A DNA stretch of 64,000 bases from Cellulomonas palmilytica. Lineage in GTDB: Bacteria; Actinomycetota; Actinomycetes; Actinomycetales; Cellulomonadaceae. The number at the start of each line of letters is the position of its first letter. Position 1 is the first letter of the stretch. The position numbers were made by a program, and so were the translations under genes. The stretch covers positions 2,542,001 to 2,606,000 of the forward strand of contig NZ_CP062221.1 in NCBI RefSeq assembly GCF_021590045.1, in the 5' to 3' direction. This document shows positions 1 through 64,000 of this stretch, piece after piece. The notes under the pieces are model-generated. The model saw only the letters and a list, made by a program, of their open reading frames with translations. It ran no database searches and had not been told where the DNA came from.

Positions 1-1
1 C

Positions 2-1093
2 CACGTGGCGCGGGACGCCGCTCGGGAGGTCGACGCGGAGCGCCGCACGCGCCTGTACCGCCGCGCGCTGACGGAGGCCGCCGCGCGCGGCGTGGTGTCG
101 GTGCACGAGCACTCGGCGCCGCACATCGACACGCGCGCGGGGCTGGTCGAGCTCCTCGACCTCACGCGCGACGCCGTGAGCGGGCTGCCGCACCTCGTCG
201 GCTACCGCGGCGAGGCGTGCGTGACCGTCGACGACGCCCGTGAGGTGCTCGAGGCGATCCCGGGCCTGACGGGCCTCGGGGGTGACCTCAACGTCGACGG
301 CTCGATCGGCTCGCGGACCGCGGCGTTGCGCGCGCCCTACGCGGACGCCCCGGGGGACGGCGTGCTGCACCTGACGGCCGAGCGCATCGCGAACCACATC
401 ACGGCCGCGTCCCGCGCGGGCGTGCAGGCCGGCTTCCACGTGACCGGCGACCGCGCGATGGACGAGCTGCTGATCGGGCTGCGCGCGGCGGTCGACGTCG
501 ACGGGCCGGCCGCGATCGCGCGGACGGGCGTGCGTGTCGAGCACGCGGAGATGGTCGACGCGCCGACGCTCGCGGCGCTCGTGCTGCTCGGCGTCCGGCT
601 GTCGGTGCAGCCCGCGTTCGACGCGTGGTGGGGCGGCCCGGACGGCATGTACGCGGCGCGCCTCGGGGCGGGCCGCGCGGCCGCGCTCAACCCGCTCGCG
701 GATCTCGCGAGCGCGGGCGTGCCGCTCGCGTTCGGCTCGGACTCGCCCGTGACGCCCGTCGACGGGTGGGCGGGCGTGCGCGCGGCCGTCGAGCACCACG
801 CGGTCGAGCAGCGGCTGTCCGCCCGCGCCGCGTTCCGCGCCGCGACCCGTGGCGGGTGGCGGCTCGCGGGTCACGACCAGGTCGGCGAGCTGCGGGTCGG
901 CTCGCCCGCCCACCTGGCGGTCTGGCGCGCCGACCACCTCGCGGTGCAGGCGCCCGACGGTCGGCTGTCGGCGTGGAACCCCGACGCCCAGGCGGGCACG
1001 CCGTTGCTGCCGCTCCTCGGTGCGGACGAGCCGCCGCCGCGGTGTCTGCGCACCGTGCGCGACGGGGTCGTCCTGTACGACACGCTGGCCTGA
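2..1093 (+). CDS. Amidohydrolase family 3 (YtcJ-like), C-terminal part
   Basis: Metal-dependent amidohydrolase of the YtcJ/amidohydrolase_3 type. The reading frame is open at the left edge, so the gene starts outside the window. About 363 residues are present against a usual 500-550, so the N-terminal HxH metal site is missing. Visible core motifs are FHVTGDRAMD (the usual HxxGDRA metal-binding turn), VRVEHAE, and FGSDSPV, which carries the catalytic Asp. Family members hydrolyse amide or imide bonds in cytosolic compounds, but the substrate cannot be told from sequence. It is followed by an unusually long 583-base gap, so it is not co-transcribed closely with lnt. Confidence 0.9.
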   Translation, partial: HVARDAAREVDAERRTRLYRRALTEAAARGVVSVHEHSAPHIDTRAGLVELLDLTRDAVSGLPHLVGYRGEACVTVDDAREVLEAIPGLTGLGGDLNVDGSIGSRTAALRAPYADAPGDGVLHLTAERIANHITAASRAGVQAGFHVTGDRAMDELLIGLRAAVDVDGPAAIARTGVRVEHAEMVDAPTLAALVLLGVRLSVQPAFDAWWGGPDGMYAARLGAGRAAALNPLADLASAGVPLAFGSDSPVTPVDGWAGVRAAVEHHAVEQRLSARAAFRAATRGGWRLAGHDQVGELRVGSPAHLAVWRADHLAVQAPDGRLSAWNPDAQAGTPLLPLLGADEPPPRCLRTVRDGVVLYDTLA

Positions 1094-1346
1094 CGTCGAC
1101 GGGCTCGCCTCGGCTCGGCCGGGGTGGGCTCGGGCTCTGGTGCGACCGGGTGAAACCGGGCGTGCGGAGGGTGGAATCTCCCGCGGTCCCGGCGCCCCGT
1201 GGGGTCACCCGTTCGGCGCAGTTCCTGGACGCGTGTCCGTGTATACCGCGACACGCGGCGCGACACGCCGGGCAACGGTTCGGGTAAGCAGCAAATCCGG
1301 GCATGCTGACCTGCGGCGAGTCCCGTGGCCTGCGGGGACGCCGGGC

Positions 1347-1374
1347 TTGACACCGTTCTCCAGAGCGGTAGTTT
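1347..1374 (+). promoter_or_regulatory. Promoter-like -35/-10 pair in the long gap
   Basis: TTGACA at 1347-1352 and TAGTTT at 1369-1374 with a 16-base spacer. The -35 box is a perfect consensus and the -10 box is partial. Such a complete -35 box is uncommon in this GC-rich window, but no start site can be confirmed from sequence. Confidence 0.4.
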
Positions 1375-1664
1375 TCCGGGTGACCCGCCGCCCAAGGCGA
1401 AGCAGACGACGACGAGGTCCCGCCCAGGACGAGCCGACGACGCCCGTCCGGGGGACGCCTCTCGAGGCGGTTCGCTGGCTCCGACCGGGCCCGCGTGTTC
1501 AGTAGACAACGGTCAACGCGCCGCGGCGCCCGACCGGTACGAAGGACACGCGGGCCGGTCGGTCGGCCGGCACCCGGGCCGGCGCGACGATCGCGAGCGG
1601 ACGGCCGTCGCGGTGCCCGCGCGGCACGGGTCCGACGTCCGTCGGGACCCTGGGTTTTCTCGCC

Positions 1665-1670
1665 TAGGCT
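1665..1670 (+). promoter_or_regulatory. -10 box for leaderless lnt
   Basis: TAGGCT ends six bases before the GTG start of lnt. This is the spacing expected when transcription begins at the start codon itself. No Shine-Dalgarno sequence precedes the GTG, which agrees. Confidence 0.6.
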
Positions 1671-1676
1671 GGCGCG

Positions 1677-3245
1677 GTGTCCGCCGCCGTCGCCCGCCCG
1701 TCCCGCTGGTGGACCCTGCTGCTCGCGGTCGCCGGTGGGCTGCTGACGCGGTTGTCGTTCCCCGACCCGGGTGTCTGGCCGGCGGCGTTCGGCGGCATCG
1801 CTCTGCTGTACCTCGCGCTGCGCCGCGACGGCGCGTGGTGGAACGCGCTCGTCGGCCTCGTGTGGGGGATGGCGTTCTTCCCCGCGCTCATCACCTGGGC
1901 CGACGACGCGGTCGGTCCCGTGCCCTGGCTCGCGCTGTCGCTCGCGTGCGCGGCCTACGTGGCGCTGTTCGGCGCGGCCTGGACGTGGGCCCGGCGCGGC
2001 GAGGCCGTGTGGCGCAGCGTGTGGTGGCAGCTGCCCGTGTTCGTCGTCGTGTGGGTCGCCCTCGAGGAGGCCCTCGCGGCGTGGCCGTTCGGCGGGTTCC
2101 CGTGGGGGCGGATGGCGTTCTCGCAGTCGGACTCGCCGCTCGTGGCGTTCGCCTCCCTTGGCGGCGTACCGGCGCTCAGCGCGGTCACGGTGGGCGCCGG
2201 CGTGCTGCTGGGCACCAGCCTGGGTGCCGTGCGCCACGCGCGCCTGGTGCGGGCGGGCAGCGCGGGGCTGGCCGCGGTCCTGCTCGTCGTCGTGGGCGTC
2301 GCCATCCCGCTGCCCACGGCCGCGCAGAGCGGCGTCCTTCGGGTCGGCGCGGTGCAGGGGAACGTCCCCGGTCAGGGGCTCGACGCGTTCGGGCGGCGCG
2401 CGGTCGTGCTGGACAACCACGTCCAGGGCACGCGTGCGCTGCTCGAGAGGGTCGGTCCGGGCGAGCTCGACCTGGTGCTGTGGCCCGAGAACGGCACGGA
2501 CATCGACCCGCAGGTCGACGACGAGGCGGCCGCCGCGATCGACGGCGCCGCCGAGGCCGTGGGCGCGCCGATGCTCGTCGGGACGGTGCAGTACCCCGAG
2601 TCAGGAGGCCGGTACAACACCTCGGTCTTGTGGGAGCCCGGACAAGGCGTGGTCGCGTCGTACTCCAAGCAGCACCCCGCGCCGTTCGCCGAGTACATCC
2701 CGATGCGACCGGTCGCACGCTTCTTCTCCGACGCCGTCGACCTCGTGACGCGCGACATGCTCCCCGGGACGCGTCCCGGGTTCGTCCCGCTCGAGTCCGC
2801 GCGCCTCGAGCGCACGGTCGGCATCGGGGACGTCATCTGCTTCGAGGTCGCGTACGACAGCCTCGTGCGGTCCGCCGTCCGCGCGGGCGGCGAGGTGCTC
2901 GTCGTGCAGACCAACAACGCGACGTTCGGCTGGTCCGACGAGTCGACGCAGCAGCTCGCGATGTCGCGCATCCGCGCCGTCGAGCACGGACGGGCCACCG
3001 TCCAGGTCTCCACGGTGGGCGTCAGTGCGGTCATCGAGCCCAACGGGGCCGTCACGCAACGCACCGAGCTGTTCACGGCGGACCAGATGATCGCTAGCCT
3101 TCCGCTGCGCACGTCGCAGACGTGGGCGACGCGCCTGGGGGGCTGGCCGGCGTGGGTCATCGACGCCCTCGCGCTGGCTGCCGTGGTCTCAGGCGCCGTA
3201 GGAGCCGCGCGTCTGCGCGGCACGAACCGGGGGGAGCCCGCGTGA
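1677..3245 (+). CDS. lnt: Apolipoprotein N-acyltransferase
   Basis: Integral membrane enzyme that adds the third acyl chain to the N-terminal Cys of lipoproteins. The 522 residues have an N-terminal half of transmembrane helices and a carbon-nitrogen hydrolase (nitrilase) domain from about residue 225. The Glu-Lys-Cys triad is visible as E271 in WPENGTD, K331 in YSKQHP and C388 in GDVICFEV. GTG at 1677 is chosen because a TAGGCT -10 box lies six bases upstream, with no competing start. The stop overlaps the next start as GTGA, so translation is probably coupled to the polyprenol-phosphate mannose synthase. The same two activities are one fused protein (Ppm1, Rv2051c) in M. tuberculosis. Confidence 0.93.
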   Translation: MSAAVARPSRWWTLLLAVAGGLLTRLSFPDPGVWPAAFGGIALLYLALRRDGAWWNALVGLVWGMAFFPALITWADDAVGPVPWLALSLACAAYVALFGAAWTWARRGEAVWRSVWWQLPVFVVVWVALEEALAAWPFGGFPWGRMAFSQSDSPLVAFASLGGVPALSAVTVGAGVLLGTSLGAVRHARLVRAGSAGLAAVLLVVVGVAIPLPTAAQSGVLRVGAVQGNVPGQGLDAFGRRAVVLDNHVQGTRALLERVGPGELDLVLWPENGTDIDPQVDDEAAAAIDGAAEAVGAPMLVGTVQYPESGGRYNTSVLWEPGQGVVASYSKQHPAPFAEYIPMRPVARFFSDAVDLVTRDMLPGTRPGFVPLESARLERTVGIGDVICFEVAYDSLVRSAVRAGGEVLVVQTNNATFGWSDESTQQLAMSRIRAVEHGRATVQVSTVGVSAVIEPNGAVTQRTELFTADQMIASLPLRTSQTWATRLGGWPAWVIDALALAAVVSGAVGAARLRGTNRGEPA

Positions 3246-4033
3246 GTTCTCGAGTGCTCGTCGTCGTCCCGACGTACAACGAGAAGGAGTCGATCCCCGG
3301 CGCGCTCGCCCGCCTGCTGGAGCACGTCCCGACGGCGGACGTCCTGGTGGTCGACGACGCGTCGCCCGACGGCACCGGCCCGCTCGTCGAGCAGATCGCC
3401 GCCGACGAGCGCGCGGCGGGCGTGGCCCGCGGCGTCAGCGTGCTGCACCGCGCCGGCAAGCAGGGCCTGGGCGCCGCGTACGTCGCGGGCTTCGCGTGGG
3501 CGCTCGAGCGCGACTACGACGTCGTGGTCGAGATGGACGCCGACGGCTCGCACCGCGCGCAGGACCTGCCGGCGCTGCTCGCCGCGGTGCCCGACGCGGA
3601 CCTGGTGCTCGGATCGCGCTGGGTCCCCGGCGGCGAGGTCGTCAACTGGCCCAAGAACCGCGAGGTCCTGTCCCGCGGTGCGAACACCTACACGCGCATC
3701 CTGCTCGGCATCCCGGTGCACGACGCCACGGGCGGCTTCCGCGCCTACCGCGCGAGCCTGCTGCGTGAGCTCCGGCTCTCGGACGTCGCGTCGCGCGGCT
3801 ACTGCTTCCAGATCGACATGACGCTGCGGTCGTTGCGTGCCGGCGCGCGCGTGGTCGAGGTGCCCATCACGTTCGTCGAGCGTGAGCTCGGGGCGTCGAA
3901 GATGAGCCGCGACATCGTCGTCGAGGCCCTGCTCAAGGTCACCGGGTGGGGAATCGCAGAACGCTCCCGCCAGGTGGCGGGAGCGTTCCGGAAGCTGACG
4001 GGCCGACGCGTGGAGCAGCCGACCGGGTCCTAA
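3242..4033 (+). CDS. ppm1: Polyprenol monophosphomannose synthase (Dpm/Ppm-like GT2)
   Basis: Family GT2 glycosyltransferase that moves mannose from GDP-mannose to polyprenyl phosphate, giving the donor used outside the membrane for protein mannosylation and glycolipids. The 263 residues start VLVVVPTYNEKES and contain VVDDASPDGTG and the EMDADGSH DxD motif. No membrane helix is evident, as in the short Dpm forms. GTG at 3242 overlaps the lnt stop by four bases, and an upstream in-frame start would overlap lnt by about 120 bases for no gain. Coupling to lnt suggests joint handling of lipoprotein acylation and glycosylation, as in mycobacteria. Confidence 0.92.
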   Translation: MSSRVLVVVPTYNEKESIPGALARLLEHVPTADVLVVDDASPDGTGPLVEQIAADERAAGVARGVSVLHRAGKQGLGAAYVAGFAWALERDYDVVVEMDADGSHRAQDLPALLAAVPDADLVLGSRWVPGGEVVNWPKNREVLSRGANTYTRILLGIPVHDATGGFRAYRASLLRELRLSDVASRGYCFQIDMTLRSLRAGARVVEVPITFVERELGASKMSRDIVVEALLKVTGWGIAERSRQVAGAFRKLTGRRVEQPTGS

Positions 4034-4066
4034 GGCGACCGAGGGGGAGTCGGGCGCCTCAGGGGG

Positions 4067-4411
4067 TCAGGCGCTGCGGCGGAGCTTGCCGGCGCGCAGC
4101 AGGTCGAGGCGCTCGTCCAGGAGCTCCTCGAGCTCACCGATCGTGCGGCGCTCGAGCAGCATGTCCCAGTGGGTACGCGGGGGCTTGGTGGCCTTGGCCT
4201 CGGGCTTGGACGCGTCCCGCAGGAGCGCCTCGGCGCCGCAGCGGCACTCCCAGACGACCGGGACGTCCGCCTCGACCGAGAACGGGAGGATGATCGTGTG
4301 GCCGTTCGGGCAGTCGTAGTGCGCCTGGAGACGAGGGGCGAAGTCGACGCCCTCCTCGGTCTCCATGCTCTGCGACCCGATGCGCATGCCGCGCAGGGAC
4401 CTGTTCGCCAT
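4067..4411 (-). CDS. rbpA: RNA polymerase-binding protein RbpA
   Basis: Actinobacterial transcription factor of 114 residues that binds the principal sigma factor and RNA polymerase and stabilises open complexes. The RbpA sequence is recognisable throughout: N-terminal MANRSLRGMRIGSQS, a central core with CPNGH and CRCG (zinc-binding-type Cys/His), and the sigma-interacting C-terminal helix TIGELEELLDERL. ATG at 4411 is preceded by GGAGGT. Upstream lies GGAAC-N18-GTT, the pattern bound by SigR-type thiol-stress sigma factors. rbpA is a SigR target in Streptomyces coelicolor, so induction by oxidative or thiol stress is inferred. Confidence 0.96.
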   Translation of the reverse strand: MANRSLRGMRIGSQSMETEEGVDFAPRLQAHYDCPNGHTIILPFSVEADVPVVWECRCGAEALLRDASKPEAKATKPPRTHWDMLLERRTIGELEELLDERLDLLRAGKLRRSA

Positions 4412-4466
4412 GGGTGTGACCTCCGTGCCGGATCGCGGCCGTCGAGTGTGGGTTTCCACCGACGTC

Positions 4467-4492
4467 AACGGTGGTGAGCTCTTCAGTGTTCC
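4467..4492 (-). promoter_or_regulatory. SigR-type promoter of rbpA
   Basis: On the minus strand GGAAC (4492-4488), exactly 18 bases, then GTT (4469-4467). This fits the SigR consensus GGAAT-N18/19-GTT, with one change at the fifth -35 position. It lies 56 bases upstream of the rbpA start codon. Confidence 0.75.
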
Positions 4493-4542
4493 AGCGTGAC
4501 GTGAAGGCTTCGTGAACGCACGCGGAGAGCGGCGCGCAGGTT

Positions 4543-4548
4543 TACCGT
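4543..4548 (+). promoter_or_regulatory. -10 box for leaderless aldo/keto reductase
   Basis: TACCGT ends six bases before the GTG at 4555. The spacing fits a leaderless transcript and favours this start over the internal ATG at 4618. Confidence 0.5.
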
Positions 4549-4554
4549 GCGGGG

Positions 4555-5565
4555 GTGACGTTCCCCACGCCTGCACCCACCCCGACGCCGCCCGCACGGG
4601 ACGAACCGCTCCCGACCATGACGTTCCGCCGGCTGGGCGACTCCGGACTGGTCGTGTCGACCGCCGGGCTCGGCTGCAACACGTTCGGCGCCACGCTCCC
4701 TGACGAGGGGGTCGGCCCGCTCGTCGACGCCGCGATCGACGCGGGCGTGACGTTCTTCGACACCGCGGACGTGTACGGTGACCGGCCGGGTCGCAGCGAG
4801 GAGCTGTTGGGAGAGGCGCTGCGCGGTCGCCGCGACGACGTCGTGGTCGCGACGAAGTTCGGACTCGACGTCGGTGGCCTGAACGGCCCGGACTGGGGCG
4901 CCCGCGGCTCGCGGCGGTACGTCCGCCGTGCGGTCGAGGGGTCGCTGCGCCGCCTCCGGACGGACTGGATCGACCTGTACCAGCTGCACCGGCCCGACCC
5001 GGCCACGCCGGTCGAGGAGACGCTCGCGGCACTGCACGAGCTCGTCGTCGAGGGCAAGGTGCGCTACGTCGGGTCGTCCAACTTCGCCGCATGGCAGGTG
5101 GTCGAGGCCGACTGGACGGCGCGCACGGCAGGGCTGACACCGTTCGTCTCGGCGCAGAACCGGTACAGCCTGCTCGACCGCTCGGTCGAGGCCGAGCTGG
5201 TCCCGGCCGCCGAGGCATCGGGCGTCGGCGTCCTTCCGTACACGCCGCTCGCGTCCGGTCTGCTCACGGGCAAGTACCGCCGCGGCGAGGCCGCTCCGGC
5301 GGGCTCCCGGCTCACCCGCATGCCGGAGCGGCTGCGCGCCGCGGACTTCGACCGCATCGAGGCCCTCGACGCGCTGGCGGCCGAGTGGGGCGTGGACCTG
5401 CCGACCGTCGCGCTGGGTGGGCTCGCCGCGCAGCCGGCCGTCGCCTCGGTGATCGCGGGGGCCCGGACGCCCGAGCAGCTGCGGGCCAACGTCGCCTCGA
5501 TCCTCTGGGAGCCGGACCTGGCGCAGCTCGCCGCGATCGACGACGCGGCACCCGGCCCGGCCTGA
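4555..5565 (+). CDS. Aldo/keto reductase
   Basis: NADPH-dependent oxidoreductase with the aldo/keto reductase barrel, 336 residues. The tetrad is visible as Asp and Tyr in DTADVYG, Lys in VATKFG and His in YQLHRPD. The C-terminal VIAGARTPEQLRANV fits the cofactor-binding end of the family. The GTG start gives a 20-residue Pro-rich N-terminal tail before the barrel. ATG at 4618 would remove it, but the -10 box spacing supports the GTG. The gene is divergent from rbpA and shares its 140-base promoter gap. The substrate is not predictable. Confidence 0.9.
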   Translation: MTFPTPAPTPTPPARDEPLPTMTFRRLGDSGLVVSTAGLGCNTFGATLPDEGVGPLVDAAIDAGVTFFDTADVYGDRPGRSEELLGEALRGRRDDVVVATKFGLDVGGLNGPDWGARGSRRYVRRAVEGSLRRLRTDWIDLYQLHRPDPATPVEETLAALHELVVEGKVRYVGSSNFAAWQVVEADWTARTAGLTPFVSAQNRYSLLDRSVEAELVPAAEASGVGVLPYTPLASGLLTGKYRRGEAAPAGSRLTRMPERLRAADFDRIEALDALAAEWGVDLPTVALGGLAAQPAVASVIAGARTPEQLRANVASILWEPDLAQLAAIDDAAPGPA

Positions 5566-5578
5566 CGCCGCGCCGCGT

Positions 5579-6082
5579 TCAGAGCTCGTCCCAGAGGGCG
5601 GCCTCGGGGTCGTCGTCCGGGCCGGTCGCCGGCCAGGGCACCAGCACCGTCGGTCCGTGCGGTCCGACCGTCACGACGGCGGCGAGCGGCACGCCCGCGC
5701 GCTGCGCGGACCGCTCGAGCTCGGTCGACCACGTGAGCTGGTCGCACACGTCCTCGTCGGTGTCACCGACGAGCGCCGCGACCACGGAGCCGCCCGCCGC
5801 GTGGTGCTCCAGGAGCGACGCGAGGTCGTCGCACAGCAGGTCCGCGAAGCCGGGATCGGGCGCGAGCGGCCGGTCGCTGATGGCGAGCACGAACGGCAGG
5901 AGCCGGTCGTCGGCGTCGAGCAGCACGCACCACAGCGCGGCGGGCCCGCGTGCCTCGGGTCCGACGAGCAGGCGCAGGACGCGCGCGGCGTCGGTGGGGG
6001 TGCGGATCGGCGAGCCGGACAGCTCGGCGAGGTCGGCGAGGTCGTCGTCGGGACCGTGGGCGTCCCAGTGGCGTGGGGTCAT
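5579..6082 (-). CDS. Conserved hypothetical protein, actinobacterial type
   Basis: A soluble acidic protein of 167 residues (MTPRHWDAHGPDDDL start) that I do not recognise. It has no signal peptide or membrane segment. The middle reads like a mixed alpha/beta fold with a short cysteine-bearing stretch (DLLCDDLASLLEHH). ATG at 6082 is the first sensible start, and longer upstream extensions are low-complexity. It ends 13 bases from the convergent aldo/keto reductase stop, which leaves no room for a separate terminator. It lies downstream of the fusion oxidoreductase on the same strand, with a 105-base gap. Confidence 0.7.
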   Translation of the reverse strand: MTPRHWDAHGPDDDLADLAELSGSPIRTPTDAARVLRLLVGPEARGPAALWCVLLDADDRLLPFVLAISDRPLAPDPGFADLLCDDLASLLEHHAAGGSVVAALVGDTDEDVCDQLTWSTELERSAQRAGVPLAAVVTVGPHGPTVLVPWPATGPDDDPEAALWDEL

Positions 6083-6186
6083 GCGCGCCACGGTGCCCGC
6101 CCGCGAGCGCCCGTGGGCGGCCCCGTACGGCGTCTGTGGAGCGGCCGGACGTGGCGCGGGGCTGGGGTCGGGTGGCGACCGGACCG

Positions 6187-8433
6187 CTAGTCGAGCGGCA
6201 GGTCGCCCGCGAAGACCCGGTCGGGGTCGTAGGCGGCGAGCACGCCGCGCAGCCGCGCCATCGTCGCGGGTGGGTACGTCAGCGCCCACCGGCCCGGCGA
6301 GGTGTCGAAGCTGCGGTACACGCCCGTCACGGCGCCGCCCAGGCCCGACCAGAGCGCGTCCAGCCTCGGCGCCGAGACCTCGTCGGAGACGGCGGACAGC
6401 GAGAAGTTCTGCGTCCGGTGCGCGTACGCGGTCGCGTCGGCCGGCACGTCGTTGACGGCGCCACCGACCGCGCGGAGCTGGGCCATCGGGGCGACGCCGG
6501 CGCGCAGGACCTCGGCCAGCGTCGCCGCCACGTCGGGCGTGACGTGCTCGACGAGCCCACCGCGGACGTACGGGCGTCCCTGGCCGTGGTGGCGGGCGTG
6601 GTGCGCGGGCACCACGGCGGCGTACGGCAGCTGCTGCGCCTGCTGCTGGAGGACCGGTCCCGCTGCGAGCAGAGGCTCGATCGCCCGCACGGCGGCCTGG
6701 GTGTCGTCGCCCGCCCACACGGTCATCGCGTACCCGATCGGCTGCGAGCGGCCGCCGGGGGTGAGCGTGAGGAAGCTCGTGAGCTCGCGTGGCGCGGCCT
6801 CGACGAGCGCGGCCCAGTCGGTCACGAGCCGTTCCGGGTCGTGCGCGTCGTACGTGACGACCGCGAGGACGACCTCGTCGAGCGGGACGGCCTCGACGTC
6901 GACCGAGGTCACGACGCCCACGTTCGACCCGGCACCGCGCACCGCCCAGAACAGGTCGGGGTCGTGCTCGTCGTCGGTGCGCACCACCGTCCCGTCGGCG
7001 AGCACGACCTCCGCGGCGCGGACGCGGTCGAGCGTGAGACCGGTCGAGCGGCCCAGGAGCCCGTGCCCGCCCGCCGTGACGAGCCCACCCACGCCCACGT
7101 CACCCATGTCGCCGGACGACACCGCGAGCCCGTGCGGTGCGAGCGCCGCGGCGACGTCGCCCCAGCGGGCGCCCGCCCCCAGCCGCACGAGTCGGCGCTC
7201 GGCGTCGAGCACGCGCACGTCCGCCAGTCGCCCGACGTCGAGGACGACTCCTCCGTCGTTGGTGGCCTTGCCTCCGATGCCGTGCCCGCCGGACCGCACG
7301 GCGAGCGGCACGTCCTGGCCGCGAGCGAACCGCAGCGCCGCGGCGACCTGGTCGGTCGAGGCGGGCTGGAGCACGAGCCCGGGGGAGCCGGGCCAGATGT
7401 ACGTCGAGCGGACGGAGCCGTACGCGCGGTCGCCGGGCTCCACGGTGCGCACGCCCGCCGGGACGTGGTCGTACGCGATGCCCGGGAGCCGCGCCGCGAG
7501 CGCGGCGACCGAGCGGACGGGACCGCCCGGCGTCCCCGCGGCCTCCCGCTCGGCGGCGACGGCCTCGCGCAGCGCGGGTGCGACCTCCTGGCCGAAGACC
7601 TCGAGCGTGTGCGCGTCGTCGCCACCGAGCACGAACGTCGAGAACCCGTGCTCGAGCACCAGCGGGAGCAGCTCGTCGACCCACTGGTCGACGGGACCCT
7701 GCAGGAAGCCGGACGACGACGGCGCGAACCCGCCGCTGCCCAGGTTGAGCAGGCGTCGCACCTCGCGCGGGTCGCGCCCGGCCGCGAGCGCGGCCTCGTC
7801 GATGCGCGCGTTCGCGGCGGGCACGTCGGTGAGCGTCAGGTAGCCGAGGCTCGGCAGCCAGCCGTCGGCCTGTCGCCCGACGAGCGCGAGCATGCGTGGC
7901 TTGTACGCGCCGACCCAGATCGGCACGTCGTGCGCGGGTGCCGGGCCGCGCTTGGCGCCCGTCACGGCGTGGAACGTCCCGCCCGCTCGCAGCACGCCGG
8001 CGGCGTCGGTGTCCCACAGACCGCGGATGACGTCGATCGCCTCGTCGAGCGCCTGGACAGCGTCCCCGGGGGACAGGCGCGGCGCGCCCATCGCCTCGAT
8101 GGCGTCCCAGAACGCGCCGGCGCCCAGGCCGAGCACGGCGCGGCCGCCGGACAGGAGGTCCAGGCTCGCCACCGCCTTGGCGAGCACGGCGGGCGGGCGC
8201 AGCGGGAGGTTGAGCACGTTGCCGGCGACCTGGACGCGTTCGGTCGCGGCCGCGACCCACGTCAGCAGGGTCCACGTGTCGAGGAACGCGGGCTGGTACG
8301 GGTGGTCCTGGAACGTCACGAGGTCGAGCCCCGCGGCCTCCGAGGTCCGCGCGAGCGCGACGACGCGCTGCGGGTCGGCGGCGGCGGGCGTGAGGAAGCT
8401 GCCGAAGGCGAGCTCGTGACCGTAGTCCGGCAT
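6187..8433 (-). CDS. Fusion: luciferase-like flavin monooxygenase + FAD-linked (BBE-type) oxidoreductase
   Basis: One uninterrupted 748-residue frame joins two flavoenzymes. Residues about 5-290 are a luciferase-like F420/FMN monooxygenase (LLSGGRAVLGLGAG, PIWVGAYKPRML). Residues about 335-748 are an FAD-binding PCMH domain with a berberine-bridge-type C-terminus (YDPDRVF). H384 in RSGGHGIGG is the usual 8-alpha-histidyl FAD site. The usual second Cys attachment is absent (SGDMGDVGVGG), so single covalent FAD is expected. There is no signal peptide, so the protein is cytosolic. ATG at 8433 has GGAAGG upstream. The substrate is unknown. Channelling between the two active sites is an inference from the fusion. 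Confidence 0.9.
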   Translation of the reverse strand: MPDYGHELAFGSFLTPAAADPQRVVALARTSEAAGLDLVTFQDHPYQPAFLDTWTLLTWVAAATERVQVAGNVLNLPLRPPAVLAKAVASLDLLSGGRAVLGLGAGAFWDAIEAMGAPRLSPGDAVQALDEAIDVIRGLWDTDAAGVLRAGGTFHAVTGAKRGPAPAHDVPIWVGAYKPRMLALVGRQADGWLPSLGYLTLTDVPAANARIDEAALAAGRDPREVRRLLNLGSGGFAPSSSGFLQGPVDQWVDELLPLVLEHGFSTFVLGGDDAHTLEVFGQEVAPALREAVAAEREAAGTPGGPVRSVAALAARLPGIAYDHVPAGVRTVEPGDRAYGSVRSTYIWPGSPGLVLQPASTDQVAAALRFARGQDVPLAVRSGGHGIGGKATNDGGVVLDVGRLADVRVLDAERRLVRLGAGARWGDVAAALAPHGLAVSSGDMGDVGVGGLVTAGGHGLLGRSTGLTLDRVRAAEVVLADGTVVRTDDEHDPDLFWAVRGAGSNVGVVTSVDVEAVPLDEVVLAVVTYDAHDPERLVTDWAALVEAAPRELTSFLTLTPGGRSQPIGYAMTVWAGDDTQAAVRAIEPLLAAGPVLQQQAQQLPYAAVVPAHHARHHGQGRPYVRGGLVEHVTPDVAATLAEVLRAGVAPMAQLRAVGGAVNDVPADATAYAHRTQNFSLSAVSDEVSAPRLDALWSGLGGAVTGVYRSFDTSPGRWALTYPPATMARLRGVLAAYDPDRVFAGDLPLD

Positions 8434-8526
8434 CTGTCAGACCTTCCGTGGGGGACGTGCACCTGACGCAACCGTGGGTCGTGCGCGGCTGTTCCACGCG
8501 GGGCCCGGCGGCGAATCGTTTCGGGA

Positions 8527-8541
8527 GGGAACGCGCTTCCC
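8527..8541. promoter_or_regulatory. LacI-type operator candidate before the PL11 lyase
   Basis: GGGAACGCGCTTCCC, five-base arms GGGAA/TTCCC around CGCGC. It lies 46 bases before the lyase start and resembles the sites before the GH6 and PL1 genes. Confidence 0.5.
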
Positions 8542-8587
8542 GACGGGTCTTGCGGTCGCCTGTGCACGCTCCCGTACGTTGCGGAGC

Positions 8588-10861
8588 ATGCGACGGACGA
8601 CGACGTACCGGGCACGATCCGCGATGGCACCGGCCGCCCTCGGCGCTGCGGGCGCGCTGGTGGTGGCGGGGCTCGCCGCGAGCCCCGCGACCGCCGCAGC
8701 GGGCTGCTCGGCCTCGTACGCCGTGACGAGCCAGTGGTCCGGCGGGTTCGGCGCGGACGTCGTCGTCCGGAACCTGGGGGACCCGCTGTCCGGCTGGACC
8801 GTCTCCTGGTCCTTCCCGGACGGACAGACCGTGAGCCAGGCCTGGAACGCGACCGTCACGCAGTCCGGCAGCACAGCCACGGCGCGCAACGTCGACTGGA
8901 ACGCGGGCCTCGCGACGGGCGGCTCGGCGTCGTTCGGGTTCATCGGCACGTGGCAGTCGGCCAACGGCGTCCCGACGAGCGTGTCCCTCAACGGGACGCC
9001 CTGCACGGGCGCGGTGTCGCCGACGAGCACACCGACCTCGACCCCGTCGAGCAGCCCCAGCAGCACGCCCTCGCCCACGCCCACGGCGTCACCCACGCCC
9101 GACCCGACCCCGACGAGCACGACCCCGCCCGCGGGCGCGTGGCAGGCCGAACGCCTGGACCGCGGCCTCATCAGCGTGCGGTCCGGCAGCGGCAACCTCG
9201 TGCAGTGGCGGCTGCTCGGTACGGACCCGCGCGACGTCGCGTTCCACGTCTACCGTGACGGCGCGCGCCTGACCGCTTCGCCCCTGACCACCACCACGAG
9301 CTACCTCGACGCGGGCGCCTCGTCGTCGGCGCGCTACACGGTGCGCGCGGTCGTGAACGGGATCGAGCAGGCGGCCTCCGCGGCGAGCCTCACGTTCGCG
9401 AACGGGTACCTGGACGTGCCGATCTCCAAGCCCGGCGGTGACTACACCGCGAACGACGCGAGCGTCGGCGACCTCGACGGGGACGGGGACCTCGACCTCG
9501 TCCTCAAGTGGGACCCGACGAACGCGAAGGACAACTCGCAGTCCGGCGTGACCGGCAACGTGTACCTCGACGGGTACCGGCTCGACGGCACGCGGCTGTG
9601 GCGCATCGACCTGGGCCGCAACATCCGCGCCGGCGCGCACTACACGCAGTTCCAGGTGTACGACTTCGACGGCGACGGGGGAGCGGAGGTCGCAGTCAAG
9701 ACCGCGGACGGCACGCGGTCCGGCACCGGCCAGGTCATCGGCGACGCGAACGCCGACCACCGCAACTCGTCGGGCTACGTGCTGAGCGGTCCCGAGTACT
9801 TCACGGTGTTCGAGGGCGCCGACGGCCGGATCGGGGCGACCACGTCGTACGTCCCCGCGCGCGGCACGGTCTCGAGCTGGGGCGACTCGTACGGCAACCG
9901 CGTCGACCGGTTCCTCGCCGGCACCGCGTACCTCGACGGTGTGCGCCCGTCGATCATCATGGCGCGCGGCTACTACACGCGGGCCGTCGTCGTCGCGTGG
10001 GACTACCGCGGCGGCACCCTCACTCGCCGGTGGACGTTCGACTCGAACAGCTCGAGCAGCGGCAACGCGTCCGTCGCGGGACAGGGCAACCACTCGCTCG
10101 CGATCGCGGACGTCGACGCCGACGGGCGTCAGGAGATCCTCTACGGCGCCGCCGCGATCGACGACGACGGGCGCTTCCTGTGGAGCAACGGCACGGGCCA
10201 CGGCGACGCCGGCCATGTGGGCGACCTCATCCCGAGCCGACCCGGCCTCGAGTACTACAAGGTCACCGAGGACACCTCGCAGCCGAACTCGTGGATGGCC
10301 GACGCGCGCACGGGGCAGATCCTGTGGCGTACCGGCTCGGGCAGCGACAACGGCCGCGGCGTCTCCGACGACGTGTGGGCCGGGTCCCCGGGCGCCGAGT
10401 CCTGGTCGTCGTCGGACTCGCAGCTGCGCAGCACGTCCGGCCAGGAGATCGGCCGCAAGCCCTCGTCGGCGAACTTCCTCGCCTGGTGGGACGGCGACCC
10501 GGTGCGCGAGCTGCTCGACCAGACGCGGATCGACAAGTACGGCACGGGCGGCGACACGCGCCTGCTCACGGCCTCCGGGGTGCACTCGAACAACGGCACG
10601 AAGGCCACGCCGTCGCTGTCCGGCGACCTGCTGGGGGACTGGCGCGAGGAGGTCGTCTGGCCGACGAGCGACGACTCCGCGCTGCGCATCTACGCGACCC
10701 CGATCACGACGAGCCTGCGGCTGCCGACCCTGCTGCACGACCAGACGTACCGTGTCGCGATCGCGTGGCAGAACACGGCGTACAACCAGCCGCCGCACAC
10801 CGGCTTCTTCCTCGGCGACGGGTTCAGCGCCCCCGCCTGGCCGGTGATCTACACGCCCTGA
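8588..10861 (+). CDS. Secreted rhamnogalacturonan lyase (PL11) with N-terminal CBM2
   Basis: Extracellular 757-residue enzyme cleaving the rhamnogalacturonan I backbone of pectin by beta-elimination. A signal peptide of about 38 residues ends ATAAA. A family 2 cellulose-binding module follows (about 39-140, paired Cys near both ends), then a Ser/Thr/Pro linker and a PL11 propeller from about residue 180. Asp-rich calcium loops are visible, for example DLDGDGDLDLV, YDFDGDGGAEV and DVDADGRQEI. ATG at 8588 is chosen because it gives a clean twin-Arg-free signal sequence. A LacI-type palindrome lies upstream. The stop overlaps the convergent neighbour by 13 bases. Confidence 0.93.
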   Translation: MRRTTTYRARSAMAPAALGAAGALVVAGLAASPATAAAGCSASYAVTSQWSGGFGADVVVRNLGDPLSGWTVSWSFPDGQTVSQAWNATVTQSGSTATARNVDWNAGLATGGSASFGFIGTWQSANGVPTSVSLNGTPCTGAVSPTSTPTSTPSSSPSSTPSPTPTASPTPDPTPTSTTPPAGAWQAERLDRGLISVRSGSGNLVQWRLLGTDPRDVAFHVYRDGARLTASPLTTTTSYLDAGASSSARYTVRAVVNGIEQAASAASLTFANGYLDVPISKPGGDYTANDASVGDLDGDGDLDLVLKWDPTNAKDNSQSGVTGNVYLDGYRLDGTRLWRIDLGRNIRAGAHYTQFQVYDFDGDGGAEVAVKTADGTRSGTGQVIGDANADHRNSSGYVLSGPEYFTVFEGADGRIGATTSYVPARGTVSSWGDSYGNRVDRFLAGTAYLDGVRPSIIMARGYYTRAVVVAWDYRGGTLTRRWTFDSNSSSSGNASVAGQGNHSLAIADVDADGRQEILYGAAAIDDDGRFLWSNGTGHGDAGHVGDLIPSRPGLEYYKVTEDTSQPNSWMADARTGQILWRTGSGSDNGRGVSDDVWAGSPGAESWSSSDSQLRSTSGQEIGRKPSSANFLAWWDGDPVRELLDQTRIDKYGTGGDTRLLTASGVHSNNGTKATPSLSGDLLGDWREEVVWPTSDDSALRIYATPITTSLRLPTLLHDQTYRVAIAWQNTAYNQPPHTGFFLGDGFSAPAWPVIYTP

Positions 10862-11334
10862 CGAGCGCCGACGCGGGTCGCGGCGACCGCCGCGCAGAAG
10901 GCAGCGACCGCCGGGTCGGTGCCCTCGACCGTGCTCGGGGCGTCACCGGGCGCCAGGAACACCGCGACGAGGCGCGCGCCCGGGTCGGTGTCGAGCCGCG
11001 GCAGGTAGGTGTCCCGCCAGGTCCACAGGTTCGGGTGCCGGTACACGTCGCACGCCTCGGCGGGGGAGAGCATCGCGACCGCCCGCTCGAGCTGGGTCCG
11101 CGAGAGCGGGAAGGCGGCCGTCCCGTGGGCGTACCCGACGACGTGCGCGACGACCACCCCGGGCAACGGGTGCTCGCCGGAGTTCACGAGCGGGAAGTGC
11201 TCGGGCTGTGGACCGGAGGCGCCGGACGGGACGAGCCCCACGCCGTGCGCGGCGGGGCGCACCCACCCGTCGATCGCCAGCTCGAAGGCCTCGCGTGCTG
11301 CCGTGATCTCGTCCGCCGTCACCCATCGCGCCAT
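10849..11334 (-). CDS. Hypothetical protein
   Basis: A soluble protein of 161 residues (MARWVTADEITAAREAF) that I do not recognise. It has no membrane segment, signal or metal motif. A Pro/His-rich centre (GPQPEHFPLVNSGEHPLPG) and the stretch YRHPNLWTWRDTYLPRL look conserved in character. ATG at 11334 is the first plausible start. Its last 13 bases overlap the end of the PL11 lyase gene tail to tail. Confidence 0.65.
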   Translation of the reverse strand: MARWVTADEITAAREAFELAIDGWVRPAAHGVGLVPSGASGPQPEHFPLVNSGEHPLPGVVVAHVVGYAHGTAAFPLSRTQLERAVAMLSPAEACDVYRHPNLWTWRDTYLPRLDTDPGARLVAVFLAPGDAPSTVEGTDPAVAAFCAAVAATRVGARQGV

Positions 11335-11450
11335 GACCGGCACCCTGTCACGGCCCGCGCCGGGCACCCAGGCATTTCGCGCGGGCCGAGCGCACCGCCT
11401 CGCGCGGCACAGGGGTGTCGCGCGAAGGCACGGAGCGGGAGCATGGGCCG

Positions 11451-11816
11451 ATGAGCCTCGTGCAGGTCGCCCAGCGCGCCACCGACCTCGACCGGTCCGC
11501 CGCGTTCTACGCCGATCTCCTCGGCCGGGCTCCCGCGGCACGGTTCGAGCCACCATGCCTGGTGTTCTTCGACCTCGACGGGGTCCGGCTGCTGCTCGAG
11601 GCGGGTGCGCCGTCGGCGACCCTGTACCTGCGCGTCGACGACGTCGCCGCGACGGTGGAACGACTGCGCGGCGCCGGTGTGCCCGTCGAGGGCGAGCCGC
11701 ACGTGATCTTCCACCACGCGGACGACGCCCTCGGCCCTGCGGGTACCGACGAGTGGCAGGCGTTCGTCCGTGACCCCGACGGCAACCTCGTCGGACTCGT
11801 CGAGCACCGCCGTTGA
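11451..11816 (+). CDS. VOC-family (glyoxalase/bleomycin resistance-like) protein
   Basis: Small metalloenzyme-fold protein of 121 residues with two beta-alpha-beta-beta-beta modules. The VOC signatures are VAQRATDLDRSAAFYADLLGR at the start and FVRDPDGNLVGLVEH at the end. Members act as glyoxalases, dioxygenases or drug-binding proteins, and the substrate is unknown. ATG at 11451 directly begins the domain. Only about 115 bases separate it from the divergent hypothetical gene, so both promoters share that gap. Confidence 0.85.
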   Translation: MSLVQVAQRATDLDRSAAFYADLLGRAPAARFEPPCLVFFDLDGVRLLLEAGAPSATLYLRVDDVAATVERLRGAGVPVEGEPHVIFHHADDALGPAGTDEWQAFVRDPDGNLVGLVEHRR

Positions 11817-11856
11817 ACCGCGCGCGCGACGACGTCGGGAGCCGCGTCGTCGCTGC

Positions 11857-12381
11857 TCAGGAACTCGTCGGACGGCGCGTCGCCGTATCGGCGAGCTCGG
11901 GCGGCCACACGACCGCGAACCGCTCGCACACGATCTCGTCCTGCTCCGACCACGTGACCCCGCGCGCGGCGCACGTCCGGGTCCAGTAGCGGCGGTGCTC
12001 GCGGCGCCACGACTCGAGCGTCCGGTCGTCCTCGCCCTCGTCGTACGCGAAGTCCGCGTCGACCTCGTCGAACGTCGCGAGCCGCAGCTCCGTCGTGCGC
12101 AGGACCACGACCGGCCGCCCGGTGCCGTCGCACGCGATCCAGTGCCCGCCGATGCGCGGCAGCGGGTCGCCCACCGCCGTGAACGCGTCGACGAGCTCGG
12201 CGGTCGCGCGCTTGGGGCCGTGCGTGACGGCGCGCAGCAGCGCGTCGGCGAGGGCGGGGGAGTCGCCGAAGTGCTCGACGCTGTAGTCGGACGCCGCGGC
12301 GGCGCTCGGGTGCGCGGCCGCGTACGCCGCCCACAGCGCGCCGGCGGCCTCGCGGTCGACCTCGGGCAGGGCATCGCTCAT
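11857..12381 (-). CDS. ASCH domain protein
   Basis: A protein of 174 residues with an ASCH (PUA-like beta-barrel) domain, thought to bind RNA or modified nucleotides. The GPKRATAELVDAF segment holds the conserved Gly-x-Lys-x-Ala-Thr site, and DEVDADFAYDEGEDDRTLESWRREHRRYW is typical of the YhfF-like subgroup. ATG at 12381 gives the full family length. It is convergent with the VOC gene, 40 bases away. The role is unproven. Confidence 0.87.
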   Translation of the reverse strand: MSDALPEVDREAAGALWAAYAAAHPSAAAASDYSVEHFGDSPALADALLRAVTHGPKRATAELVDAFTAVGDPLPRIGGHWIACDGTGRPVVVLRTTELRLATFDEVDADFAYDEGEDDRTLESWRREHRRYWTRTCAARGVTWSEQDEIVCERFAVVWPPELADTATRRPTSS

Positions 12382-12440
12382 GCACGCAGCGTGCCAGCCC
12401 GGCGCCGAGGGATCGAGCCGGGGCCGTCCTGCGCGCCGCG

Positions 12441-12480
12441 CTGTCAGTCGCGCACGTCCGTCAGTCGCGCACGTCGCCGA
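12441..12480. repeat. Short tandem duplication at the end of a VOC gene
   Basis: GTCAGTCGCGCACGTCC occurs twice in direct succession over about 40 bases. The inner copy contains the VOC stop codon, so the outer copy duplicates the last codons into the intergenic gap. Confidence 0.7.
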
Positions 12481-12895
12481 TGCGGATGTGGTTGCCGAAC
12501 GGGTCGCGGATCGCGAAGTCGCGGCCGTACGGCTGATCCGTGGGCTCCTGCGTGACGTCGACCCCCGCCTCGACCAGCCGGGCGAACGTCCCGTCGACGT
12601 CGTCCGTCGTGAACGCGAGCCAGCCACCGCCCGCACCCTTGGTCACCAGGTCGCGCACCTGCTCGGCCGTGGCGTCGTCGTGCGCCGGCGGGCCGGGTCG
12701 CTCGAGCAGGATCTGCTTGCGGTCGCCCGGCACCCGGACGGTGAGCCAGCGCATGGCGCCGAAGTCGACGTCGGCACCGACCTCGAGGCCCAGCACGTCG
12801 ACGTAGAACGCCAGCGCCTCGTCCTGGTCGAGGACGAAGATCGACGAGAGGTTGTTGCGTTCGAGCACGAGAGGCGTCCTGACCTGCGGTTTCAT
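12461..12895 (-). CDS. VOC-family protein
   Basis: A protein of 144 residues with the VOC fold: SSIFVLDQDEALAFYVDVLGLEVG begins module one and the end reads FAIRDPFGNHIRIGD. ATG at 12895 (MKPQVRTPLVL) is preferred over an in-frame GTG eight codons upstream because the domain starts right there. It lies 25 bases downstream of the AraC-type regulator on the same strand. Pairing of a short AraC protein with a VOC enzyme suggests one operon, with the regulator controlling it. Substrate unknown. Confidence 0.87.
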   Translation of the reverse strand: MKPQVRTPLVLERNNLSSIFVLDQDEALAFYVDVLGLEVGADVDFGAMRWLTVRVPGDRKQILLERPGPPAHDDATAEQVRDLVTKGAGGGWLAFTTDDVDGTFARLVEAGVDVTQEPTDQPYGRDFAIRDPFGNHIRIGDVRD

Positions 12896-12920
12896 CGATC
12901 GTTTGCCGACGACGACCACG

Positions 12921-13349
12921 CTAGGGGAGCCGGGGGAGATGCGCTTCTCCGAAACTGCTCGGTCGCCCCCACCGCATCGACCACGAGCCCGAGCCAGGCT
13001 CCGGCGTCCCGGCCAGCGTCTCGCGGTAGGCCGTGGGGGAGCACCCCACCACCTCGGCGAACGTGCGGCTGAACGTGCCGAGGCTCGTGAACCCGACCGC
13101 GAGGCACACGTCGGTGACGCTCGTGCTCGTCGTCCGCAGCAGGAACATCGCGCGCTCGACCCGGCGGCGCTGCAGGTACCGGTACGGCGTCTCGCCGAAC
13201 ACGCGTCGGAACTCGTGCGCGAAGTGCGACGTGGACATCAACGCCACGCGCGCGAGCGATGCGACGTCCAGCGGTGCCGCGTAGGCGCGGTCCATGGCGT
13301 CACGTGCACGCAGCAGCCGACGGTTGAGGTCCTCGGCGTCGCGGTTCAC
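12921..13349 (-). CDS. AraC-family transcriptional regulator (DNA-binding domain only)
   Basis: A protein of about 142 residues consisting almost only of the two helix-turn-helix AraC DNA-binding domain: DVASLARVALMSTSHFAHEFRRVFG (first) and VTDVCLAVGFTSLGTFSRTFAEVVG (second). There is no ligand-binding domain, so sensing must come from elsewhere or from the N-terminal helix. GTG at 13349 is chosen because it begins the usual LNRRLLRARDAMDRAY helix. An upstream extension to 13439 would overlap the truncated VOC gene and is unlike the family. The downstream VOC gene is the likely target. Confidence 0.8.
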   Translation of the reverse strand: MNRDAEDLNRRLLRARDAMDRAYAAPLDVASLARVALMSTSHFAHEFRRVFGETPYRYLQRRRVERAMFLLRTTSTSVTDVCLAVGFTSLGTFSRTFAEVVGCSPTAYRETLAGTPEPGSGSWSMRWGRPSSFGEAHLPRLP

Positions 13350-13416
13350 GAGCGGCCTGGCGAACCGTGGGCACAGGCGGGGTCGAACGGACGTGCGAAC
13401 GTCCTGGCAGGCAGCG

Positions 13417-13641
13417 TCATGCCGGCTGCCAGAGCTCAATGCGGTTACCGTCCGGGTCGGTGACCCAGCCGAAGCGTTCCACGCCGTCCATGTCCTGCGT
13501 CTCGTCGTCGACGGTCGCGCCGTGGGCGCGCAGCTGCGCGAGCATCGCGTCCAGGTCGCGGACCCGGAAGTCGAGCATCGTGCGCTGCGTCGGCGCGCCC
13601 TCGCTCTGGCAGGGCCCTGGGAGCAAGCCGATAATGCACAT
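13417..13641 (-). pseudogene. Truncated VOC-family gene (C-terminal module only)
   Basis: The 74 codons correspond only to the second half of a VOC protein: QRTMLDFRVRDLDAMLAQLRAHG through GWVTDPDGNRIELWQPA. The first module (about 60 residues) is absent, and only 57 bases separate this frame from the next gene upstream, so it has been deleted rather than frame-shifted. The present ATG falls inside an A/T-rich palindrome at 13631-13644. A functional single-module protein cannot be excluded, but a gene remnant is more likely. Confidence 0.65.
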
Positions 13642-13644
13642 TAT
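13631..13644. promoter_or_regulatory. A/T-rich palindrome before the truncated VOC gene
   Basis: ATAATGCACATTAT has perfect six-base arms ATAATG/CATTAT. It is very A/T-rich for this genome and could be a surviving operator of the deleted gene or of a lost regulator. Confidence 0.4.
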
Positions 13645-13698
13645 GTCAGAACGGCCAGAGAGAACGACGGCCCATCTCCGGGACGCCGTCCCCTGTCG

Positions 13699-14199
13699 TC
13701 AGAGGTGGCGCGGGAGCTTGAGGACGTAGCGCTCCTCCGTGACGTCCGGGTCGCGCGGCACCGCCATGCGCTCACCGGTACGCGCGAAGCCCGCGCGCAC
13801 GTACAGGTCGCCGGCCGCGTTGTTGCCGTCGACGAGCCACAGCGACAGCGTGCGGGCCTTCTCGGCGATCGCGGCCTGGCGCACGGCGTCCAGGAGCGCC
13901 CACGCGATCCCCCGGCGACGCGCCTCGGGCGCGACCCAGAGGCTGACGATGTGCCGGTCGTCCGTCGGCGACCCGGGCTCCAGCAGCGTCGAGACGAGCG
14001 CACGGACCTCGCCGTCGTCGTCGATCGCGATCCACGTCGGCACGGTGCGCGTGCGCATCCGCCAGTGCTTCTCCTTGAAGCGCTCCTCGCGCTCCAGTGA
14101 CGAGCCGAAGGCGTCCGGGTCCTCGCGGAGCGCACGCAGACGGATGTCGCGCACTCGTGCCCAGTCGTCCTCAGTTGCCCGCGTGATCTGCACGTTCAC
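13699..14199 (-). CDS. GNAT-family N-acetyltransferase
   Basis: Acetyl-CoA-dependent acyltransferase of 166 residues. Motif A for CoA binding is visible as VSLWVAPEARRRGIAWALLDAVRQAA, and motif B as LWLVDGNNAAGDLYVRAGFARTGER. GTG at 14199 begins the usual VQITRATEDDW strand. An in-frame ATG at 14238 would overlap the end of the small acidic protein by 17 bases and cannot be ruled out. It is last in a same-strand group after the metallo-hydrolase and the 49-residue protein. The substrate is unknown. Confidence 0.85.
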   Translation of the reverse strand: MNVQITRATEDDWARVRDIRLRALREDPDAFGSSLEREERFKEKHWRMRTRTVPTWIAIDDDGEVRALVSTLLEPGSPTDDRHIVSLWVAPEARRRGIAWALLDAVRQAAIAEKARTLSLWLVDGNNAAGDLYVRAGFARTGERMAVPRDPDVTEERYVLKLPRHL

Positions 14200-14221
14200 A
14201 GGATGCCGTACGAACAGGCGC

Positions 14222-14371
14222 TCACTCGCCACCGCCATGCCCGAGCGGGTCGGGCACGGAGCGCGCCACGTCGGCGACCTCCTCCTCGGGGCGCGGCGGG
14301 ATCGTCTCGTCCTCCTCGAGGAGCGGGATCTCCTCGGTGCTCCCGGGCAGGTCAGGGTGCTGCTCGGTCAT
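14222..14371 (-). CDS. Small acidic hypothetical protein (49 aa)
   Basis: A 49-residue acidic, Pro/Glu-rich protein (MTEQHPDLPGSTEEIPLLEEDET). Its ATG overlaps the stop of the metallo-hydrolase as ATGA, and GAGGT stands eight bases upstream, inside that gene. Coupled translation and a clear ribosome binding site support a real gene. No domain is recognised. It is probably unstructured. Confidence 0.7.
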   Translation of the reverse strand: MTEQHPDLPGSTEEIPLLEEDETIPPRPEEEVADVARSVPDPLGHGGGE

Positions 14372-15030
14372 GAGGTCACCTCCTGGTTCGCGAGCTCGAC
14401 GGACTCCCCCGTGGCCAGCGCGACGAGCTCGGAGCCACGCACGAGGCGGCCGACCAGGGTGTGCAGCAGGCCGAGCCCGCGCTCGTTGAGCAGCCCGTCG
14501 TGGATCGGCACGATGCGCCGCGCGCCGACGTCCCTGGCGCGGTCCACGGCCTCCGTCAGGGTGAACCACGGGCCGGAGATCGGCAGCAGGTGGACGTCGG
14601 GCCGGTCGGTGGGCTGCACGTGCGCATCACCGGGGTGGAGCACGCCCTCGACGAGGTACGCGACGTTGGGGATGCGCGGGATGTCGGGGTGGATCACCGC
14701 GTGCCACTCCCCCAGGACCCGGACCGAGAAGCCCGCGGCCTCGACGTGATCGCCGCCGCTGACGACGTGCAGGAGGTCCTGCGGTGCGTCCGCCTCGCGC
14801 AGCAGCGCCACGGCGGGTGCCGGGCCCCACAGGGGGATCCCGCCCCGGACGGCCTCGGCGACCCGGTCGACCGCGAGGTGGTCGGCGTGCTCGTGCGTCA
14901 CGAGGATCGCCTGGGCCCCGTCGAGCGCGTCGTCGAGCGCGCAGAACGAGCCGGGGTCGATCAGCAGGTGGCGACGGTCGTCGTCGAGCCGGACGCAGGA
15001 GTGGCCCCACCGGGTCAGGCGCAGTGTCAT
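14368..15030 (-). CDS. MBL-fold metallo-hydrolase
   Basis: Cytosolic metallo-beta-lactamase-fold hydrolase of 220 residues, UlaG/YtnP-like in layout. Metal ligands are visible in RWGHSCVRL and HEHADHLAV (HxHxDH), with further His in LHPGDAHV and IPIHDG. ATG at 15030 begins directly at the first strand. A much longer upstream frame is antisense to the ParA-like gene and is not credible. The substrate is unknown. It leads a coupled group with the 49-residue protein and the GNAT acetyltransferase, 126 bases from the divergent ParA-like gene. Confidence 0.9.
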   Translation of the reverse strand: MTLRLTRWGHSCVRLDDDRRHLLIDPGSFCALDDALDGAQAILVTHEHADHLAVDRVAEAVRGGIPLWGPAPAVALLREADAPQDLLHVVSGGDHVEAAGFSVRVLGEWHAVIHPDIPRIPNVAYLVEGVLHPGDAHVQPTDRPDVHLLPISGPWFTLTEAVDRARDVGARRIVPIHDGLLNERGLGLLHTLVGRLVRGSELVALATGESVELANQEVTS

Positions 15031-15144
15031 GTGGGTGATTCTGCGCGTCCACCAGCGCGGACGCACGCTGCCACGCCCACCTTCGTCCCGGTCCGCACCG
15101 TTCGCGCCGGTGGGACACGGTCCCCTCGGGCACGCCGCAGCCGA

Positions 15145-15150
15145 TACGGT
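15145..15150 (+). promoter_or_regulatory. -10 box for leaderless parA-like gene
   Basis: TACGGT ends six bases before the GTG at 15157, which supports that start and a leaderless transcript. Confidence 0.55.
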
Positions 15151-15156
15151 TGCCGG

Positions 15157-15921
15157 GTGCTCGTGCTCGGTGTGTGCAGCCTCAAGGGTGGCGTCGGCAA
15201 GACGTCCGTGACGCTCGGTCTGGCCTCCGCGGCCCTCGAACGAGGGTTGCGCACCCTCGTCGTCGACATGGACCCGCAGGGTGACTGCACCATGTCGCTC
15301 GGCGCGCGTCCCGAGCAGGGCGACGTGTCCGACGTGCTCGACGCGCCGAGCGCCGAGACCGTGCGGTCCGCGACGGTGGCGAGCTCGTGGGCGGAGGACG
15401 GGCTCGACGTGCTCGTCGGCTCGGAACGCAACGCCAAGCACGACCGCCTCGGTGACAGCGACTTCGACCGGCTGCGGTTCGCGCTGTCCTGGGTGCAGGA
15501 CTACGACCTGGTGCTCGTGGACTGCCCGCCGTCGCTCGGCTCGCTCACGCGCACCGGCCTGACCGCGTGCGACCGCGCGATGGTCGTCACGGAGCCCGGC
15601 CTGTTCGCCGTCATGGCCGTCGGCCGCGCCATGCGCACGATCGACGAGCTGCGCCGCGGCCCCGCGCCCCAGCTGCAGCCGCTCGGCATCGCGGTCAACC
15701 GCGTGCGCGCGCGCTCGCTGGAGCAGGCCTACCGGCTCGAGGAGCTCGGCTCGCTGTACGGGCCGCTGCTGCTGTCCCCCTCGGTCCCCGAGCGTGCCGC
15801 ACTGCAGCAGGCTCAGGGCGCCGCGCAGCCCGTGCACGCCTGGCCGGGCCAGGCGGCCGCGGAGCTGTCCGGCATCTTCGACGCGCTGCTGGACCGCGCG
15901 CTGCGCGCCCCGCGCCGGTAA
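15157..15921 (+). CDS. ParA/MinD-like Walker ATPase, orphan
   Basis: Deviant-Walker ATPase of 254 residues: SLKGGVGKTSV (P-loop with the signature Lys), VVDMDPQGDCT and VLVDCPPSLG. These proteins position chromosomes, plasmids or protein complexes on the nucleoid or membrane. There is no ParB gene beside it and no dnaA/gid context, so it is not the chromosomal parA of the origin region. Its start is fixed by the -10 box and by KGG beginning at residue 10. A strong hairpin follows the stop. Partner and cargo are unknown. Confidence 0.9.
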   Translation: MLVLGVCSLKGGVGKTSVTLGLASAALERGLRTLVVDMDPQGDCTMSLGARPEQGDVSDVLDAPSAETVRSATVASSWAEDGLDVLVGSERNAKHDRLGDSDFDRLRFALSWVQDYDLVLVDCPPSLGSLTRTGLTACDRAMVVTEPGLFAVMAVGRAMRTIDELRRGPAPQLQPLGIAVNRVRARSLEQAYRLEELGSLYGPLLLSPSVPERAALQQAQGAAQPVHAWPGQAAAELSGIFDALLDRALRAPRR

Positions 15922-15952
15922 CTCTCTCCCCCGGGGTCCGGCCTGCGCATGA

Positions 15953-15987
15953 CGAAGGCCCGGGGTCCCACGGACCACGGGCCTTCG
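15953..15987. terminator. Bidirectional terminator
   Basis: Arms CGAAGGCCCG and CGGGCCTTCG enclose a partly paired loop. It sits between the convergent parA-like and merR genes and can serve both. Confidence 0.75.
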
Positions 15988-16008
15988 GTACGTCAGGGGT
16001 CGTCGGGC

Positions 16009-16596
16009 TCAGCCCGCCGAGCGTGCGCGCCGGCGCATCGCCAGCTCGTCGTGCACGTTCTCGCCGGCCGGCGGGGCCGCCTCCTCCTCGGCGCGCTCCG
16101 TCGGGAGCTCCGCGAGGGTGCCCTCGACCTCGCGCCACACGCGGCCGACCGCGATGCCGAACACGCCCTGCCCGCCCTGGACCAGGTCGATGACCTCGTC
16201 GGCCGACGTGCACTCGTAGACCGAGGCGCCGTCGGACATGAGCGTGATCTGGGCCAGGTCGTCCACGCCGCGCTCGCGCAGGTGGCCGACCGCGGTGCGG
16301 ATCTGCTGCAGCGAGACGCCCGTGTCGAGCAGTCGCTTCACGACCTTGAGCACCAGGATGTCGCGGAACGAGTAGAGCCGCTGGGTGCCCGAGCCGGTGG
16401 CCGGGCGCACGGACGGCTCCACGAGGCCCGTGCGGGCCCAGTAGTCGAGCTGCCGGTACGTGATGCCGGCGGCGCGGCACGCGGTCGGGCCGCGGTAGCC
16501 GGTCGCGTCGTCCAGGTCCGGCAGGTCGTCGTCGAACAGGAGGCCCTGCGCGCGCTGCGGGACGATCGTCACGTCCTCCGCGTTCTCGTTGGCCAC
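16009..16596 (-). CDS. MerR-family regulator (Rv1830/McdR-type)
   Basis: A DNA-binding regulator of 195 residues with a MerR winged helix (YRGPTACRAAGITYRQLDYWARTGLVEPS) and a dimerisation helix (DILVLKVVKRLLDTGVSLQQIR). The C-terminus is acidic. It corresponds by position and sequence type to M. tuberculosis Rv1830, reported to affect cell division. ATG at 16596 gives the family length. It is separated from the nuclease gene by 124 bases that hold MerR-type inverted repeats and a TAGCGT box at 16653-16648. It is therefore likely to have its own, possibly self-regulated, promoter. Confidence 0.9.
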   Translation of the reverse strand: MANENAEDVTIVPQRAQGLLFDDDLPDLDDATGYRGPTACRAAGITYRQLDYWARTGLVEPSVRPATGSGTQRLYSFRDILVLKVVKRLLDTGVSLQQIRTAVGHLRERGVDDLAQITLMSDGASVYECTSADEVIDLVQGGQGVFGIAVGRVWREVEGTLAELPTERAEEEAAPPAGENVHDELAMRRRARSAG

Positions 16597-16714
16597 GCTT
16601 CCTCCAGTCGTCGTGCGGTCGTGCGATCGCCCGACCGCCTGTGGGCAACGCTAGGGACCCCGACCCCCGGACGCAACGACACGCGGGGCGTGTCGCGGTC
16701 GGCGTGTCTGAAGT

Positions 16715-16739
16715 TCAACCTCAAGGTGAAGGTTGAGGT
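16715..16739. promoter_or_regulatory. Nested MerR-type inverted repeats
   Basis: TCAACCT-N8-AGGTTGA (16715-16736) overlaps ACCTCAA-N8-TTGAGGT (16718-16739). The ACCTCAA/TTGAGGT half-sites are those of SoxR/MerR-class operators, here with a spacer two bases longer than in SoxR sites. The repeat overlaps the bifunctional nuclease stop codon, upstream of the Rv1830-type merR gene. Confidence 0.6.
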
Positions 16740-17257
16740 CCCGATCCCCTCTCCCCCGGCTCGTCACCGGTCTCGAAGTCCTCCGGCGTGACCTGGTCGA
16801 GGAACTCGCGGAACCGCTCGACGTCCTCGTCCGGACTGTCCTCGCGCTGCACCTCGACCCCCGCCACGGCGACCACCTCGGCCGAGCACAGCACCGGGAT
16901 GCCGAACCGCAGCGCGACCGCGATCGCGTCCGACGCGCGCGAGTCGACCCGCGCGCCGTTGCCCAGCAGCAGCTCCGCGTAGAAGACGCCGTCCTCGAGC
17001 CGGGTGATCGCGGCGCGCTGCACCTGGTCGCCCTCGGCGAGGATCACGTCGCGCAGCAGGTCGTGCGTCATCGGACGCGGCGGGACCACGCCCGCCTGGG
17101 CCGCGGCGATCGCGCCCGCCTCGTGCGGCCCCACCAGGATCGGGACGACGAGCTCGGAGTCCGGGTCCAGGAGCAGCACGACGTTCTCGTCCACGGTCGG
17201 GTGCCGTCGCACCCCGACCACCTCGACGACGACGAGATCCGGGTCCACAGGGTCCAC
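16721..17257 (-). CDS. Bifunctional nuclease (DUF151)
   Basis: A protein of 178 residues of the bifunctional nuclease family (Rv1829 in M. tuberculosis). Members have been reported to cut DNA and RNA. The conserved core is visible: VLLLDPDSELVVPILVGPHEAGAI, PRPMTHDLLRDVI and VDSRASDAIAVALRFGIPV. The C-terminal 40 residues are acidic and variable. GTG at 17257 is supported by GGGAGA six bases upstream. It lies between two MerR genes in an order conserved in actinobacteria. Confidence 0.93.
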   Translation of the reverse strand: MDPVDPDLVVVEVVGVRRHPTVDENVVLLLDPDSELVVPILVGPHEAGAIAAAQAGVVPPRPMTHDLLRDVILAEGDQVQRAAITRLEDGVFYAELLLGNGARVDSRASDAIAVALRFGIPVLCSAEVVAVAGVEVQREDSPDEDVERFREFLDQVTPEDFETGDEPGERGSGPQPSP

Positions 17258-17338
17258 GCTACGTCTCCCGGCGCCGCTTCGCGCCGGACGCGCGACGACC
17301 GGGCACGCGTCCGCGTCCGGCGCCCGGGCGGCCGTCCC

Positions 17339-18139
17339 TCACGGCAGGAGGTCGGCCACCGACGAGCGCACGAGAGCCGTGTGCATGCGCGCGCACAACT
17401 CCCCCAGCTCCGCGGCGATCGTCGCCGCGCGGGCCCGGGCCGACGCGTTGCGCTGGCCCTTCCAGGGCGCCACGGCCTGCTCGACGAGGTCGGCCTGCCG
17501 CTCCGCGGCAGCACGGAACTGCCGCAGGTGCCGCACGTCGATGCCGTGCTCGGCGAGCGCCGCCGCCGTCACGACGATCTCGCGCGCCCACGGCTCGAAT
17601 CCCCCGCCGGGACCGGGCGTCAGGACGCCGGCCTCGACCAGCTCGGCGACGAGCGACGCCTCGACCCCCGCGTCGCGCGCGAGCGCGTCGGCGGACAGCC
17701 GTGCGTCGGGACGCGTCAGGACGCCGTCCGCGGCGGCCAGGCGGGCGCGCGGCGCGGGCTCGTCCTCCTCGCCCGCGTCGAGCGCCGCGAGGCGCTCACC
17801 GATCACCTTGAGCGGCATGTAGCGGTCGCGCTGCTGGCGCAGCACGAAGCGCAGGCGCTCCACGTCGGCCGGCGAGTACTGCCGGTAGCCGGCCGGCGTG
17901 CGGACCGGCTCCACGAGCCCCTGCTCCTCGAGGAACCGCAGCTTCGAGGGCGTGACCGCCGGGAACTCGATCTGCAGCGCCTGGAGCACGTCCGAGATGC
18001 GCATGCTGGCGCGGCGCGAGATGCCCCGCGGCCACGGCTCGTGCGTCGCGGCCTGCTCCTCGGTCGGCGCGACGCCCGCGTCGACCGGCTCCGGGGCGGA
18101 GCGGCGCGCGCTCACCGCAGCGCCCGTCGACTGGCTCAC
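17339..18139 (-). CDS. MerR-family regulator (Rv1828/FtsR-type)
   Basis: A DNA-binding regulator of 266 residues. After a 45-residue variable N-terminus comes a MerR winged helix (MRISDVLQALQIEFPAVTPSKLRFLEEQGLVEPVRTPAGYRQYS), then DVERLRFVLRQQRDRYMPLKVIGERL and a long helical C-terminal domain. It matches M. tuberculosis Rv1828 and C. glutamicum FtsR, a reported activator of ftsZ, in context and layout. The start is GTG at 18139. It lies 19 bases after garA, so the two are probably co-transcribed. A role in cell division control is inferred from the homologues. Confidence 0.9.
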   Translation of the reverse strand: MSQSTGAAVSARRSAPEPVDAGVAPTEEQAATHEPWPRGISRRASMRISDVLQALQIEFPAVTPSKLRFLEEQGLVEPVRTPAGYRQYSPADVERLRFVLRQQRDRYMPLKVIGERLAALDAGEEDEPAPRARLAAADGVLTRPDARLSADALARDAGVEASLVAELVEAGVLTPGPGGGFEPWAREIVVTAAALAEHGIDVRHLRQFRAAAERQADLVEQAVAPWKGQRNASARARAATIAAELGELCARMHTALVRSSVADLLP

Positions 18140-18158
18140 GCGCGGGTCCCCGTGCGCG

Positions 18159-18611
18159 TCATGCGTCCTCGCGGTGCGGGCTCGGGTGGAACGTCATGCG
18201 GTACTTGCCGATCTGCACCTCGTCGCCCGCGCGCAGCACGGCCGACTCGATGCGCTGCCGGTTGACGTACGTGCCGTTCAGCGAGCCGATGTCCCGCACG
18301 GCGAACTGCGCGCCCTCGCGCACGAACTCCGCGTGCTTGCGCGAGACCGTCACGTCGTCGAGGAAGATGTCCGCCTGCGTCGACCGACCCGCGACCGTGC
18401 GCTCCGCGTCCAGCAGGAACCGGGCACCCGCGCTCGGCCCACGCTGCATCACGAGCAGCGCGGACGTCGGCGGCAGCGCCTGCACCGCGGCCGACTCCTC
18501 GGGCGTGAGCCCGACCGGTGCACCCTGCTCGATCTCGACCGGGCCGATCTGGCCGAAGTTGACGGTCGTCTCCGGGCCGGCGGCGCGCGTGGTCCGCTCG
18601 TCGTCGGTCAT
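18159..18611 (-). CDS. garA: FHA-domain metabolic regulator GarA/OdhI
   Basis: A protein of 150 residues with an FHA phosphothreonine-binding domain (about 70-140: VAGRSTQADIFLDDVTVSRKHAEF, IGSLNGTYVNRQRIE). The N-terminal GPETTVNFG keeps the paired Thr that Ser/Thr kinases phosphorylate in GarA/OdhI. The unphosphorylated protein inhibits 2-oxoglutarate dehydrogenase and redirects glutamate metabolism. ATG at 18611 is preferred over one seven codons earlier because GGAGG stands five bases upstream. In mycobacteria gcvH precedes garA. Here a DUF881 gene does. Confidence 0.93.
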   Translation of the reverse strand: MTDDERTTRAAGPETTVNFGQIGPVEIEQGAPVGLTPEESAAVQALPPTSALLVMQRGPSAGARFLLDAERTVAGRSTQADIFLDDVTVSRKHAEFVREGAQFAVRDIGSLNGTYVNRQRIESAVLRAGDEVQIGKYRMTFHPSPHREDA

Positions 18612-18735
18612 TAGGCCTCCCGTGTCCGTCATCGGTTGTCTGGTCGAACCCGTCGTCGGGTCGCGTCCCGATCGCTCCACCCTATGCAACGCCACGCCCT
18701 GGCGCAGCCCTCCGTCCGAGTCACGAACGCCCTCG

Positions 18736-20241
18736 TCAGCCCGCCTCGACCGGCACCGGGCTCGCGTACGCCGGGTCGGGCAGCGAGCGGACCGCGGTGA
18801 CGACGACCTCGTCGCGCTCCTCGACGGTCCCCGTGGCCCCCGTGCCGCGCACCGTGGCCATCGCGCCGCCCGGGATCTGCAGCGCGATCGACAAGGTCGA
18901 CGGGTCGCCGATCGCGAGCCACACGTACGGCGGCTCGAGCCGCTCGCCGTCGAGCAGCACGTCGCCACGCGTCCCCGTGAACGCCGAGCTCGCCGTCACG
19001 CGGTGGTCGTTGAGCTGGATCGCCTCAGCGCCCGCGTTGCGCAGCTCCTCGAGCATGTTGAGCATCGTGACGGGCTGCAGGTCCCGGCCCGGGTCGAGCA
19101 GCGTCACCTGGACGCCCGGCCCCTGCGCCGGCAGACGGCCCGAGAGGATGCCCTGCGTGATCGCGCTGCGGCGCAGCGAGTCGATCGCCGCGGCCTGGCC
19201 GTCCGAGCCCGACGCGAGCCGGTCCCGCTCGCCGCGCAGCTCCGAGACCTCGCGACGCAGCTGGTCGCCGCGCTCGGTCGTCTCGTCGAGCACGCGCACG
19301 AGCTCCGACTGCCGCAGGCCCGACAGCGCGCTCTCGTCGTTCTGGCGCACCTGGACGACGACCGCGAAGCCGAGCAGCGCGCACAGCACGCCGGCGACCA
19401 GCTGCGCGCGCGTCGCGCGGGGAGCCATCGCGCGCGCGAGCGCCGCCCACCCGCTGCGTGCGGGGACGTCGACGAGTGCTGCGCTCGCCGACGGGACGGG
19501 GACCCGCTCGACCGGCTCGTCCCCCTCGGCGCCGTCGTGTGCCGCGCCGTCCGGGTCGTCCGCGAGGATCTCGCCCTCGAGATCGACGTCGAGATCGGCT
19601 CCGAGACGATCGGTGCCGGACTCGTCGGCACCGGGCTCCGTGCCGCCGAGCGTGTCCTCCGCGAGCTCGGCGTAGACCGGCTCGAAGCTCTCGGGCTCGT
19701 CGTCCGCGGGCGGGAGGGGGTCGTACAGCGGCCGGGCGAGCTCGTCGTCCGAAGGTCGCAGGTCGACGGACGTGTCGTCGGCGAGGTCCTCGAGCACGGA
19801 GCCGTCGGGCACACCCTCGGCGGGCACAGCGTCGGCGGGCACACCCTCGGCGGGCACAGCGTCGGCGGGCACACCCTCGGCGGGCACGGCGTCGTCGGGC
19901 ACGGCGTCGTCGGGCATGAGGTCCTCGGGCCCCGGGTCGTCCGCACGGTCGTCATGGCCGGCGTGCTCGTCCGCGGGGTCGACCGGGACGACGGCGTCGT
20001 CCGCGGGGTCGTCGTGCACGACGTCGTCACCCGGGGGGTCGTCGTGCACGACGTCGTCACCCGTGGGGTCGCCGCTCCGCACGTCGAGCGGCTCCTCGGC
20101 AGGCCGGAGGGTGGGGTCGTCGTCGCCCGCGGGACGCGCGTCGGCGAGCGGGTCGAACACCGCGGGTACGACGCCGTCGCGGGCGGGCGCCGCGACGCGG
20201 TCCTGGCCCGCGGGCTCGTCGTCGGCGTCGCGTGCGGTCAT
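18736..20241 (-). CDS. DUF881 membrane protein with long acidic repeat-bearing N-terminus
   Basis: A 501-residue protein with one membrane helix (QLVAGVLCALLGFAVVVQV), then a coiled coil (LRRSELVRVLDETTERGDQLRREVSELRG-like) and the extracellular DUF881 domain (GPGVQVTLLDPGR, NDHRVTASSAF). DUF881 proteins are usually about 250-320 residues. The extra 250 N-terminal, cytoplasmic residues are acidic, disordered and repetitive (VPAEGVPADA units, DDVVHDDP units). ATG at 20241 follows the sbp stop by two bases. The Rv1825 homologue lies in the same gene order. The function is unknown but is probably at the cell envelope. Confidence 0.9.
   Translation of the reverse strand: MTARDADDEPAGQDRVAAPARDGVVPAVFDPLADARPAGDDDPTLRPAEEPLDVRSGDPTGDDVVHDDPPGDDVVHDDPADDAVVPVDPADEHAGHDDRADDPGPEDLMPDDAVPDDAVPAEGVPADAVPAEGVPADAVPAEGVPDGSVLEDLADDTSVDLRPSDDELARPLYDPLPPADDEPESFEPVYAELAEDTLGGTEPGADESGTDRLGADLDVDLEGEILADDPDGAAHDGAEGDEPVERVPVPSASAALVDVPARSGWAALARAMAPRATRAQLVAGVLCALLGFAVVVQVRQNDESALSGLRQSELVRVLDETTERGDQLRREVSELRGERDRLASGSDGQAAAIDSLRRSAITQGILSGRLPAQGPGVQVTLLDPGRDLQPVTMLNMLEELRNAGAEAIQLNDHRVTASSAFTGTRGDVLLDGERLEPPYVWLAIGDPSTLSIALQIPGGAMATVRGTGATGTVEERDEVVVTAVRSLPDPAYASPVPVEAG
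19805..19915. repeat. 15/30-base tandem repeats inside DUF881 gene
   Basis: Units such as CGGGCACACCCTCGG alternating with CGGGCACAGCGTCGG repeat about seven times. They encode VPAEG and VPADA pentapeptides in the acidic tail. Copy number is likely to vary between strains. Confidence 0.8.
20008..20067. repeat. 30-base direct repeat inside DUF881 gene
   Basis: A unit beginning GTCGTCGTGCACGACGTCGT occurs twice in tandem and encodes the repeated DDVVHDDP peptide in the same acidic tail. Confidence 0.75.
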
Positions 20242-20243
20242 GG

Positions 20244-20576
20244 TCAGGCCTTGAACAGGTGGCGGCGGATCGACGCGGCGTTGGAGAAGATGCGGATGCC
20301 GAGCACGACGACGACGGCGGTCGACAGCTGGCTGCCGACCCCGAGCTGGTCGCCCAGGAAGACGATGAGCGCGGCGACGATCACGTTCGACAGGAACGAG
20401 ATGAGGAAGACGCGGTCGTCGAAGATGCCGTCGAGCATCGCGCGCACGCCGCCGAAGATCGCGTCGAGCGCGGCGACGACCGCGATCGGCAGGTACGGCT
20501 GCAGCTCGGCGGGCACGGTGGGCTGCAGGACGAGTCCGGCGACCACGCCGACGACGAGTCCGATCACCGCGATCAC
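20244..20576 (-). CDS. sbp: Small basic protein Sbp (DUF1290)
   Basis: A 110-residue membrane protein with three predicted helices (VIGLVVGVVAGLVL, LPIAVVAALDAIFGGVRA, FLISFLSNVIVAALIVFLGD). The FGGVRAMLDGIFDD motif between helices two and three is the family signature. In Firmicutes and actinobacteria it sits next to division or envelope genes, and its function is unknown. GTG at 20576 overlaps the upstream DUF881 stop as GTGA. Flanking DUF881 genes on both sides match Rv1823-Rv1825. Confidence 0.92.
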   Translation of the reverse strand: MIAVIGLVVGVVAGLVLQPTVPAELQPYLPIAVVAALDAIFGGVRAMLDGIFDDRVFLISFLSNVIVAALIVFLGDQLGVGSQLSTAVVVVLGIRIFSNAASIRRHLFKA

Positions 20577-21691
20577 GGCTGTCCCTCCCCACGCTCACGC
20601 ACGGTTGCGACGTGCGGCTCGGCGGGCAGCGCGGCCGCGTGCGTGGCCGACCCTGCCACACGCGCCGCGCGGGACGAAACTGACCTGCTCGGCGCGTCGC
20701 CCGCCCGGTGGACGGCGGACGCGTCGAGCGACATCTCGCCGTCGCCGCTCCCCGGGTCGACCGTGCCGCCCGACGGCGAGTCCACGGCCGCGTCCGGGGT
20801 GTTCTTCGGGGTGGGCGTCGGGCGCAGCTCGGCCGGCAGCCCGTCGTCGGGCACGGTCGCGTGCCGCAGCGTCACCTGCCCGGCGCCCGGGAGCCACAGC
20901 GAGTCCTGGCGCGAGATGTCCACGCCGATGCCGTACGTGCTCCGCAGCGCGGTGAGGAGCTGGCCGGCGGTGTCGCGTGCGAGGCCCGTCTGGAGCTCCA
21001 CGGGGTTGCCGAGCGCCTCGACGCGGTACGGGCCCGACAGGGGCACGAGGTCGACGAGGACCGCGCTGCCCGCGCTGCGGATCGCGGTCGTGGCCGTGAC
21101 GCGCTGGTCGTTGATCGCGATCGCCTCGGCGCCCGCGGACCACAGGCCGTTCACGACGATCTGGAGGTCGACGTCCTGCACGCGCGCGTCGTCGTCGCCC
21201 GCGTCCGGGTCGGCGTCGGGCGCGTCGGACAGCTCGACGCGCAGCCCGGGGCCCGCGACGGGGACCTGGCCCGCCTCGACGGCTCCGACGGTCGCGGCCT
21301 GCTGCAGCGCGGTGCTCTCCGGGCCGATGAGCGCGGACTGCAGCGCGGCGATCTGCGAGCTGAGCGACGCGACCTCCTCCTGCAGCTCGGCGGCCTCGTC
21401 GTTGCGCTCGACGATGCTCGACTCGAGGAGCTCGCGGGCCTCCTGCGCGGCGGCGGTCGGCTGGTGCAGCGCGATCGCGGCCGCCGAGCTCGCGAGGCCC
21501 ACGCCGACGGCGACGACGAGGATGACCGCGCGACGCGCGGCGTGCGGGCGGGGTGCGGTCCCCGCGGCCCGGCGCGCGGCGACCAGTGCGTAGCCCTCGT
21601 CGAGCGAGGAGCTGTAGACCTCGTTGAGCAGCGTCATCGACGCGTCGGGCCGACGCCCGGCGCCACCCGCCGTGGTGTGCCGCGTCGTCAC
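20573..21691 (-). CDS. DUF881 membrane protein
   Basis: A 372-residue single-pass membrane protein: cytoplasmic N-terminus, helix AVILVVAVGVGLASSAAAIA, a coiled coil (VERNDEAAELQEEVASLSSQIAALQSAL), and an extracellular DUF881 domain (GPGLRVELSDAPD, AIAINDQRVTATTAIRSAG). The C-terminal 80 residues are low-complexity and probably disordered. GTG at 21691 overlaps the pgsA-like stop as GTGA. Coupled GTGA junctions on both sides show one operon. It is equivalent in place to Rv1823. Confidence 0.9.
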   Translation of the reverse strand: MTTRHTTAGGAGRRPDASMTLLNEVYSSSLDEGYALVAARRAAGTAPRPHAARRAVILVVAVGVGLASSAAAIALHQPTAAAQEARELLESSIVERNDEAAELQEEVASLSSQIAALQSALIGPESTALQQAATVGAVEAGQVPVAGPGLRVELSDAPDADPDAGDDDARVQDVDLQIVVNGLWSAGAEAIAINDQRVTATTAIRSAGSAVLVDLVPLSGPYRVEALGNPVELQTGLARDTAGQLLTALRSTYGIGVDISRQDSLWLPGAGQVTLRHATVPDDGLPAELRPTPTPKNTPDAAVDSPSGGTVDPGSGDGEMSLDASAVHRAGDAPSRSVSSRAARVAGSATHAAALPAEPHVATVRERGEGQP

Positions 21692-22317
21692 GCGGTGGCC
21701 TCCTGCGCGGGCGGCCCGTGCAGCAGGCGCCGGGCCTGGAGCAGGTACAGCGCGCCGGCGAACCAGTACAGCCCGACCCCCCACAGCGCGAACGCCCATC
21801 CGGCGACCTCGGCGACGGTGCCGACCCAGGAGTCCCACGACGCGAGCAGCAGGAGCGGGAACGCGTACAGCAGCGCGAACGTGCCGGCCTTGCCCGCGAG
21901 GTGCACCTGCGGCGGCGGGTAGCCCGCGCGCCCGAGCACGATCAGCATGACCCCGAGCACGACCTCGCGCGCGAGGATCACGACGAGCAGCCACAACGGC
22001 ACGACACCCCGCCAGACGAGCCCGACGAGCGTCACGGCGATGAACAGGCGGTCCGCCGCCGGGTCGAGGAGCTGGCCGAGCCTGCTGACCTGACCGAGGC
22101 GCCGGGCGAGCACGCCGTCGAGCCAGTCGCTCGCCCCGGAGACCGCGAGCACCACGACGGCCCAGCCGTCGCGGCCGGACGCGATCAGGACGCCGAACAC
22201 GGGCACCAGCAGCAGGCGCGCGAAGCTGATGGCGTTGGGCACCGTCAGCACGCGCGTGCTGATCTCGGGGCCGTCGCCGTGCTCGCCCCGTGTGCCCTGC
22301 TGTGCCTTCTCCGTCAC
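21688..22317 (-). CDS. CDP-alcohol phosphatidyltransferase (PgsA2-like)
   Basis: Membrane phospholipid synthase of 209 residues that swaps CMP from CDP-diacylglycerol for an alcohol. The family signature is complete: D-G-x2-A-R-x8-G-x3-D-x3-D in SDWLDGVLARRLGQVSRLGQLLDPAADR. About five helices follow. The Rv1822 (PgsA2) position suggests phosphatidylglycerophosphate or cardiolipin synthesis, but the acceptor alcohol cannot be decided from sequence. GTG at 22317 begins a 22-residue hydrophilic tail. It heads the DUF881/sbp operon. Confidence 0.88.
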   Translation of the reverse strand: MTEKAQQGTRGEHGDGPEISTRVLTVPNAISFARLLLVPVFGVLIASGRDGWAVVVLAVSGASDWLDGVLARRLGQVSRLGQLLDPAADRLFIAVTLVGLVWRGVVPLWLLVVILAREVVLGVMLIVLGRAGYPPPQVHLAGKAGTFALLYAFPLLLLASWDSWVGTVAEVAGWAFALWGVGLYWFAGALYLLQARRLLHGPPAQEATA

Positions 22318-22412
22318 GCGCGTGCCGCTCCCTCGTCGTGTGCGCGCCCGATCCTATGCGGCCGGGACGTGCGCCCCGCGCACCCGGCGCGCTCGCGTGC
22401 GAGGCTGTCGCC

Positions 22413-22823
22413 GTGCACTCCAACGACCCGGACGTGATCGACCGCCTGCTGCGCTCCCCCGGCCGGTGGGCCGTCGTCGGGCTGTCGCAGAACACGGCTC
22501 GCGCCGCGTACGGCGTCTCGGCGTACCTGCAGCGACTCGGCCACGAGGTCGTCCCCGTGCACCCGTCGGCCGCGACCGTGCACGGCGCGCCGGGGTACGC
22601 GACGCTCGCGGACGTCCCGGGCGACGTCGACGTCGTCGACGTGTTCGTCAACGCGAGGCTCGCGGGCGCCGTCGTGGACGAGGCGATCGCGCGCGGTGCT
22701 CGCGCGGTGTGGCTGCAGCTCGACGTCGTCGACGAGGCCGCGGCGGCACGTGCGCGGGACGCCGGGCTGGACGTCGTGATGGACGCGTGCCCCGCGATCG
22801 AGGGGCCCGCACGCGGCCTGTGA
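22413..22823 (+). CDS. CoA-binding protein (YccU-like)
   Basis: A 136-residue Rossmann-fold CoA-binding protein. WAVVGLSQNTARAAYGVSAYLQRLGHEVVPVHP is the N-terminal nucleotide-binding part, and GARAVWLQLDVVDEAAAARARDAGLDVVMDACPAIE the C-terminal part. The exact role is unknown in the family. GTG at 22413 follows a GAGGCT box by six bases, suggesting a leaderless message. It is divergent from the pgsA-like gene with a gap of about 95 bases. Confidence 0.9.
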   Translation: MHSNDPDVIDRLLRSPGRWAVVGLSQNTARAAYGVSAYLQRLGHEVVPVHPSAATVHGAPGYATLADVPGDVDVVDVFVNARLAGAVVDEAIARGARAVWLQLDVVDEAAAARARDAGLDVVMDACPAIEGPARGL

Positions 22824-22902
22824 CCGTCGACGGTCCGCGGGTGTGCGCGAACTCACCCGGCTCGCGGCGTGCCCTGGCCTGCCCGGACGGCCGCGCGACC
22901 GG

Positions 22903-23084
22903 TAGGCTGTCGCCGATCGCGGAGTTCGTCGCGTCCCCCCAGAAGTTCGAGTCGACAGACGCCCTGGCCACCGGCCGGCGTCGCGTCGCGTGCGTGAGGC
23001 ACCTGCCAGGTGCGTGTCGGGGCTGCGACAGCCGTGCGCCATCCGGGCGCCGGTTCAGTCCTCCCTCGAACGGAACGGCCTTCC
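22903..23084 (+). promoter_or_regulatory. Promoter and long leader of the DEAD-box helicase gene
   Basis: TAGGCT at 22903-22908 would start transcription near 22915, giving a leader of about 170 bases before the ATG at 23085. The leader has A-containing unpaired stretches (CCCAGAAGTTCGAG) and the hairpin-prone GGCACCTGCCAGGTGC. Long leaders that control cold or feedback response are common for RNA helicase genes. That role here is inference. Confidence 0.45.
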
Positions 23085-24911
23085 ATGTCGCTGCCCTCGG
23101 GCACCCGTGCGCCTTCGCACGTCCTCACCACCTCCTCGACTGACGCGAGCACGCCCGCGCCCGCCGGTCCCGACTCCCCCGTCGGCGCGCCCGCGCCGAC
23201 GTTCGACGACCTGGGTCTGCCCGCCGCGCTGCACCGTGCGGTCACGGACCTCGGCTTCACCACGCCGTCCGCCATCCAGGAGCGCGCCGTCCCGGCCCTG
23301 CTCGGCGGGCGCGACCTGCTCGGCGTCGCCCAGACCGGCACCGGCAAGACCGCCGCGTTCGGCCTCCCGCTGCTCGCCGCGGTGGACCCGGAGCTGCGCG
23401 CCGTGCAGGCCGTGGTGCTCGCCCCCACGCGTGAGCTCGCGATGCAGGTCGCGGACGCGATCTCGTCGTTCGCGGCGCACCTTCCCGGCGTCGACGTCGT
23501 GCCCGTGTACGGCGGCTCGCCGTACCTGCCGCAGCAGCGCGCGCTGCAGCGCGGCGCGCAGGTCGTCGTCGGGACGCCCGGCCGCGTGATCGACCACCTG
23601 GAGCGCGGGTCGCTCGTGCTCGACCAGGTGCGCTTCCTCGTGCTCGACGAGGCCGACGAGATGCTGCGCATGGGCTTCGCGGAGGACGTCGACAAGGTCC
23701 TCTCGCGCGCGCCGCGCGAGCGTCAGGTCGCGCTGTTCTCGGCCACGATGCCCGCGCCGATCCGCCGCGTCGCGGAGCAGCACATGGTCGACCCGGTCGA
23801 GGTGACCGTGGCCCGTCAGTCCTCGACCGTGACGACCGTGCGCCAGACGTACGCGGTGGTCCCGCACCGGCACAAGGCGGGTGCGCTCGCACGCGTCCTC
23901 GCCGTGACGGAGGCGGACGCCGCGATCGTGTTCGTCCGCACGCGCGGCAACGCCGAGGAGCTCGGCTCGGCGCTCGTCGAGCGCGGCGTGTCGGCGGCCT
24001 ACATCTCGGGCGACGTCGCCCAGGGCGAGCGGGAGAAGATCGTCGAGCGGCTGCGCAGCGGCGCGCTCGACGTGCTCGTCGCCACCGACGTCGCGGCCCG
24101 CGGGCTCGACGTCGAGCGCATCGGCCTCGTCGTGAACTACGACGTCCCGCGCGAGCCGGAGACGTACGTGCACCGCATCGGCCGTACGGGCCGCGCGGGC
24201 CGCGACGGCACCGCGCTGACGTTCGTGACGCCCGCGGAGCAGTCCCGCCTGCGCACGATCGAGCGCACGACCCGGACCACGCTCGAGCAGGTGGCCATCC
24301 CGTCCCCCGCCGAGGTCAGCGCGCACCGCGTGCGCACGCTGCTGGCGCGCGTCCCGCAGCGCACGGAGGCCGGGCGCCTCGACGTGTACCGCACCGCGGT
24401 CGCCGACCTCGTGCGCCAGGAGCCCGGTACGGACCTCGCCGAGCTGCTCGCGACCGTGCTCGCGCTCGCCGTGGGCGACGAGGGCCCCGCCGCGGCGGAC
24501 GACCTCGACGACGCGCTCGCGCGCGCCGCGGCGATGCCGACCCGCGACCGGGTCGGGGCGCACCGCGACGGCGCGCCGCCGCGCGAGCGCCGCCGCACGA
24601 GCACGCACATCGCGGGCGGTCCGCCGCGCTGGCGCGTCGCCGTGGGTCACCGGGACGGCCTGCAGCCGGGTGCGCTGGTCGGCGCGCTCACCGGCGAGGG
24701 CGGCCTGACCGGCGCGGACGTCGGCAAGATCGACATCTTCCCCAGCTTCGCGCTCGTCGACATCCCCGGCGGGCTCTCCCCCGAGGCCGTCGACCGCCTG
24801 TCGCGCACGCGCGTCGCGGGTCGGCCGCTGCGCATCCGCGTGGACTCCGGCCCGCGCGGCGGTCAGGGCGCGAGCCGCGCCGGCCACGCGCCGTCGCGCG
24901 CCCGGTCCTGA
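23085..24911 (+). CDS. deaD: DEAD-box ATP-dependent RNA helicase (DeaD/CsdA-type)
   Basis: RNA helicase of 608 residues, probably in ribosome assembly and RNA unwinding in the cold. All core motifs are present: Q-motif TTPSAIQERAVP, AQTGTGKT, PTRELAMQ, GTPGR, DEAD (VLDEADEM), SAT, and HRIGRTGRAGRDG. After a helical linker, residues about 505-590 form a DbpA-type RNA-binding domain (GAPPRERRRTSTH then WRVAVGHRDGLQPGALVGAL and GKIDIFPSFALVDIP). ATG at 23085 is chosen because the sequence upstream reads as a leader. A perfect 17-base-pair terminator hairpin follows. Confidence 0.95.
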   Translation: MSLPSGTRAPSHVLTTSSTDASTPAPAGPDSPVGAPAPTFDDLGLPAALHRAVTDLGFTTPSAIQERAVPALLGGRDLLGVAQTGTGKTAAFGLPLLAAVDPELRAVQAVVLAPTRELAMQVADAISSFAAHLPGVDVVPVYGGSPYLPQQRALQRGAQVVVGTPGRVIDHLERGSLVLDQVRFLVLDEADEMLRMGFAEDVDKVLSRAPRERQVALFSATMPAPIRRVAEQHMVDPVEVTVARQSSTVTTVRQTYAVVPHRHKAGALARVLAVTEADAAIVFVRTRGNAEELGSALVERGVSAAYISGDVAQGEREKIVERLRSGALDVLVATDVAARGLDVERIGLVVNYDVPREPETYVHRIGRTGRAGRDGTALTFVTPAEQSRLRTIERTTRTTLEQVAIPSPAEVSAHRVRTLLARVPQRTEAGRLDVYRTAVADLVRQEPGTDLAELLATVLALAVGDEGPAAADDLDDALARAAAMPTRDRVGAHRDGAPPRERRRTSTHIAGGPPRWRVAVGHRDGLQPGALVGALTGEGGLTGADVGKIDIFPSFALVDIPGGLSPEAVDRLSRTRVAGRPLRIRVDSGPRGGQGASRAGHAPSRARS

Positions 24912-24957
24912 CGCCCGGCCGGCACCGTCCGACGGTGCACGGCCGACCCGAGCCGCA

Positions 24958-24998
24958 CGAACGCCCCTCGCCCGCATCCGCCGGGCGAGGGGCGTTCG
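24958..24998. terminator. Strong bidirectional terminator
   Basis: Perfect 17-base arms (24958-24974 and 24982-24998) with loop CATCCGC. It sits between the convergent helicase and sensor genes. Confidence 0.9.
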
Positions 24999-25006
24999 CC
25001 GTCAGG

Positions 25007-27706
25007 TCACAGGTGGGTGCGCACCGGTCCTCCCGCGGCGCGCGCCAGGGCGATGTCCGCCTCGCGCAGCACGGCCGAGACGTCCGCGCAGCCCCGCACG
25101 CTCGGCACGACGCCCACGCGCACGCGTTCGCCCAGCTCGGCCTCGAGGGAGTCGATGACGCGACGCACGCGCATCGGCACGCCCGCACCCGCGGTGTCCT
25201 CGAGGAGCAGCGCGATCTGGTCCTCCGCGATGCGCGCCGCCGTGTCGCCAGCGCGGACCGCGGCCTGCAGCCGCTCCGCGAGCTGCCGGACCGAGAGCGT
25301 CGGCTCGCCGCGCGACACCTGGTCCAGCCCCGGCAGGCGCACCACGACGAGCGCGCAGTCGAACTCGTGCACGCGGTGCGCACGCACGACCGCACCGCCG
25401 AGCCGGTCGAGGAACAGCAGCCGCGTCGCCAGGCCCGTCTCGGACTCGCGCAGCGCGTCCTGCTGCTGCGCGATCTCCGACTGCTTGCGCTCGGTGATGT
25501 CGACGATCGTCCCGACGACCCGCGCCGGGCAGCCCGCGTCGTCGAGCACCGTCATCGCACGGCACATGAGCCAGCGGTACTCGCCCGTCGCGGACCGCAC
25601 GCGGTGCTCGATCTCGAGCGTGGTGTCGACGCCCGCGAGCGTGGCCGCGATCGCGGTGGAGACCTCGTCGCGGTCGGCCGGGTGCACGCGCTCGAGCCAC
25701 TCGGTCGGCGACGAGCCGACGGCCTCGTCGTCGTAGCCGAGCGTCCGCTTCCAGCGCGGCGAGTAGTAGACCGTGCCGGCCGAGACGTCCCAGTCCCACG
25801 TGCCGTCGTCGGCCGCCATCGACGCGAGCGCGTAGTGCTCCTCGCTCGCACGGACGGCGTCGGCGAGCGCCCGCTCGCGCGCGGCGGCCTGCTCGAGCTG
25901 CACCCGCTGCTCGTGCAGGGACTCGAGCATGCTCTGCTGGTCCAGCGCGACGGCGAGCAGCGCCGCCCAGTGGTTGGCCCGGTCGCGTGCCGTGGTGGAG
26001 CGTGCGTCGACGGCGCCCTCGAGGGCGAGCAGCCCCCAGTCGCTGTGCCCGCAGGTCACGGGGACGACGAACGTCGCCTCGGCGGTCATGCCGCCGCGCA
26101 GCATCGCGGCGGGCGGGAACTCCGCGGCCACCGTCCGGCTCCCGACGAGCCGCGCGAGCCCGCCCGAGCCGTCGCGGACCCCCACGATCTCGAGCGGGCG
26201 GTCCGGACCGGTCGTGTCGTCGGCCCAGAGCGCGAGACACGCGCGGCCCCGCAGGGAGCGCGGCAGCCAGTCGAGCGTGCGCGGGTCGGCGCCGTCGCTG
26301 CGCAGCAGGTCGGTCGCCACCTCGTACTGGTGCACCAGCGTCGACTCCAGGCGGCCGGAGCGTTGCAGCAGCGCGGCGGTGCAGCCACGGGTGAGCGCGA
26401 GGATGACCTCGGTGGTCGCGGACTCGACGGCCTCGCGGGCGCGGGCGTCGAGGTCGTCACCGGCGAGCAGCTGGTCGTGCGCGCGGCGCACGACCGCGAC
26501 GAGCAGCTCGAGAGCGTCCGGGTAGGGCTGCAGGCCCGTCGTGAGCTCGGTCAGGCGCGACATCGCGAGGTCCTCGGGCAGCACTCCGCCGCGTGCCGCG
26601 GTGAGCGGCTCGACGACCGCGCGCCACCAGGCCTCCTGGGGCGATCGCCGCTCGTGCCGCTCACCGCCTCGGACGCCGCGGCCGTCGGTGTGGCCGTCGC
26701 GGTGCCCGGCACGCGCCGCGTGCGGCGTCGGCACGGTGACCCGACCGCCCGCGAACGCGGTCCGCACGAGGTCGAGCAGCTCGTCGCGCCAGTCGGTGCC
26801 GGAGTCCTCGATGCGGCGCAGCGGCGTGCACCCGCACGACTCGCGCACCACGAGCGACGTGGGCGTGCGGTGCTCGCCCACGGGCACGGCCTCGCCGCGC
26901 AGACGCGCGAGCAGGAGCCGCACGGCGGCCTCGCCGACGCGGTCGAAGTGCGCGTCGACCGTGGTCAGGCGCGGTGTGAGCCGCGCACCGAAGTCGGCGT
27001 GGTCGAACGCCACGACCGCCTGGTCGCGCGGGACCGACAGCCCGGCCTGACGCAGCCCCGCCACGAAGCCGGACGCGTTGCGGTCGGTCGCGACGACGAC
27101 CGCGGTCGTGCGCATCCCGTCGGCGAGCATGAGCCGGGCGGCGGCCTGGCCACCGGCCTCGTTGTTGTCGCTCGCCGGGTAGACCCAGCCGTCGTCGGGG
27201 GCGATGTCGTTGGCCAGGAGCGTCTCGCGGTAGGCCTCGAATCGTTCCCGCATGTCCCGCTGGTCGAGACAGCCGATGAAGCCGATGGACCGGTGACCGT
27301 GCGCGACGAGGTGCTCGACGGACGCCCGGACGCCGTGCGCGTTGTCCGGCAGGACGACCGGTGCGGTGCCCGCGGACTCGTCCTCGCTGACCAGCACGAC
27401 GGGGATCCCGGAGTGCTCGATGGCGAGCAGCCGGTTCGCCGGGAGGGCCCCCGAGAGGACCACGAGACCGTCCACCGCGTCGATCGCCACGGGGACGTCG
27501 TCCGAGGTCACGACGGGTTCACGCTCGAGTCCGGCGCGGTACGTCTGCACCGCGACCACACGGTGCCCCCCTGCCCGGCACGCGCGTGCCACCCCGGCGA
27601 TGACCGCGCCGAAGTAGAAGCCGCCCACGACGGGGGCGAGCACGCCCACCGTGCGTCGAGCAGGTCCGGGAAGAGGGCCCCGTCGCCCAGGTGTCGCTGC
27701 CGTCAC
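25007..27706 (-). CDS. LacI-type sugar sensor fused to GAF-like, PAS and degenerate GGDEF domains
   Basis: An 899-residue soluble signalling protein. Residues about 17-285 are a LacI/periplasmic-binding-protein sugar domain (RRTVGVLAPVVGGFYFGAVIAGV) without DNA-binding helices or signal peptide, so it senses in the cytoplasm. ESCGC (about 288) is the motif that ends such domains in sensor fusions. A helical and GAF-like part follows, then PAS (about 615-740, WDWDVSAGTVYYSPRWKRTLGY to IVDITERKQ) and a GGDEF fold whose signature is AEDQI, so cyclase activity is not expected. GTG at 27706. It is divergent from a lacI gene and near GH6/GH5 cellulases. Sensing of cellulose breakdown sugar is inferred. 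Confidence 0.88.
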   Translation of the reverse strand: MTAATPGRRGPLPGPARRTVGVLAPVVGGFYFGAVIAGVARACRAGGHRVVAVQTYRAGLEREPVVTSDDVPVAIDAVDGLVVLSGALPANRLLAIEHSGIPVVLVSEDESAGTAPVVLPDNAHGVRASVEHLVAHGHRSIGFIGCLDQRDMRERFEAYRETLLANDIAPDDGWVYPASDNNEAGGQAAARLMLADGMRTTAVVVATDRNASGFVAGLRQAGLSVPRDQAVVAFDHADFGARLTPRLTTVDAHFDRVGEAAVRLLLARLRGEAVPVGEHRTPTSLVVRESCGCTPLRRIEDSGTDWRDELLDLVRTAFAGGRVTVPTPHAARAGHRDGHTDGRGVRGGERHERRSPQEAWWRAVVEPLTAARGGVLPEDLAMSRLTELTTGLQPYPDALELLVAVVRRAHDQLLAGDDLDARAREAVESATTEVILALTRGCTAALLQRSGRLESTLVHQYEVATDLLRSDGADPRTLDWLPRSLRGRACLALWADDTTGPDRPLEIVGVRDGSGGLARLVGSRTVAAEFPPAAMLRGGMTAEATFVVPVTCGHSDWGLLALEGAVDARSTTARDRANHWAALLAVALDQQSMLESLHEQRVQLEQAAARERALADAVRASEEHYALASMAADDGTWDWDVSAGTVYYSPRWKRTLGYDDEAVGSSPTEWLERVHPADRDEVSTAIAATLAGVDTTLEIEHRVRSATGEYRWLMCRAMTVLDDAGCPARVVGTIVDITERKQSEIAQQQDALRESETGLATRLLFLDRLGGAVVRAHRVHEFDCALVVVRLPGLDQVSRGEPTLSVRQLAERLQAAVRAGDTAARIAEDQIALLLEDTAGAGVPMRVRRVIDSLEAELGERVRVGVVPSVRGCADVSAVLREADIALARAAGGPVRTHL

Positions 27707-27772
27707 CGGTCACCCCGTCCACATCGTCGGAGCCGAGATGATGCCATTCGTCCGCATCGGGCGACAGACTAG
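27707..27772. promoter_or_regulatory. Divergent promoter gap, sensor gene and lacI
   Basis: Only 66 bases separate the two divergent starts, so their promoters must overlap. CAGACT at 27765-27770 is a possible -10 box for lacI. No clear LacI-type palindrome like those before the hydrolase genes is seen here. Confidence 0.45.
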
Positions 27773-28819
27773 GTGATCGTGGCAACTCCGGCAGCCCCCA
27801 GATCAGGACGACGACCGACCATCGCCGACGTGGCTCGCGCCGCGGGCGTGTCGACGGCGGTCGTGTCGTACGCCCTCAACGACCGACGCGGTGTCTCCGT
27901 GGCGACTCGGGAACGCGTCCTGCGCGTGGCCGACGAGCTCGGCTGGCGCCCCAACCCCGCCGCACGCTCGATGCGCGCCGGCGCGCAGGCCGTGGGACTC
28001 GCGGTCGTCGCGGGTGAGACGCTGCACGGCGCGCCCGTGCTCGACGTCGTCGCGGTCCTGCAGAGCGCACTGCACGAGCGCGGGCTCGGCGTGGACCTGC
28101 GTGTCGTGCCCGACGTGGCAGCCGCGGCGGAGCTCTACCGCCGCTGGGGCGCGGAACGGCGCTGCGAGGTCGTCGTCGTGCCCGAGGTGCGGGCCGACGA
28201 CGTGCGGCTGCGCGCCGCCGCGGACGCCGGGCTGCGGCCCGTGGCGATCGGCCCCGTCGGCGTCGCACCGGGCCTCGCGGCCGTCGAGGTGGACGACGAG
28301 GAGGCGTACGCGCGCGTCGCGCGGTACCTGCTGGGCCTGGGGCACACGCGGGTCGCGCTCGTGGCCGACCCGGCGGACCGGCTGCGCACCGCGGCGTGCG
28401 AGCGCGGGATGCGCGAGGGGCTGGGCGACGGCGAGGGCTCGGTGGACGTCGTCGTGACGGACGGCAGCGTCGAGGGCGCCGCGGGCGCGACCCGCCGGCT
28501 GCTGACGCAGACCGTGCGTCCGACGGCGGTGGTGCTGGCGAGCGACGTCATGGCGCTCGCCGGTCTGGACGTGGCGCGCCGGACGGGGCTCGTCGTCCCG
28601 TGGGACGTGTCGGTGGTGGCGGGCGCGGACAGCGTGCTGTGCCGGCTCGCGACGCCCGCGCTCACGAGCCTGCCCTCGCTCGCGCACGACCTGGGCGACG
28701 CGCTCGCGGCGGCCGTGACGGGGACGCTCGACGCGGGCGAGGACCCCGAGCCGACGCGCGTCCCGCTGTCGGTGGGTGCGCTCGCGGTGCGCGGGAGCAC
28801 GGCGCCGCACGCGCACTGA
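27773..28819 (+). CDS. LacI-family transcriptional regulator
   Basis: DNA-binding sugar-responsive repressor of 348 residues. The helix-turn-helix and hinge are at the N-terminus (TIADVARAAGVSTAVVSYALNDRRGVSVATRERVLRVADELGWRPNPAARSMRAG), followed by the two-lobed sugar-binding domain. GTG at 27773 is used. A second in-frame GTG two codons later at 27779 is equally possible. It stands between the fused sugar sensor and the GH6 cellulase gene, and the palindrome CGGAACCGCTTCCG precedes the latter. It is therefore the leading candidate to regulate cellulases here. The ligand is unknown, with cello-oligosaccharide likely. Confidence 0.92.
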   Translation: MIVATPAAPRSGRRPTIADVARAAGVSTAVVSYALNDRRGVSVATRERVLRVADELGWRPNPAARSMRAGAQAVGLAVVAGETLHGAPVLDVVAVLQSALHERGLGVDLRVVPDVAAAAELYRRWGAERRCEVVVVPEVRADDVRLRAAADAGLRPVAIGPVGVAPGLAAVEVDDEEAYARVARYLLGLGHTRVALVADPADRLRTAACERGMREGLGDGEGSVDVVVTDGSVEGAAGATRRLLTQTVRPTAVVLASDVMALAGLDVARRTGLVVPWDVSVVAGADSVLCRLATPALTSLPSLAHDLGDALAAAVTGTLDAGEDPEPTRVPLSVGALAVRGSTAPHAH

Positions 28820-28826
28820 CGGTCGC

Positions 28827-28862
28827 GCGTCCGCGTCCGGCGGCTTCCGCAGGCGCGGACGC
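28827..28862 (+). terminator. Terminator after lacI
   Basis: Arms GCGTCCGCG and CGCGGACGC around an 18-base loop, eight bases after the lacI stop. Confidence 0.55.
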
Positions 28863-28891
28863 ACCGTGACGGACCGAGGTGAACCGTGTCA

Positions 28892-28905
28892 CGGAACCGC
28901 TTCCG
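28892..28905. promoter_or_regulatory. LacI-type operator before the GH6 cellulase gene
   Basis: CGGAACCGCTTCCG with arms CGGAA/TTCCG and a central CG, the usual LacI-family layout. It lies about 150 bases upstream of the GH6 start and about 50 bases before the possible -10 box near 28956. Confidence 0.65.
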
Positions 28906-29051
28906 CGACTGTCCCGTATCCGCGAATCGATTAGGTCGCTCCCGCCGGGATCGCGTAGATGGTGGGTTGAGTCCTGGTCACCGACGACCCCGGCGACCCT
29001 CGCCCGCGCACTGTCGCGCGGGCGTGCCGTTCGACCCACACGGAGGACCAC

Positions 29052-31199
29052 GTGTCCCGACACGGACCCAGCGTCGCCAGGCGACGCCGTCGTACCGTCG
29101 GCGCAGCCACGACGGCCGCACTCGTCGCACTTCCCCTCTCCCTGGCGTTCCTGTCGCCGGCCACGGCCGCCGAGGCGCGCGTCGACAACCCGTACGCCGG
29201 TGCCGTCCAGTACGTGAACCCCACGTGGGCGAACTCGGTGCGCAGCTCGGCCGCCAAGCAGAGCGACGCGTCGCTCGCGGCGAAGATGCAGACCGTCGCC
29301 AAGCAGCCGACCGCCGTCTGGATGGACCGCATCAGCGCCATCACGGGCAACGCGGACGGCAAGGGCCTGAAGTTCCACCTCGACAACGCGGTGCAGCAGC
29401 AGAAGGCCGCGGGCAAGCCGCTGGTCTTCAACCTGGTCATCTACAACCTGCCGGGTCGTGACTGCTACGCGCTCGCCTCGAACGGCGAGCTCCCCGCGAC
29501 GGATGCGGGCTTCGCGCGGTACAAGAGCGAGTACATCGACCCGATCGTCGACCTCCTCGGCCAGCCCGAGTACTCGAACCTGCGGATCTCCGCGACGATC
29601 GAGCCCGACTCGCTGCCGAACCTCATCACCAACATCAGCGAGTCGGCGTGCCAGCAGGCCGCGCCGTACTACCGCCAGGGCGTGAAGTACGCGCTCGACG
29701 AGCTGTACTCGCTGGGCAACGTCTACAGCTACATCGACATCGGCCACTCCGGCTGGCTCGGCTGGGACTCGAACGCGGGCCCGTCGGCGAAGATCTTCGC
29801 CGAGGTCGCCAAGTCGACCAAGGCCGGCTTCGCGTCGATCACGGGCTTCGTGTCCGACGTCGCGAACACCACGCCGCTCGTCGAGCCGTTCCTCACGGAC
29901 CCGACGCTCAACATCGGTGGCAACCCGATCCGCTCGAGCAAGTTCTACGAGTGGAACACGGACTTCGACGAGGCCGACTTCACGGCGCACATGCACCGTC
30001 TGCTGGTCGCCGAGGGCTTCCCGTCGAGCCTCGGCATGCTCGTCGACACCTCGCGCAACGGCTGGGGCGGCCCGAACCGTCCGACGAAGGTCTCGTCGAG
30101 CACGAGCCTCGAGACGTACGTGAACGAGTCGCGCGTCGACCGTCGCGTGCACCGCGGTGCCTGGTGCAACCCGCTCGGCGCGGGCATCGGTGAGCTCCCG
30201 CAGGCGTCGCCGTCCGGCTACAGCGAGTCGCACCTCGACGCGTTCGTCTGGATCAAGCCCCCGGGCGAGTCCGACGGTGCCTCGACGGAGATCGACAACG
30301 ACCAGGGCAAGCGGTTCGACCGCATGTGCGACCCGACGTTCGTCTCGCCGAAGCTGAGCAACAACCTCACGGGCGCCACGCCCAACGCGCCGCTCGCCGG
30401 CCAGTGGTTCGAGGACCAGTTCGTCACGCTCGTGAAGAACGCGTACCCGGCCATCTCCGGCTCGGACGGCCCTGGCCCGGACCCGACGGACGAGCCGACC
30501 GAGGACCCGACGGACGACCCCACGGACGACCCCACGGACGACCCGACGGACGACCCGACCGACGACCCGACGGACGACCCCACTGAGGACCCGACCGACA
30601 CGCAGGCGCCGTCGGTGCCCAGCGGCCTGACGGCCGGCACGGTCACCGAGACCTCCGTGGCGCTGTCCTGGACCGCCTCGACCGACAACGTCGGCGTGAC
30701 GGGCTACGACGTCTACCGCAACGGGTCGAAGGTCGGCTCGTCGTCCGGCACGACGTACTCGGACACCGGCCTGACCGCTGCCACCGCGTACCAGTACTCG
30801 GTCGCCGCGAAGGACGCCGCGGGCAACGTCTCGCAGCGCTCGTCCGCGCTGTCGGTCACGACGAAGTCCCCGGTCACGACCGGCTCGTGCAAGGTCGAGT
30901 ACAACGCGTCGAGCTGGAACACGGGCTTCACCGCCTCGGTCCGGGTGACCAACACCGGCACGACCGCGCTCAACGGCTGGACCCTGACGTTCCCGTTCGC
31001 CAACGGCCAGACGGTCCAGCAGGGCTGGTCGGCTGACTGGAGCCAGTCCGGGACGACCGTGACCGCCAAGAACGCCGCGTGGAACGGGTCGCTGGCCGCC
31101 GGCCAGACCGTCGACATCGGCTTCAACGGTGCGCACAACGGCACGAACAACAAGCCGGCGAGCTTCACGCTCAACGGCGCCACCTGCACCGTCGGGTGA
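29052..31199 (+). CDS. Secreted GH6 cellobiohydrolase with FN3 and CBM2
   Basis: Extracellular 715-residue cellulase that releases cellobiose from chain ends. Signal peptide about 1-40 (ends ATAA). GH6 catalytic domain about 44-475 with both family signatures (VIYNLPGRDCYALASNGE and SATIEPDSLP), plus DIGHSGWLGW and FVWIKPPGESDG. Asp-Pro-Thr linker 476-517, one fibronectin III domain 518-608 and a C-terminal CBM2 about 611-715. The C. fimi CbhA enzyme has three FN3 domains, so this is a shorter relative. GTG at 29052 has GGAGG six bases upstream. A LacI-type site lies in the promoter. Confidence 0.95.
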   Translation: MSRHGPSVARRRRRTVGAATTAALVALPLSLAFLSPATAAEARVDNPYAGAVQYVNPTWANSVRSSAAKQSDASLAAKMQTVAKQPTAVWMDRISAITGNADGKGLKFHLDNAVQQQKAAGKPLVFNLVIYNLPGRDCYALASNGELPATDAGFARYKSEYIDPIVDLLGQPEYSNLRISATIEPDSLPNLITNISESACQQAAPYYRQGVKYALDELYSLGNVYSYIDIGHSGWLGWDSNAGPSAKIFAEVAKSTKAGFASITGFVSDVANTTPLVEPFLTDPTLNIGGNPIRSSKFYEWNTDFDEADFTAHMHRLLVAEGFPSSLGMLVDTSRNGWGGPNRPTKVSSSTSLETYVNESRVDRRVHRGAWCNPLGAGIGELPQASPSGYSESHLDAFVWIKPPGESDGASTEIDNDQGKRFDRMCDPTFVSPKLSNNLTGATPNAPLAGQWFEDQFVTLVKNAYPAISGSDGPGPDPTDEPTEDPTDDPTDDPTDDPTDDPTDDPTDDPTEDPTDTQAPSVPSGLTAGTVTETSVALSWTASTDNVGVTGYDVYRNGSKVGSSSGTTYSDTGLTAATAYQYSVAAKDAAGNVSQRSSALSVTTKSPVTTGSCKVEYNASSWNTGFTASVRVTNTGTTALNGWTLTFPFANGQTVQQGWSADWSQSGTTVTAKNAAWNGSLAAGQTVDIGFNGAHNGTNNKPASFTLNGATCTVG
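30478..30602 (+). repeat. Asp-Pro-Thr linker repeats in the GH6 gene
   Basis: Twelve-base units of the type GACCCGACGGAC encode repeated DPTD/DPTE. Near-identical units occur in the GH5 gene 2.2 kb away, so recombination between the two linkers is possible. Confidence 0.85.
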
Positions 31200-31205
31200 C
31201 CTCGA

Positions 31206-31241
31206 CCGCGGGCGGTCGTGCTCCGGCACGGCCGCCCGCGG
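31206..31241 (+). terminator. Terminator hairpin after GH6
   Basis: Sixteen-base stem (31206-31221 with 31226-31241, one G-U pair) and a four-base loop, six bases after the stop. A second perfect ten-base stem follows at 31250-31273. Confidence 0.7.
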
Positions 31242-31249
31242 CTCGTCCC

Positions 31250-31273
31250 GCCCGCCGCTCACGAGCGGCGGGC
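31250..31273 (+). other. Second hairpin between GH6 and GH5 genes
   Basis: GCCCGCCGCT-CACG-AGCGGCGGGC. Together with the preceding hairpin it may cause partial termination, so that GH5 is transcribed less than GH6 from the shared promoter. It could also be an RNA stability element. Confidence 0.55.
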
Positions 31274-31319
31274 ACCACCACCGAACGCCCCCGCACCTCA
31301 TGTCCCGACGAGGAGAACC

Positions 31320-33098
31320 GTGTCCGTTCCCGCTTCCGTGACCCGACGACGCTCGCTGCGTGCGCGCGTCGTCGCCGGCATCGCCGCCGTCGCGGCGATC
31401 GCCGCTCCCCTGGCCGTCGCCGCCGCGAGCCCGGTGGCGGCCGCCTCCACCAGCGACTGGCTGCACGTGCAGGGCAACAAGATCGTCGACGAGTCAGGCA
31501 AGGAGGTCTGGCTCACCGGCGCGAACTGGTTCGGCTTCAACGCGACCGAGCGCGTCTTCCACGGCCTGTGGGCGGTGAACCTCGAGGACGTCACCCGCTC
31601 GATGGCGGAGCACGGCATCAACATCGTGCGCGTGCCGATCTCGACCCAGCTGCTGCTCGAGTGGAAGGCCGGCAAGGCGGCGGTCTCCTCGGGCGTCAAC
31701 ACGTACGTGAACCCCGAGCTCGAGGGCAAGACCTCGCTCGAGGTGTTCGACCGCTTCCTCGCGCTGTCGGAGAAGTACGGCCTGAAGGTCATGCTCGACC
31801 TGCACAGCGCGGAGGCCGACAACGCCGGCCACTTCCACCCCGTGTGGTGGAAGGGCACGATCACGGTCGACGACTTCTACGCCGGCTGGGAGTGGGTCAC
31901 GGCCCGCTACAAGAACAACGACACGCTCGTCGCGATGGACATCAAGAACGAGCCGCACGGCACGGCGAGCTCCTCGCCGCGCGCGAAGTGGGACTCGTCG
32001 ACGGACCAGGACAACTTCAAGTACCTCTGCGAGACCACGGGCAAGAAGATCCTCGCGATCAACCCCAAGGTCCTCATCCTGTGCGAGGGCATCGAGGTCT
32101 ATCCCAAGCCGGGCGTCTCGTGGTCGTCGACCAACAACAAGGAGTTCTACGGCACCTGGTGGGGCGGCAACCTGCGCGGCGTCACCGACCACCCGATCAA
32201 GCTCGGTGCGAACCAGCTCGTGTACTCCCCGCACGACTACGGGCCGCTCGTGTTCGAGCAGGACTGGTTCCAGAAGCCGTTCACGAAGGCGACGCTCGAG
32301 TCGGACGTCTGGGACCCGAACTGGCTGTTCATCCACAAGCAGGGCATCGCGCCGCTGCTCATCGGCGAGTGGGGCGGCCGTGTCGGCCAGGACGAGCGTC
32401 AGGACCGCTGGCTGACCGCGCTGCGCGACCTCATGATCGAGCGCCGCATCTCGCACACGTTCTGGTCGCTCAACCCGAACTCGGGTGACACGGGCGGCCT
32501 GCTGCTCGACGACTGGAAGACGTGGGACTCCGCCAAGTACGAGCTGCTCAAGCCCGGCCTGTGGCAGGACGGCGGCAAGTTCGTGAGCCTCGACCACCAG
32601 GTGAAGCTCGGTGGCCCGAACAGCACGACCGGCAAGTCCCTCAGCGAGGTCGGCGACCGGCCGGACCCGACGGACGACCCGACGCAGGACCCGACGGACG
32701 ACCCGACCGAGGATCCCACCGAGGACCCCACGGACGACCCCACCGAGGACCCGACGGACGACCCGACGCAGGACCCGACCGGGTCGTGCACGGTCACCTA
32801 CCAGGCGAACGCGTGGAGCACCGGCATGTCGGTGGGCGTGAAGGTGAAGAACACCGGGACCAGCTCCCTGAACGGCTGGACGCTGCAGTTCACGCTGCCG
32901 TCGGGCCAGAAGCTCGAGCAGGGCTGGAGCGGCACCTGGTCGCAGTCGGGCCAGACGGTGTCCGTGACGAACGCCCCGTGGAACGGCACGCTCGCCGCGG
33001 GCGGGACCGTCGAGGTCGGGTTCAACGGCTCGCACACCGGCTCGTCCACCGCACCGACCGCGTTCACGCTCAACGGCGCGGCCTGCACGACCGCCTGA
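31320..33098 (+). CDS. Secreted GH5 endoglucanase with CBM2
   Basis: Extracellular 592-residue endo-beta-1,4-glucanase. Signal peptide about 1-41. GH5 barrel about 42-440 with acid/base E211 in MDIKNEPHG and nucleophile E350 in LIGEWGG. Asp-Pro-Thr linker about 448-488 and CBM2 about 489-592. GTG at 31320 is supported by AGGAG five bases upstream. The gene follows GH6 with two hairpins in the 120-base gap and has no clear LacI-type site of its own. Read-through from the GH6 promoter or an internal promoter is inferred. It would supply free ends for the GH6 cellobiohydrolase. Confidence 0.95.
   Translation: MSVPASVTRRRSLRARVVAGIAAVAAIAAPLAVAAASPVAAASTSDWLHVQGNKIVDESGKEVWLTGANWFGFNATERVFHGLWAVNLEDVTRSMAEHGINIVRVPISTQLLLEWKAGKAAVSSGVNTYVNPELEGKTSLEVFDRFLALSEKYGLKVMLDLHSAEADNAGHFHPVWWKGTITVDDFYAGWEWVTARYKNNDTLVAMDIKNEPHGTASSSPRAKWDSSTDQDNFKYLCETTGKKILAINPKVLILCEGIEVYPKPGVSWSSTNNKEFYGTWWGGNLRGVTDHPIKLGANQLVYSPHDYGPLVFEQDWFQKPFTKATLESDVWDPNWLFIHKQGIAPLLIGEWGGRVGQDERQDRWLTALRDLMIERRISHTFWSLNPNSGDTGGLLLDDWKTWDSAKYELLKPGLWQDGGKFVSLDHQVKLGGPNSTTGKSLSEVGDRPDPTDDPTQDPTDDPTEDPTEDPTDDPTEDPTDDPTQDPTGSCTVTYQANAWSTGMSVGVKVKNTGTSSLNGWTLQFTLPSGQKLEQGWSGTWSQSGQTVSVTNAPWNGTLAAGGTVEVGFNGSHTGSSTAPTAFTLNGAACTTA
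32664..32782 (+). repeat. Asp-Pro-Thr linker repeats in the GH5 gene
   Basis: About nine DPTD, DPTE and DPTQ units with the same 12-base pattern as the GH6 linker. Confidence 0.85.
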
Positions 33099-33114
33099 CC
33101 GGCGGCCACGATCG

Positions 33115-33247
33115 GGCGCCGGTGGTGGGAGGAGACGGCTCCCCCACCACCGGCGCCGTCCAACGTCCCGCCCCGCGGAGCCGACGACCGCGGGGCGGGA
33201 CCGACGTCCGCGGTCCGACGAGCATGCGCACGTTCGTCGGACCGCGG
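33115..33247. terminator. Three perfect hairpins in tandem after GH5
   Basis: Stems of 15 (33115-33129/33143-33157), 14 (33165-33178/33188-33201) and 14 base pairs (33208-33221/33234-33247). They fill the gap to the convergent threonine aldolase gene. At least one should act as a bidirectional terminator. Three perfect stems in a row are unusual. Confidence 0.75.
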
Positions 33248-33298
33248 TCGCACACGTGCGCCGGGCTGCTCGGCGGCGACTGAGCGGCGACGGAGCGC

Positions 33299-34387
33299 TC
33301 AGGAGTGCCGCGAGAGCGCGGCGCGCGTCGCGGCGAGCAGGTCGTCGACGTCCTGCTCGGTCGTGTCGAACGCGCACATGAGACGCACGGTGCCGTGCGT
33401 CCAGTCGTAGAACCGCCAGCGCCGACGCAGGTCGTCGGCCACGGCCGGGGCGAGCCGGGCGAACACGCCGTTCGCCTGCGCGGGGTGCAGCAGCTCGACC
33501 CCCGCGTCCCGCAGCCCGGCGGCGAGCCGGGCGGCCATCGCGTTCGCGTGCGCCGCGGAGCGCAGCCACAGGTCGCCCTCGTACAGCGCGACGAGCTGCG
33601 CGGACAGGAACCGCATCTTCGACGCGAGCTGCATGTCCATCTTGCGCAGGTAGGGCATGCCGGTCGCGGCGGCGGGGTCGAGCACGACGACGGCCTCCGC
33701 GAACAGCGTGCCGTTCTTGGTGCCGCCGAGCGAGACGACGTCGACGCCCGCGTCGGTCGTGAGCGCCCGCAACGGGACGCCGAGCGACGCGGCCGCGTTC
33801 GCGAGCCGGGCCCCGTCGACGTGCACCTTGAGGCCGAGCGCGTGCGCGTGCTGGGCGACCGCACGGATCTCGTCGGGCGTGTACACCGTGCCGACCTCGG
33901 TCGACTCGGTCAGCGACACGACGCCGGGCTGTGCGCGGTGCTCGTCGCCGAACCCCCACGCCTCGCGGTCGACGAGCTCGGGCGTGAGCTTGCCGTCGGA
34001 CGTCGGGACGGGCAGCAGCTTGAGGCCCGCGACGCGCTCGGGCGCGCCGTTCTCGTCGGTGTGGATGTGCGCGTCGCTCGAGCACACGACCGCGCCCCAC
34101 GGCGGCAGGACCGCCTGCAGGCTGAGGACGTTCGCGCCCGTGCCGTTGAACACCGGGAACGCCTCGGCCAGCTCACCGAAGTGCGCCCGCACGACGTCCT
34201 GCAGCCGCGCGGTCCACGCGTCGGCACCGTAGGACGTCTCGTGCCCGCCGTTCGCGGCGACGAGCGCGGCCATGACCTCGGGGTGGGCTCCCGCGTAGTT
34301 GTCGGACGCGAAGTCGCGGCGCGTCGGGTCGTGCGCCGGTGCGAGGTCGGTGCTCGTGGTGGGTTCCGTCGTGGGGTGCGCAGTCAC
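33299..34387 (-). CDS. Low-specificity threonine aldolase
   Basis: PLP-dependent cytosolic enzyme of 362 residues splitting threonine or allo-threonine to glycine and acetaldehyde. Fold type I features are FNGTGANVLSLQA, SDAHIHTDENGAPE, VHVDGARLANA and the Schiff-base Lys in SLGGTKNGT. GTG at 34387 gives a 25-residue tail before FASDNYAGAHPEV, where the family usually begins. It stands alone, convergent with the cellulases and divergent from the DUF6328 gene. Confidence 0.92.
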   Translation of the reverse strand: MTAHPTTEPTTSTDLAPAHDPTRRDFASDNYAGAHPEVMAALVAANGGHETSYGADAWTARLQDVVRAHFGELAEAFPVFNGTGANVLSLQAVLPPWGAVVCSSDAHIHTDENGAPERVAGLKLLPVPTSDGKLTPELVDREAWGFGDEHRAQPGVVSLTESTEVGTVYTPDEIRAVAQHAHALGLKVHVDGARLANAAASLGVPLRALTTDAGVDVVSLGGTKNGTLFAEAVVVLDPAAATGMPYLRKMDMQLASKMRFLSAQLVALYEGDLWLRSAAHANAMAARLAAGLRDAGVELLHPAQANGVFARLAPAVADDLRRRWRFYDWTHGTVRLMCAFDTTEQDVDDLLAATRAALSRHS

Positions 34388-34536
34388 GCCCCCAGTCTCC
34401 CCCGTGCGCGCCGCGCTCCGGCCACGCGGGGGTCGCGGACGGCTGTCGGGCGGCTGTCGGGTGTTCGTGGAGGGATGGTCGCCGCGCGCGCCCGGCCGGG
34501 CTGCGGGATGATCCAGGCCGACCGCGAGGAGGACAG

Positions 34537-35049
34537 GTGCGCCCCGACGACCGCAACGAGACCTTCACCGAGCGCATGGACCGCAACTGGGACGAGCTGC
34601 TGCAGGAGCTGCGGGTCACCCAGACCGGTGCGCAGATCCTCACCGGCTTCCTGCTGACGATCCCGTTCCAGCAGCGGTTCGGCGACCTGGACGCCTACCA
34701 GCAGGACCTGTACCTGGTGCTGGTGCTGCTGGCGATCCTCGCGACCGCGCTGATCGTCGCGCCCGTGAGCCTGCACCGCGTGCTGTTCCGCAGGCGCATG
34801 AAGCCCCAGCTCGTGGACGCGGGGAACGTGCTCGCGCGGCTCGGGCTCGCGGTGCTGGCGGTCACGCTCGCCGGCAGCGCGTCGTTCGTGTTCGACGTCG
34901 TGCTCGACCGCGTCGCCGGGGTCGTCGTCGGCGTGAGCGGGCTCGTGGTGCTCGCCGTGTGCTGGTGGGTGCTGCCGCAGCTGCTCGCGCGCCGCGCGCA
35001 GGGACGACGAAGGCCCGACCCCCGCACTGCGGGGACCGGGCCTTCGTGA
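34537..35049 (+). CDS. DUF6328 membrane protein
   Basis: Actinobacterial membrane protein of 170 residues and unknown function. The diagnostic N-terminus ELLQELRVTQTGAQILTGFLLTIPFQQRF is followed by four predicted helices. GTG at 34537 has GAGGAGG seven bases upstream. The last codons and the stop are part of a terminator hairpin shared with the convergent HU gene, so the 3' end of the coding sequence doubles as a termination signal. Confidence 0.88.
   Translation: MRPDDRNETFTERMDRNWDELLQELRVTQTGAQILTGFLLTIPFQQRFGDLDAYQQDLYLVLVLLAILATALIVAPVSLHRVLFRRRMKPQLVDAGNVLARLGLAVLAVTLAGSASFVFDVVLDRVAGVVVGVSGLVVLAVCWWVLPQLLARRAQGRRRPDPRTAGTGPS
35007..35047. terminator. Bidirectional terminator overlapping a coding end
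   Basis: ACGAAGGCCCG and CGGGCCTTCGT with an inner CCCCGC/GCGGGG stem. It overlaps the DUF6328 stop codon and lies ten bases from the HU stop. Confidence 0.85.
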
Positions 35050-35056
35050 GGCTGCG

Positions 35057-35338
35057 TCAGCCCTGGACGGCGCGCTTGAGCGTGCTGCCCGCGGTCAGCT
35101 TCACGCGGTGGCCGGCCGGGATGTCGAGCTTCTCGCCGGTCTGGGGGTTGATGCCCGTGCGCGCGGCGCGCTCGGCGCTCCCGATCGCCAGGAAGCCCGG
35201 GATCGAGACGGTCTCGCCGGCGGCGAGCTGCTCGACGACGACGTCCTGGAACGCGCGCAGCACCTTGTCGGTGTCGGTCGCGGTCAGGCCCGCCTTGGCG
35301 GCAACTGCCTGGACGAGCTCGGTGCGGTTGAGGCTCAC
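35057..35338 (-). CDS. hup: Nucleoid protein HU (short form)
   Basis: Histone-like DNA-bending protein of 93 residues: NRTELVQAVAAKAGLT, FQDVVVEQLAAGETVSIPGFLAIG and RTGINPQTGEKLDIPAGHRVKLTAGSTLKRAV. It lacks the Lys/Ala-rich tail found in the long HupB of mycobacteria, so a second long paralogue elsewhere is possible. GTG at 35338 has GGAG ten bases upstream. Confidence 0.95.
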   Translation of the reverse strand: MSLNRTELVQAVAAKAGLTATDTDKVLRAFQDVVVEQLAAGETVSIPGFLAIGSAERAARTGINPQTGEKLDIPAGHRVKLTAGSTLKRAVQG

Positions 35339-35454
35339 GTGAGTTCGACTCCTGTCTTGTCCTACGGCCGGCGGTCTCGGCGGCCGCAGGGGCGACCCTA
35401 GCCCGCCGGACGGGGGCCTTCGCGCACGTCAGACGTCGTGGCGTGCGATCTTCG

Positions 35455-36546
35455 TCACGCGTGCGTGCGCGCCAGGAGCCGCTCGACCGGCCAGGTGTTG
35501 ACCACACGCGCCGAGTCGATGCCGTGCCGGACGGCCCGCAGGCACCCCGTGAGCTGCCAGTCGAGCTGACCGGGCGCGTGCGCGTCGGTGTCGATCGCGA
35601 AGTCGCAGCCGGCCTCGACCGCGAGCGCGAGCAGGTCGTGCGGGGGGTCGAGGCGGTCGGGGCGGCAGTTGATCTCGACGGCGACGCCGTTCTCGGCGCA
35701 CGCCGCGAACACGGCGCGCGCGTCGAACTCGCTCTGGGGCCGTTCGCGGCCCAGCAGCCGGCGCCCGGTGCAGTGGCCGAGCACGTCGGTGGCCGGGTCG
35801 CGCACGGCGGCGATCATCCGCCGGGTCATGGCTGCGCGGTCCATGCGGAGCTTGGAGTGCACGGAAGCGACGACGACGTCGAGCTCGCCGAGCAGGTCCG
35901 GGTCCTGGTCGAGCGTGCCGTCGTCGAGGATGTCGACCTCGATGCCGGTCAGGACACGGAACGGTGTGACGGCGCGGTTGAGCGCCGCGACCTGGTCGAG
36001 CTGGGCGCGCAGGCGTGCGGCGGACAGCCCGTTGGCGACGGTGAGGCGTGGCGAGTGGTCGGTGATCGCCTGGTACTCGTGGCCGAGCTCGAGCGCGGCG
36101 AGCAGCATCTCCTGGACGGAGGCGCCGCCGTCGCTCGCGTCGGAGTGCGCGTGCAGGTCGCCTCGGAGCGCGTCGCGCAGCGTGCGGGCGGCCGCGGCGT
36201 CCGCGCCCGCGGAGTCGAGCGCGGCGGTGACGGACTCCCCGAGCTCGCGCTCGAGCTGAACGAGATAGGGGACGTCCTTGCCGCGCCAGGCGAGCTCGAC
36301 GACCCCGGCGGTGCGGGCGCCGACCGACGGCAGCTCGGTGAGCCCGCCTGCTGCGACGAGCGCGGCGACGCGTGCGGGTGTCTGCTGCTCGACGACGCTC
36401 GCGGCGGTGCGGAACGCCTCGCTGCGGTAGGACGTGGCCTGCGCGCGCTCGAGCAGGAACGCCACGCGTCGCAGGGCCGCGACGGCGCGGTCGCGGCGCT
36501 GCGCGTCGTCGGCTCCGGTGGCGCGCGACGAGACCGGCGGGGTCAC
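35455..36546 (-). CDS. PolX-like HhH + PHP protein lacking the polymerase palm
   Basis: A 363-residue protein with an N-terminal helix-hairpin-helix region (LTELPSVGARTAGVVELAWRG) like the start of bacterial PolX, and a C-terminal PHP phosphoesterase (GDLHAHSDASDGG, ITDHSPRL, VVASVHSKL, CRPDRLDPP, IDTDAHAPGQ). The nucleotidyltransferase palm of PolX is missing. The PHP site could remove 3' phosphates or nucleotides from DNA ends. GTG at 36546 overlaps the ku stop as GTGA, so it is translated with Ku. A role in end trimming during NHEJ is an inference from that coupling. Confidence 0.9.
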   Translation of the reverse strand: MTPPVSSRATGADDAQRRDRAVAALRRVAFLLERAQATSYRSEAFRTAASVVEQQTPARVAALVAAGGLTELPSVGARTAGVVELAWRGKDVPYLVQLERELGESVTAALDSAGADAAAARTLRDALRGDLHAHSDASDGGASVQEMLLAALELGHEYQAITDHSPRLTVANGLSAARLRAQLDQVAALNRAVTPFRVLTGIEVDILDDGTLDQDPDLLGELDVVVASVHSKLRMDRAAMTRRMIAAVRDPATDVLGHCTGRRLLGRERPQSEFDARAVFAACAENGVAVEINCRPDRLDPPHDLLALAVEAGCDFAIDTDAHAPGQLDWQLTGCLRAVRHGIDSARVVNTWPVERLLARTHA

Positions 36547-37487
36547 GACGCCTTGGCCTTGGCCTTCTTGCGGGTCGGCTTGGGCGCGTCGTCGTCGGAC
36601 GCCTTCTTGCGCGAGCGCGACTTCGCGGCGGGCTTGTCGGCGGCGGGCTCGTCGGCGTCGGCCCCCTGCTCACGGCCCTCGTCGGCGGGTCCCTCGCCGC
36701 GGGCGGTGCGCGCCTTCTCGACGCTGCGCTGCAGCGCGGCGAGCAGGTCGACGACCTCGGCGCCCTCGCCGCCCTCGGGCGCGGCGGGCTGCGGCAGCGA
36801 CCGGGTGTCGCCCGAGGACACCTTGGCCTCGATGAGCTGCGTGAGCGCCGCCTCGTACCGGTCCTCGAACTGCGAGGGGTCGAAGTCCGAGGCGAGCGAG
36901 TCGACGAGCGACTTCGCCATCGACAGCTCGGCGGGCTTGACGGTGACGTCGGCGTCGAGGATCGGGAAGTCCGCGGCGCGCACCTCGTCGGGCCACAGCA
37001 GGGTCTGCAGGCAGATGACCTTGTCGCGCACGCGCAGCACCGCCATCGTCTCGCGCTGGCGCAGGGCGACCTTGACGACCGCCATCCGGTCGGCCTCCTC
37101 GAGCGCACCGCGCAGCAGCGCGTACGGCTTCGCGGCGGTCTTGTCGGGCTCGAGGTAGTACGTCTTGCCGAGCAGGATCGGGTCGACCTGGTCGGCGGGC
37201 ACGAACTCGAGCACCTCGATCTCGCGCTCGGTCGAGAGCGGCAGGCGCGAGAAGTCCTCGTCGGTGAGGATCACGAGCTCGCCGTCCGCGGTCTCGTAGC
37301 CCTTGGAGATCTCGTCCATCGTCACGGGCTCGCCGTCCACGCTGCAGACCTTGCGGTAGCGGATGCGCCCGCCGTCGGCGGCGTGCACCTGGTGCAGCGT
37401 GACCTCGTGCTCCCCGGTCGCGGCGTACAGCCGGACCGGGACGTTGACGAGGCCGAACGCGACCGCGCCCTTCCAGATCGCCCGCAT
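36543..37487 (-). CDS. ku: DNA end-binding protein Ku
   Basis: A homodimeric ring protein of 314 residues that binds double-strand breaks and recruits LigD-type enzymes. The Ku core covers about residues 1-250 (MRAIWKGAVAFGLVNVPVRLY, YYLEPDKTAAKPYALLRGAL). The C-terminal 60 residues are Lys- and Asp-rich, as in actinobacterial Ku tails that contact DNA. ATG at 37487 has GGAGG seven bases upstream. It is divergent from the ligase/polymerase pair with a 179-base gap. Confidence 0.96.
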   Translation of the reverse strand: MRAIWKGAVAFGLVNVPVRLYAATGEHEVTLHQVHAADGGRIRYRKVCSVDGEPVTMDEISKGYETADGELVILTDEDFSRLPLSTEREIEVLEFVPADQVDPILLGKTYYLEPDKTAAKPYALLRGALEEADRMAVVKVALRQRETMAVLRVRDKVICLQTLLWPDEVRAADFPILDADVTVKPAELSMAKSLVDSLASDFDPSQFEDRYEAALTQLIEAKVSSGDTRSLPQPAAPEGGEGAEVVDLLAALQRSVEKARTARGEGPADEGREQGADADEPAADKPAAKSRSRKKASDDDAPKPTRKKAKAKAS

Positions 37488-37666
37488 CGTGCGCCTCCGT
37501 CGTTCGTGCGTCCCGCCTGACCTGCGGTCCGACCTGTTCTCCAGCCTGCCAGGGGCACGCCGTCCGCGCTCGTGGCGACGCGCGGCATCCCCCGTCGGGG
37601 TGCACCGCGGATCTGTGCGGCGCTCCCCCGCGCGCCCGCGGACCCCGTCCTGGGCAGGATGGACCC

Positions 37667-38599
37667 GTGCTCCCCATGCTGGCCACCCCCGCGACCTCGG
37701 GCGAGCTGCCGCGCGGTCCCGCGTGGGCGTTCGAGGTCAAGTGGGACGGCGTGCGCGTGATCGCGGACACCACGGGCGGTGGGCTGCGGCTGTGGAGCCG
37801 CGCCGAGCGTGAGGTGACGCCCGCGTACCCGGAGCTCGCGGGCCTCGTGTCCCTGCCGGACACGTTGCTCGACGGCGAGGTCGTCGCGATGGACGCGGGC
37901 ATCCCGTCGTTCCCGGCGATCGCGGAGCGCATGCACGTGCGTGACCCGCGCCGCGCGGCCGAGCTCGCGCGCGTGCGACCGGTGACGTACCTCGTGTTCG
38001 ACGCGCTGCGGGTCGCGGGCGTGGACCTCGCGTCGCGCCCGTACGACGAGCGCCGCGCGGTGCTCGAGGCGCTCACGCTGCCCGACCACGTGGCACTCTC
38101 ACCGGTCTACACCGACGGCGACGAGCTCTGGTCGGTCACGGGGGCGCACGGGCTGGAGGGCGTCGTCGCGAAGCGTCGTGCGTCGCCGTACCGGCCGGGC
38201 GTCCGCTCGCCCGACTGGGTCAAGGCGGCGCACCGCCACCACGTCGCGGTGCTCGTGGGCGGGTGGCGCGAGGAGACCAACGGGTCGGGCCGGCTCGGCG
38301 CGCTGCTGCTCGGCGCGCGTGACGCCGCGGGGTCCCTGCGATATCTCGGCCGTGCGGGCAGCGGGATCACGGGCGCGCTCGCGCGCCGCCTGCACGACGC
38401 GGTCGCGCCGCTCGGCACGGCTGTGAGCCCGTTCGACGACGAGGTACCGCGCGTCGACGCGCGCGGCACGCACTGGTGCACGCCGACGCTCGTCGTGCAG
38501 GTGCGCTACCTGACCCGCACACCCCAGGGCCGGCTGCGCCAGCCGGTCGTGCTGGGCGCGCGGGACGACACGAGCCCGGACCCCTGGGAGGCGGCATGA
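37667..38599 (+). CDS. ATP-dependent DNA ligase (LigD ligase-domain type)
   Basis: A 310-residue ligase sealing nicks after NHEJ: adenylation Lys in FEVKWDGVRVI, LLDGEVVAMD, GLEGVVAKRRASPY and an OB-fold C-terminus (GRLGALLLGARD). It stands alone rather than fused as in mycobacterial LigD. The usual 3'-phosphoesterase domain is absent from this and the next gene. GTG at 37667 follows CAGGAT by six bases, so the message is probably leaderless. The stop overlaps the next ATG as ATGA. Confidence 0.93.
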   Translation: MLPMLATPATSGELPRGPAWAFEVKWDGVRVIADTTGGGLRLWSRAEREVTPAYPELAGLVSLPDTLLDGEVVAMDAGIPSFPAIAERMHVRDPRRAAELARVRPVTYLVFDALRVAGVDLASRPYDERRAVLEALTLPDHVALSPVYTDGDELWSVTGAHGLEGVVAKRRASPYRPGVRSPDWVKAAHRHHVAVLVGGWREETNGSGRLGALLLGARDAAGSLRYLGRAGSGITGALARRLHDAVAPLGTAVSPFDDEVPRVDARGTHWCTPTLVVQVRYLTRTPQGRLRQPVVLGARDDTSPDPWEAA

Positions 38600-39501
38600 C
38601 ACCGGAGCGCCAGACGTTCGACGTGGGCGGCACGCAGGTGCGCGTCTCGCACCTCGACAAGGTGCTGTACCCGTCGACGGGCACGACGAAGGCGGAGCTC
38701 ATCGACTACGTCGTGCGCGTCGCGCCCGCGCTGCTGCGTCAGCTCGAGGACCGGCCGGTCACCCGCATCCGGTTCCCCGACGGCGTGGACGGCCAGCCGT
38801 TCTTCGAGAAGAACGTGCCTCGGGGTGCGCCGGACTGGCTGCGGCACCGGGTGCTGCCGGCCGCGCCGGGCAACGACGACGAGGGCACGGAGCTCGACCT
38901 GCCGTTCCTCGACGACCTCGCGGGCCTGGTGTGGGCGACGAACGCGGGTGCGCTCGAGCTGCACACGCCGCAGTGGTCCGTCACGCGCGGCGGCAAGGTG
39001 CGGGGCGCGGACCGGCTCGTCGTCGACCTCGACCCGGGCACGGGCGCGGGTCTCGCGGAGTGCGTGCAGGTCGCGCACCTCGTCGCGCGGCGGCTCGCGA
39101 AGGACGGCCTGACGACGACCGTGCCCGTCACGTCGGGCAGCAAGGGCATGCAGCTGTACGCGCCGCTCCCCCGCCGTCGCCCCGCGGTCGAGGTGCGTCA
39201 GTACGCGCGGGACCTGGCGCACGAGCTCGCGCGCGAGCACCCGCAGCTCGTCGTCGCCGTCATGCGCAAGGACCTGCGCGGGGGCAAGGTGCTGCTCGAC
39301 TGGTCGCAGAACCACCCCGCGAAGACGACGATCACGCCGTACTCGCTGCGCGGGCGGCACGAGCCGCGGGTAGCGGCGCCGCGCTGGTGGGACGAGGTGG
39401 GCCCGGGCCTGGCGCAGCTGTCCCCCACGGACGTCGCGCGGCGGCTCGCGGAGCGTGGCGACCCGTTCGAGGACGGGGCCGGCCGGCCCTCGGCCACCTG
39501 A
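38596..39501 (+). CDS. LigD-type NHEJ primase-polymerase
   Basis: A 301-residue archaeo-eukaryotic primase-like polymerase that fills gaps at broken ends. LDKVLYPSTGTTKAELIDYVVRVAPALL is the family start, and the metal-binding Asp pair is in VVDLDPGTG. VPVTSGSKGMQLYAPL and LDWSQNHPAKTTITPYSLRGR complete the active site. ATG at 38596 overlaps the ligase stop, so both parts of a split LigD are made together. With the divergent ku-PHP pair this is a full four-gene NHEJ cluster. Confidence 0.95.
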   Translation: MTPERQTFDVGGTQVRVSHLDKVLYPSTGTTKAELIDYVVRVAPALLRQLEDRPVTRIRFPDGVDGQPFFEKNVPRGAPDWLRHRVLPAAPGNDDEGTELDLPFLDDLAGLVWATNAGALELHTPQWSVTRGGKVRGADRLVVDLDPGTGAGLAECVQVAHLVARRLAKDGLTTTVPVTSGSKGMQLYAPLPRRRPAVEVRQYARDLAHELAREHPQLVVAVMRKDLRGGKVLLDWSQNHPAKTTITPYSLRGRHEPRVAAPRWWDEVGPGLAQLSPTDVARRLAERGDPFEDGAGRPSAT

Positions 39502-39628
39502 TCGGTTCGTGCGCCGTGGTCGCCCGGGGCGTCGTCCCGTCTGCGATGGCGAGGCGTCGCGACGTGCGGCAGCGTGGACTCCCCGGGCCGACGACGACGG
39601 CCCGCGACGACGAGACGAGGAGCCCGAC

Positions 39629-40213
39629 ATGGCGCGCAAGGACCTGCCGAAGTACACCGTCCCTTCGCTGACCCCCGAGGACGGCGCGGCGGTCGCGGCG
39701 ATCCTCCAGGAGCGGCTGGACGCCCTCAACGACCTCGCGCTGACGCTGAAGCACATCCACTGGAACGTCGTGGGCCCGCACTTCATCGCGGTGCACGAGA
39801 TGATCGACCCTCAGGTCGACGCCGTGCGTGCCATGGTGGACGCGATCGCCGAGAGGATCGCTACGCTCGGCGTCGCACCGGTGGGAACTCCGGGTGCGCT
39901 CGTGAAGAACCGCACGTGGGACGACTACAGCATCGGCCGTGCGTCCACCACGGAGCACCTGGGCGCGCTCGACGAGGTCTACGTCGGCGTCATCACCGCG
40001 CACCGCAAGGCCGCCGCCGACACCGAGGAGCTCGACACCGTGACCAACGACCTGCTGGTCGGCCACCTGCACGAGCTGGAGCTGTTCCACTGGTTCGTCC
40101 GCGCGCACCTCGAGTCGTCGGGCGGCGCGCTGAGCACCGCCGGCGCGACCACCGAGAAGGAGGCCGCACGTGCGGCCTCGGGCGCGGCGCGCAAGGCCTC
40201 GGCGGCCAGGTGA
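39629..40213 (+). CDS. dps: Dps ferritin-like DNA-binding protein
   Basis: A 194-residue dodecameric iron-storage and DNA-protecting protein. The intersubunit ferroxidase ligands are in LKHIHWNVVGPHFIAVHEMIDPQVDAVRAMVDAIAER. The C-terminal 25 residues are Ala/Lys/Arg-rich and may bind DNA. ATG at 39629 has GAGGAG about six bases upstream, so it is preferred over an upstream in-frame start at 39455. Its stop overlaps the next start as GTGA. It lies beside the DNA repair cluster. Confidence 0.95.
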   Translation: MARKDLPKYTVPSLTPEDGAAVAAILQERLDALNDLALTLKHIHWNVVGPHFIAVHEMIDPQVDAVRAMVDAIAERIATLGVAPVGTPGALVKNRTWDDYSIGRASTTEHLGALDEVYVGVITAHRKAAADTEELDTVTNDLLVGHLHELELFHWFVRAHLESSGGALSTAGATTEKEAARAASGAARKASAAR

Positions 40214-41397
40214 GCCCACGCACGACGGACGGAGCCCGGCCGGGCGCCCACGACGAGCGGGCCGACGAGCGCGGCGACGACCTGCGCGCGGTCCGGCCCG
40301 GGGCGTCGCGGCCGGGCTCGGCCGACCCCGCGGCGCGGCTGCACCTCGCGGCCCGGCTCGAGGACGCGATCGACCGCCGGGTCGCGGCGGTGCTGCGGCG
40401 ACGCGGCTGGACGCTGCGGATCGAGCCGTACGCGGGGTACGGCGCTCCGGGCTGGGTCCGGGTGTTCGCCCGCACGCTGCTGGCCGCGCCCGTGGTGCAC
40501 GAGGAGGACCTGCCCGGCGCGGGCGCTGCCGCGCAGGCCGGCGCGCGCACCGCAGCGGCGCTGCGCGGCTGGCGGTCGTTCGCGACCGCGCAGGTCGCGG
40601 GCGCGCACCTCGAGGTGCGGGTCGGTGAGCGGGTGCACCACGTGGTCACCGACCGCGGCGGCTACCTGGACGTGCGGCTCGAGAGCGACCTGGAGCCCGG
40701 GTGGCACGACGTCGAGCTGCGCGCGGCGGACGGCGCCTTCGCGACCGCGCCGGTGCACGTCATCGGGCCCGACGTGCGCTCGGGCATCGTGAGCGACATC
40801 GACGACACGGTGCTCGTCACGCGCCTGCCCCGCATCTTCGTCGCGGCGTGGAACACGCTCGTGCGGCACGAGAACGCCCGCGAGCCCGTCCCCGGCATGG
40901 CCGGCCTGTACGCACGGCTCGTCGCCGGTCGGGACCTGCCGGTGGTGTACCTGTCGACCGGGGCGTGGAACGCCGCGCCCGCGATCGGTCGCTTCCTGCG
41001 GCGCTTCGGTTTCCCCCCGGGTCCGATGCTGCTGACCGACTGGGGCCCGACGAACACGGGCTGGTTCCGCAGCGGGCGCGAGCACAAGCTGTCGCAGCTG
41101 CGCCGGCTGACCGAGGAGCTCCCCCAGGTGTCCTGGGTGCTGGTCGGCGACGACGGGCAGCACGACCCGCAGATCTACGCGCACGCCGCGCAGGAGCGCC
41201 CCGAGCGGGTCCGCGCGATCCTCGTGCGCCAGCTGACGTTCGCCGAGCACGTGCTCGCGCACGGGCTGCCCGTCCCGGCCTCGGGCTCGGTGCGCGCGGA
41301 GGACCGCGCGTCGCGCGGCGGGATCCCCGTGCTGCAGGGCGCGGACGGCTACGAGCTGCTGCGCGCCGTGCAGCGCGCGCAGATCACCCTCGAGTAG
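40210..41397 (+). CDS. DUF2183 (App1-type) phosphatase domain protein
   Basis: A 395-residue cytosolic protein with a HAD-like App1/DUF2183 phosphatase domain: SDIDDTVLVTRLP holds the DxDxT nucleophile motif, YLSTGAWNAAP the second motif, and WVLVGDDGQHDPQIY the acidic metal-binding motif. The yeast relative App1 is a phosphatidate phosphatase, but the bacterial substrate is not established. An N-terminal beta-rich part (about 85-190) precedes it. GTG at 40210 overlaps the dps stop by four bases, which is odd company for a lipid phosphatase. Confidence 0.9.
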   Translation: MSPRTTDGARPGAHDERADERGDDLRAVRPGASRPGSADPAARLHLAARLEDAIDRRVAAVLRRRGWTLRIEPYAGYGAPGWVRVFARTLLAAPVVHEEDLPGAGAAAQAGARTAAALRGWRSFATAQVAGAHLEVRVGERVHHVVTDRGGYLDVRLESDLEPGWHDVELRAADGAFATAPVHVIGPDVRSGIVSDIDDTVLVTRLPRIFVAAWNTLVRHENAREPVPGMAGLYARLVAGRDLPVVYLSTGAWNAAPAIGRFLRRFGFPPGPMLLTDWGPTNTGWFRSGREHKLSQLRRLTEELPQVSWVLVGDDGQHDPQIYAHAAQERPERVRAILVRQLTFAEHVLAHGLPVPASGSVRAEDRASRGGIPVLQGADGYELLRAVQRAQITLE

Positions 41398-41420
41398 GGC
41401 CCTCGAGTAGGGCCCTCGAG
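41387..41420. repeat. 13-base tandem repeat, three copies
   Basis: CCCTCGAGTAGGG repeats with period 13, and the third copy has one change. The first copy contains the DUF2183 gene's TAG stop. Each copy carries CTCGAG. Confidence 0.8.
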
Positions 41421-41425
41421 CAGGA

Positions 41426-41632
41426 TCAGAGCCGGTCCGGGTCGTCCCACTCGTCGTTGCTCGAGACGGGCTCGTCGTCGGGCAGGAGCTCGGTCGCGGT
41501 GAGCGAGCGCGGTGCCCTGCTCGGGTCTCCCCCGGACCGCGCGTCGGCGGCGGCGAGCACCGCGTCGTCGGGGAGGCGCTCGGCGATGCGCTCGGCGGCC
41601 GGGTTCGAGACGAGGTCGTGATCGCGCGGCAT
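41426..41632 (-). CDS. Small acidic hypothetical protein (68 aa)
   Basis: A 68-residue hydrophilic protein (MPRDHDLVSNPAAERIAERLPDDAVLAAADARSGG) ending SSNDEWDDPDRL. No domain is recognised. ATG at 41632 follows TAGAAC by six bases on the minus strand, the same leaderless spacing seen at other genes here, which supports it as real. It is convergent with the DUF2183 gene and divergent from mqo. Confidence 0.6.
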   Translation of the reverse strand: MPRDHDLVSNPAAERIAERLPDDAVLAAADARSGGDPSRAPRSLTATELLPDDEPVSSNDEWDDPDRL

Positions 41633-41742
41633 GCCAACGTTCTACCCGGTCAGGGGCGGTCCCGCACCCTTTCGGGCACATCGGGCGGGACCGACGCGCG
41701 ACATCCGCCCTGCTCAGGGCACCGCCAGAGACCAAGGTCACA

Positions 41743-41758
41743 TGTCGGGAAGATCACA
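41743..41758. promoter_or_regulatory. Weak Crp/GlxR-like site before mqo
   Basis: TGTCGGGAAGATCACA matches TGTGA-N6-TCACA at eight of ten informative bases. It lies about 54 bases before the inferred mqo start of transcription. Confidence 0.25.
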
Positions 41759-41791
41759 GATGCCTCGCGGTGAAGATTCTCGACATCAACT

Positions 41792-41797
41792 TACGAT
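41792..41797 (+). promoter_or_regulatory. -10 box for leaderless mqo
   Basis: TACGAT ends seven bases before the GTG at 41805 and fixes that start over an in-frame ATG at 41631. Confidence 0.6.
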
Positions 41798-41804
41798 CGA
41801 GAGC

Positions 41805-43319
41805 GTGCCTCCCCGGAACACCGCCCCCGGAACCGATCCCCGCACCGACACGGACCTCGACGTCCTGCTCGTCGGCGGGGGGATCATGAGCGCGACGCTC
41901 GCGAGCCTCCTGAGCACGCTCGAGCCGTCCTGGCGCATCGAGATCCACGAGAGACGCGACGCCGTCGCGCAGGAGAGCTCGAACCCCTGGAACAACGCGG
42001 GCACCGGCCACGCCGCGCTCTGCGAGCTCAACTACACGCCTCAGCGCCCCGACGGCACGGTCGACATCACCAAGGCCGTGACGATCAACGAGCAGTTCGA
42101 GCTGTCGCGCGAGCTGTGGCACTACCTCGCCGGCAAGGACCGCCTGCCCGGCGGCACCGGCTTCCTGTCCGCCACGCCGCACATGACGTTCGTGCGCGGC
42201 GCCGAGGGCGTCGACTACCTGCGCCGCCGCTACGAGGCGCTCAGCAGCCACCCGCTGTTCTCGGACCTCGAGTTCTCGACGGACCCGGAGCAGATCCGCG
42301 AGTGGGCCCCGCTGCTGGTCGCGGACCGCGACCCCGACGAGCCGGTCGCCGCGACGCGCGCCACCGCGGGGACGGACGTCGACTTCGGCGCCCTGACGCG
42401 GTCGATGGTCGACGACACGGTGCGCCGCGGCGCGTCGCTGCACCTCGAGTCCGAGGTCACCCGCCTGCGCCGTCGCAAGGACGGCACGTGGCGCGTGACG
42501 CTGCGTGACCGTCGCTGGAACGGGCACGGGCGCGCGCGGACCGTCACGGCGCGGTTCGTCTTCATCGGCGCCGGAGGTGGCGCGCTCGGCCTGCTGCAGA
42601 AGTCCGGCATCCCCGAGATCAAGGGCTACGCGGGCTTCCCGATCAGCGGCCAGTTCCTGCGCACGACGAACCCCGCGATCGTCGCGGAGCACCACGCCAA
42701 GGTCTACGGCCGTGCCGAGATCGGCGCTCCCCCGATGTCCGTGCCGCACCTCGACACGCGCGTCGTCGACGGCGAGACCGCGATCATGTTCGGCCCGTAC
42801 GCGGGCTGGAGCATGAAGTTCCTCAAGCACGGCTCGTGGCTCGACCTGGTCAAGTCGATCCGCCCGGGCAACCTCGTCCCGATGCTCGCGGTCGGCCTGC
42901 ACAACCTGGACCTGCTGAAGTACCTCATCAGCGAGGTCACCGCGTCGCGCGAGGCCCGCTTCGCCGCACTCCGCACGTTCGTGCCGGCGGCACGCGCGCG
43001 CGACTGGGAGCTCATCACCGCGGGGCAGCGCGTCCAGGTCATCAAGAAGGGCAAGGGCGGCGGCGTCCTCGAGTTCGGCACGGAGCTCGTGACGTCCGCG
43101 GACGGCTCGATCGCGGGTCTCCTCGGCGCGTCGCCGGGTGCCTCGACCGCGGTCGCGACGATGGTCACGCTGCTCGAGCGCTGCTTCGCGGAGCGCCTGG
43201 AGTCCTGGCAGCCCACGCTGCGCGAGATGATGCCGAGCCTCGGCGGCGGCACCTGGGACGAGTCGTTCGAGCTCGACCGCTTGGTCGACGAGGCGTTCTC
43301 GTCCGATCATTCAGCGTGA
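41805..43319 (+). CDS. mqo: Malate:quinone oxidoreductase
   Basis: FAD-dependent peripheral membrane enzyme of 504 residues oxidising malate to oxaloacetate and passing electrons to quinone. The dinucleotide-binding VLLVGGGIMSATLASLL is at the N-terminus. SSNPWNNAGTGHAALCELNYTP, FVFIGAGGGALGLLQKSGIPE and GYAGFPISGQFLR are characteristic, and ELVTSADGSIAGLLGASPGASTAV ends the FAD domain. GTG at 41805 is set by the -10 box. The stop overlaps the next gene as GTGA. Confidence 0.96.
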   Translation: MPPRNTAPGTDPRTDTDLDVLLVGGGIMSATLASLLSTLEPSWRIEIHERRDAVAQESSNPWNNAGTGHAALCELNYTPQRPDGTVDITKAVTINEQFELSRELWHYLAGKDRLPGGTGFLSATPHMTFVRGAEGVDYLRRRYEALSSHPLFSDLEFSTDPEQIREWAPLLVADRDPDEPVAATRATAGTDVDFGALTRSMVDDTVRRGASLHLESEVTRLRRRKDGTWRVTLRDRRWNGHGRARTVTARFVFIGAGGGALGLLQKSGIPEIKGYAGFPISGQFLRTTNPAIVAEHHAKVYGRAEIGAPPMSVPHLDTRVVDGETAIMFGPYAGWSMKFLKHGSWLDLVKSIRPGNLVPMLAVGLHNLDLLKYLISEVTASREARFAALRTFVPAARARDWELITAGQRVQVIKKGKGGGVLEFGTELVTSADGSIAGLLGASPGASTAVATMVTLLERCFAERLESWQPTLREMMPSLGGGTWDESFELDRLVDEAFSSDHSA

Positions 43320-43612
43320 CCCCGGACGAACCCACCGCCCCCGAGGCCGTCAGCGCCCAGATGCGCCGCGCGAAGGCGCAGGCGTTCACGGACCACACGA
43401 CGGTCGGTCTCGTGCACAACGAGCCGGACGGACGCGTGACGATCGCGTGCGCCTGCGGCATGCAGCTCACGAACGGCCCGACGTGGTCGCTCGACGAGCA
43501 CATCCGCCTGCACCGCGCCGAGGCGCGCTTCCTCGCGCTCGCCGCGGTCGCACCCGCGGGCATCCCGCGCCTCGTGCCGTGGCCGGTGCCGGGCGTCGAG
43601 ACGCACGCCTAG
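43316..43612 (+). CDS. Hypothetical protein with possible C2H2-like metal site
   Basis: A 98-residue protein of unknown function coupled to mqo by a GTGA overlap. The central CACGMQL with DEHIRLHRAEA downstream gives a Cys-x-Cys and His-x3-His arrangement that might bind zinc, though spacing is not that of a standard finger. Coupling would allow it to be an accessory of mqo, which is only a guess. Confidence 0.65.
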   Translation: MTPDEPTAPEAVSAQMRRAKAQAFTDHTTVGLVHNEPDGRVTIACACGMQLTNGPTWSLDEHIRLHRAEARFLALAAVAPAGIPRLVPWPVPGVETHA

Positions 43613-43651
43613 CACCGGCCGCGGTCTCGGCCGCGCGGGCCGTGGGACGCG

Positions 43652-44002
43652 TCAGTCGTGCACGACGACGAGCGCGTCGTCGTGCTCGTGCGGCAGCCCC
43701 AGCTCGTGAGCGCGCTCGTGCGCCTCGCGCGCCGCCATCCGCTCCGCGATGCGCGCCTGCACCTCGGGCCGCCGCAGGGGCGGGACGGTCGGTGGCGGGG
43801 TGCGGCGCTCGGGCAGCTCGGCGAGGATCGCCGCGGTCGCGGCGGCCACCGCACGGACGGCCGCCTCGAACGGCTCGCGGGTCGCGGCCGACGGGGTGCG
43901 CACACCCGTCACCTTGCGCACGTACTGGACGGCCGCCGCCTCGATCTCGGCGTCGGTCGCGGGCGGCTCGAGCCCGCGCAGGGTCGTGATGTTCCGGCAC
44001 AT
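43652..44002 (-). CDS. DUF2277 family protein
   Basis: A 116-residue protein with the unmistakable DUF2277 start MCRNITTLRGLEPPATDAEIEAAAVQYVRKVTG, where Cys2 and the following basic residues are conserved. The second half is predicted helical (RRPEVQARIAERMAAREAHERAHEL). The function of the family is unknown, although it has a compact two-helix fold. ATG at 44002. It lies alone, 32 bases downstream of the ogt end on the same strand. Confidence 0.9.
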   Translation of the reverse strand: MCRNITTLRGLEPPATDAEIEAAAVQYVRKVTGVRTPSAATREPFEAAVRAVAAATAAILAELPERRTPPPTVPPLRRPEVQARIAERMAAREAHERAHELGLPHEHDDALVVVHD

Positions 44003-44034
44003 GCTCCCGACGCTACGCCGTGGTCACGGCGACG

Positions 44035-44664
44035 TCAGGAGGTCGCGGGGACTCGCTGCTCGAGCTCGAGCAGCGCCGTCTTGGCGGCGTCGCCGCCCGC
44101 GTACCGGCCCGGCGAGCCGTCGGAGCGCACCACCCGGTGGCACGGCACGACGAGCGGCACGGGGTTGAGCGCGCACGCCGTCCCCACGGCGCGCACCGCG
44201 CGCGGACTGCCCGCCGCGGCCGCCACCTGCGCGTAGCTCTCGGTGCGCCCGTAGCCGATCCGCGGCAGGTGCTCGACGACCGCGCGCCGGAACCCCGTCG
44301 CGAGCCGCAGGTCGAGGGGCACGTCGAACCGCCGGCGTGTGCCGGCGAAGTACTCGTCCAGCTGGCGCGCGACCGCGTCCAGCCGGCGGGGCGCCGCGAG
44401 CACGCGTGGGCTGACGCGGGCCGCGAGGTCGGCCAGCACGGCCTCGTGGTCCTGCACCGCGAACGCGACGCGCACGAGCCCGACCGGCGTGGCCGCGAGC
44501 AGGAGCGCGCCGACCGGGGCGTCGAGCGTGCGGTACGCGACGTCGAGGAGCCCGGCGTCCTCGGCTCGTGCGGCCAGCAGCGCACGCAGGTCGTCCAGCT
44601 CGCCGGGTCCGGGTGCGGGCACGGCCCCCAGCAGGCGTGCGGTCTCGTCGTCGACGGCGCTCAT
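44035..44664 (-). CDS. ogt: Methylated-DNA-[protein]-cysteine S-methyltransferase
   Basis: A 209-residue suicide repair protein that takes alkyl groups from O6-alkylguanine. The acceptor Cys is in PLVVPCHRVV, and IGYGRTESYAQVAAAAGSPRAVRAVGTA is the DNA-binding helix-turn-helix with the Arg finger. ATG at 44664 overlaps the sigma factor stop as ATGA, so expression follows the ECF factor. The N-terminal 40 residues are longer than in E. coli Ogt. Confidence 0.94.
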   Translation of the reverse strand: MSAVDDETARLLGAVPAPGPGELDDLRALLAARAEDAGLLDVAYRTLDAPVGALLLAATPVGLVRVAFAVQDHEAVLADLAARVSPRVLAAPRRLDAVARQLDEYFAGTRRRFDVPLDLRLATGFRRAVVEHLPRIGYGRTESYAQVAAAAGSPRAVRAVGTACALNPVPLVVPCHRVVRSDGSPGRYAGGDAAKTALLELEQRVPATS

Positions 44665-45179
44665 CGTCGTCCTCCCCTCTCCTTGTCCGCGGCGGGCGCG
44701 TCGCCCTCCTCGTCCGACCACCACCGCGGCGCCGTGCGACGCAGCGTCGCGACACCGTCGGCCGCCGCCCGCCGCGCGGCCTCGACGCTCCCGCCGAGCT
44801 CCGCGGCGACGTCCGCGTACGGCAGGCCGGCGAGGTGGTGCAGCGCGACCGCGTGCCGCTGCTTGTCCGGGAGCGTCGCCAGCGCGCCCCACAGGTCCAG
44901 GTCGCGGTACGCGTCACGCGTGGGCGCGTCCGGGAGGTCGCCGACGGGCACGGCCCGGCGACGCGTGGCACGCCACACGTCGACCGCCTTGCGGCGCGCG
45001 ATCGTCACGAGCCAGGCCTCGACGTTCACACCGGGCTCGAGCGTCGGCCACGCGCGCAGCGCCGCGAGGAACGTCTCGGCCCACGCGTCCTGCGCGTCGT
45101 GCGGCCCGACGACCGCGCGGCACACGCGCAGCACCGTCGCGCCGTGCGCGCGCACGACCTCCTCGAACGGTCCCGGCAT
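44661..45179 (-). CDS. ECF-type RNA polymerase sigma factor
   Basis: A 172-residue alternative sigma factor. Region 2 is VVRAHGATVLRVCRAVVGPHDAQDAWAETFLAALRAWP, and region 4 is LPDKQRHAVALHHLAGLPYADVAAELGGSVEAARRAAADGVATLRR. No anti-sigma factor gene is next to it. Instead it is coupled to ogt. ATG at 45179 follows CACACT by six bases. Control of ogt and its own expression by this factor is inferred, possibly in response to alkylation. Confidence 0.88.
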   Translation of the reverse strand: MPGPFEEVVRAHGATVLRVCRAVVGPHDAQDAWAETFLAALRAWPTLEPGVNVEAWLVTIARRKAVDVWRATRRRAVPVGDLPDAPTRDAYRDLDLWGALATLPDKQRHAVALHHLAGLPYADVAAELGGSVEAARRAAADGVATLRRTAPRWWSDEEGDAPAADKERGGRR

Positions 45180-45314
45180 GGTCACAGTGTGCAGACGTCG
45201 GGGGTCGCCGTGGCGTGAGGTCCCGTCCGGGATCCGACGCACGGGCGGTCGCCGCGGCGCGCACGGCGGCCCGGCGTGCACGCCATCGGGTGCCGGCTGC
45301 GGCAGGATGTCGCC

Positions 45315-45800
45315 GTGACCTCGACGAACTCCCTGCCGGCCCGGTCCCGGGTCGTCGCCCAGGCCCTCGCGGACGCAGGAGTCGAGGGCGAGGTGATCGA
45401 GCTGCCGGACTCCGCACGGACGGCGGCCGAGGCCGCCGCGGCCCTCGGCTGCCAGGTCGGGCAGATCGCCAACAGCCTCGTGTTCTGGGCGGACGGCGCG
45501 CCGCTGCTGGTGATGACCAGCGGCCGGCACCGCGTGGACACGACCGCGCTCGCCCGTCGGCTCGGCAAGGCGACGCTCGAGCGCGCGACGCCCGACCAGG
45601 TGCGGCTCGCGACGGGTCAGGCGATCGGCGGCGTCGCGCCCGTGGGTCACCCGACGCCGCTCGAGACGGTCGTCGACGAGACGCTCGCCGAGTACACGCG
45701 CGTGTGGACCGCAGGCGGCACACCGCACACGGTCTTCCCGACGACGTTCGAGGAGCTCGTGCGGCTCACGGGCGCCTCGGTGCATCCCGTCACGAGCTGA
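45315..45800 (+). CDS. YbaK/EbsC-type aminoacyl-tRNA deacylase
   Basis: A 161-residue YbaK-fold protein that would hydrolyse mischarged tRNA in trans. TAAEAAAALGCQVGQIANSLVFWAD and GQAIGGVAPVGHP are family segments. The Lys often catalytic in YbaK/ProX proteins at the QIxxSLVF position is Asn here, as in some actinobacterial members, so activity is not certain. GTG at 45315 follows CAGGAT by six bases, suggesting a leaderless message. It is divergent from the sigma factor gene. Confidence 0.88.
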   Translation: MTSTNSLPARSRVVAQALADAGVEGEVIELPDSARTAAEAAAALGCQVGQIANSLVFWADGAPLLVMTSGRHRVDTTALARRLGKATLERATPDQVRLATGQAIGGVAPVGHPTPLETVVDETLAEYTRVWTAGGTPHTVFPTTFEELVRLTGASVHPVTS

Positions 45801-45906
45801 CGCGACGCGCGTCACGCACGCGCCGGGACCTTCGTGCCGACTCCGCGCACCGACGCGGGAGGATGCTGTCAGCGTCATCACCGGCAGTGTCAGCGAGGTG
45901 ATCGAG

Positions 45907-46701
45907 ATGCGGATCGACGGACCGGTGGTCGTGGCCGTCGACGGCACGCAGCGCAGCGCGCGGACGCTGCGCTGGGGCGTGGAGGCCGCGGTGCAGCGCC
46001 GAGCCCGGCTCGTCGTCGCCCACGTGGCGGCCCCGGCGGTCGGACCGTGGACGTGGGCGGGTGCCCCTGCCGTCCCGCCGGACGACGACGCGCTCGCCGA
46101 CGAGCTGCGCCAGGTGTGCTCCACGGTCGCCCGCGACCACCCGGACCTCGAGGTCACGGCCGCACTGCTGCACGGGTCCACGGTCCCGGCGCTGACCGAG
46201 TACACACGGGACGCGCAGCTGCTCGTCACGGGCCGGCGAGGCTCGCAGCCCGCGACGCTCACGGTGGGCACGGCCCTGTCCTGGCGCGCCCGGTGCCCCG
46301 TCGCGATCGTCCGCGAGGACCTCGTGACGTCCGGGCCCGTGGTCGTCGGGGTCGACGACACGCCCGGGTCCTGGTTCGCGGCCGGGCTCGCGGCGCGCGA
46401 GGCGCAGCACCGCGGCGTGCCGCTGCACGTGCTGCACGTGCGGCGCACGCGCGACGACGACGCGGGCCGGCGGACCGCGCTCGACGTCGCGGCGGACCTC
46501 GCCGAGACCTACCCGACGCTGCCGGTGCGCACGTTCCTGTCGGACGGCGACCCGGTGCGGACCCTCGTCGACGCGTCGCGGACCGCCGGGCTCGTCGTCG
46601 TGGGCACGCACCAGGTGCGCGGGTTGCGCCGGCTCGTCGGGCGGCGCGTGGCGGGACTCGCGTCGTGCCCCGTGCTCGTCGTGCGCGACGAGGCGCCGTA
46701 G
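45907..46701 (+). CDS. Universal stress protein, two tandem USP domains
   Basis: A 264-residue cytosolic protein with two Usp folds (about 1-140 and 143-264). Each begins with a VVVxVDxTxxS-type strand (VVVAVDGTQRSARTLRW, VVVGVDDTPGSWFAAGL). The ATP-binding G-x2-G-x9-G(S/T) motif is imperfect in both, so nucleotide binding is uncertain. ATG at 45907 is chosen over a GTG three codons earlier because GAGG stands upstream of both and the domain begins at VVVAVD. It probably responds to dormancy or redox stress as in other actinobacteria. Confidence 0.88.
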   Translation: MRIDGPVVVAVDGTQRSARTLRWGVEAAVQRRARLVVAHVAAPAVGPWTWAGAPAVPPDDDALADELRQVCSTVARDHPDLEVTAALLHGSTVPALTEYTRDAQLLVTGRRGSQPATLTVGTALSWRARCPVAIVREDLVTSGPVVVGVDDTPGSWFAAGLAAREAQHRGVPLHVLHVRRTRDDDAGRRTALDVAADLAETYPTLPVRTFLSDGDPVRTLVDASRTAGLVVVGTHQVRGLRRLVGRRVAGLASCPVLVVRDEAP

Positions 46702-46781
46702 CGCCGGCGCCGACGTATCTGGGGGCAGGCTGCGGGTTCCTCATCGACGACCGCCGCGGGCGGAGGGCGAGGAGGCCTGCC

Positions 46782-48368
46782 ATGTCGTACACGGGCGACG
46801 GGCGGCTGCCCGTCATCTACGTCCGAGGGTTCGCGGGAGGGCGCGGCGGCATCAACAACGCGGTCGCGGACCCGTTCTACGGGTTCAACGAGGGCTCGGT
46901 GCAGGTCCGCGTCGTCGACTCGGTGCGTCCGCAGTTCCACCAGTTCGAGAGCCCTCTGCTACGGCTGATGATCGACCACCAGTACCAGTTGCTCGTGGAG
47001 GGGAACCAGGCGGCCTACCTGCAGAACAAGGCCGACGGCGCGATCCCCGCCGCGACGATCTGGGTGCACCGCTTCTACGACGCCTACGCGACCGACATGG
47101 TCGAGGGCGCACCGGACTTCAGCATCGAGTCCGCGTCGAAGAAGCTGTTCGAGATGGTGCAGCTCGTGCGGCGCAGGACGGGCGCGCCGCGGGTCTTCCT
47201 GGTCGCGCACTCGATGGGCGGGCTCGTCGTGCGCGGCATGCTGCAGCGCGTGATCCCCGACCTGCGCGGTGCGGACGGGACGCCCCTGGCCGCCGAGGAC
47301 TTCGTGGACCGGGTGTTCACGTACGCGACACCGCACGGTGGGATCGAGTTCGACTTCGGGTTCGGGCTCGTCGAGAAGCTGCGGGACACGCTGGGCGTGC
47401 AGGGCGCCGACATCTTCGGACCGCGCCGCATGCGCGAGTACCTGACCCCGACGACCGCGCCGGCCCCGGAGGGTGCGTTCACGGCGACCGCGCTCCCGCA
47501 GGGGGGCTTCCCGCGCGAGCGGTTCTTCTGCCTCGTCGGGACGAACGCGTCCGACTACGACGTCGCGCTCGGGCTGTCGGCGCGCGCGGTGGGCCCGCGC
47601 AGCGACGGCCTCGTGCAGATCGACAACGCCTACCTCGAGGGCACGCCACGCGCGTTCGTGCACCGCAGCCACTCGGGCCGCTACGGGATCGTCAACTCCG
47701 AGGAGGGCTACCAGAACCTGCGCCGCTTCCTGTTCGGTGACCTGGAGGTCACGGCCGACCTCACGGGGCTGCAGCTGCCCGGGAACGAGAAGGACGACAC
47801 CGTGTGGCAGCTCGAGAGCCAGATGTCGATCCGCGGCCTGCCCGTCGTGCTGCACGAGCAGAGCGCCGCGCACCTGTGCCCGATCCAGATCGAGCGCCCG
47901 AAGAACAAGGACGACGCCACGCGGCCGGTGCCGCTCGTCCGCACCTACCTGTCCTCGAAGGCGACCCGGCCGGACGACCCGCTCACGGGCGAGAAGTCGA
48001 CGACCATGCGGCACGTGCTGCGCCTGCGGCTGCTGTCGCTGCGCAAGTCCGGGGGCCTGCTGTCGTTCCTCGACCACCTCGAGCAGGCCGAGGACTGGTC
48101 CGACGTCCTCGTGGTCGACATCGAGATGAGGAAGGACGCCGCGCCGCGCACGTGGGCCGCGTGGGGGTCCCAGATCACCGGCGCGCTGCGCGACTGGGCG
48201 CCGGACCCGGAGACGACTGCGCCGCTGAGGGACGAGGAGGCCGCGCCCGGGGTCTGGCGCGCGTGCGTCGCCGTGCCGGACGCCGCGCGTGAGCTGCTCG
48301 GCGAGGGGGCGGCCGTCACGATCCAGGTGCAGGGCCGCGCCACGCTCGACCGCCCGGTGCCCGTGTGA
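46782..48368 (+). CDS. PGAP1-like alpha/beta hydrolase
   Basis: A 528-residue predicted serine esterase/lipase. It starts LPVIYVRGFAGG (oxyanion strand), the nucleophile elbow is LVAHSMGGLVVRGML, VFTYATPHGGIEFDF follows, and a catalytic His is likely in FVHRSHSGRYGIVNSEEGY. The C-terminal 190 residues form an extra beta-rich part of unknown role. There is no signal peptide. ATG at 46782 has GAGGAGG six bases upstream. The large size and extra domain separate it from simple lipases. The substrate is unknown. Confidence 0.85.
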   Translation: MSYTGDGRLPVIYVRGFAGGRGGINNAVADPFYGFNEGSVQVRVVDSVRPQFHQFESPLLRLMIDHQYQLLVEGNQAAYLQNKADGAIPAATIWVHRFYDAYATDMVEGAPDFSIESASKKLFEMVQLVRRRTGAPRVFLVAHSMGGLVVRGMLQRVIPDLRGADGTPLAAEDFVDRVFTYATPHGGIEFDFGFGLVEKLRDTLGVQGADIFGPRRMREYLTPTTAPAPEGAFTATALPQGGFPRERFFCLVGTNASDYDVALGLSARAVGPRSDGLVQIDNAYLEGTPRAFVHRSHSGRYGIVNSEEGYQNLRRFLFGDLEVTADLTGLQLPGNEKDDTVWQLESQMSIRGLPVVLHEQSAAHLCPIQIERPKNKDDATRPVPLVRTYLSSKATRPDDPLTGEKSTTMRHVLRLRLLSLRKSGGLLSFLDHLEQAEDWSDVLVVDIEMRKDAAPRTWAAWGSQITGALRDWAPDPETTAPLRDEEAAPGVWRACVAVPDAARELLGEGAAVTIQVQGRATLDRPVPV

Positions 48369-48426
48369 CCGACCTGACCGGAGGGTCCCGTCCTCGCGCG
48401 TGCGCCGTGTGAGAGCCTGGGGTCCA

Positions 48427-48444
48427 GAGCCCGCAGACGGGCTC
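48427..48444 (+). other. Hairpin just before the riboswitch
   Basis: GAGCCCG-CAGA-CGGGCTC directly precedes the guanidine-III element and may insulate its folding. Confidence 0.5.
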
Positions 48445-48485
48445 CCGGACGAGGGTGCCGTACCCGGACAGCGACAAGACGGCAC
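48445..48485 (+). promoter_or_regulatory. Guanidine-III (ykkC-III) riboswitch
   Basis: The 41 bases contain in order CCGGACGAGG, GCCGTACCCGG and GACAAGACGGC, the conserved pieces of the ykkC-III aptamer as I know it from actinobacteria, with the same spacing. Its 3' end is three bases from the GGAG ribosome binding site of the SMR exporter gene, so guanidine binding is expected to control translation start. The downstream gene is of the expected type. Confidence 0.88.
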
Positions 48486-48498
48486 GTCGGAGCTCGCC

Positions 48499-48813
48499 AT
48501 GGCATGGTTCGTCCTCGTCCTGTCCGGAGCCCTCGAAGCCGTCTGGGCCACCGCCCTCGGCCGCTCGGAGGGTCTGCACCGTCTCGCCCCGACGGTCGTG
48601 TTCGTGGTCGCGCTGACCGCGAGCATGCTGGGGCTCGGCTACGCGATGCGCACGCTGCCCGTGGGCACGGCGTACGCCGTGTGGGTCGGCATCGGCGCGT
48701 CCCTCACGGTCGGCTGGGCGATGCTCAGCGGCGCCGAGCCCGTGAGCGCGGTGCGTCTGCTCCTGGTGCTCGGCATCGTGGCGTGCGTGGTCGGGCTCAA
48801 GCTCGTCCACTGA
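48499..48813 (+). CDS. sugE: Guanidinium exporter, SMR family (SugE/Gdx)
   Basis: A 104-residue four-helix proton-coupled small multidrug resistance protein. E13 in LSGALEAVWATALG is the shared proton/substrate site, and YAMRTLPVGTAYAVWVGIGA is the third-helix motif of the Gdx/SugE branch. SMR proteins of this branch export guanidinium rather than hydrophobic drugs, and the riboswitch immediately upstream agrees. ATG at 48499 has GGAG six to seven bases upstream. It acts as an antiparallel homodimer in the inner membrane (family knowledge). Confidence 0.94.
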   Translation: MAWFVLVLSGALEAVWATALGRSEGLHRLAPTVVFVVALTASMLGLGYAMRTLPVGTAYAVWVGIGASLTVGWAMLSGAEPVSAVRLLLVLGIVACVVGLKLVH

Positions 48814-48825
48814 CGCCCGTCGGGA

Positions 48826-49170
48826 TCAGGCGGGCATCGCCTTCGGGCCGGTCGCCCGGGGAGTCTGCGGCGGCCCGACGAACCAGCTCACCGACCGGGC
48901 GACGTCTCCGGCCCGCAGCCACTCGTGCCGCTCGGAGCGCGGGTCGTCCTGGTCGTCGCGCCACGCCACCATGACGTGCTCCGCGGTCCACCGCACCGCA
49001 CGCGCGGGACGCCACTCCTCGGTCCCGTCGAGCCAGACGACGCGGACGATGACCGGGATGTCGCCCTGGGGGCGGACCGGGATGCGCTCGGGAGCCTCCC
49101 GGTTCGCGACCTCGCGCCGGGTGCCGCGCGGCGCCCATGCCCCGGCGCGGGGGTTCGTGCTGTGCTCCAC
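48826..49170 (-). CDS. Hypothetical protein
   Basis: A 114-residue soluble protein of unknown function. A beta-rich middle (PVIVRVVWLDGTEEWRPARAVRWTAEHVMVAWRDD) and VGPPQTPRATGPK near the end are the recognisable parts. GTG at 49170 is preceded by TAGCAT with exactly six bases between, so it is likely to be leaderless and real. It is convergent with sugE and divergent from the tetR gene. Confidence 0.7.
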   Translation of the reverse strand: MEHSTNPRAGAWAPRGTRREVANREAPERIPVRPQGDIPVIVRVVWLDGTEEWRPARAVRWTAEHVMVAWRDDQDDPRSERHEWLRAGDVARSVSWFVGPPQTPRATGPKAMPA

Positions 49171-49176
49171 GCGACC

Positions 49177-49182
49177 ATGCTA
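49177..49182 (-). promoter_or_regulatory. -10 box for a leaderless hypothetical gene
   Basis: TAGCAT on the minus strand, six bases before the GTG at 49170. Confidence 0.55.
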
Positions 49183-49272
49183 CTCGCACACCTGTTCGAA
49201 CGACGAGCTGCCCTGCCGCTCTCACCCGGCCGCCGTGCGGGCGCAGGCCGCACCAGGTGCCATCCTGTCCCC

Positions 49273-49893
49273 GTGACCGCCGAGCAGACCGCACCCGAGG
49301 TGCGCCGCGGGTACGCCCGTGGCCGGGCGACGCGCGAGGAGATCCTCGAGGCCGCGCTCGTGCTGTTCGGCGAGGTCGGCTACCACACGGCGTCGCTGCG
49401 GGAGATCGCCGCGCGCGTCGGGATCTCCCACCCGGGGCTGCTGCACCACTTCCCCAGCAAGGCGGCGCTGCTGGAGGCCGTGCTGCAGCGGCGCGACGAC
49501 GTCGACGACGCCGCGATGGCGCGTGACCTCGCGTCCGGAGTGGACTACCTCGAGGCGCTCGTGCGCGTGGTCGAGCGCAACGCGGCACGTCCGGGCATCG
49601 TCGAGCTGTTCGCGACGCTGTCGAGCGAGGCGACCGCGCCTTCGCACCCCGCGCACGCGTACTTCGAGCGCCGGTACGCCCGCACGCTCGCGGACCTGGT
49701 GCACGTGTTCGAGCAGCACCGCGCGGAGGGCAGGCTGCGCGAGGGTCTCGAGCCGGTCGCGGCGGCGCGGCGCATGATCGCCGTCATGGACGGTCTCCAG
49801 GTGCAGTGGCTGCTCGGCGCAGGCTCCCCCGCGACGCGCGTCGACATGGTCGAGCACGTGCGCGCGCAGTACCTGTCCTACCTGCGCGACTAG
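49273..49893 (+). CDS. TetR-family regulator
   Basis: A 206-residue repressor with an N-terminal helix-turn-helix (TREEILEAALVLFGEVGYHTASLREIAARVGISHPGLLHHFPSKAALLEAVL) and a helical ligand domain. GTG at 49273 follows CATCCT by six bases. Its stop overlaps the convergent beta-glucosidase stop by four bases. A 20-base palindrome in the glucosidase promoter is a good candidate operator for this protein, given their adjacency. Confidence 0.9.
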   Translation: MTAEQTAPEVRRGYARGRATREEILEAALVLFGEVGYHTASLREIAARVGISHPGLLHHFPSKAALLEAVLQRRDDVDDAAMARDLASGVDYLEALVRVVERNAARPGIVELFATLSSEATAPSHPAHAYFERRYARTLADLVHVFEQHRAEGRLREGLEPVAAARRMIAVMDGLQVQWLLGAGSPATRVDMVEHVRAQYLSYLRD

Positions 49894-52178
49894 CGCTCGT
49901 CGTCGCCCTCGTCGTCGCCCTCGTCGGCGTTCGCGAGCGCGACGAGCGCCGCGAGGTCGTCGTGGTCGACGGGCGCGAAGCCGGAGTCGACGAGCGCACG
50001 CGCGGGCATCTGCAGGATCATCGCGCGCATCGTCTCGTCGAGGTCCGTGAGGCCCTGCTCCCCCTCGGGCGGCGCGAGCAGCGGCGCCAGGACCTGCGCG
50101 CCGCGCGGGTGGTCGAGCCATTCGCCGATGGTCGACATCGCGGTGAGCTCGCCCCACAGCGGCTCGCCGTCGACCTCGACCTCGGCCGCGCCGCGCACGT
50201 CGCGCGACGACGCGCCGACCTCGACGACGAACGTGCCGCCCTCGACGACCCATCGCCGCAGGCCCGGGTGCCAGTAGGACAGGTCCCGGGCGGTGAGCGT
50301 GAACGACGCGGTGGCCGACTCACCCGGGTCGAGCACGAGCTTGGTGAACGCCTTGAGCTCGCGCACGGGACGCATCACGCTCGCCTGCGGGTCGCGCACG
50401 TACACCTGCACGACCTCCGCCCCGGTGCGCGCGCCGAGGTTGGTGACGCGCACGTCGACGTCGAGCGCGACGTCGGCGCCCGAGCCGCGGACCTGCACGC
50501 GCACGTCGTCGTACCCGAACGTCGTGTACGTCAGGCCGTGCCCGAACGGGAACGCGACGTCGAGCTTGCGCGTGTCGTACCAGCGGTACCCGACGAGCAC
50601 GCCCTCGCCGTACCGCACGTGCCCGAACTCGCCCGGGAAGGCCCCGAACGCCGGGGTGTCCTCGAGCCGCAACGGGACGGTCTCCGCGAGCCGGCCGGAC
50701 GGCGCCACGGCGCCCGTGAGCACGTCGGCGACGGCCGAGCCGCCCGCCTGCCCGCCGAGCCACGTCACGAGGATCGCGGCGGCGTCGTCGCGCCACGGCA
50801 TGTCGACCACCGAGCCGCCCGCGAGCACGACGACGACCCGGCGGGTGACGGCGGCGACGGCGTGCAGCAGCGCGACCTGGTTCTCGGGCAGGCCGAGGCG
50901 GGGCCGGTCGTAGCCCTCGGACTCGTCGGGCGCCGGCAGGCCGAGGTGCACGACGACGGTGCCCGCGTCGCGCGCGGCGGCGACCGCCGACTCGAGCAGC
51001 GCTGCGTCGTCCCCCGGGCGTCCGTCGGGCAGCGTGTAGCCGGGTTCGAACGCGACGTCCCCGAGCTCCGCACGCAGCGCGGTCAGCGCGTCGTCGAGCT
51101 GCGTCGGGTTGACCTGCGAGGACCCCGCACCCTGGTAGCGCGGCGTGCGGGCGAGCTCGCCGACGACGAGCACGCGGCCGCCGGCCAGCGGCAGGAGCGG
51201 GGCACCGTCGACCGGCTCGTTCTTCAGCAGCACCGTGCCGGCGGCGGCGGCCTCGCGGGCGAGGGCGTGGTGCGCGTGGGCGTCGTAGGTCCCGGGCGCG
51301 TCGAGCGCGGGCTGGGCGCGTGCGACGACCTCGAGGACGCGGCGCACGGCGCGGTCGAGCACGGCCTCGTCCAGCCGTCCCTCGCGCACGGCCGCGACGA
51401 CCGCCTCGTCGGCCCGCGGTCCTGCCGACGGCATCTGCAGGTCGAGCCCGGCGGCGAGCGAGACCGCGCGGTCCTGGACGGCACCCCAGTCGGAGACGAC
51501 GAGGCCGTCGAAGCCCCACTCGTCGCGCAGCACCTGCGTGAGCAGCCAGTCGTGCTCGGACGCGTACGTGCCGTTGATCTTGTTGTAGGCGCACATCACG
51601 GTCCAGGGCCGCGCGCGCGTCACGACGCGCTCGAACGCGGGCAGGTAGATCTCGCGCAGGGTGCGCTCGTCGACGTCCACCGACACGCGCATGCGGTCGG
51701 TCTCCTGGTTGTTGGCGGCGAAGTGCTTGAGCGAGGTGCCGACGCCCTGCGACTGGACGCCCGCGACGAGCGCCGCGGCGAGCTCGCCCGAGACCACCGG
51801 GTCCTCGGCGAGGTACTCGAAGTTCCGCCCGCACAGCGGCGTGCGCTTCATGTTGACGCCCGGTCCGAGCAGCACGGCGACCTGCGCGGCCCGCGTCTCG
51901 CGACCGAGGGCCTCCCCGACGCGACGGGCGAGGTCGACGTCCCACGTCGAGCCGAGCGCTGCCGCGGTCGGGAAGCAGGTCGCGGGGTCCGCACCGCCGA
52001 GCCCCAGGCCGGCCGAGGCGGCCGACTGCTTGCGCAGGCCGTGCGGGCCGTCGGTGACCATGACCGACGGCACGTCGAGGCGTTCGACGCCCTTGAGGTG
52101 CCAGAAGTCGGCACCCGACGTGAGCGCCGCCTTCTCCTCGAGCGTGAGCCGGGTCAGGACGTCGTCGACGTCGAACAT
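49890..52178 (-). CDS. GH3 beta-glucosidase
   Basis: A 762-residue cytosolic enzyme hydrolysing cellobiose and other beta-glucosides. The N-terminal GH3 barrel has substrate-binding KHFAANNQE (151-159) and nucleophile D230 in GLVVSDWGAVQDR. The C-terminal sandwich and a fibronectin-like domain (YTTFGYDDVRVQVRG, VYVRDPQASVMRPVRELKAFTKL) complete the usual layout. No signal peptide, so it would act on imported cellodextrins from the GH6/GH5 enzymes. ATG at 52178 has GAGGAGG four bases upstream. A palindrome at 52220-52239 lies in its promoter. Confidence 0.95.
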   Translation of the reverse strand: MFDVDDVLTRLTLEEKAALTSGADFWHLKGVERLDVPSVMVTDGPHGLRKQSAASAGLGLGGADPATCFPTAAALGSTWDVDLARRVGEALGRETRAAQVAVLLGPGVNMKRTPLCGRNFEYLAEDPVVSGELAAALVAGVQSQGVGTSLKHFAANNQETDRMRVSVDVDERTLREIYLPAFERVVTRARPWTVMCAYNKINGTYASEHDWLLTQVLRDEWGFDGLVVSDWGAVQDRAVSLAAGLDLQMPSAGPRADEAVVAAVREGRLDEAVLDRAVRRVLEVVARAQPALDAPGTYDAHAHHALAREAAAAGTVLLKNEPVDGAPLLPLAGGRVLVVGELARTPRYQGAGSSQVNPTQLDDALTALRAELGDVAFEPGYTLPDGRPGDDAALLESAVAAARDAGTVVVHLGLPAPDESEGYDRPRLGLPENQVALLHAVAAVTRRVVVVLAGGSVVDMPWRDDAAAILVTWLGGQAGGSAVADVLTGAVAPSGRLAETVPLRLEDTPAFGAFPGEFGHVRYGEGVLVGYRWYDTRKLDVAFPFGHGLTYTTFGYDDVRVQVRGSGADVALDVDVRVTNLGARTGAEVVQVYVRDPQASVMRPVRELKAFTKLVLDPGESATASFTLTARDLSYWHPGLRRWVVEGGTFVVEVGASSRDVRGAAEVEVDGEPLWGELTAMSTIGEWLDHPRGAQVLAPLLAPPEGEQGLTDLDETMRAMILQMPARALVDSGFAPVDHDDLAALVALANADEGDDEGDDER

Positions 52179-52219
52179 GGCACCTCCTCGTGCGGGTCCG
52201 TCAGCCGAGGCTAGCCGAT

Positions 52220-52239
52220 CACCTACCGGGTGGTAGGTG
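52220..52239. promoter_or_regulatory. TetR-type operator candidate before GH3
   Basis: CACCTACCGGGTGGTAGGTG has perfect eight-base arms CACCTACC/GGTAGGTG. It covers the expected promoter of the GH3 gene and lies about 100 bases before the divergent dioxygenase-like gene. Confidence 0.65.
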
Positions 52240-52289
52240 TGACGTGGGTAGCACGTGCTTGCGTGTCGCCGGACCCGGGTCTACCTTGG

Positions 52290-52307
52290 TAGTTGAACGT
52301 GCAACTA
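52290..52307. promoter_or_regulatory. Palindrome before the dioxygenase-like gene
   Basis: TAGTTGAACGTGCAACTA with six-base arms TAGTTG/CAACTA. The position (30 bases before the start) and symmetry suggest a repressor site, perhaps of the MarR type often paired with this enzyme family. Confidence 0.5.
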
Positions 52308-52336
52308 TCTCGCCGCCCATGCTGGAGCCCCGCCCC

Positions 52337-53266
52337 ATGACCACCCCCCACGTCGCCGCCGTCACCGACGAGCAGGTCATCAACCCCGACACGACGATGG
52401 ACGCGGTCACCCTGCGCGTCGGCGACCTCGAGCGCATGACCGCCTACTACTCCGGCGCGCTCGCCATGGAGCCGCTCGAGGAGCGCAGCCGCGGGCGCGA
52501 GGTGCACCGCGTGCTCGGCCGAGGCGCGACGCCGATGCTCCGGCTCGTCCACACCCCCGACCTGCCGCCGGTCGACCCGCGCCAGTCCGGCCTGTTCCAC
52601 ACCGCGTTCCTGTTCGACGACCGGACGAGCCTCGCCGCGACCGTCTACCGCGCCGCGCAGGACCCGCTCAGCCGGTTCGTCGGCTCCAGCGACCACTCCG
52701 TGAGCGAGGCGTTCTACTTCACCGACCCCGAGGGCAACGGGATCGAGCTCTACACCGACCGGGACCGCGACCTGTGGCTCCACCAGCGCGGCCAGATCAT
52801 GATGACCAGCGACTACCTCGACCCGAACCAGTTCCTGCGCGAGCACCTCACGCAGGAGGCGGTCGACGCGGGCCCCCGTCTCGCCGGGCGCGTCGGGCAC
52901 GTGCACCTGCAGGTGGGCGACATCGCGCGCGCCGACGACTTCTACGTCCACGCCCTCGGCTTCGAGGCGACCATGCGCGAGTACCCGGGTGCGCTGTTCG
53001 CGTCCGCCGGCGGGTACCACCACCACATCGCGATGAACGTGTGGAACAGCCAAGGCGCCGGTCCGCGCGCCTCGACGCTCGGCCTCGGCGACGTCGCGGT
53101 CACCGTGCCGACGCGCGACGACCTCGACGCGCTCGCGGCCCGGCTGCGCGCGCGGGGCGTGGCGTTCGCCGACGACGGCCGCGCCGTCACGACGCGCGAC
53201 CCGTGGGACACCCAGGTCACCGTCTCGCTGCCCGGCTCGACCACCGAGGACGTGCTCGCGCGCTGA
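52337..53266 (+). CDS. Catechol 2,3-dioxygenase-like VOC protein (CatE type)
   Basis: A 309-residue, two-domain VOC protein. N-terminal AVTLRVGDLERMTAYYSGAL and C-terminal GHVHLQVGDIARADDFYVHALGF each begin a module. Candidate metal ligands are His in RVGHVHLQV and in GGYHHHIAMNVW, with a Glu in NGIELYTD. It resembles CatE/MhqO enzymes that open quinol or catechol rings and are induced by quinones. ATG at 52337 is favoured over 52319 because GGAG lies ten bases before it. It is divergent from the GH3 gene. Confidence 0.88.
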   Translation: MTTPHVAAVTDEQVINPDTTMDAVTLRVGDLERMTAYYSGALAMEPLEERSRGREVHRVLGRGATPMLRLVHTPDLPPVDPRQSGLFHTAFLFDDRTSLAATVYRAAQDPLSRFVGSSDHSVSEAFYFTDPEGNGIELYTDRDRDLWLHQRGQIMMTSDYLDPNQFLREHLTQEAVDAGPRLAGRVGHVHLQVGDIARADDFYVHALGFEATMREYPGALFASAGGYHHHIAMNVWNSQGAGPRASTLGLGDVAVTVPTRDDLDALAARLRARGVAFADDGRAVTTRDPWDTQVTVSLPGSTTEDVLAR

Positions 53267-53274
53267 CGGCGCGA

Positions 53275-53688
53275 TCACCCGCTGATCGTCGCGACGAGTT
53301 CGTCGACGTCCGCGGTCGCCACCTCGACCGTCAGGGCGCCCGCACGCAGCTCGTCGTCGACGGTCACGAGGACGTCCGCCTGGAGCCGGGCCACCGCCAG
53401 GTACTCCGCCCGGCGCACGTCCGGCCAGCCCAGCCGGTCGGCCAGCTGCCACGCGACGCGCCGGGACACCCGGTCCGCGAGCAGCCGCATGCGCAGCGTC
53501 GCGATCCCGTCGAGGTCCGCGAACCCCTCGCGTTCGGTGCGATCGCCGCGCCGCACCTCGTCGCGCAGGAGTGCGAGCGCGTCGGACCGCAGGAGCCCCG
53601 GCCCGACGAGGCTGTGCTCGGCCGGCACTCTGAGGCCCGTGCGCACGAGCCGGACCGCGACGGGTGCGTCGATCGCGTAACGAGTCAC
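53275..53688 (-). CDS. PIN-domain protein, VapC-like, without a partner
   Basis: A 137-residue predicted ribonuclease of the PIN/VapC type. Acidic residues stand in YAIDAPVAV, DVRRAEYLAVARL and VTVDDELRA, spaced as in the family. No antitoxin gene lies immediately upstream. The next gene on that strand is the pectate lyase, behind a terminator. GTG at 53688 follows CACGCT by six bases and excludes a 15-residue extension unlike the family. It may be an orphan toxin or a solitary nuclease. Confidence 0.78.
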   Translation of the reverse strand: MTRYAIDAPVAVRLVRTGLRVPAEHSLVGPGLLRSDALALLRDEVRRGDRTEREGFADLDGIATLRMRLLADRVSRRVAWQLADRLGWPDVRRAEYLAVARLQADVLVTVDDELRAGALTVEVATADVDELVATISG

Positions 53689-53703
53689 GTGCCGAGCGTG
53701 CCA

Positions 53704-53739
53704 CGCGGGGTGCGCGGCGACCAGGCCGCGCACCCCGCG
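53704..53739 (-). terminator. Terminator after the pectate lyase gene
   Basis: Perfect 15-base arms (53704-53718 and 53725-53739) with a six-base loop, seven bases after the pectate lyase stop. Confidence 0.85.
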
Positions 53740-53746
53740 CGACCGG

Positions 53747-55135
53747 TCAGCGTCCGGGCAGCCCGGACGGACCCGCGCGGTGCCCGACGACCGCGGGAAC
53801 CGCGGCCGCCGGGTGCACCTCGCGCCGCAGGGTCGGCCGCCAGCCCGCGTCCGACCCCACGTCTGTGCCGTGCGCCGCGTCGTACGCGGCCAGCAGGTCC
53901 ACCGGCCGGTGGTTCACGACGTTCCCCCGCTCAGTGAGCGCCGTCCCCTTGTAGAGGCCGATGACGGACGACGGGTCGAACGGGCCGGTGAACGCGTTCT
54001 TCTCGGCCACGAGCCGGGACTCGACACCCAGACCCCAGCTGTAGACGTACTCGTAGTCGTCCCGCGGGGAGGCGACGTAGCTGTTGTTGTAGACGTCCAC
54101 CTGCCCGAACCGCACGCGCGGGGTGCGCTGCCCGAGGTCACGGAACTCGTTGTGGTGCAGCGTGACGCGCAGCAGACCACGGTCGGTCGTGCGCGAGTCG
54201 CTGTTGCCGATGAGCATGACCTTGTCGTGGTCGTGGAACCTGTTCCAGGAGATCGTCACCTGGTCGGACGCCCGCACGACGTCGAGCAGTCCGTCGTGCG
54301 CCTGCATCGGGCGGCCGAACGCGACCGGCTGGGCGGCGTCGAGGTTGTCGCCGTCGGACAGGTCGTTGTGGTCGATCCAGACGTTCGTCGCGCCGTAGAC
54401 CGTCAGCAGGTCCCACTCGGAGTTCCAGTTCCCGAGCTCGCCGTCGGTCGGGTCCCAGGCCGGGAAGCAGTCGTAGGCGTCCGTCAGCGTGAGTCCTCGG
54501 ACGATCACGTTGCGCACGTCCCGGACCTGCAGTGCGGCCCCCGTGATCTCGGCTCCGGGCAGCCCGACGAGCGTGGTGTTGGCGCCGATGCGGATCTCGA
54601 TCCGCGCACGCTGCGCGGCCGCCGACGCGACGCGCGCGTCCTCGACCGGGCCCGACGGCTCGGTGTCGCGGCCCCAGACCTGCGGGTCGTAGGCCGCGAG
54701 GTAGTCGTCGTAGGAGAACCCGTCGCGTGCGTAGTCCGCGCACGTGAGCGGGTGTCCCTCGTCGTCCGTGTTGGCGTCGATCGTGCCGCGGACGAGCACG
54801 ATCTTGGGCCCGTCGCCCGCGACGGCCGCGACGAGCTCGGCGCGCGTGCTCACGACGACCGGCGTGAGGGCGGCGCTCCCGCCCGTGGTGCCGGCGCCGG
54901 CGGACCCCCACCCGTCGCCCGGCCGCAGCGTCTGCCGCGCGAGCGCGAGGTCGCGCGGGGACGGGGCCCCGCGCCGCGGGTCGTGCGGTCCGTGCCTGCC
55001 GGGGCCGCCCGTGTCGGGTGCCGGACCGGGCCCCGCGACGGCAGGGGCGGCCGTCAGGGCGAACGTCGCGGCTGCTGCGACCGCGACGAGCGTGCGTCGC
55101 AGGTGGGGACCGCGTCGGATGGTGCGTCGTCTCAT
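53747..55135 (-). CDS. Secreted pectate lyase (PL1)
   Basis: Extracellular 462-residue enzyme splitting polygalacturonate by beta-elimination with calcium. Signal peptide about 1-34 (ends APAVA). A Gly/Pro-rich stretch precedes the parallel beta-helix. VRNVIVRGLTLTDAYDCFPAWD, VWIDHNDLSDGDNLD (calcium ligands), VTISWNRFHDHDKVMLIG and RVRFGQVDVYNNSYV are PL1 hallmarks, the last with the catalytic Arg region. No binding module is present. ATG at 55135. Two LacI-type palindromes lie in the promoter, so it is probably induced with the other plant-wall enzymes. Confidence 0.95.
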   Translation of the reverse strand: MRRRTIRRGPHLRRTLVAVAAAATFALTAAPAVAGPGPAPDTGGPGRHGPHDPRRGAPSPRDLALARQTLRPGDGWGSAGAGTTGGSAALTPVVVSTRAELVAAVAGDGPKIVLVRGTIDANTDDEGHPLTCADYARDGFSYDDYLAAYDPQVWGRDTEPSGPVEDARVASAAAQRARIEIRIGANTTLVGLPGAEITGAALQVRDVRNVIVRGLTLTDAYDCFPAWDPTDGELGNWNSEWDLLTVYGATNVWIDHNDLSDGDNLDAAQPVAFGRPMQAHDGLLDVVRASDQVTISWNRFHDHDKVMLIGNSDSRTTDRGLLRVTLHHNEFRDLGQRTPRVRFGQVDVYNNSYVASPRDDYEYVYSWGLGVESRLVAEKNAFTGPFDPSSVIGLYKGTALTERGNVVNHRPVDLLAAYDAAHGTDVGSDAGWRPTLRREVHPAAAVPAVVGHRAGPSGLPGR

Positions 55136-55184
55136 CGTCGTCGACCCTTCGACGAGCGCCGCCGGACGCCGTCGTCCGACGAGG

Positions 55185-55196
55185 GAAAGCGCTTTC
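55185..55196. promoter_or_regulatory. LacI-type operator 1 before pectate lyase
   Basis: GAAAGCGCTTTC, a perfect 12-base palindrome with central CG, 50 bases before the start codon. Confidence 0.75.
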
Positions 55197-55223
55197 TGGA
55201 CGGTAGCAGTGCGATCCGTCGCA

Positions 55224-55239
55224 CGGAAAGCGCCTTCCG
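55224..55239. promoter_or_regulatory. LacI-type operator 2 before pectate lyase
   Basis: CGGAAAGCGCCTTCCG with one mismatch between arms. Its centre is 41 bases from that of operator 1, about four helical turns, which suits binding by a repressor on one face of the DNA. Confidence 0.7.
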
Positions 55240-55302
55240 CGGGTTGGTCAGCCCACCCGGCTGTCGTCGGGCTCGACCCACGCCGCGGCTCGGGAAGGGC
55301 CG

Positions 55303-55815
55303 TCAGTCGCGCGCCACCGGCACGAGCGTGACATCCCGCAGCACGGTCCCGTCCACGACCGCCGTCATCATGGTGCACACCGGCTGCCGCCGCCGGTCCG
55401 TCGGCGAGCCGGGGTTGAGCAGGCGCGTGCCTGCCGGTGTCACGGCGTCCCACGGGATGTGGCTGTGCCCGAACACGAGCAGGTCGGGCCGGTCGTCCGC
55501 GAACCGCCCGTCGACGCGCCGCGCCCGTCCGTCCGCGGGTCCCGTCTCGTGCACGACCGCCACCCGCAGACCCTCGACGACGACCCGGGCGACCTCGGGG
55601 AGCCGCGCGCGAAGCCCCGGCCCGTCGTTGTTGCCGAACACCCCGACGAGCCGCGCGGCACGGTCCTCGAACGCGTCGAGCGTCGCGACGTCCACCCAGT
55701 CTCCCGCGTGCACCACCACGTCGGCCTCGTCCACCGCACGCCACACGTCGTCCGGCACGCGCCGGGCGCGAGCAGGCACGTGCGTGTCCGACACCAGGAG
55801 CAGTCGCGCGACCAT
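55303..55815 (-). CDS. YfcE/MJ0936-type metallophosphoesterase
   Basis: A 170-residue calcineurin-like phosphodiesterase. All metal motifs are visible: SDTHVPARARRVPD (D-x-H), VVHAGDWVD, VFGNNDGPG (GNCD-like, Asn for Cys), VVHETGP and VFGHSHIPWD. Cytosolic. ATG at 55815 begins directly at strand one. Substrates of this group are small phosphodiesters and are not known here. It is not coupled to either neighbour. Confidence 0.93.
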   Translation of the reverse strand: MVARLLLVSDTHVPARARRVPDDVWRAVDEADVVVHAGDWVDVATLDAFEDRAARLVGVFGNNDGPGLRARLPEVARVVVEGLRVAVVHETGPADGRARRVDGRFADDRPDLLVFGHSHIPWDAVTPAGTRLLNPGSPTDRRRQPVCTMMTAVVDGTVLRDVTLVPVARD

Positions 55816-55867
55816 GGCCCCATCGTGCCCGTCGCTCGTCCGGGCCTGCCGGTCCGACGCCCGCCGT

Positions 55868-57100
55868 TCAGCCCGACGGCGCGGTGGACGGCGCGGTGTA
55901 CGGCGCGGTGGACGCCTCGTCGACCCTGGTCGAGGCAGCGGGCGTGCGGTGCTCGGTCAGCGCCTCCTGGAAGGCACCGACCGTCGCCGCGTCGACGGTC
56001 CCGGTCACGGGGACGCCCAGGGCCTCCTGCGCCTCCCCGAGCGCGGCCGCGAGGTCGTCGGTCCATCGGCCGTCCACCGGGCCGTCCCAGTACCCCGCGA
56101 GCGCGAGCGTCTGCTGCAGGGCGGCCGTCGTGACGAGCGCCTCGTCGGCCGCGTCGTCGCCCAGGGCCGCCAGCTCCTCCTCGAGCGCCGCCGCCGTCGC
56201 CTTGTCGACGGTGCCGGTCTGCGGCAGGCCGTGCGCCTCCTGCAGGGCCTCGACGGCCGCGACCGTCACGGGTCCGTAGATGCCGTCGACCTCCTCGGCG
56301 TAGTACCCCGCGTCCGCAAGGGACTGCTGCAACGCGCTCGTGTAGTCGCTCGCGGCCGCGACCGCCTGCGCCTGCTCGTCGTCGCTCAGGCAGCCGGACT
56401 GCGCGAGGACCTGCAGCCACGCCGTCTCGAGCGCGACGGCGGCAGCGTTGAACTGCTCGGCGGCCTGGGCGAGCGGAGTCTCGGCGGTGATCCCGGCGAC
56501 GGTGCTCGTGAAGTCGGCCTCGGCTCGCTCGACGCGCTCCACCGTGGCCGGCGCGACGGCCGGGGCCGGGCTCGTCGGCCGAGGTATCGGCGCGGGTGGT
56601 GCCTGGCTCGCGGCGACCGCCTGGGCGCTCGCGAGCCGGTCCTGCGCGTCGGCCAGGTCGCCCTGCGCGGTGAGCACCGCGTCGCGTGTGTCGACCACCG
56701 CCTCACTGGCGCGGTGGGCCTCTTGCGACGGCGCCAGCAGGTCCGCGCCCGCGTCCTGCACGTCGCCGACGGTCGGGGAGGTCGCGTGCAGCACGTCGCC
56801 GTACCGGTCGAGCGACGACACGTACGAGGCGGACGCGTCGCAGAAGTCGGCCACCGCGTCGGCCGCGGCCTTCTCGGCTCCGTCCAGGGCGCGCTCAGCC
56901 GCCTTCACCTCGGCCTCGGCGGCGGCCACCGGCGACGCCGTGCTGCTGCACGCGACCAGAGCCAGGACGACGCACACGGACCCGAGCCCCACGAAGGGAC
57001 GCCGTGCGACGCCGGCGCGCGGCGCGCGGCGAGGCCTCGGCGCCCGCAACCAGACGCCGCGCCGTGTCGAGGTCCCTCGCGCAGGTCGCGGCACGGGCAT
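55868..57100 (-). CDS. Lipoprotein with two peptidoglycan-binding domains
   Basis: A predicted cell-envelope lipoprotein of about 410 residues. After a basic N-terminus, a hydrophobic stretch ends in the lipobox LVAC (SVCVVLALVACSST), so lnt in this window could acylate it. Helical coiled-coil segments follow (AEAEVKAAERALDGAEKAAADAV, VVDTRDAVLTAQGDLADAQDRLASAQAV). Then come two PG_binding_1 modules, LQQSLADAGYYAEEVDGIYGPVTVAAVEALQEAHGLPQTGTVD and LQQTLALAGYWDGPVDGRW. ATG at 57100 is chosen with GAGAGGGG upstream. A shorter GTG start nearer the hydrophobic stretch is possible. Probably a wall-anchored scaffold. Confidence 0.85.
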   Translation of the reverse strand: MPVPRPARGTSTRRGVWLRAPRPRRAPRAGVARRPFVGLGSVCVVLALVACSSTASPVAAAEAEVKAAERALDGAEKAAADAVADFCDASASYVSSLDRYGDVLHATSPTVGDVQDAGADLLAPSQEAHRASEAVVDTRDAVLTAQGDLADAQDRLASAQAVAASQAPPAPIPRPTSPAPAVAPATVERVERAEADFTSTVAGITAETPLAQAAEQFNAAAVALETAWLQVLAQSGCLSDDEQAQAVAAASDYTSALQQSLADAGYYAEEVDGIYGPVTVAAVEALQEAHGLPQTGTVDKATAAALEEELAALGDDAADEALVTTAALQQTLALAGYWDGPVDGRWTDDLAAALGEAQEALGVPVTGTVDAATVGAFQEALTEHRTPAASTRVDEASTAPYTAPSTAPSG

Positions 57101-57405
57101 GCCCCTCTCAGGAGTGCGACGACCGGGGCGGGCCGCGACACGTGCCGAGTCGGTGCCGCCGGATCTGGCCCACAGCCATCGTCGAAGCGTCACCGGGACC
57201 GCAGCACCACCCGGCACGGGTGATCGAGCCCGGTTCGAGCGCGAGGAGGGCACGACGTGCACGAAGGTCCCAGGTCACCCGTGCGCGGGACGGCTAGCGT
57301 CGAGGAGGAAGACACCCCGCCAGCGACGACGAGAGGTCTCCCATCAGCTCCGCAACGGTCCCCGCCGCCGCGCACCCTCCGGCAGACAGGAGGCGCGGGG
57401 GGACG
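57101..57405. other. 305-base divergent promoter region
   Basis: Lies between the lipoprotein gene (minus) and the DASS transporter gene (plus). TAGCGT at 57295-57300 would give the transporter a leader of about 100 bases. No hairpin terminator, repeat or small gene could be supported. Confidence 0.45.
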
Positions 57406-58872
57406 GTGCCGCGCGCCGAGCGGCTGCGGCGGCCCAGCCGGTCCACCATCGGCCTGGTCGCCGGACCGGTCCTCGCGGCGCTCACGGCATGGCTCGTGCC
57501 GGACATGACGCCGCAGGCCGCCGACACGCCGCACCACGCCGGCGCGCTCACCGCCGCGACGCTCGTCCTCATGGGCGTGTGGTGGATGACCGAGGCGCTC
57601 CCGCTCGCGGTCACCGCGCTGCTCCCGCTCGTCGTGCTGCCCGTCGCGGGCGTCGCGCCCATGTCGGACGTCGCCGCGCCGTACGCGAACAAGGTCATCT
57701 TCCTGTTCCTGGGCGGGTTCGTGCTCGCGATCGCGCTGCAGCGCTGGGACGTGCACCTGCGCATCGCGCTGGGCGTCGTGCGCCTCGTCGGCACCGCCCC
57801 GCGCCGGCTCGTGCTCGGCATGATGACCGCGACCGCGCTGGTCAGCATGTGGGTGTCCAACACCGCGACCGCGGTCATGATGCTGCCCATCGGGGTGTCC
57901 GTCCTCGCGATGCTCGGACGCGAGCGCGGCAGCGTCGACCCCCGGCTGTCGTCGGCGCTCATGCTCGGCATCGCGTACTCCGCGACGATCGGCTCGTTCG
58001 GGACCGTCATCGCGAGCCCGCCGAACGCCCTCCTGGTCGGGTACCTGTCGGAGACGTACGGCATCGAGATCGGCTTCGGTCGGTGGATGGCGGTCGGGCT
58101 CCCGCTGTCGGTCGTGTTCCTCGTGCTCGCCTGGCTCGTGCTCACGCGCGTCGTCTTCCGGTTCGACCCCGCTCCCCTGTGCTCCGACGACTCGGTGGTC
58201 CGTCGCGAGCTGCGCCGCCTCGGGCCCATGGGTGCGCCCCAGCACCGCGTCGTCGCGGTGTTCGCGCTCGCGGCCGTCTCGTGGATCGCCCTGCCGTTCG
58301 TCTGGCCCGGGTCGCCCGTGTCCGACGAGGTCGTGGCCGTCGTCGTCGCGGTCCTGCTGTTCCTGCTGCCCTCGGGCGCCGACTGCGGCGGGCGGCTGCT
58401 CGACTGGTCGGACACCCGGGACCTGCCGTGGGGCATCCTGCTGCTGTTCGGCGGCGGCCTCGCGCTCGCGTCGCAGATCACCGCGTCCGGGCTGTCGGTG
58501 TGGATCGGCGAGCGCGCGCACGGGCTCGACGGGCTGCCGCCGGTCGTGGTGGTCGCGGCCGTGTGTGCGCTGACCGTGCTGCTCACCGAGTTCATGTCGA
58601 ACACCGCGACGGCCGCGACGCTGCTGCCGATCATGAGCGGCGTCGGCGTCGCGCTCGGCCTCGGGCCGCTGCTGCTGGCCGCGCCCGTGGCGCTGGCCGC
58701 CGGGTGCACGTTCATGATGCCCGCAGCCACGCCGCCCAACGCGATCGCGTACTCGTCGGGCTACGTCCGCGTCCCCGACATGCTGCGTGCCGGACTGCCG
58801 CTGAGCGTCGCGTCGATCGTGCTCGTGACGCTCACGGTCACGACGCTGGGACGGTGGGTGCTGGGCGCCTGA
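57406..58872 (+). CDS. Divalent anion:sodium symporter (DASS/SLC13)
   Basis: A 488-residue inner-membrane carrier with about 11-12 helices in two inverted halves. Each half carries the sodium and substrate motif SNT (VSNTATAVMM and MSNTATAATLL), and SPPNALLVGY and TPPNAIAYSSG are the paired Pro-Pro-Asn loops. Members import dicarboxylates such as succinate and malate, or sulfate. The TTLGRW end is usual. GTG at 57406 has GGAGG 12 bases upstream, which is long. The first membrane helix starts about residue 15. Confidence 0.93.
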   Translation: MPRAERLRRPSRSTIGLVAGPVLAALTAWLVPDMTPQAADTPHHAGALTAATLVLMGVWWMTEALPLAVTALLPLVVLPVAGVAPMSDVAAPYANKVIFLFLGGFVLAIALQRWDVHLRIALGVVRLVGTAPRRLVLGMMTATALVSMWVSNTATAVMMLPIGVSVLAMLGRERGSVDPRLSSALMLGIAYSATIGSFGTVIASPPNALLVGYLSETYGIEIGFGRWMAVGLPLSVVFLVLAWLVLTRVVFRFDPAPLCSDDSVVRRELRRLGPMGAPQHRVVAVFALAAVSWIALPFVWPGSPVSDEVVAVVVAVLLFLLPSGADCGGRLLDWSDTRDLPWGILLLFGGGLALASQITASGLSVWIGERAHGLDGLPPVVVVAAVCALTVLLTEFMSNTATAATLLPIMSGVGVALGLGPLLLAAPVALAAGCTFMMPAATPPNAIAYSSGYVRVPDMLRAGLPLSVASIVLVTLTVTTLGRWVLGA

Positions 58873-59110
58873 GACGGGGCATGCGGCGGCGCGAGAGCGA
58901 GTCCCCACACGCGCGGCGTCACCGAAGCTCGGACGGGTGTGTGCCGGGCAGCGGTCGTCAGGTGACCAGGATCTGGGTCGCGGCCTGCTTCGCCTCGGCG
59001 GCGGCCCACTGCGCCTGACGCAGCGACTGCGGACGGCAGCGCTGCTCGAGCGCCGCCAGGTCGTCGTCGTGCGTCGTCCTCGCCGCCTTGCCGACGAGCT
59101 GCCAGACGCC
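58873..59110. other. Gap with an open minus-strand fragment
   Basis: No complete gene. On the minus strand about 53 codons ending near 58961 read VWQLVGKAARTTHDDDLAALEQRCRPQS and on, with good codon use but no start codon after the preceding in-frame TGA. It may be a remnant of a gene broken next to the tRNA, or chance. Confidence 0.35.
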
Positions 59111-59145
59111 TCAGGCCTGGTGAGACGACGTCTCACCAGGCCTGA
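59111..59145. terminator. Terminator after tRNA-Pro
   Basis: Perfect 16-base arms TCAGGCCTGGTGAGAC and GTCTCACCAGGCCTGA around GAC, five bases from the tRNA 3' end. Confidence 0.85.
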
Positions 59146-59150
59146 TGTCG

Positions 59151-59224
<74 letters not shown>

Positions 59225-59251
59225 ATGGCTCCCGAAGAAGCCTGCGACAGC

Positions 59252-60316
59252 CTACCGTACGTGCGCGGGTGCCCCCGACTCCCCCGACGCGGTGCGCCTG
59301 CCCTGCCGGATGACGTCGAGCTCGGCGGAGATGAGGCCGAGCATGAGGACGTCCAGCGCGAGCCCGCCGTAGCCGGCCCACTCGTCGACCCGCAGCAGCG
59401 CGACCTGCGTGACGAGCAGGCTGACGAGGACGCCGCGCCGGAACCAGCCGAACGCCTGCTCGCGGTCGTGGGCGAGGAGCCCCAGCACGCACGCGGTGAC
59501 GGTCCCGACGCCCCCGGCGACGAGCGTCACTACGAGCCACGCGGCGGTCCCGCCCTCACGCGCGAGCCACAGCCCGCGCCCGACGCCGACGACCGCGGTC
59601 CCGACGACGACGGCGACGGCGACCCGCGGGAGCCAGGCCGCGCGGACCAGGTGCCGCGTGAACCGCACGACCGCGCGGGAGACCGCCGCGACGGGGTCGG
59701 GCAGCTCGCTGCCGTCGGGCCGCACGGTCGCGACGAGCCCGGCCGCCTCGTCGTGCCCCGGCACGCCCTCGGCACGCTCGACGAGCGACGAGGCGTGCGA
59801 CCGGACGCGCGGCGAGAAGCCCCCGGCGACGCCCGCGACGGCCTGGTCGACCCCGGCGGCGAGGTACTCGACGGGGTCGTGACGCCCGCCCGTGACGGCC
59901 TCGCCGACGAGCGCGAGGACCACGACGGCGACGTACACGAGCATCGCGGTGGGCCCGTAGAAGTAGTCGTAGTCGTCGGTGACGAACTTGCCGACCTCGT
60001 CGATGAACAGGCCGAAGCCGACGCCGGCGAGCAGCACGACGGCGGGCCGCACGACCGGACCGAGGAAGGACAGCGCCAGCACCACGGCCAGGGCCAGCAG
60101 CAGCCCGCCCCACAGCACGTGGGAGATGTGCAGCCCCTCGCCGCCGACCTGCGGGAAGCCGGTCGCGGCCAGCGCTCCGCGCGTGACGAGCACGGTCAGC
60201 ACGGTGACGACGAGGAACCCCGTCAGGTGGCGCGAGGCGTCCGGGTCGCGCGGCAGACCCCAGCGCAGCAGGGTGCCGCGCACCCCACGCCGACCGGACC
60301 CCGCCGCAGCCGTCAC
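59252..60316 (-). CDS. Multi-pass membrane protein, unknown function
   Basis: A 354-residue membrane protein with four predicted helices in the first 145 residues ([81 protein letters not shown]). Then comes a hydrophilic middle and three more helices. [21 protein letters not shown] is distinctive and probably conserved. I do not recognise the family by name. GTG at 60316 overlaps the der stop as GTGA, so it is co-translated with the ribosome-assembly GTPase. Confidence 0.8.
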
Positions 60317-61788
60317 CGCTTGCGCTTCTCCCGCACGCGCACCGAGATCGAGATGGGCGTGCCCTCGAACCCGAACGTCTCGCGCAGCCGGCGCTCGATG
60401 TACCGGCGGTAGCCGGGGTCGAGGAAGCCCGTGGTGAAGATGACGAACCGCGGCGGGCGCGTCGAGGCCTGCGTCGCGAACAGGATGCGCGGCTGCTTGC
60501 CGCCGCGCAGCGGGTGCGGGTGCGCGGCGACGAGCTCGCCGAGGAAGGCGTTGAGCCGGCCGGTGGGGATGCGCATGTCCCACGAGTCGAGCGCGGTCTC
60601 GAGCGCGGGCACGAGGCGTTCGGCGTGCCAGCCGGTCTTCGCGGAGATGTTGACCCGCGGCGCCCAGGTGACCTGCACGAGCTCCTTCTCGATCTCCCGC
60701 TCGAGGTACGGGCGGCGGTCCGCGTCCATGAGGTCCCACTTGTTGTACGCGATGACGAGCGCGCGCCCGGCGTCGATGACCTGCTGCACGACACGCGTGT
60801 CCTGCTCGGTCATGGGCTGCGACGCGTCGAGCAGGACGACCGCGACCTCGGCCTTCTCGATCGCGGCCTGCGTGCGCAGGCTCGCGTAGAAGTCCGCGCC
60901 GGACGTCTGGTGCACGCGGCGGCGGATGCCCGCGGTGTCGACGAACACCCACGGCACGCCCTTGAGCTCGATGAGCTCGTCGACCGGGTCGCGCGTGGTC
61001 CCCGCGATGTCGTCGACGACGACGCGCTCGGCACCGGCCACCTTGTTGAGCAGCGAGGACTTGCCGACGTTGGGGCGTCCGACGAGCGCGACGCGGCGCG
61101 GGCCGGTCGGGCGGACGACGCCGTGCTCGGACGTCTCGGGCAGCGCGTCGAGGATCGCGTCGAGCAGGTCGCCGGTGCCGCGGCCGTGCAGGGCCGAGAC
61201 GGGGTACGGCTCGCCGAGCCCGAGGCTCCACAGCACGGCGGCGTCGGCCTCGGCGGCGGGCCCGTCGACCTTGTTGGCACAGAGCACGACGGGCTTGCCG
61301 GACCGGCGCAGCAGCCGCACGACCTGCTCGTCGGTGTCCGTGGACCCCACGGTCGCGTCGACGACGAACACGACGGCGTCGGCCAGGGCGATCGCGACCT
61401 CCGCCTGCTCGGCGACGCGCTTGTCGATCCCGGCGACGTCGACCTCCCAGCCGCCGGTGTCGACGAGCGTGAACCGGCGGCCGGACCACTCCGCCGGGTA
61501 GCTCACGCGGTCGCGCGTCACGCCGGGCTTGTCCTCGACGACCGCCTCGCGACGGCCGAGGATCCGGTTGACGAGGGTCGACTTGCCGACGTTCGGGCGC
61601 CCGACGATCGCGAGGACCGGCAGTGCCGCCTCGGCGCCGGCGCCGTCCTCGTCGTCGCCCTCGGCGTGCAGGAGCGCGAGGTCGTCGTCCTCGAGCTCGT
61701 ACTCGGCCAGACCGGCACGCAGCGCACGCTCACGCTCGGCGTCCCCGGCCTCGTCGGGCAGGACGAACTCGACCTCAGGCTCACTCAT
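60313..61788 (-). CDS. der: Ribosome-assembly GTPase Der (EngA)
   Basis: A 491-residue essential GTPase for 50S maturation with two tandem G domains and a KH-like C-terminus. Domain one: [21 protein letters not shown]. Domain two: [31 protein letters not shown]. The end is [36 protein letters not shown]. An acidic 60-residue N-terminal tail precedes domain one, as in actinobacteria. ATG at 61788 is preferred over 61797 because GACAAT lies seven bases upstream. It follows plsC, 81 bases away. Confidence 0.97.
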
Positions 61789-61869
61789 GGAGCCCATTGT
61801 CCCTGACGAACGCCCTGGACCGGACCTCGGGACGACGCCCGCGACGAGTCGTGGCCCACAGTGGGGCCG

Positions 61870-62565
61870 TCAGAGCGCCTCGGCGGCCAGCGGCGAGTCG
61901 GTCGGCAGCGTCAGGCCGGTCGCCTCCACCGTCGCGGCGACGTGCAGCGCGAGCGCGTCGCGCAGCTGCTCGTTCGCGAGCGCCATCGCCTGCTTCCCGG
62001 GCACGCCGACCGGCTTCTCGACGACGACGGGCACGCCGAACGCGATCACGATCCGGCGCCGCGGGCGCGGGATGTGGTTCACGCCCTCGCCCGTGCGCCG
62101 CGTGCCGAGCACCGCGACGGGCACGACCGGGGCCTTGCCGTTGAGCGCGAGCCACGTGATGCCCGCGCGCGAGTCCGACGCGTCACCCCGCCCGCGCGAG
62201 CCCTCGGGGAAGATCCCGACGACTCCCCCGCGCTTCAGCACGCCCAGCGCGGTGGACAGCGCGCGCCGGCCCCCGTCGCGGTCGACGGGGATCTGCCCGG
62301 CGGCCCGCAGGACCCACCCGACCGGCCCGGAGAACATCTCCTCCTTGACCAGGATGTGCGTGCCGCGCGGTGCTGCCCCGGCGAGCAGCGGGCCGTCGAT
62401 CACGCTCGTGTGGTTCGCGGCGAGCAGCACGGGTCCCTCGTGGGGCACGTGCTCGCGTCCGACGACGCGCGTGTCCCACACGACGTGCGCGAGGAACCAC
62501 CCGAGCCACCGGGACCAGCGCGGGCCCCACGGCGAGGGCAGGTCGGGACCGGCCACGCGCGTCAC
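61870..62565 (-). CDS. plsC: 1-acyl-glycerol-3-phosphate acyltransferase (PlsC-like)
   Basis: A 231-residue acyltransferase of phospholipid synthesis. Block I NHTSVID (H-x4-D) holds the catalytic His and Asp, and block III is FPEGSRGRG. Block II (KEEMFSGPVGWVLRAAGQIPVDRDGG) and block IV (PVVPVAVLGT) are also clear. It has one N-terminal amphipathic or membrane stretch. GTG at 62565 overlaps the cmk stop by four bases. Its place between cmk and der is common in actinobacteria. Confidence 0.93.
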   Translation of the reverse strand: MTRVAGPDLPSPWGPRWSRWLGWFLAHVVWDTRVVGREHVPHEGPVLLAANHTSVIDGPLLAGAAPRGTHILVKEEMFSGPVGWVLRAAGQIPVDRDGGRRALSTALGVLKRGGVVGIFPEGSRGRGDASDSRAGITWLALNGKAPVVPVAVLGTRRTGEGVNHIPRPRRRIVIAFGVPVVVEKPVGVPGKQAMALANEQLRDALALHVAATVEATGLTLPTDSPLAAEAL

Positions 62566-63263
62566 CGCCCCGTGACCTGCGCGACCACCGCGAGCACGGC
62601 CTGCACGGTCTGCTCGAAGTCCAGGTCGGAGGAGTCGACGGTCACGACGCCGTCCGCGGCGACGTGGAACTGCACGACCGTGGAGTCGTCCGCGTCGCGG
62701 CGCAGCACCTGGTCGCGCGTCGCCTCGACGGACGCGGCGTCGTCGGACCCGTGCACGTCGCGCGCGCGGCGCGCGAGCCGGGCCTCCTCGGACGCCGTGA
62801 GCAGCACGCGCACGTCCGCGTCGGGCGCGACGACGGTGGTGATGTCGCGGCCCTCCGCGACGATCCCGCGACCTGCCGAGTACGACGAGGCGGCGGCCTG
62901 CTCCGCGATCGCGGCACGCTGCCGGCGGCGCAGCTCGTCGCGCACCTCGAGGTTCGTCGCGACCGCGCTCACCGCGGCCGAGATCCGGGTCTCACGGATC
63001 GCCTCGCCCACGTCGGTCCCGCCGACGACGACGTGCGGCGCGTCCGGGTCGACGCCCTGGTCGAGCGGCAGGTCACGCACCGTCTGAGCGACCGCCGCCT
63101 GGTCGTCGAGCGCCACGCCCGTGTGCAGGCACCACCAGGTCGCGGCGCGGTACATCGCACCCGTGTCGAGGTACGCCAGGCCCAGGCGCCGCGCGACCTC
63201 GCGGGACACGCTCGACTTGCCCGACCCCGAGGGTCCGTCCACCGCGACGACGAGCGCGCTCAC
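62562..63263 (-). CDS. cmk: Cytidylate kinase
   Basis: A 233-residue CMP/dCMP kinase. P-loop VDGPSGSGKSSVSREVARRLGLAYLDTGAMYRA, CMP-binding RGIVAEGRDITTVVAPDADVRVLLTAS and the LID Arg segment RARDVHG are present. GTG at 63263 is chosen because it overlaps the tyrA stop as GTGA and has GGAGG eight bases upstream. An ATG five codons earlier would place that GGAGG inside the gene. It phosphorylates CMP from RNA and lipid turnover. Confidence 0.95.
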   Translation of the reverse strand: MSALVVAVDGPSGSGKSSVSREVARRLGLAYLDTGAMYRAATWWCLHTGVALDDQAAVAQTVRDLPLDQGVDPDAPHVVVGGTDVGEAIRETRISAAVSAVATNLEVRDELRRRQRAAIAEQAAASSYSAGRGIVAEGRDITTVVAPDADVRVLLTASEEARLARRARDVHGSDDAASVEATRDQVLRRDADDSTVVQFHVAADGVVTVDSSDLDFEQTVQAVLAVVAQVTGR

Positions 63264-64000
63264 ACGACCAGCCTCCATCCACGTTCCGCCAGCTCCCACT
63301 CGAGCTTGGTCGCACTGCCCGGCAGCACCGAGATGACCGCCATGCCCACCTGTCGGCCCGCGGCGTGCTCGAGGCGCAGGTCCTCGAGGTTGACGCCGGT
63401 CTCGCCGACCTCGGTGAGCAGGCGCGCGAGCTCGCCGGGCGAGTCGGGCACGAGCACCGTGACCTCCTCGTAGGCCCGCTGCGCGCCGCCGTGCTTGCCG
63501 GGGATGCGCGCGACGCCCTCGTTGCCCGCCGCGATCGCGCGTGCGATCGTCACGAGCACACCCGCGCCCACCGTCTCGGGGCCCGTCGCGTCGTCGGCGT
63601 GCGCGAGCGCCGCGATCACCGCGTCCAGGTCGGTGCGCAGCGACTCGAGGACCGGCCGGACCGCCGCGGAGTTCGCCGCGAGGATCGAGGTCCACAGCTC
63701 GGGGTCGGACGCCGCGATGCGCGTGACGTCCCGCAAGCCCTGACCCGCCAGCCCGAGCGCGCTCTCGTCGACGTCCACGAGCCGCGCCGCGACCAGCGAC
63801 GAGACGACCTGGGGCACGTGCGACACGGCCGCGACCGCCGCGTCGTGCGCGTCGGCGTCCATCGTGACGGGCACGGCCCCCAGGTCCACGGCGAGCGCGC
63901 GCACCGCGAGCACCGCGTCGGGCGACGACTCCTCGGACTGCGCGATGACCCACGGCCGGCCCAGGAACAGGTCCGGCACGGCGGCCGACGGGCCCGAGCG
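63260..64000 (-). CDS. tyrA: Prephenate dehydrogenase, C-terminal part
   Basis: The frame runs off the right edge. About 246 residues are present. They comprise the helical dimerisation half of TyrA (MDADAHDAAVAAVSHVPQVVSSLVAARL with the conserved His, AGQGLRDVTRIAASDPELW) and a C-terminal ACT domain (VTVLVPDSPGELARLLTEVGETGVNLEDLRLEH). The N-terminal NAD-binding Rossmann part lies outside. It makes 4-hydroxyphenylpyruvate for tyrosine, and the ACT domain implies feedback control. It leads the operon tyrA-cmk-plsC-der as far as the window shows. Confidence 0.95.
   Translation of the reverse strand, partial: RSGPSAAVPDLFLGRPWVIAQSEESSPDAVLAVRALAVDLGAVPVTMDADAHDAAVAAVSHVPQVVSSLVAARLVDVDESALGLAGQGLRDVTRIAASDPELWTSILAANSAAVRPVLESLRTDLDAVIAALAHADDATGPETVGAGVLVTIARAIAAGNEGVARIPGKHGGAQRAYEEVTVLVPDSPGELARLLTEVGETGVNLEDLRLEHAAGRQVGMAVISVLPGSATKLEWELAERGWRLVV

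What the first reader, a model, noticed from the sequence alone, without database searches (positions are those of the whole stretch)
25007..27706. Cytoplasmic LacI-type sugar sensor fused to PAS and a dead GGDEF, next to a cellulase cluster
The 899-residue protein has a LacI sugar-binding fold without DNA-binding helices, an ESCGC joint, GAF-like and PAS parts, and a GGDEF fold whose signature is AEDQI. It is divergent from a true lacI gene, with GH6 and GH5 cellulases just beyond. It could sense imported cellodextrin and act through protein contact, or by binding GTP or c-di-GMP, rather than by making c-di-GMP. The pairing would be a two-protein sugar-sensing system that I cannot match to a described one.
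Basis: partly seen in the sequence, partly recalled or inferred. Interest (0 to 1): 0.75.

Follow-up and report, generated by a model that had tools for sequence, protein, structure and literature searches.

The report
Sugar sensor paired with cellulase repressor
In cellulose-eating Cellulomonas bacteria and their relatives, a DNA-binding cellulase regulator seems to have lost its own sugar pocket and sits beside a separate sugar-binding protein, descended from a signalling enzyme that no longer works, which probably does the sensing for it.

Summary
The protein is real: 899 aa, minus strand, LacI-type sugar-binding domain without HTH, ESCGC, a helical/GAF-like middle, PAS, and a GGDEF domain without its catalytic motif. 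Its neighbourhood is strongly conserved: the same 44 of 81 genus genomes hold both this protein (SENS) and the divergent LacI, and SENS-LacI-GH6 recurs in fetched loci of other genera. New: (1) the LacI pocket aspartate is kept in 82 of 82 SENS but 0 of 82 partner LacI proteins; 27 of 27 alignable unpartnered homologues keep it. (2) CNAAWCGWTTM lies between LacI and GH6 in 69 of 81 loci, its reverse in none, and near many plant-wall genes; it matches a cellulase site published for C. flavigena without a named regulator (PMC3377646). (3) SENS is related to sensor-PAS-GGDEF(-EAL) enzymes; its GGDEF is degenerate in orthologues and absent in 16 of 80, by about 4-5 losses. Best reading: a split LacI system in which SENS senses a sugar and acts through LacI. 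Contact and ligand are inferred. c-di-GMP binding is not excluded in Cellulomonas (RxxD kept in 43 of 43).

The parts
25007..27706 (-). SENS: 899-aa LacI-type sensor with middle, PAS and degenerate GGDEF domains
26831..27655 (-). LacI/periplasmic-binding-protein type sugar-binding domain, residues 18-292, no HTH found
26828..26842 (-). ESCGC, residues 289-293 (SCGC in 83 of 83 orthologues and 28 of 28 relatives)
25907..26641 (-). Helical region plus GAF-like alpha/beta domain, residues 356-600; no Pfam family over its cut-off
   Evidence: secondary structure
25493..25804 (-). PAS domain, residues 635-738
25031..25438 (-). Degenerate GGDEF domain, residues 757-892
25214..25228 (-). AEDQI in place of GGDEF (residues 827-831)
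25244..25255 (-). RAGD at the RxxD I-site position (residues 818-821); R and D kept in 43 of 43 genus orthologues
27707..27772 (.). 66-bp divergent gap between SENS and LACI; no operator core in it (0 of 81 loci within 110 bases of the SENS start)
27773..28819 (+). LACI: 348-aa LacI-family DNA-binding regulator with eroded effector pocket
28922..28935 (.). GCGAATCGATTAGG, predicted LACI operator upstream of GH6
29052..31199 (+). GH6 cellulase with fn3 and CBM2
31218..33098 (+). GH5 cellulase with CBM2
8511..8524 (.). GCGAATCGTTTCGG, second operator-like site in the window, near the start of the CBM2-RGL11 rhamnogalacturonan lyase ORF 8474-10861+

Best explanation
SENS and LACI are two halves of one sugar-responsive cellulase switch. 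LACI binds palindromes of the CTAAWCGWTTM kind at GH6 and other plant-wall genes (the conserved motif is shown; binding is inferred) but has lost the effector-contact aspartate and much constraint on its sensor domain (shown). SENS has no HTH, shares descent with c-di-GMP enzymes, and keeps a strictly conserved LacI-type pocket (shown); it most likely binds a cello-oligosaccharide in the cytoplasm (inferred). The ligand state passes through the helical/GAF-like/PAS part of SENS to LACI by direct contact and sets repression (inferred). The GGDEF is a relic, dispensable in several lineages; in Cellulomonas it may still bind c-di-GMP through RxxD as a second input (inferred).
For: The same 44 of 81 genus genomes carry SENS and LACI orthologues. 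Adjacency in 41 of 42 fetched genus loci and 40 of 40 fetched loci of other genera. LacI D274-equivalent: SENS 82/82 Asp, partner LACI 0/82, other LacI proteins of this genome 18/20, unpartnered LACI homologues 27/27 alignable of 28 fetched. R197-equivalent: 82/82, 57/82, 18/20, 27/27. LACI HTH 86% mean identity, effector domain 48%; unpartnered homologues 70% and 53%; the SENS sugar domain is more conserved than the LACI effector domain in 3310 of 3321 (non-independent) genome pairs. CNAAWCGWTTM between LACI and GH6 in 69 of 81 loci, a looser core in 74, the reversed patterns in 0 (73 with flanks required). This genome: 25 strand hits at 20 places, 0 for the reversed pattern; 10 of the 20 lie by genes with LPMO10, GH5, GH6, GH9, GH12, GH43, GH48, RGL11, pectate lyase or CBM2 domains, one more by a BNR-repeat gene. 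Median 21 hits in 44 genomes with the pair, 7 in 37 without. GG[DE]EF in 0 of 83 orthologues; domain absent in 16 of 80.
Against: No direct evidence of contact, of sugar binding, or of LACI binding the operator. The closest solved LacI to LACI by sequence (4o5a) also lacks the aspartate in the HMMER alignment, so pocket loss may not need a SENS partner. The operator core also occurs in genomes without LACI (median 7 hits), and two sites lie by another LacI gene at G000 3655702, so a second regulator may share it; 9 of the 20 places in this genome are by other or unassigned genes. No operator core lies in the SENS-LACI gap (0 of 81). 12 of 81 loci lack the strict motif. Genome counts are not corrected for phylogeny, and no background rate of plant-wall genes was computed.
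Confidence: 0.55

Rival explanations
1. SENS is a c-di-GMP receptor: a sugar, and c-di-GMP bound at RxxD of the degenerate GGDEF, jointly control a partner and link cellulase expression to the attached or biofilm state.
For: RxxD R and D kept in 43 of 43 genus orthologues while metal Asp and second Gly are lost in 43 of 43. Four other GGDEF genes with E 1.5e-48 to 9.1e-28 are in this genome, so the messenger is probably made.
Against: The I-site Arg is kept in 2 of 40 orthologues of other genera (19 of the 40 are gapped there), and the domain is absent in 16 of 80 orthologues that keep the pairing with LACI. Among 22 rows (20 of the genus, 2 of a near genus) GGDEF identity is 0.57 against 0.83 for PAS and 0.74 for the sugar domain.
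Confidence: 0.2
2. SENS acts on c-di-GMP enzymes, not on LACI: its PAS and degenerate GGDEF pair with active cyclases or phosphodiesterases and tune them to sugar supply. Adjacency to LACI only reflects shared need during growth on cellulose.
For: Relatives are sensor-PAS-GGDEF(-EAL) proteins, GG[DE]EF in 26 of 28. A degenerate GGDEF protein (CdgI) contacts other GGDEF domains in two-hybrid tests (PMC5635695, passages).
Against: GGDEF absent by about 4-5 separate losses while the pairing with LACI stays; does not explain the pocket loss in LACI.
Confidence: 0.12
3. LACI is a self-sufficient regulator that changed its effector or needs none, and SENS is an independent sensor with an unknown target; the two are linked by position only.
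For: 4o5a, the nearest solved LacI, also lacks the aspartate; LACI keeps the R197-equivalent in 57 of 82; no operator core in the gap that SENS shares.
Against: The aspartate position of LACI is variable rather than replaced by one new residue (S35, T14, A13, E8, G5, R5, N2), and co-occurrence with SENS is complete in the genus sample.
Confidence: 0.13

Closest known systems
LacI/GalR regulators, e.g. CelR of Thermobifida fusca (PDB 5ysz; CelR described in PMC3377646)
   Different: No HTH found in SENS; LACI lost the pocket aspartate; the CelR site is not in the window at up to 2 mismatches (0.51 expected by chance, so a weak test) and the predicted operator is CTAAWCGWTTM.
Periplas_BP/LacI-sensor proteins with GGDEF(-EAL) (Periplas_BP named as a putative c-di-GMP sensory domain without validated role, PMC8846402, one passage)
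   Same: Same order in the relatives fetched here: sugar-binding domain, SCGC joint, middle domain, PAS, GGDEF.
   Different: SENS has no EAL, a degenerate or missing GGDEF, and a fixed LacI-GH6 neighbourhood.
E. coli PdeR-DgcM-MlrA module (PMC5635695, passages)
   Same: GGDEF/EAL-type proteins control a transcription factor by direct contact.
   Different: There the proteins are enzymes and the signal is c-di-GMP; here the proposed signal is a sugar and the enzyme part is degenerate or lost. SENS-LACI contact is unproven.
Cellulase site of C. flavigena, CNAA(T/A)CGNTTANNNA / CNAA(T/A)CGNTTCNNNG (PMC3377646, section 8)
   Same: Matches the palindrome found here between LACI and GH6.
   Different: The section and passages read name no regulator for it; this work proposes the SENS-paired LACI.

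Membership tests
Diguanylate cyclase (GGDEF) | GG(D/E)EF signature | tested here: not met
   AEDQI here; GG[DE]EF in 0 of 83 orthologues, 26 of 28 relatives
Diguanylate cyclase (GGDEF) | Metal-binding Asp of the active site | tested here: not met
   Arg in 43 of 43 genus orthologues; Asp in 2 of 40 of other genera and 28 of 28 relatives
c-di-GMP receptor of degenerate-GGDEF type | RxxD I-site | tested here: met
   RAGD; R and D in 43 of 43 genus orthologues, Arg in 2 of 40 in other genera
c-di-GMP receptor of degenerate-GGDEF type | Measured c-di-GMP binding | not testable with these tools
   needs a binding assay
LacI/GalR transcription factor (SENS) | N-terminal LacI HTH | tested here: not met
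   PF00356 not listed at E<=1
LacI/GalR transcription factor (SENS) | LacI-type effector domain with pocket Arg and Asp | tested here: met
   Peripla_BP_3 1.4e-33; R155 and D235 in 82 of 82; fold
LacI/GalR transcription factor (LACI) | LacI HTH | tested here: met
   PF00356 E 5.6e-16
LacI/GalR transcription factor (LACI) | Effector-contact Asp (E. coli D274, numbering recalled) | tested here: not met
   0 of 82 paired LACI; 27 of 27 alignable unpaired homologues have it
CelR-type cellulase control | TGGGAGCGCTCCCA operator near the genes | tested here: not met
   0 matches within 2 mismatches in the window; not searched in the rest of the genome
GAF domain (middle part of SENS) | Recognised by GAF profiles or fold | tested here: inconclusive

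The most novel reading that the evidence does not exclude
A split LacI repressor: the DNA-binding subunit of the cellulase regulon in Cellulomonas and related genera has handed ligand sensing to a separate, HTH-less protein that evolved from a sugar-sensing c-di-GMP enzyme by loss of EAL, then of the cyclase motif, then, in several lineages, of the whole GGDEF domain. In Cellulomonas the relic may add a c-di-GMP input.
Probability: 0.5. Interest if true: 0.85.

Novelty: new variant of a known kind. Interest (0 to 1): 0.72.

Why it matters
It would name a regulator for the orphan cellulase site of C. flavigena, show a LacI-type switch divided between two proteins, and give a case of a c-di-GMP enzyme turning into a plain sugar-responsive regulator. 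It is directly testable in culturable cellulose degraders.

Tried and rejected
Rejected: SENS as an active diguanylate cyclase. Not supported: the CelR site in this window. Rejected: an operator core in the SENS-LACI gap (0 of 81 loci). Considered: pocket loss as a trait of the whole LacI subfamily; 28 unpartnered homologues were fetched (8, 20); 27 aligned and keep the Asp, one (L225) gave no usable alignment and was dropped. For L215-L233 'unpartnered' rests on coordinates (other contig, or no SENS match, or far off), not on read flanks. Against this, 4o5a lacks the Asp. Controls L004, L005 and L008 appear misread and were replaced by the 20 PF00356 controls. Checked: the 16 orthologues without GGDEF show no GGDEF-like piece within 900 bp downstream, while two frame-broken genes (L099, L134) do.

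Led nowhere: profile search of the middle region in the PDB (one weak match at the PAS edge); the Foldseek and VIA-align lists were filled by LacI cores, so the middle, PAS and GGDEF parts were barely tested by fold. The family search with LACI was used to choose controls; its match list was cut, so no family-wide co-occurrence count is given. Of 396 order genomes searched, 32 matched SENS at E<=1e-50, 11 of them outside the family; the 11 loci fetched from these (L186-L196) all have GGDEF. Paper searches listed no paper that I recognised as treating this protein pair; only openly licensed PMC text is held, so absence from print is not shown. PMC3377646 was seen in passages and section 8, PMC8846402 and PMC5635695 in passages, all others as search listings only.

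Rows dropped or chosen: L099, L131 and L134 (frame breaks or contig end) were left out of the domain-absence count (16 of 80, of 83); L085 (cut at its start) stayed in. The 40 loci of other genera were chosen by me from the matches as the short, orthologue-like ones. The tree used 78 chosen rows and the quick method, with long outgroup branches.

Full report

Neighbourhood. The nearest named genome found is Cellulomonas uda (98% over the protein). Of 81 genus genomes, 48 match SENS at E<=1e-60; four of these (G013, G027, G045, G063) hold only a longer paralogue, leaving 44 with an orthologue. The same 44 hold the LACI orthologue at E<1e-60; four further genomes have only more distant LACI homologues. 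GH6 orthologues are in 44 genomes: 43 of these and G034; G033 has only a short contig there. In fetched orthologue loci LACI is beside SENS in 41 of 42 of the genus, the exception being at a contig end, and in 40 of 40 of other genera, with GH6 beyond in 41 and 39. In L103 GH6 is 1.7 kb further off. Longer paralogues (L087-L094) show no LACI match in their loci. Two named Isoptericola loci show SENS-LACI-GH6 without the DEAD helicase, so the conserved unit is SENS-LACI-GH6, not the whole region.

The degenerate GGDEF. None of 83 orthologues has GG[DE]EF; 26 of 28 relatives outside the clade do. In 43 genus orthologues the metal Asp is Arg in 43 and the second Gly is Glu or Asp in 43, yet the RxxD I-site is kept in 43. 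Against a clean loss: the aspartate of the GHQxGD stretch still aligns in 32 of 43, and the metal Asp is present in 2 of 40 orthologues of other genera. In other genera the I-site Arg is kept in 2 of 40. Sixteen of 80 orthologues end after PAS, with no GGDEF-like piece within 900 bp downstream, a test that does find the piece in two frame-broken genes. On a tree of the core region the 56 orthologues form one group (SH-aLRT 100) against 22 relatives, and 'domain absent' needs 5 changes, at least 4 by strongly supported branches (quick method, long outgroup branches). In one search's printout 23 of 28 relatives show an EALxRW motif. Among 22 orthologues (20 of the genus, 2 of a near genus) mean identity is PAS 0.83, GAF-like 0.77, sugar domain 0.74, helical 0.61, GGDEF 0.57, linker 0.38; among 16 relatives GGDEF is highest (0.57; sugar domain 0.43). 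So GGDEF output cannot be the function shared by the family.

Division of labour. At the position of the LacI effector-contact aspartate, SENS has Asp in 82 of 82, LACI in 0 of 82 (S35, T14, A13, E8, G5, R5, N2), and other LacI proteins of this genome in 18 of 20. The pocket arginine is kept in 82 of 82, 57 of 82 and 18 of 20. LACI homologues that do not stand beside SENS keep both in 27 of 27 alignable, of 28 fetched. LACI's HTH is 86% identical on average and its effector domain 48%; in unpartnered homologues the figures are 70% and 53%. At HTH identity of 0.65-0.80 the effector domains average 34% (paired) and 50% (unpaired); at 0.80-0.95, 43% and 75%. In 3310 of 3321 genome pairs the SENS sugar domain is more conserved than LACI's effector domain (pairs are not independent). 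This is what a move of sensing from LACI to SENS would leave behind. Against: the nearest solved LacI, 4o5a, aligns Gly at the aspartate position, and I do not know whether it has a SENS-like partner.

The operator. Between LACI and GH6, CNAAWCGWTTM on either strand is present in 69 of 81 loci and a looser core (AAWCGNTT or AANCGWTT) in 74; the reversed patterns occur in none. One search, which required flanking bases, gave 73. In this genome CNAAWCGWTTM gives 25 strand hits at 20 places, against none for the reversed pattern. Ten places lie by genes with LPMO10, GH5, GH6, GH9, GH12, GH43, GH48, RGL11, pectate lyase or CBM2 domains and one by a BNR-repeat gene. The other nine lie by DUF4956, transporter, EAL or another LacI gene (two sites), or by genes unassigned or judged by eye only. 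No background rate was computed. Genomes with the pair have a median of 21 hits (44 genomes, range 7-35), those without 7 (37 genomes, range 0-25); the 25 is G034, an 89%-complete assembly that holds the GH6 gene (not corrected for phylogeny). In the listed rows of genomes without the pair many hits are CGAATCGATTC, as at the other LacI gene, so a second regulator may share the core. PMC3377646 reports the same core upstream of almost all C. flavigena cellulases and calls it unrelated to CelR (section 8 and passages). The CelR site is not in this window.

Mechanism. Shown: loss of the GGDEF motif, intact sugar pocket in SENS, eroded pocket in LACI, complete co-occurrence in the genus sample, conserved operator-like palindrome. 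Inferred: SENS is cytoplasmic, binds a cello-oligosaccharide, contacts LACI, and sets its DNA binding. Contact control of a transcription factor by GGDEF/EAL proteins is described in E. coli (PdeR-DgcM-MlrA; PMC5635695, passages), which makes the step plausible, not proven.

Verdict. A GTP-binding output is weakened, and c-di-GMP binding remains possible as a genus-level extra.

Noticed in passing
window 8511-8524: A second operator-like palindrome lies near the start of the CBM2-RGL11 rhamnogalacturonan lyase ORF, so pectin genes may share the cellulase control.
   Followed up: partly
L156-L158 (G000 3655702-3655747): Another LacI gene carries two sites of the same core just upstream; CGAATCGATTC-type sites also occur in listed genomes without LACI.
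   Followed up: partly
window 26828-26842: The SCGC part of the ESCGC joint is present in 83 of 83 orthologues and 28 of 28 relatives and is unexplained; it may be structural, redox or metal-binding.
   Followed up: partly
window 27757-27775: LACI start codons in the genus loci follow a conserved CACACTAGGTGATCGTG-like stretch, which might be a leaderless promoter.
   Followed up: no
L188: A GGDEF-EAL relative of SENS in another family of the order lies near GH6-like and CBM2-like sequence.
   Followed up: no
L197, L198: Two relatives have AGDEF instead of GGDEF together with an EAL motif.
   Followed up: no
L099, L134: The SENS gene appears frame-broken in two genomes, with a GGDEF-like piece further downstream; LACI and GH6 are kept beside it.
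   Followed up: partly
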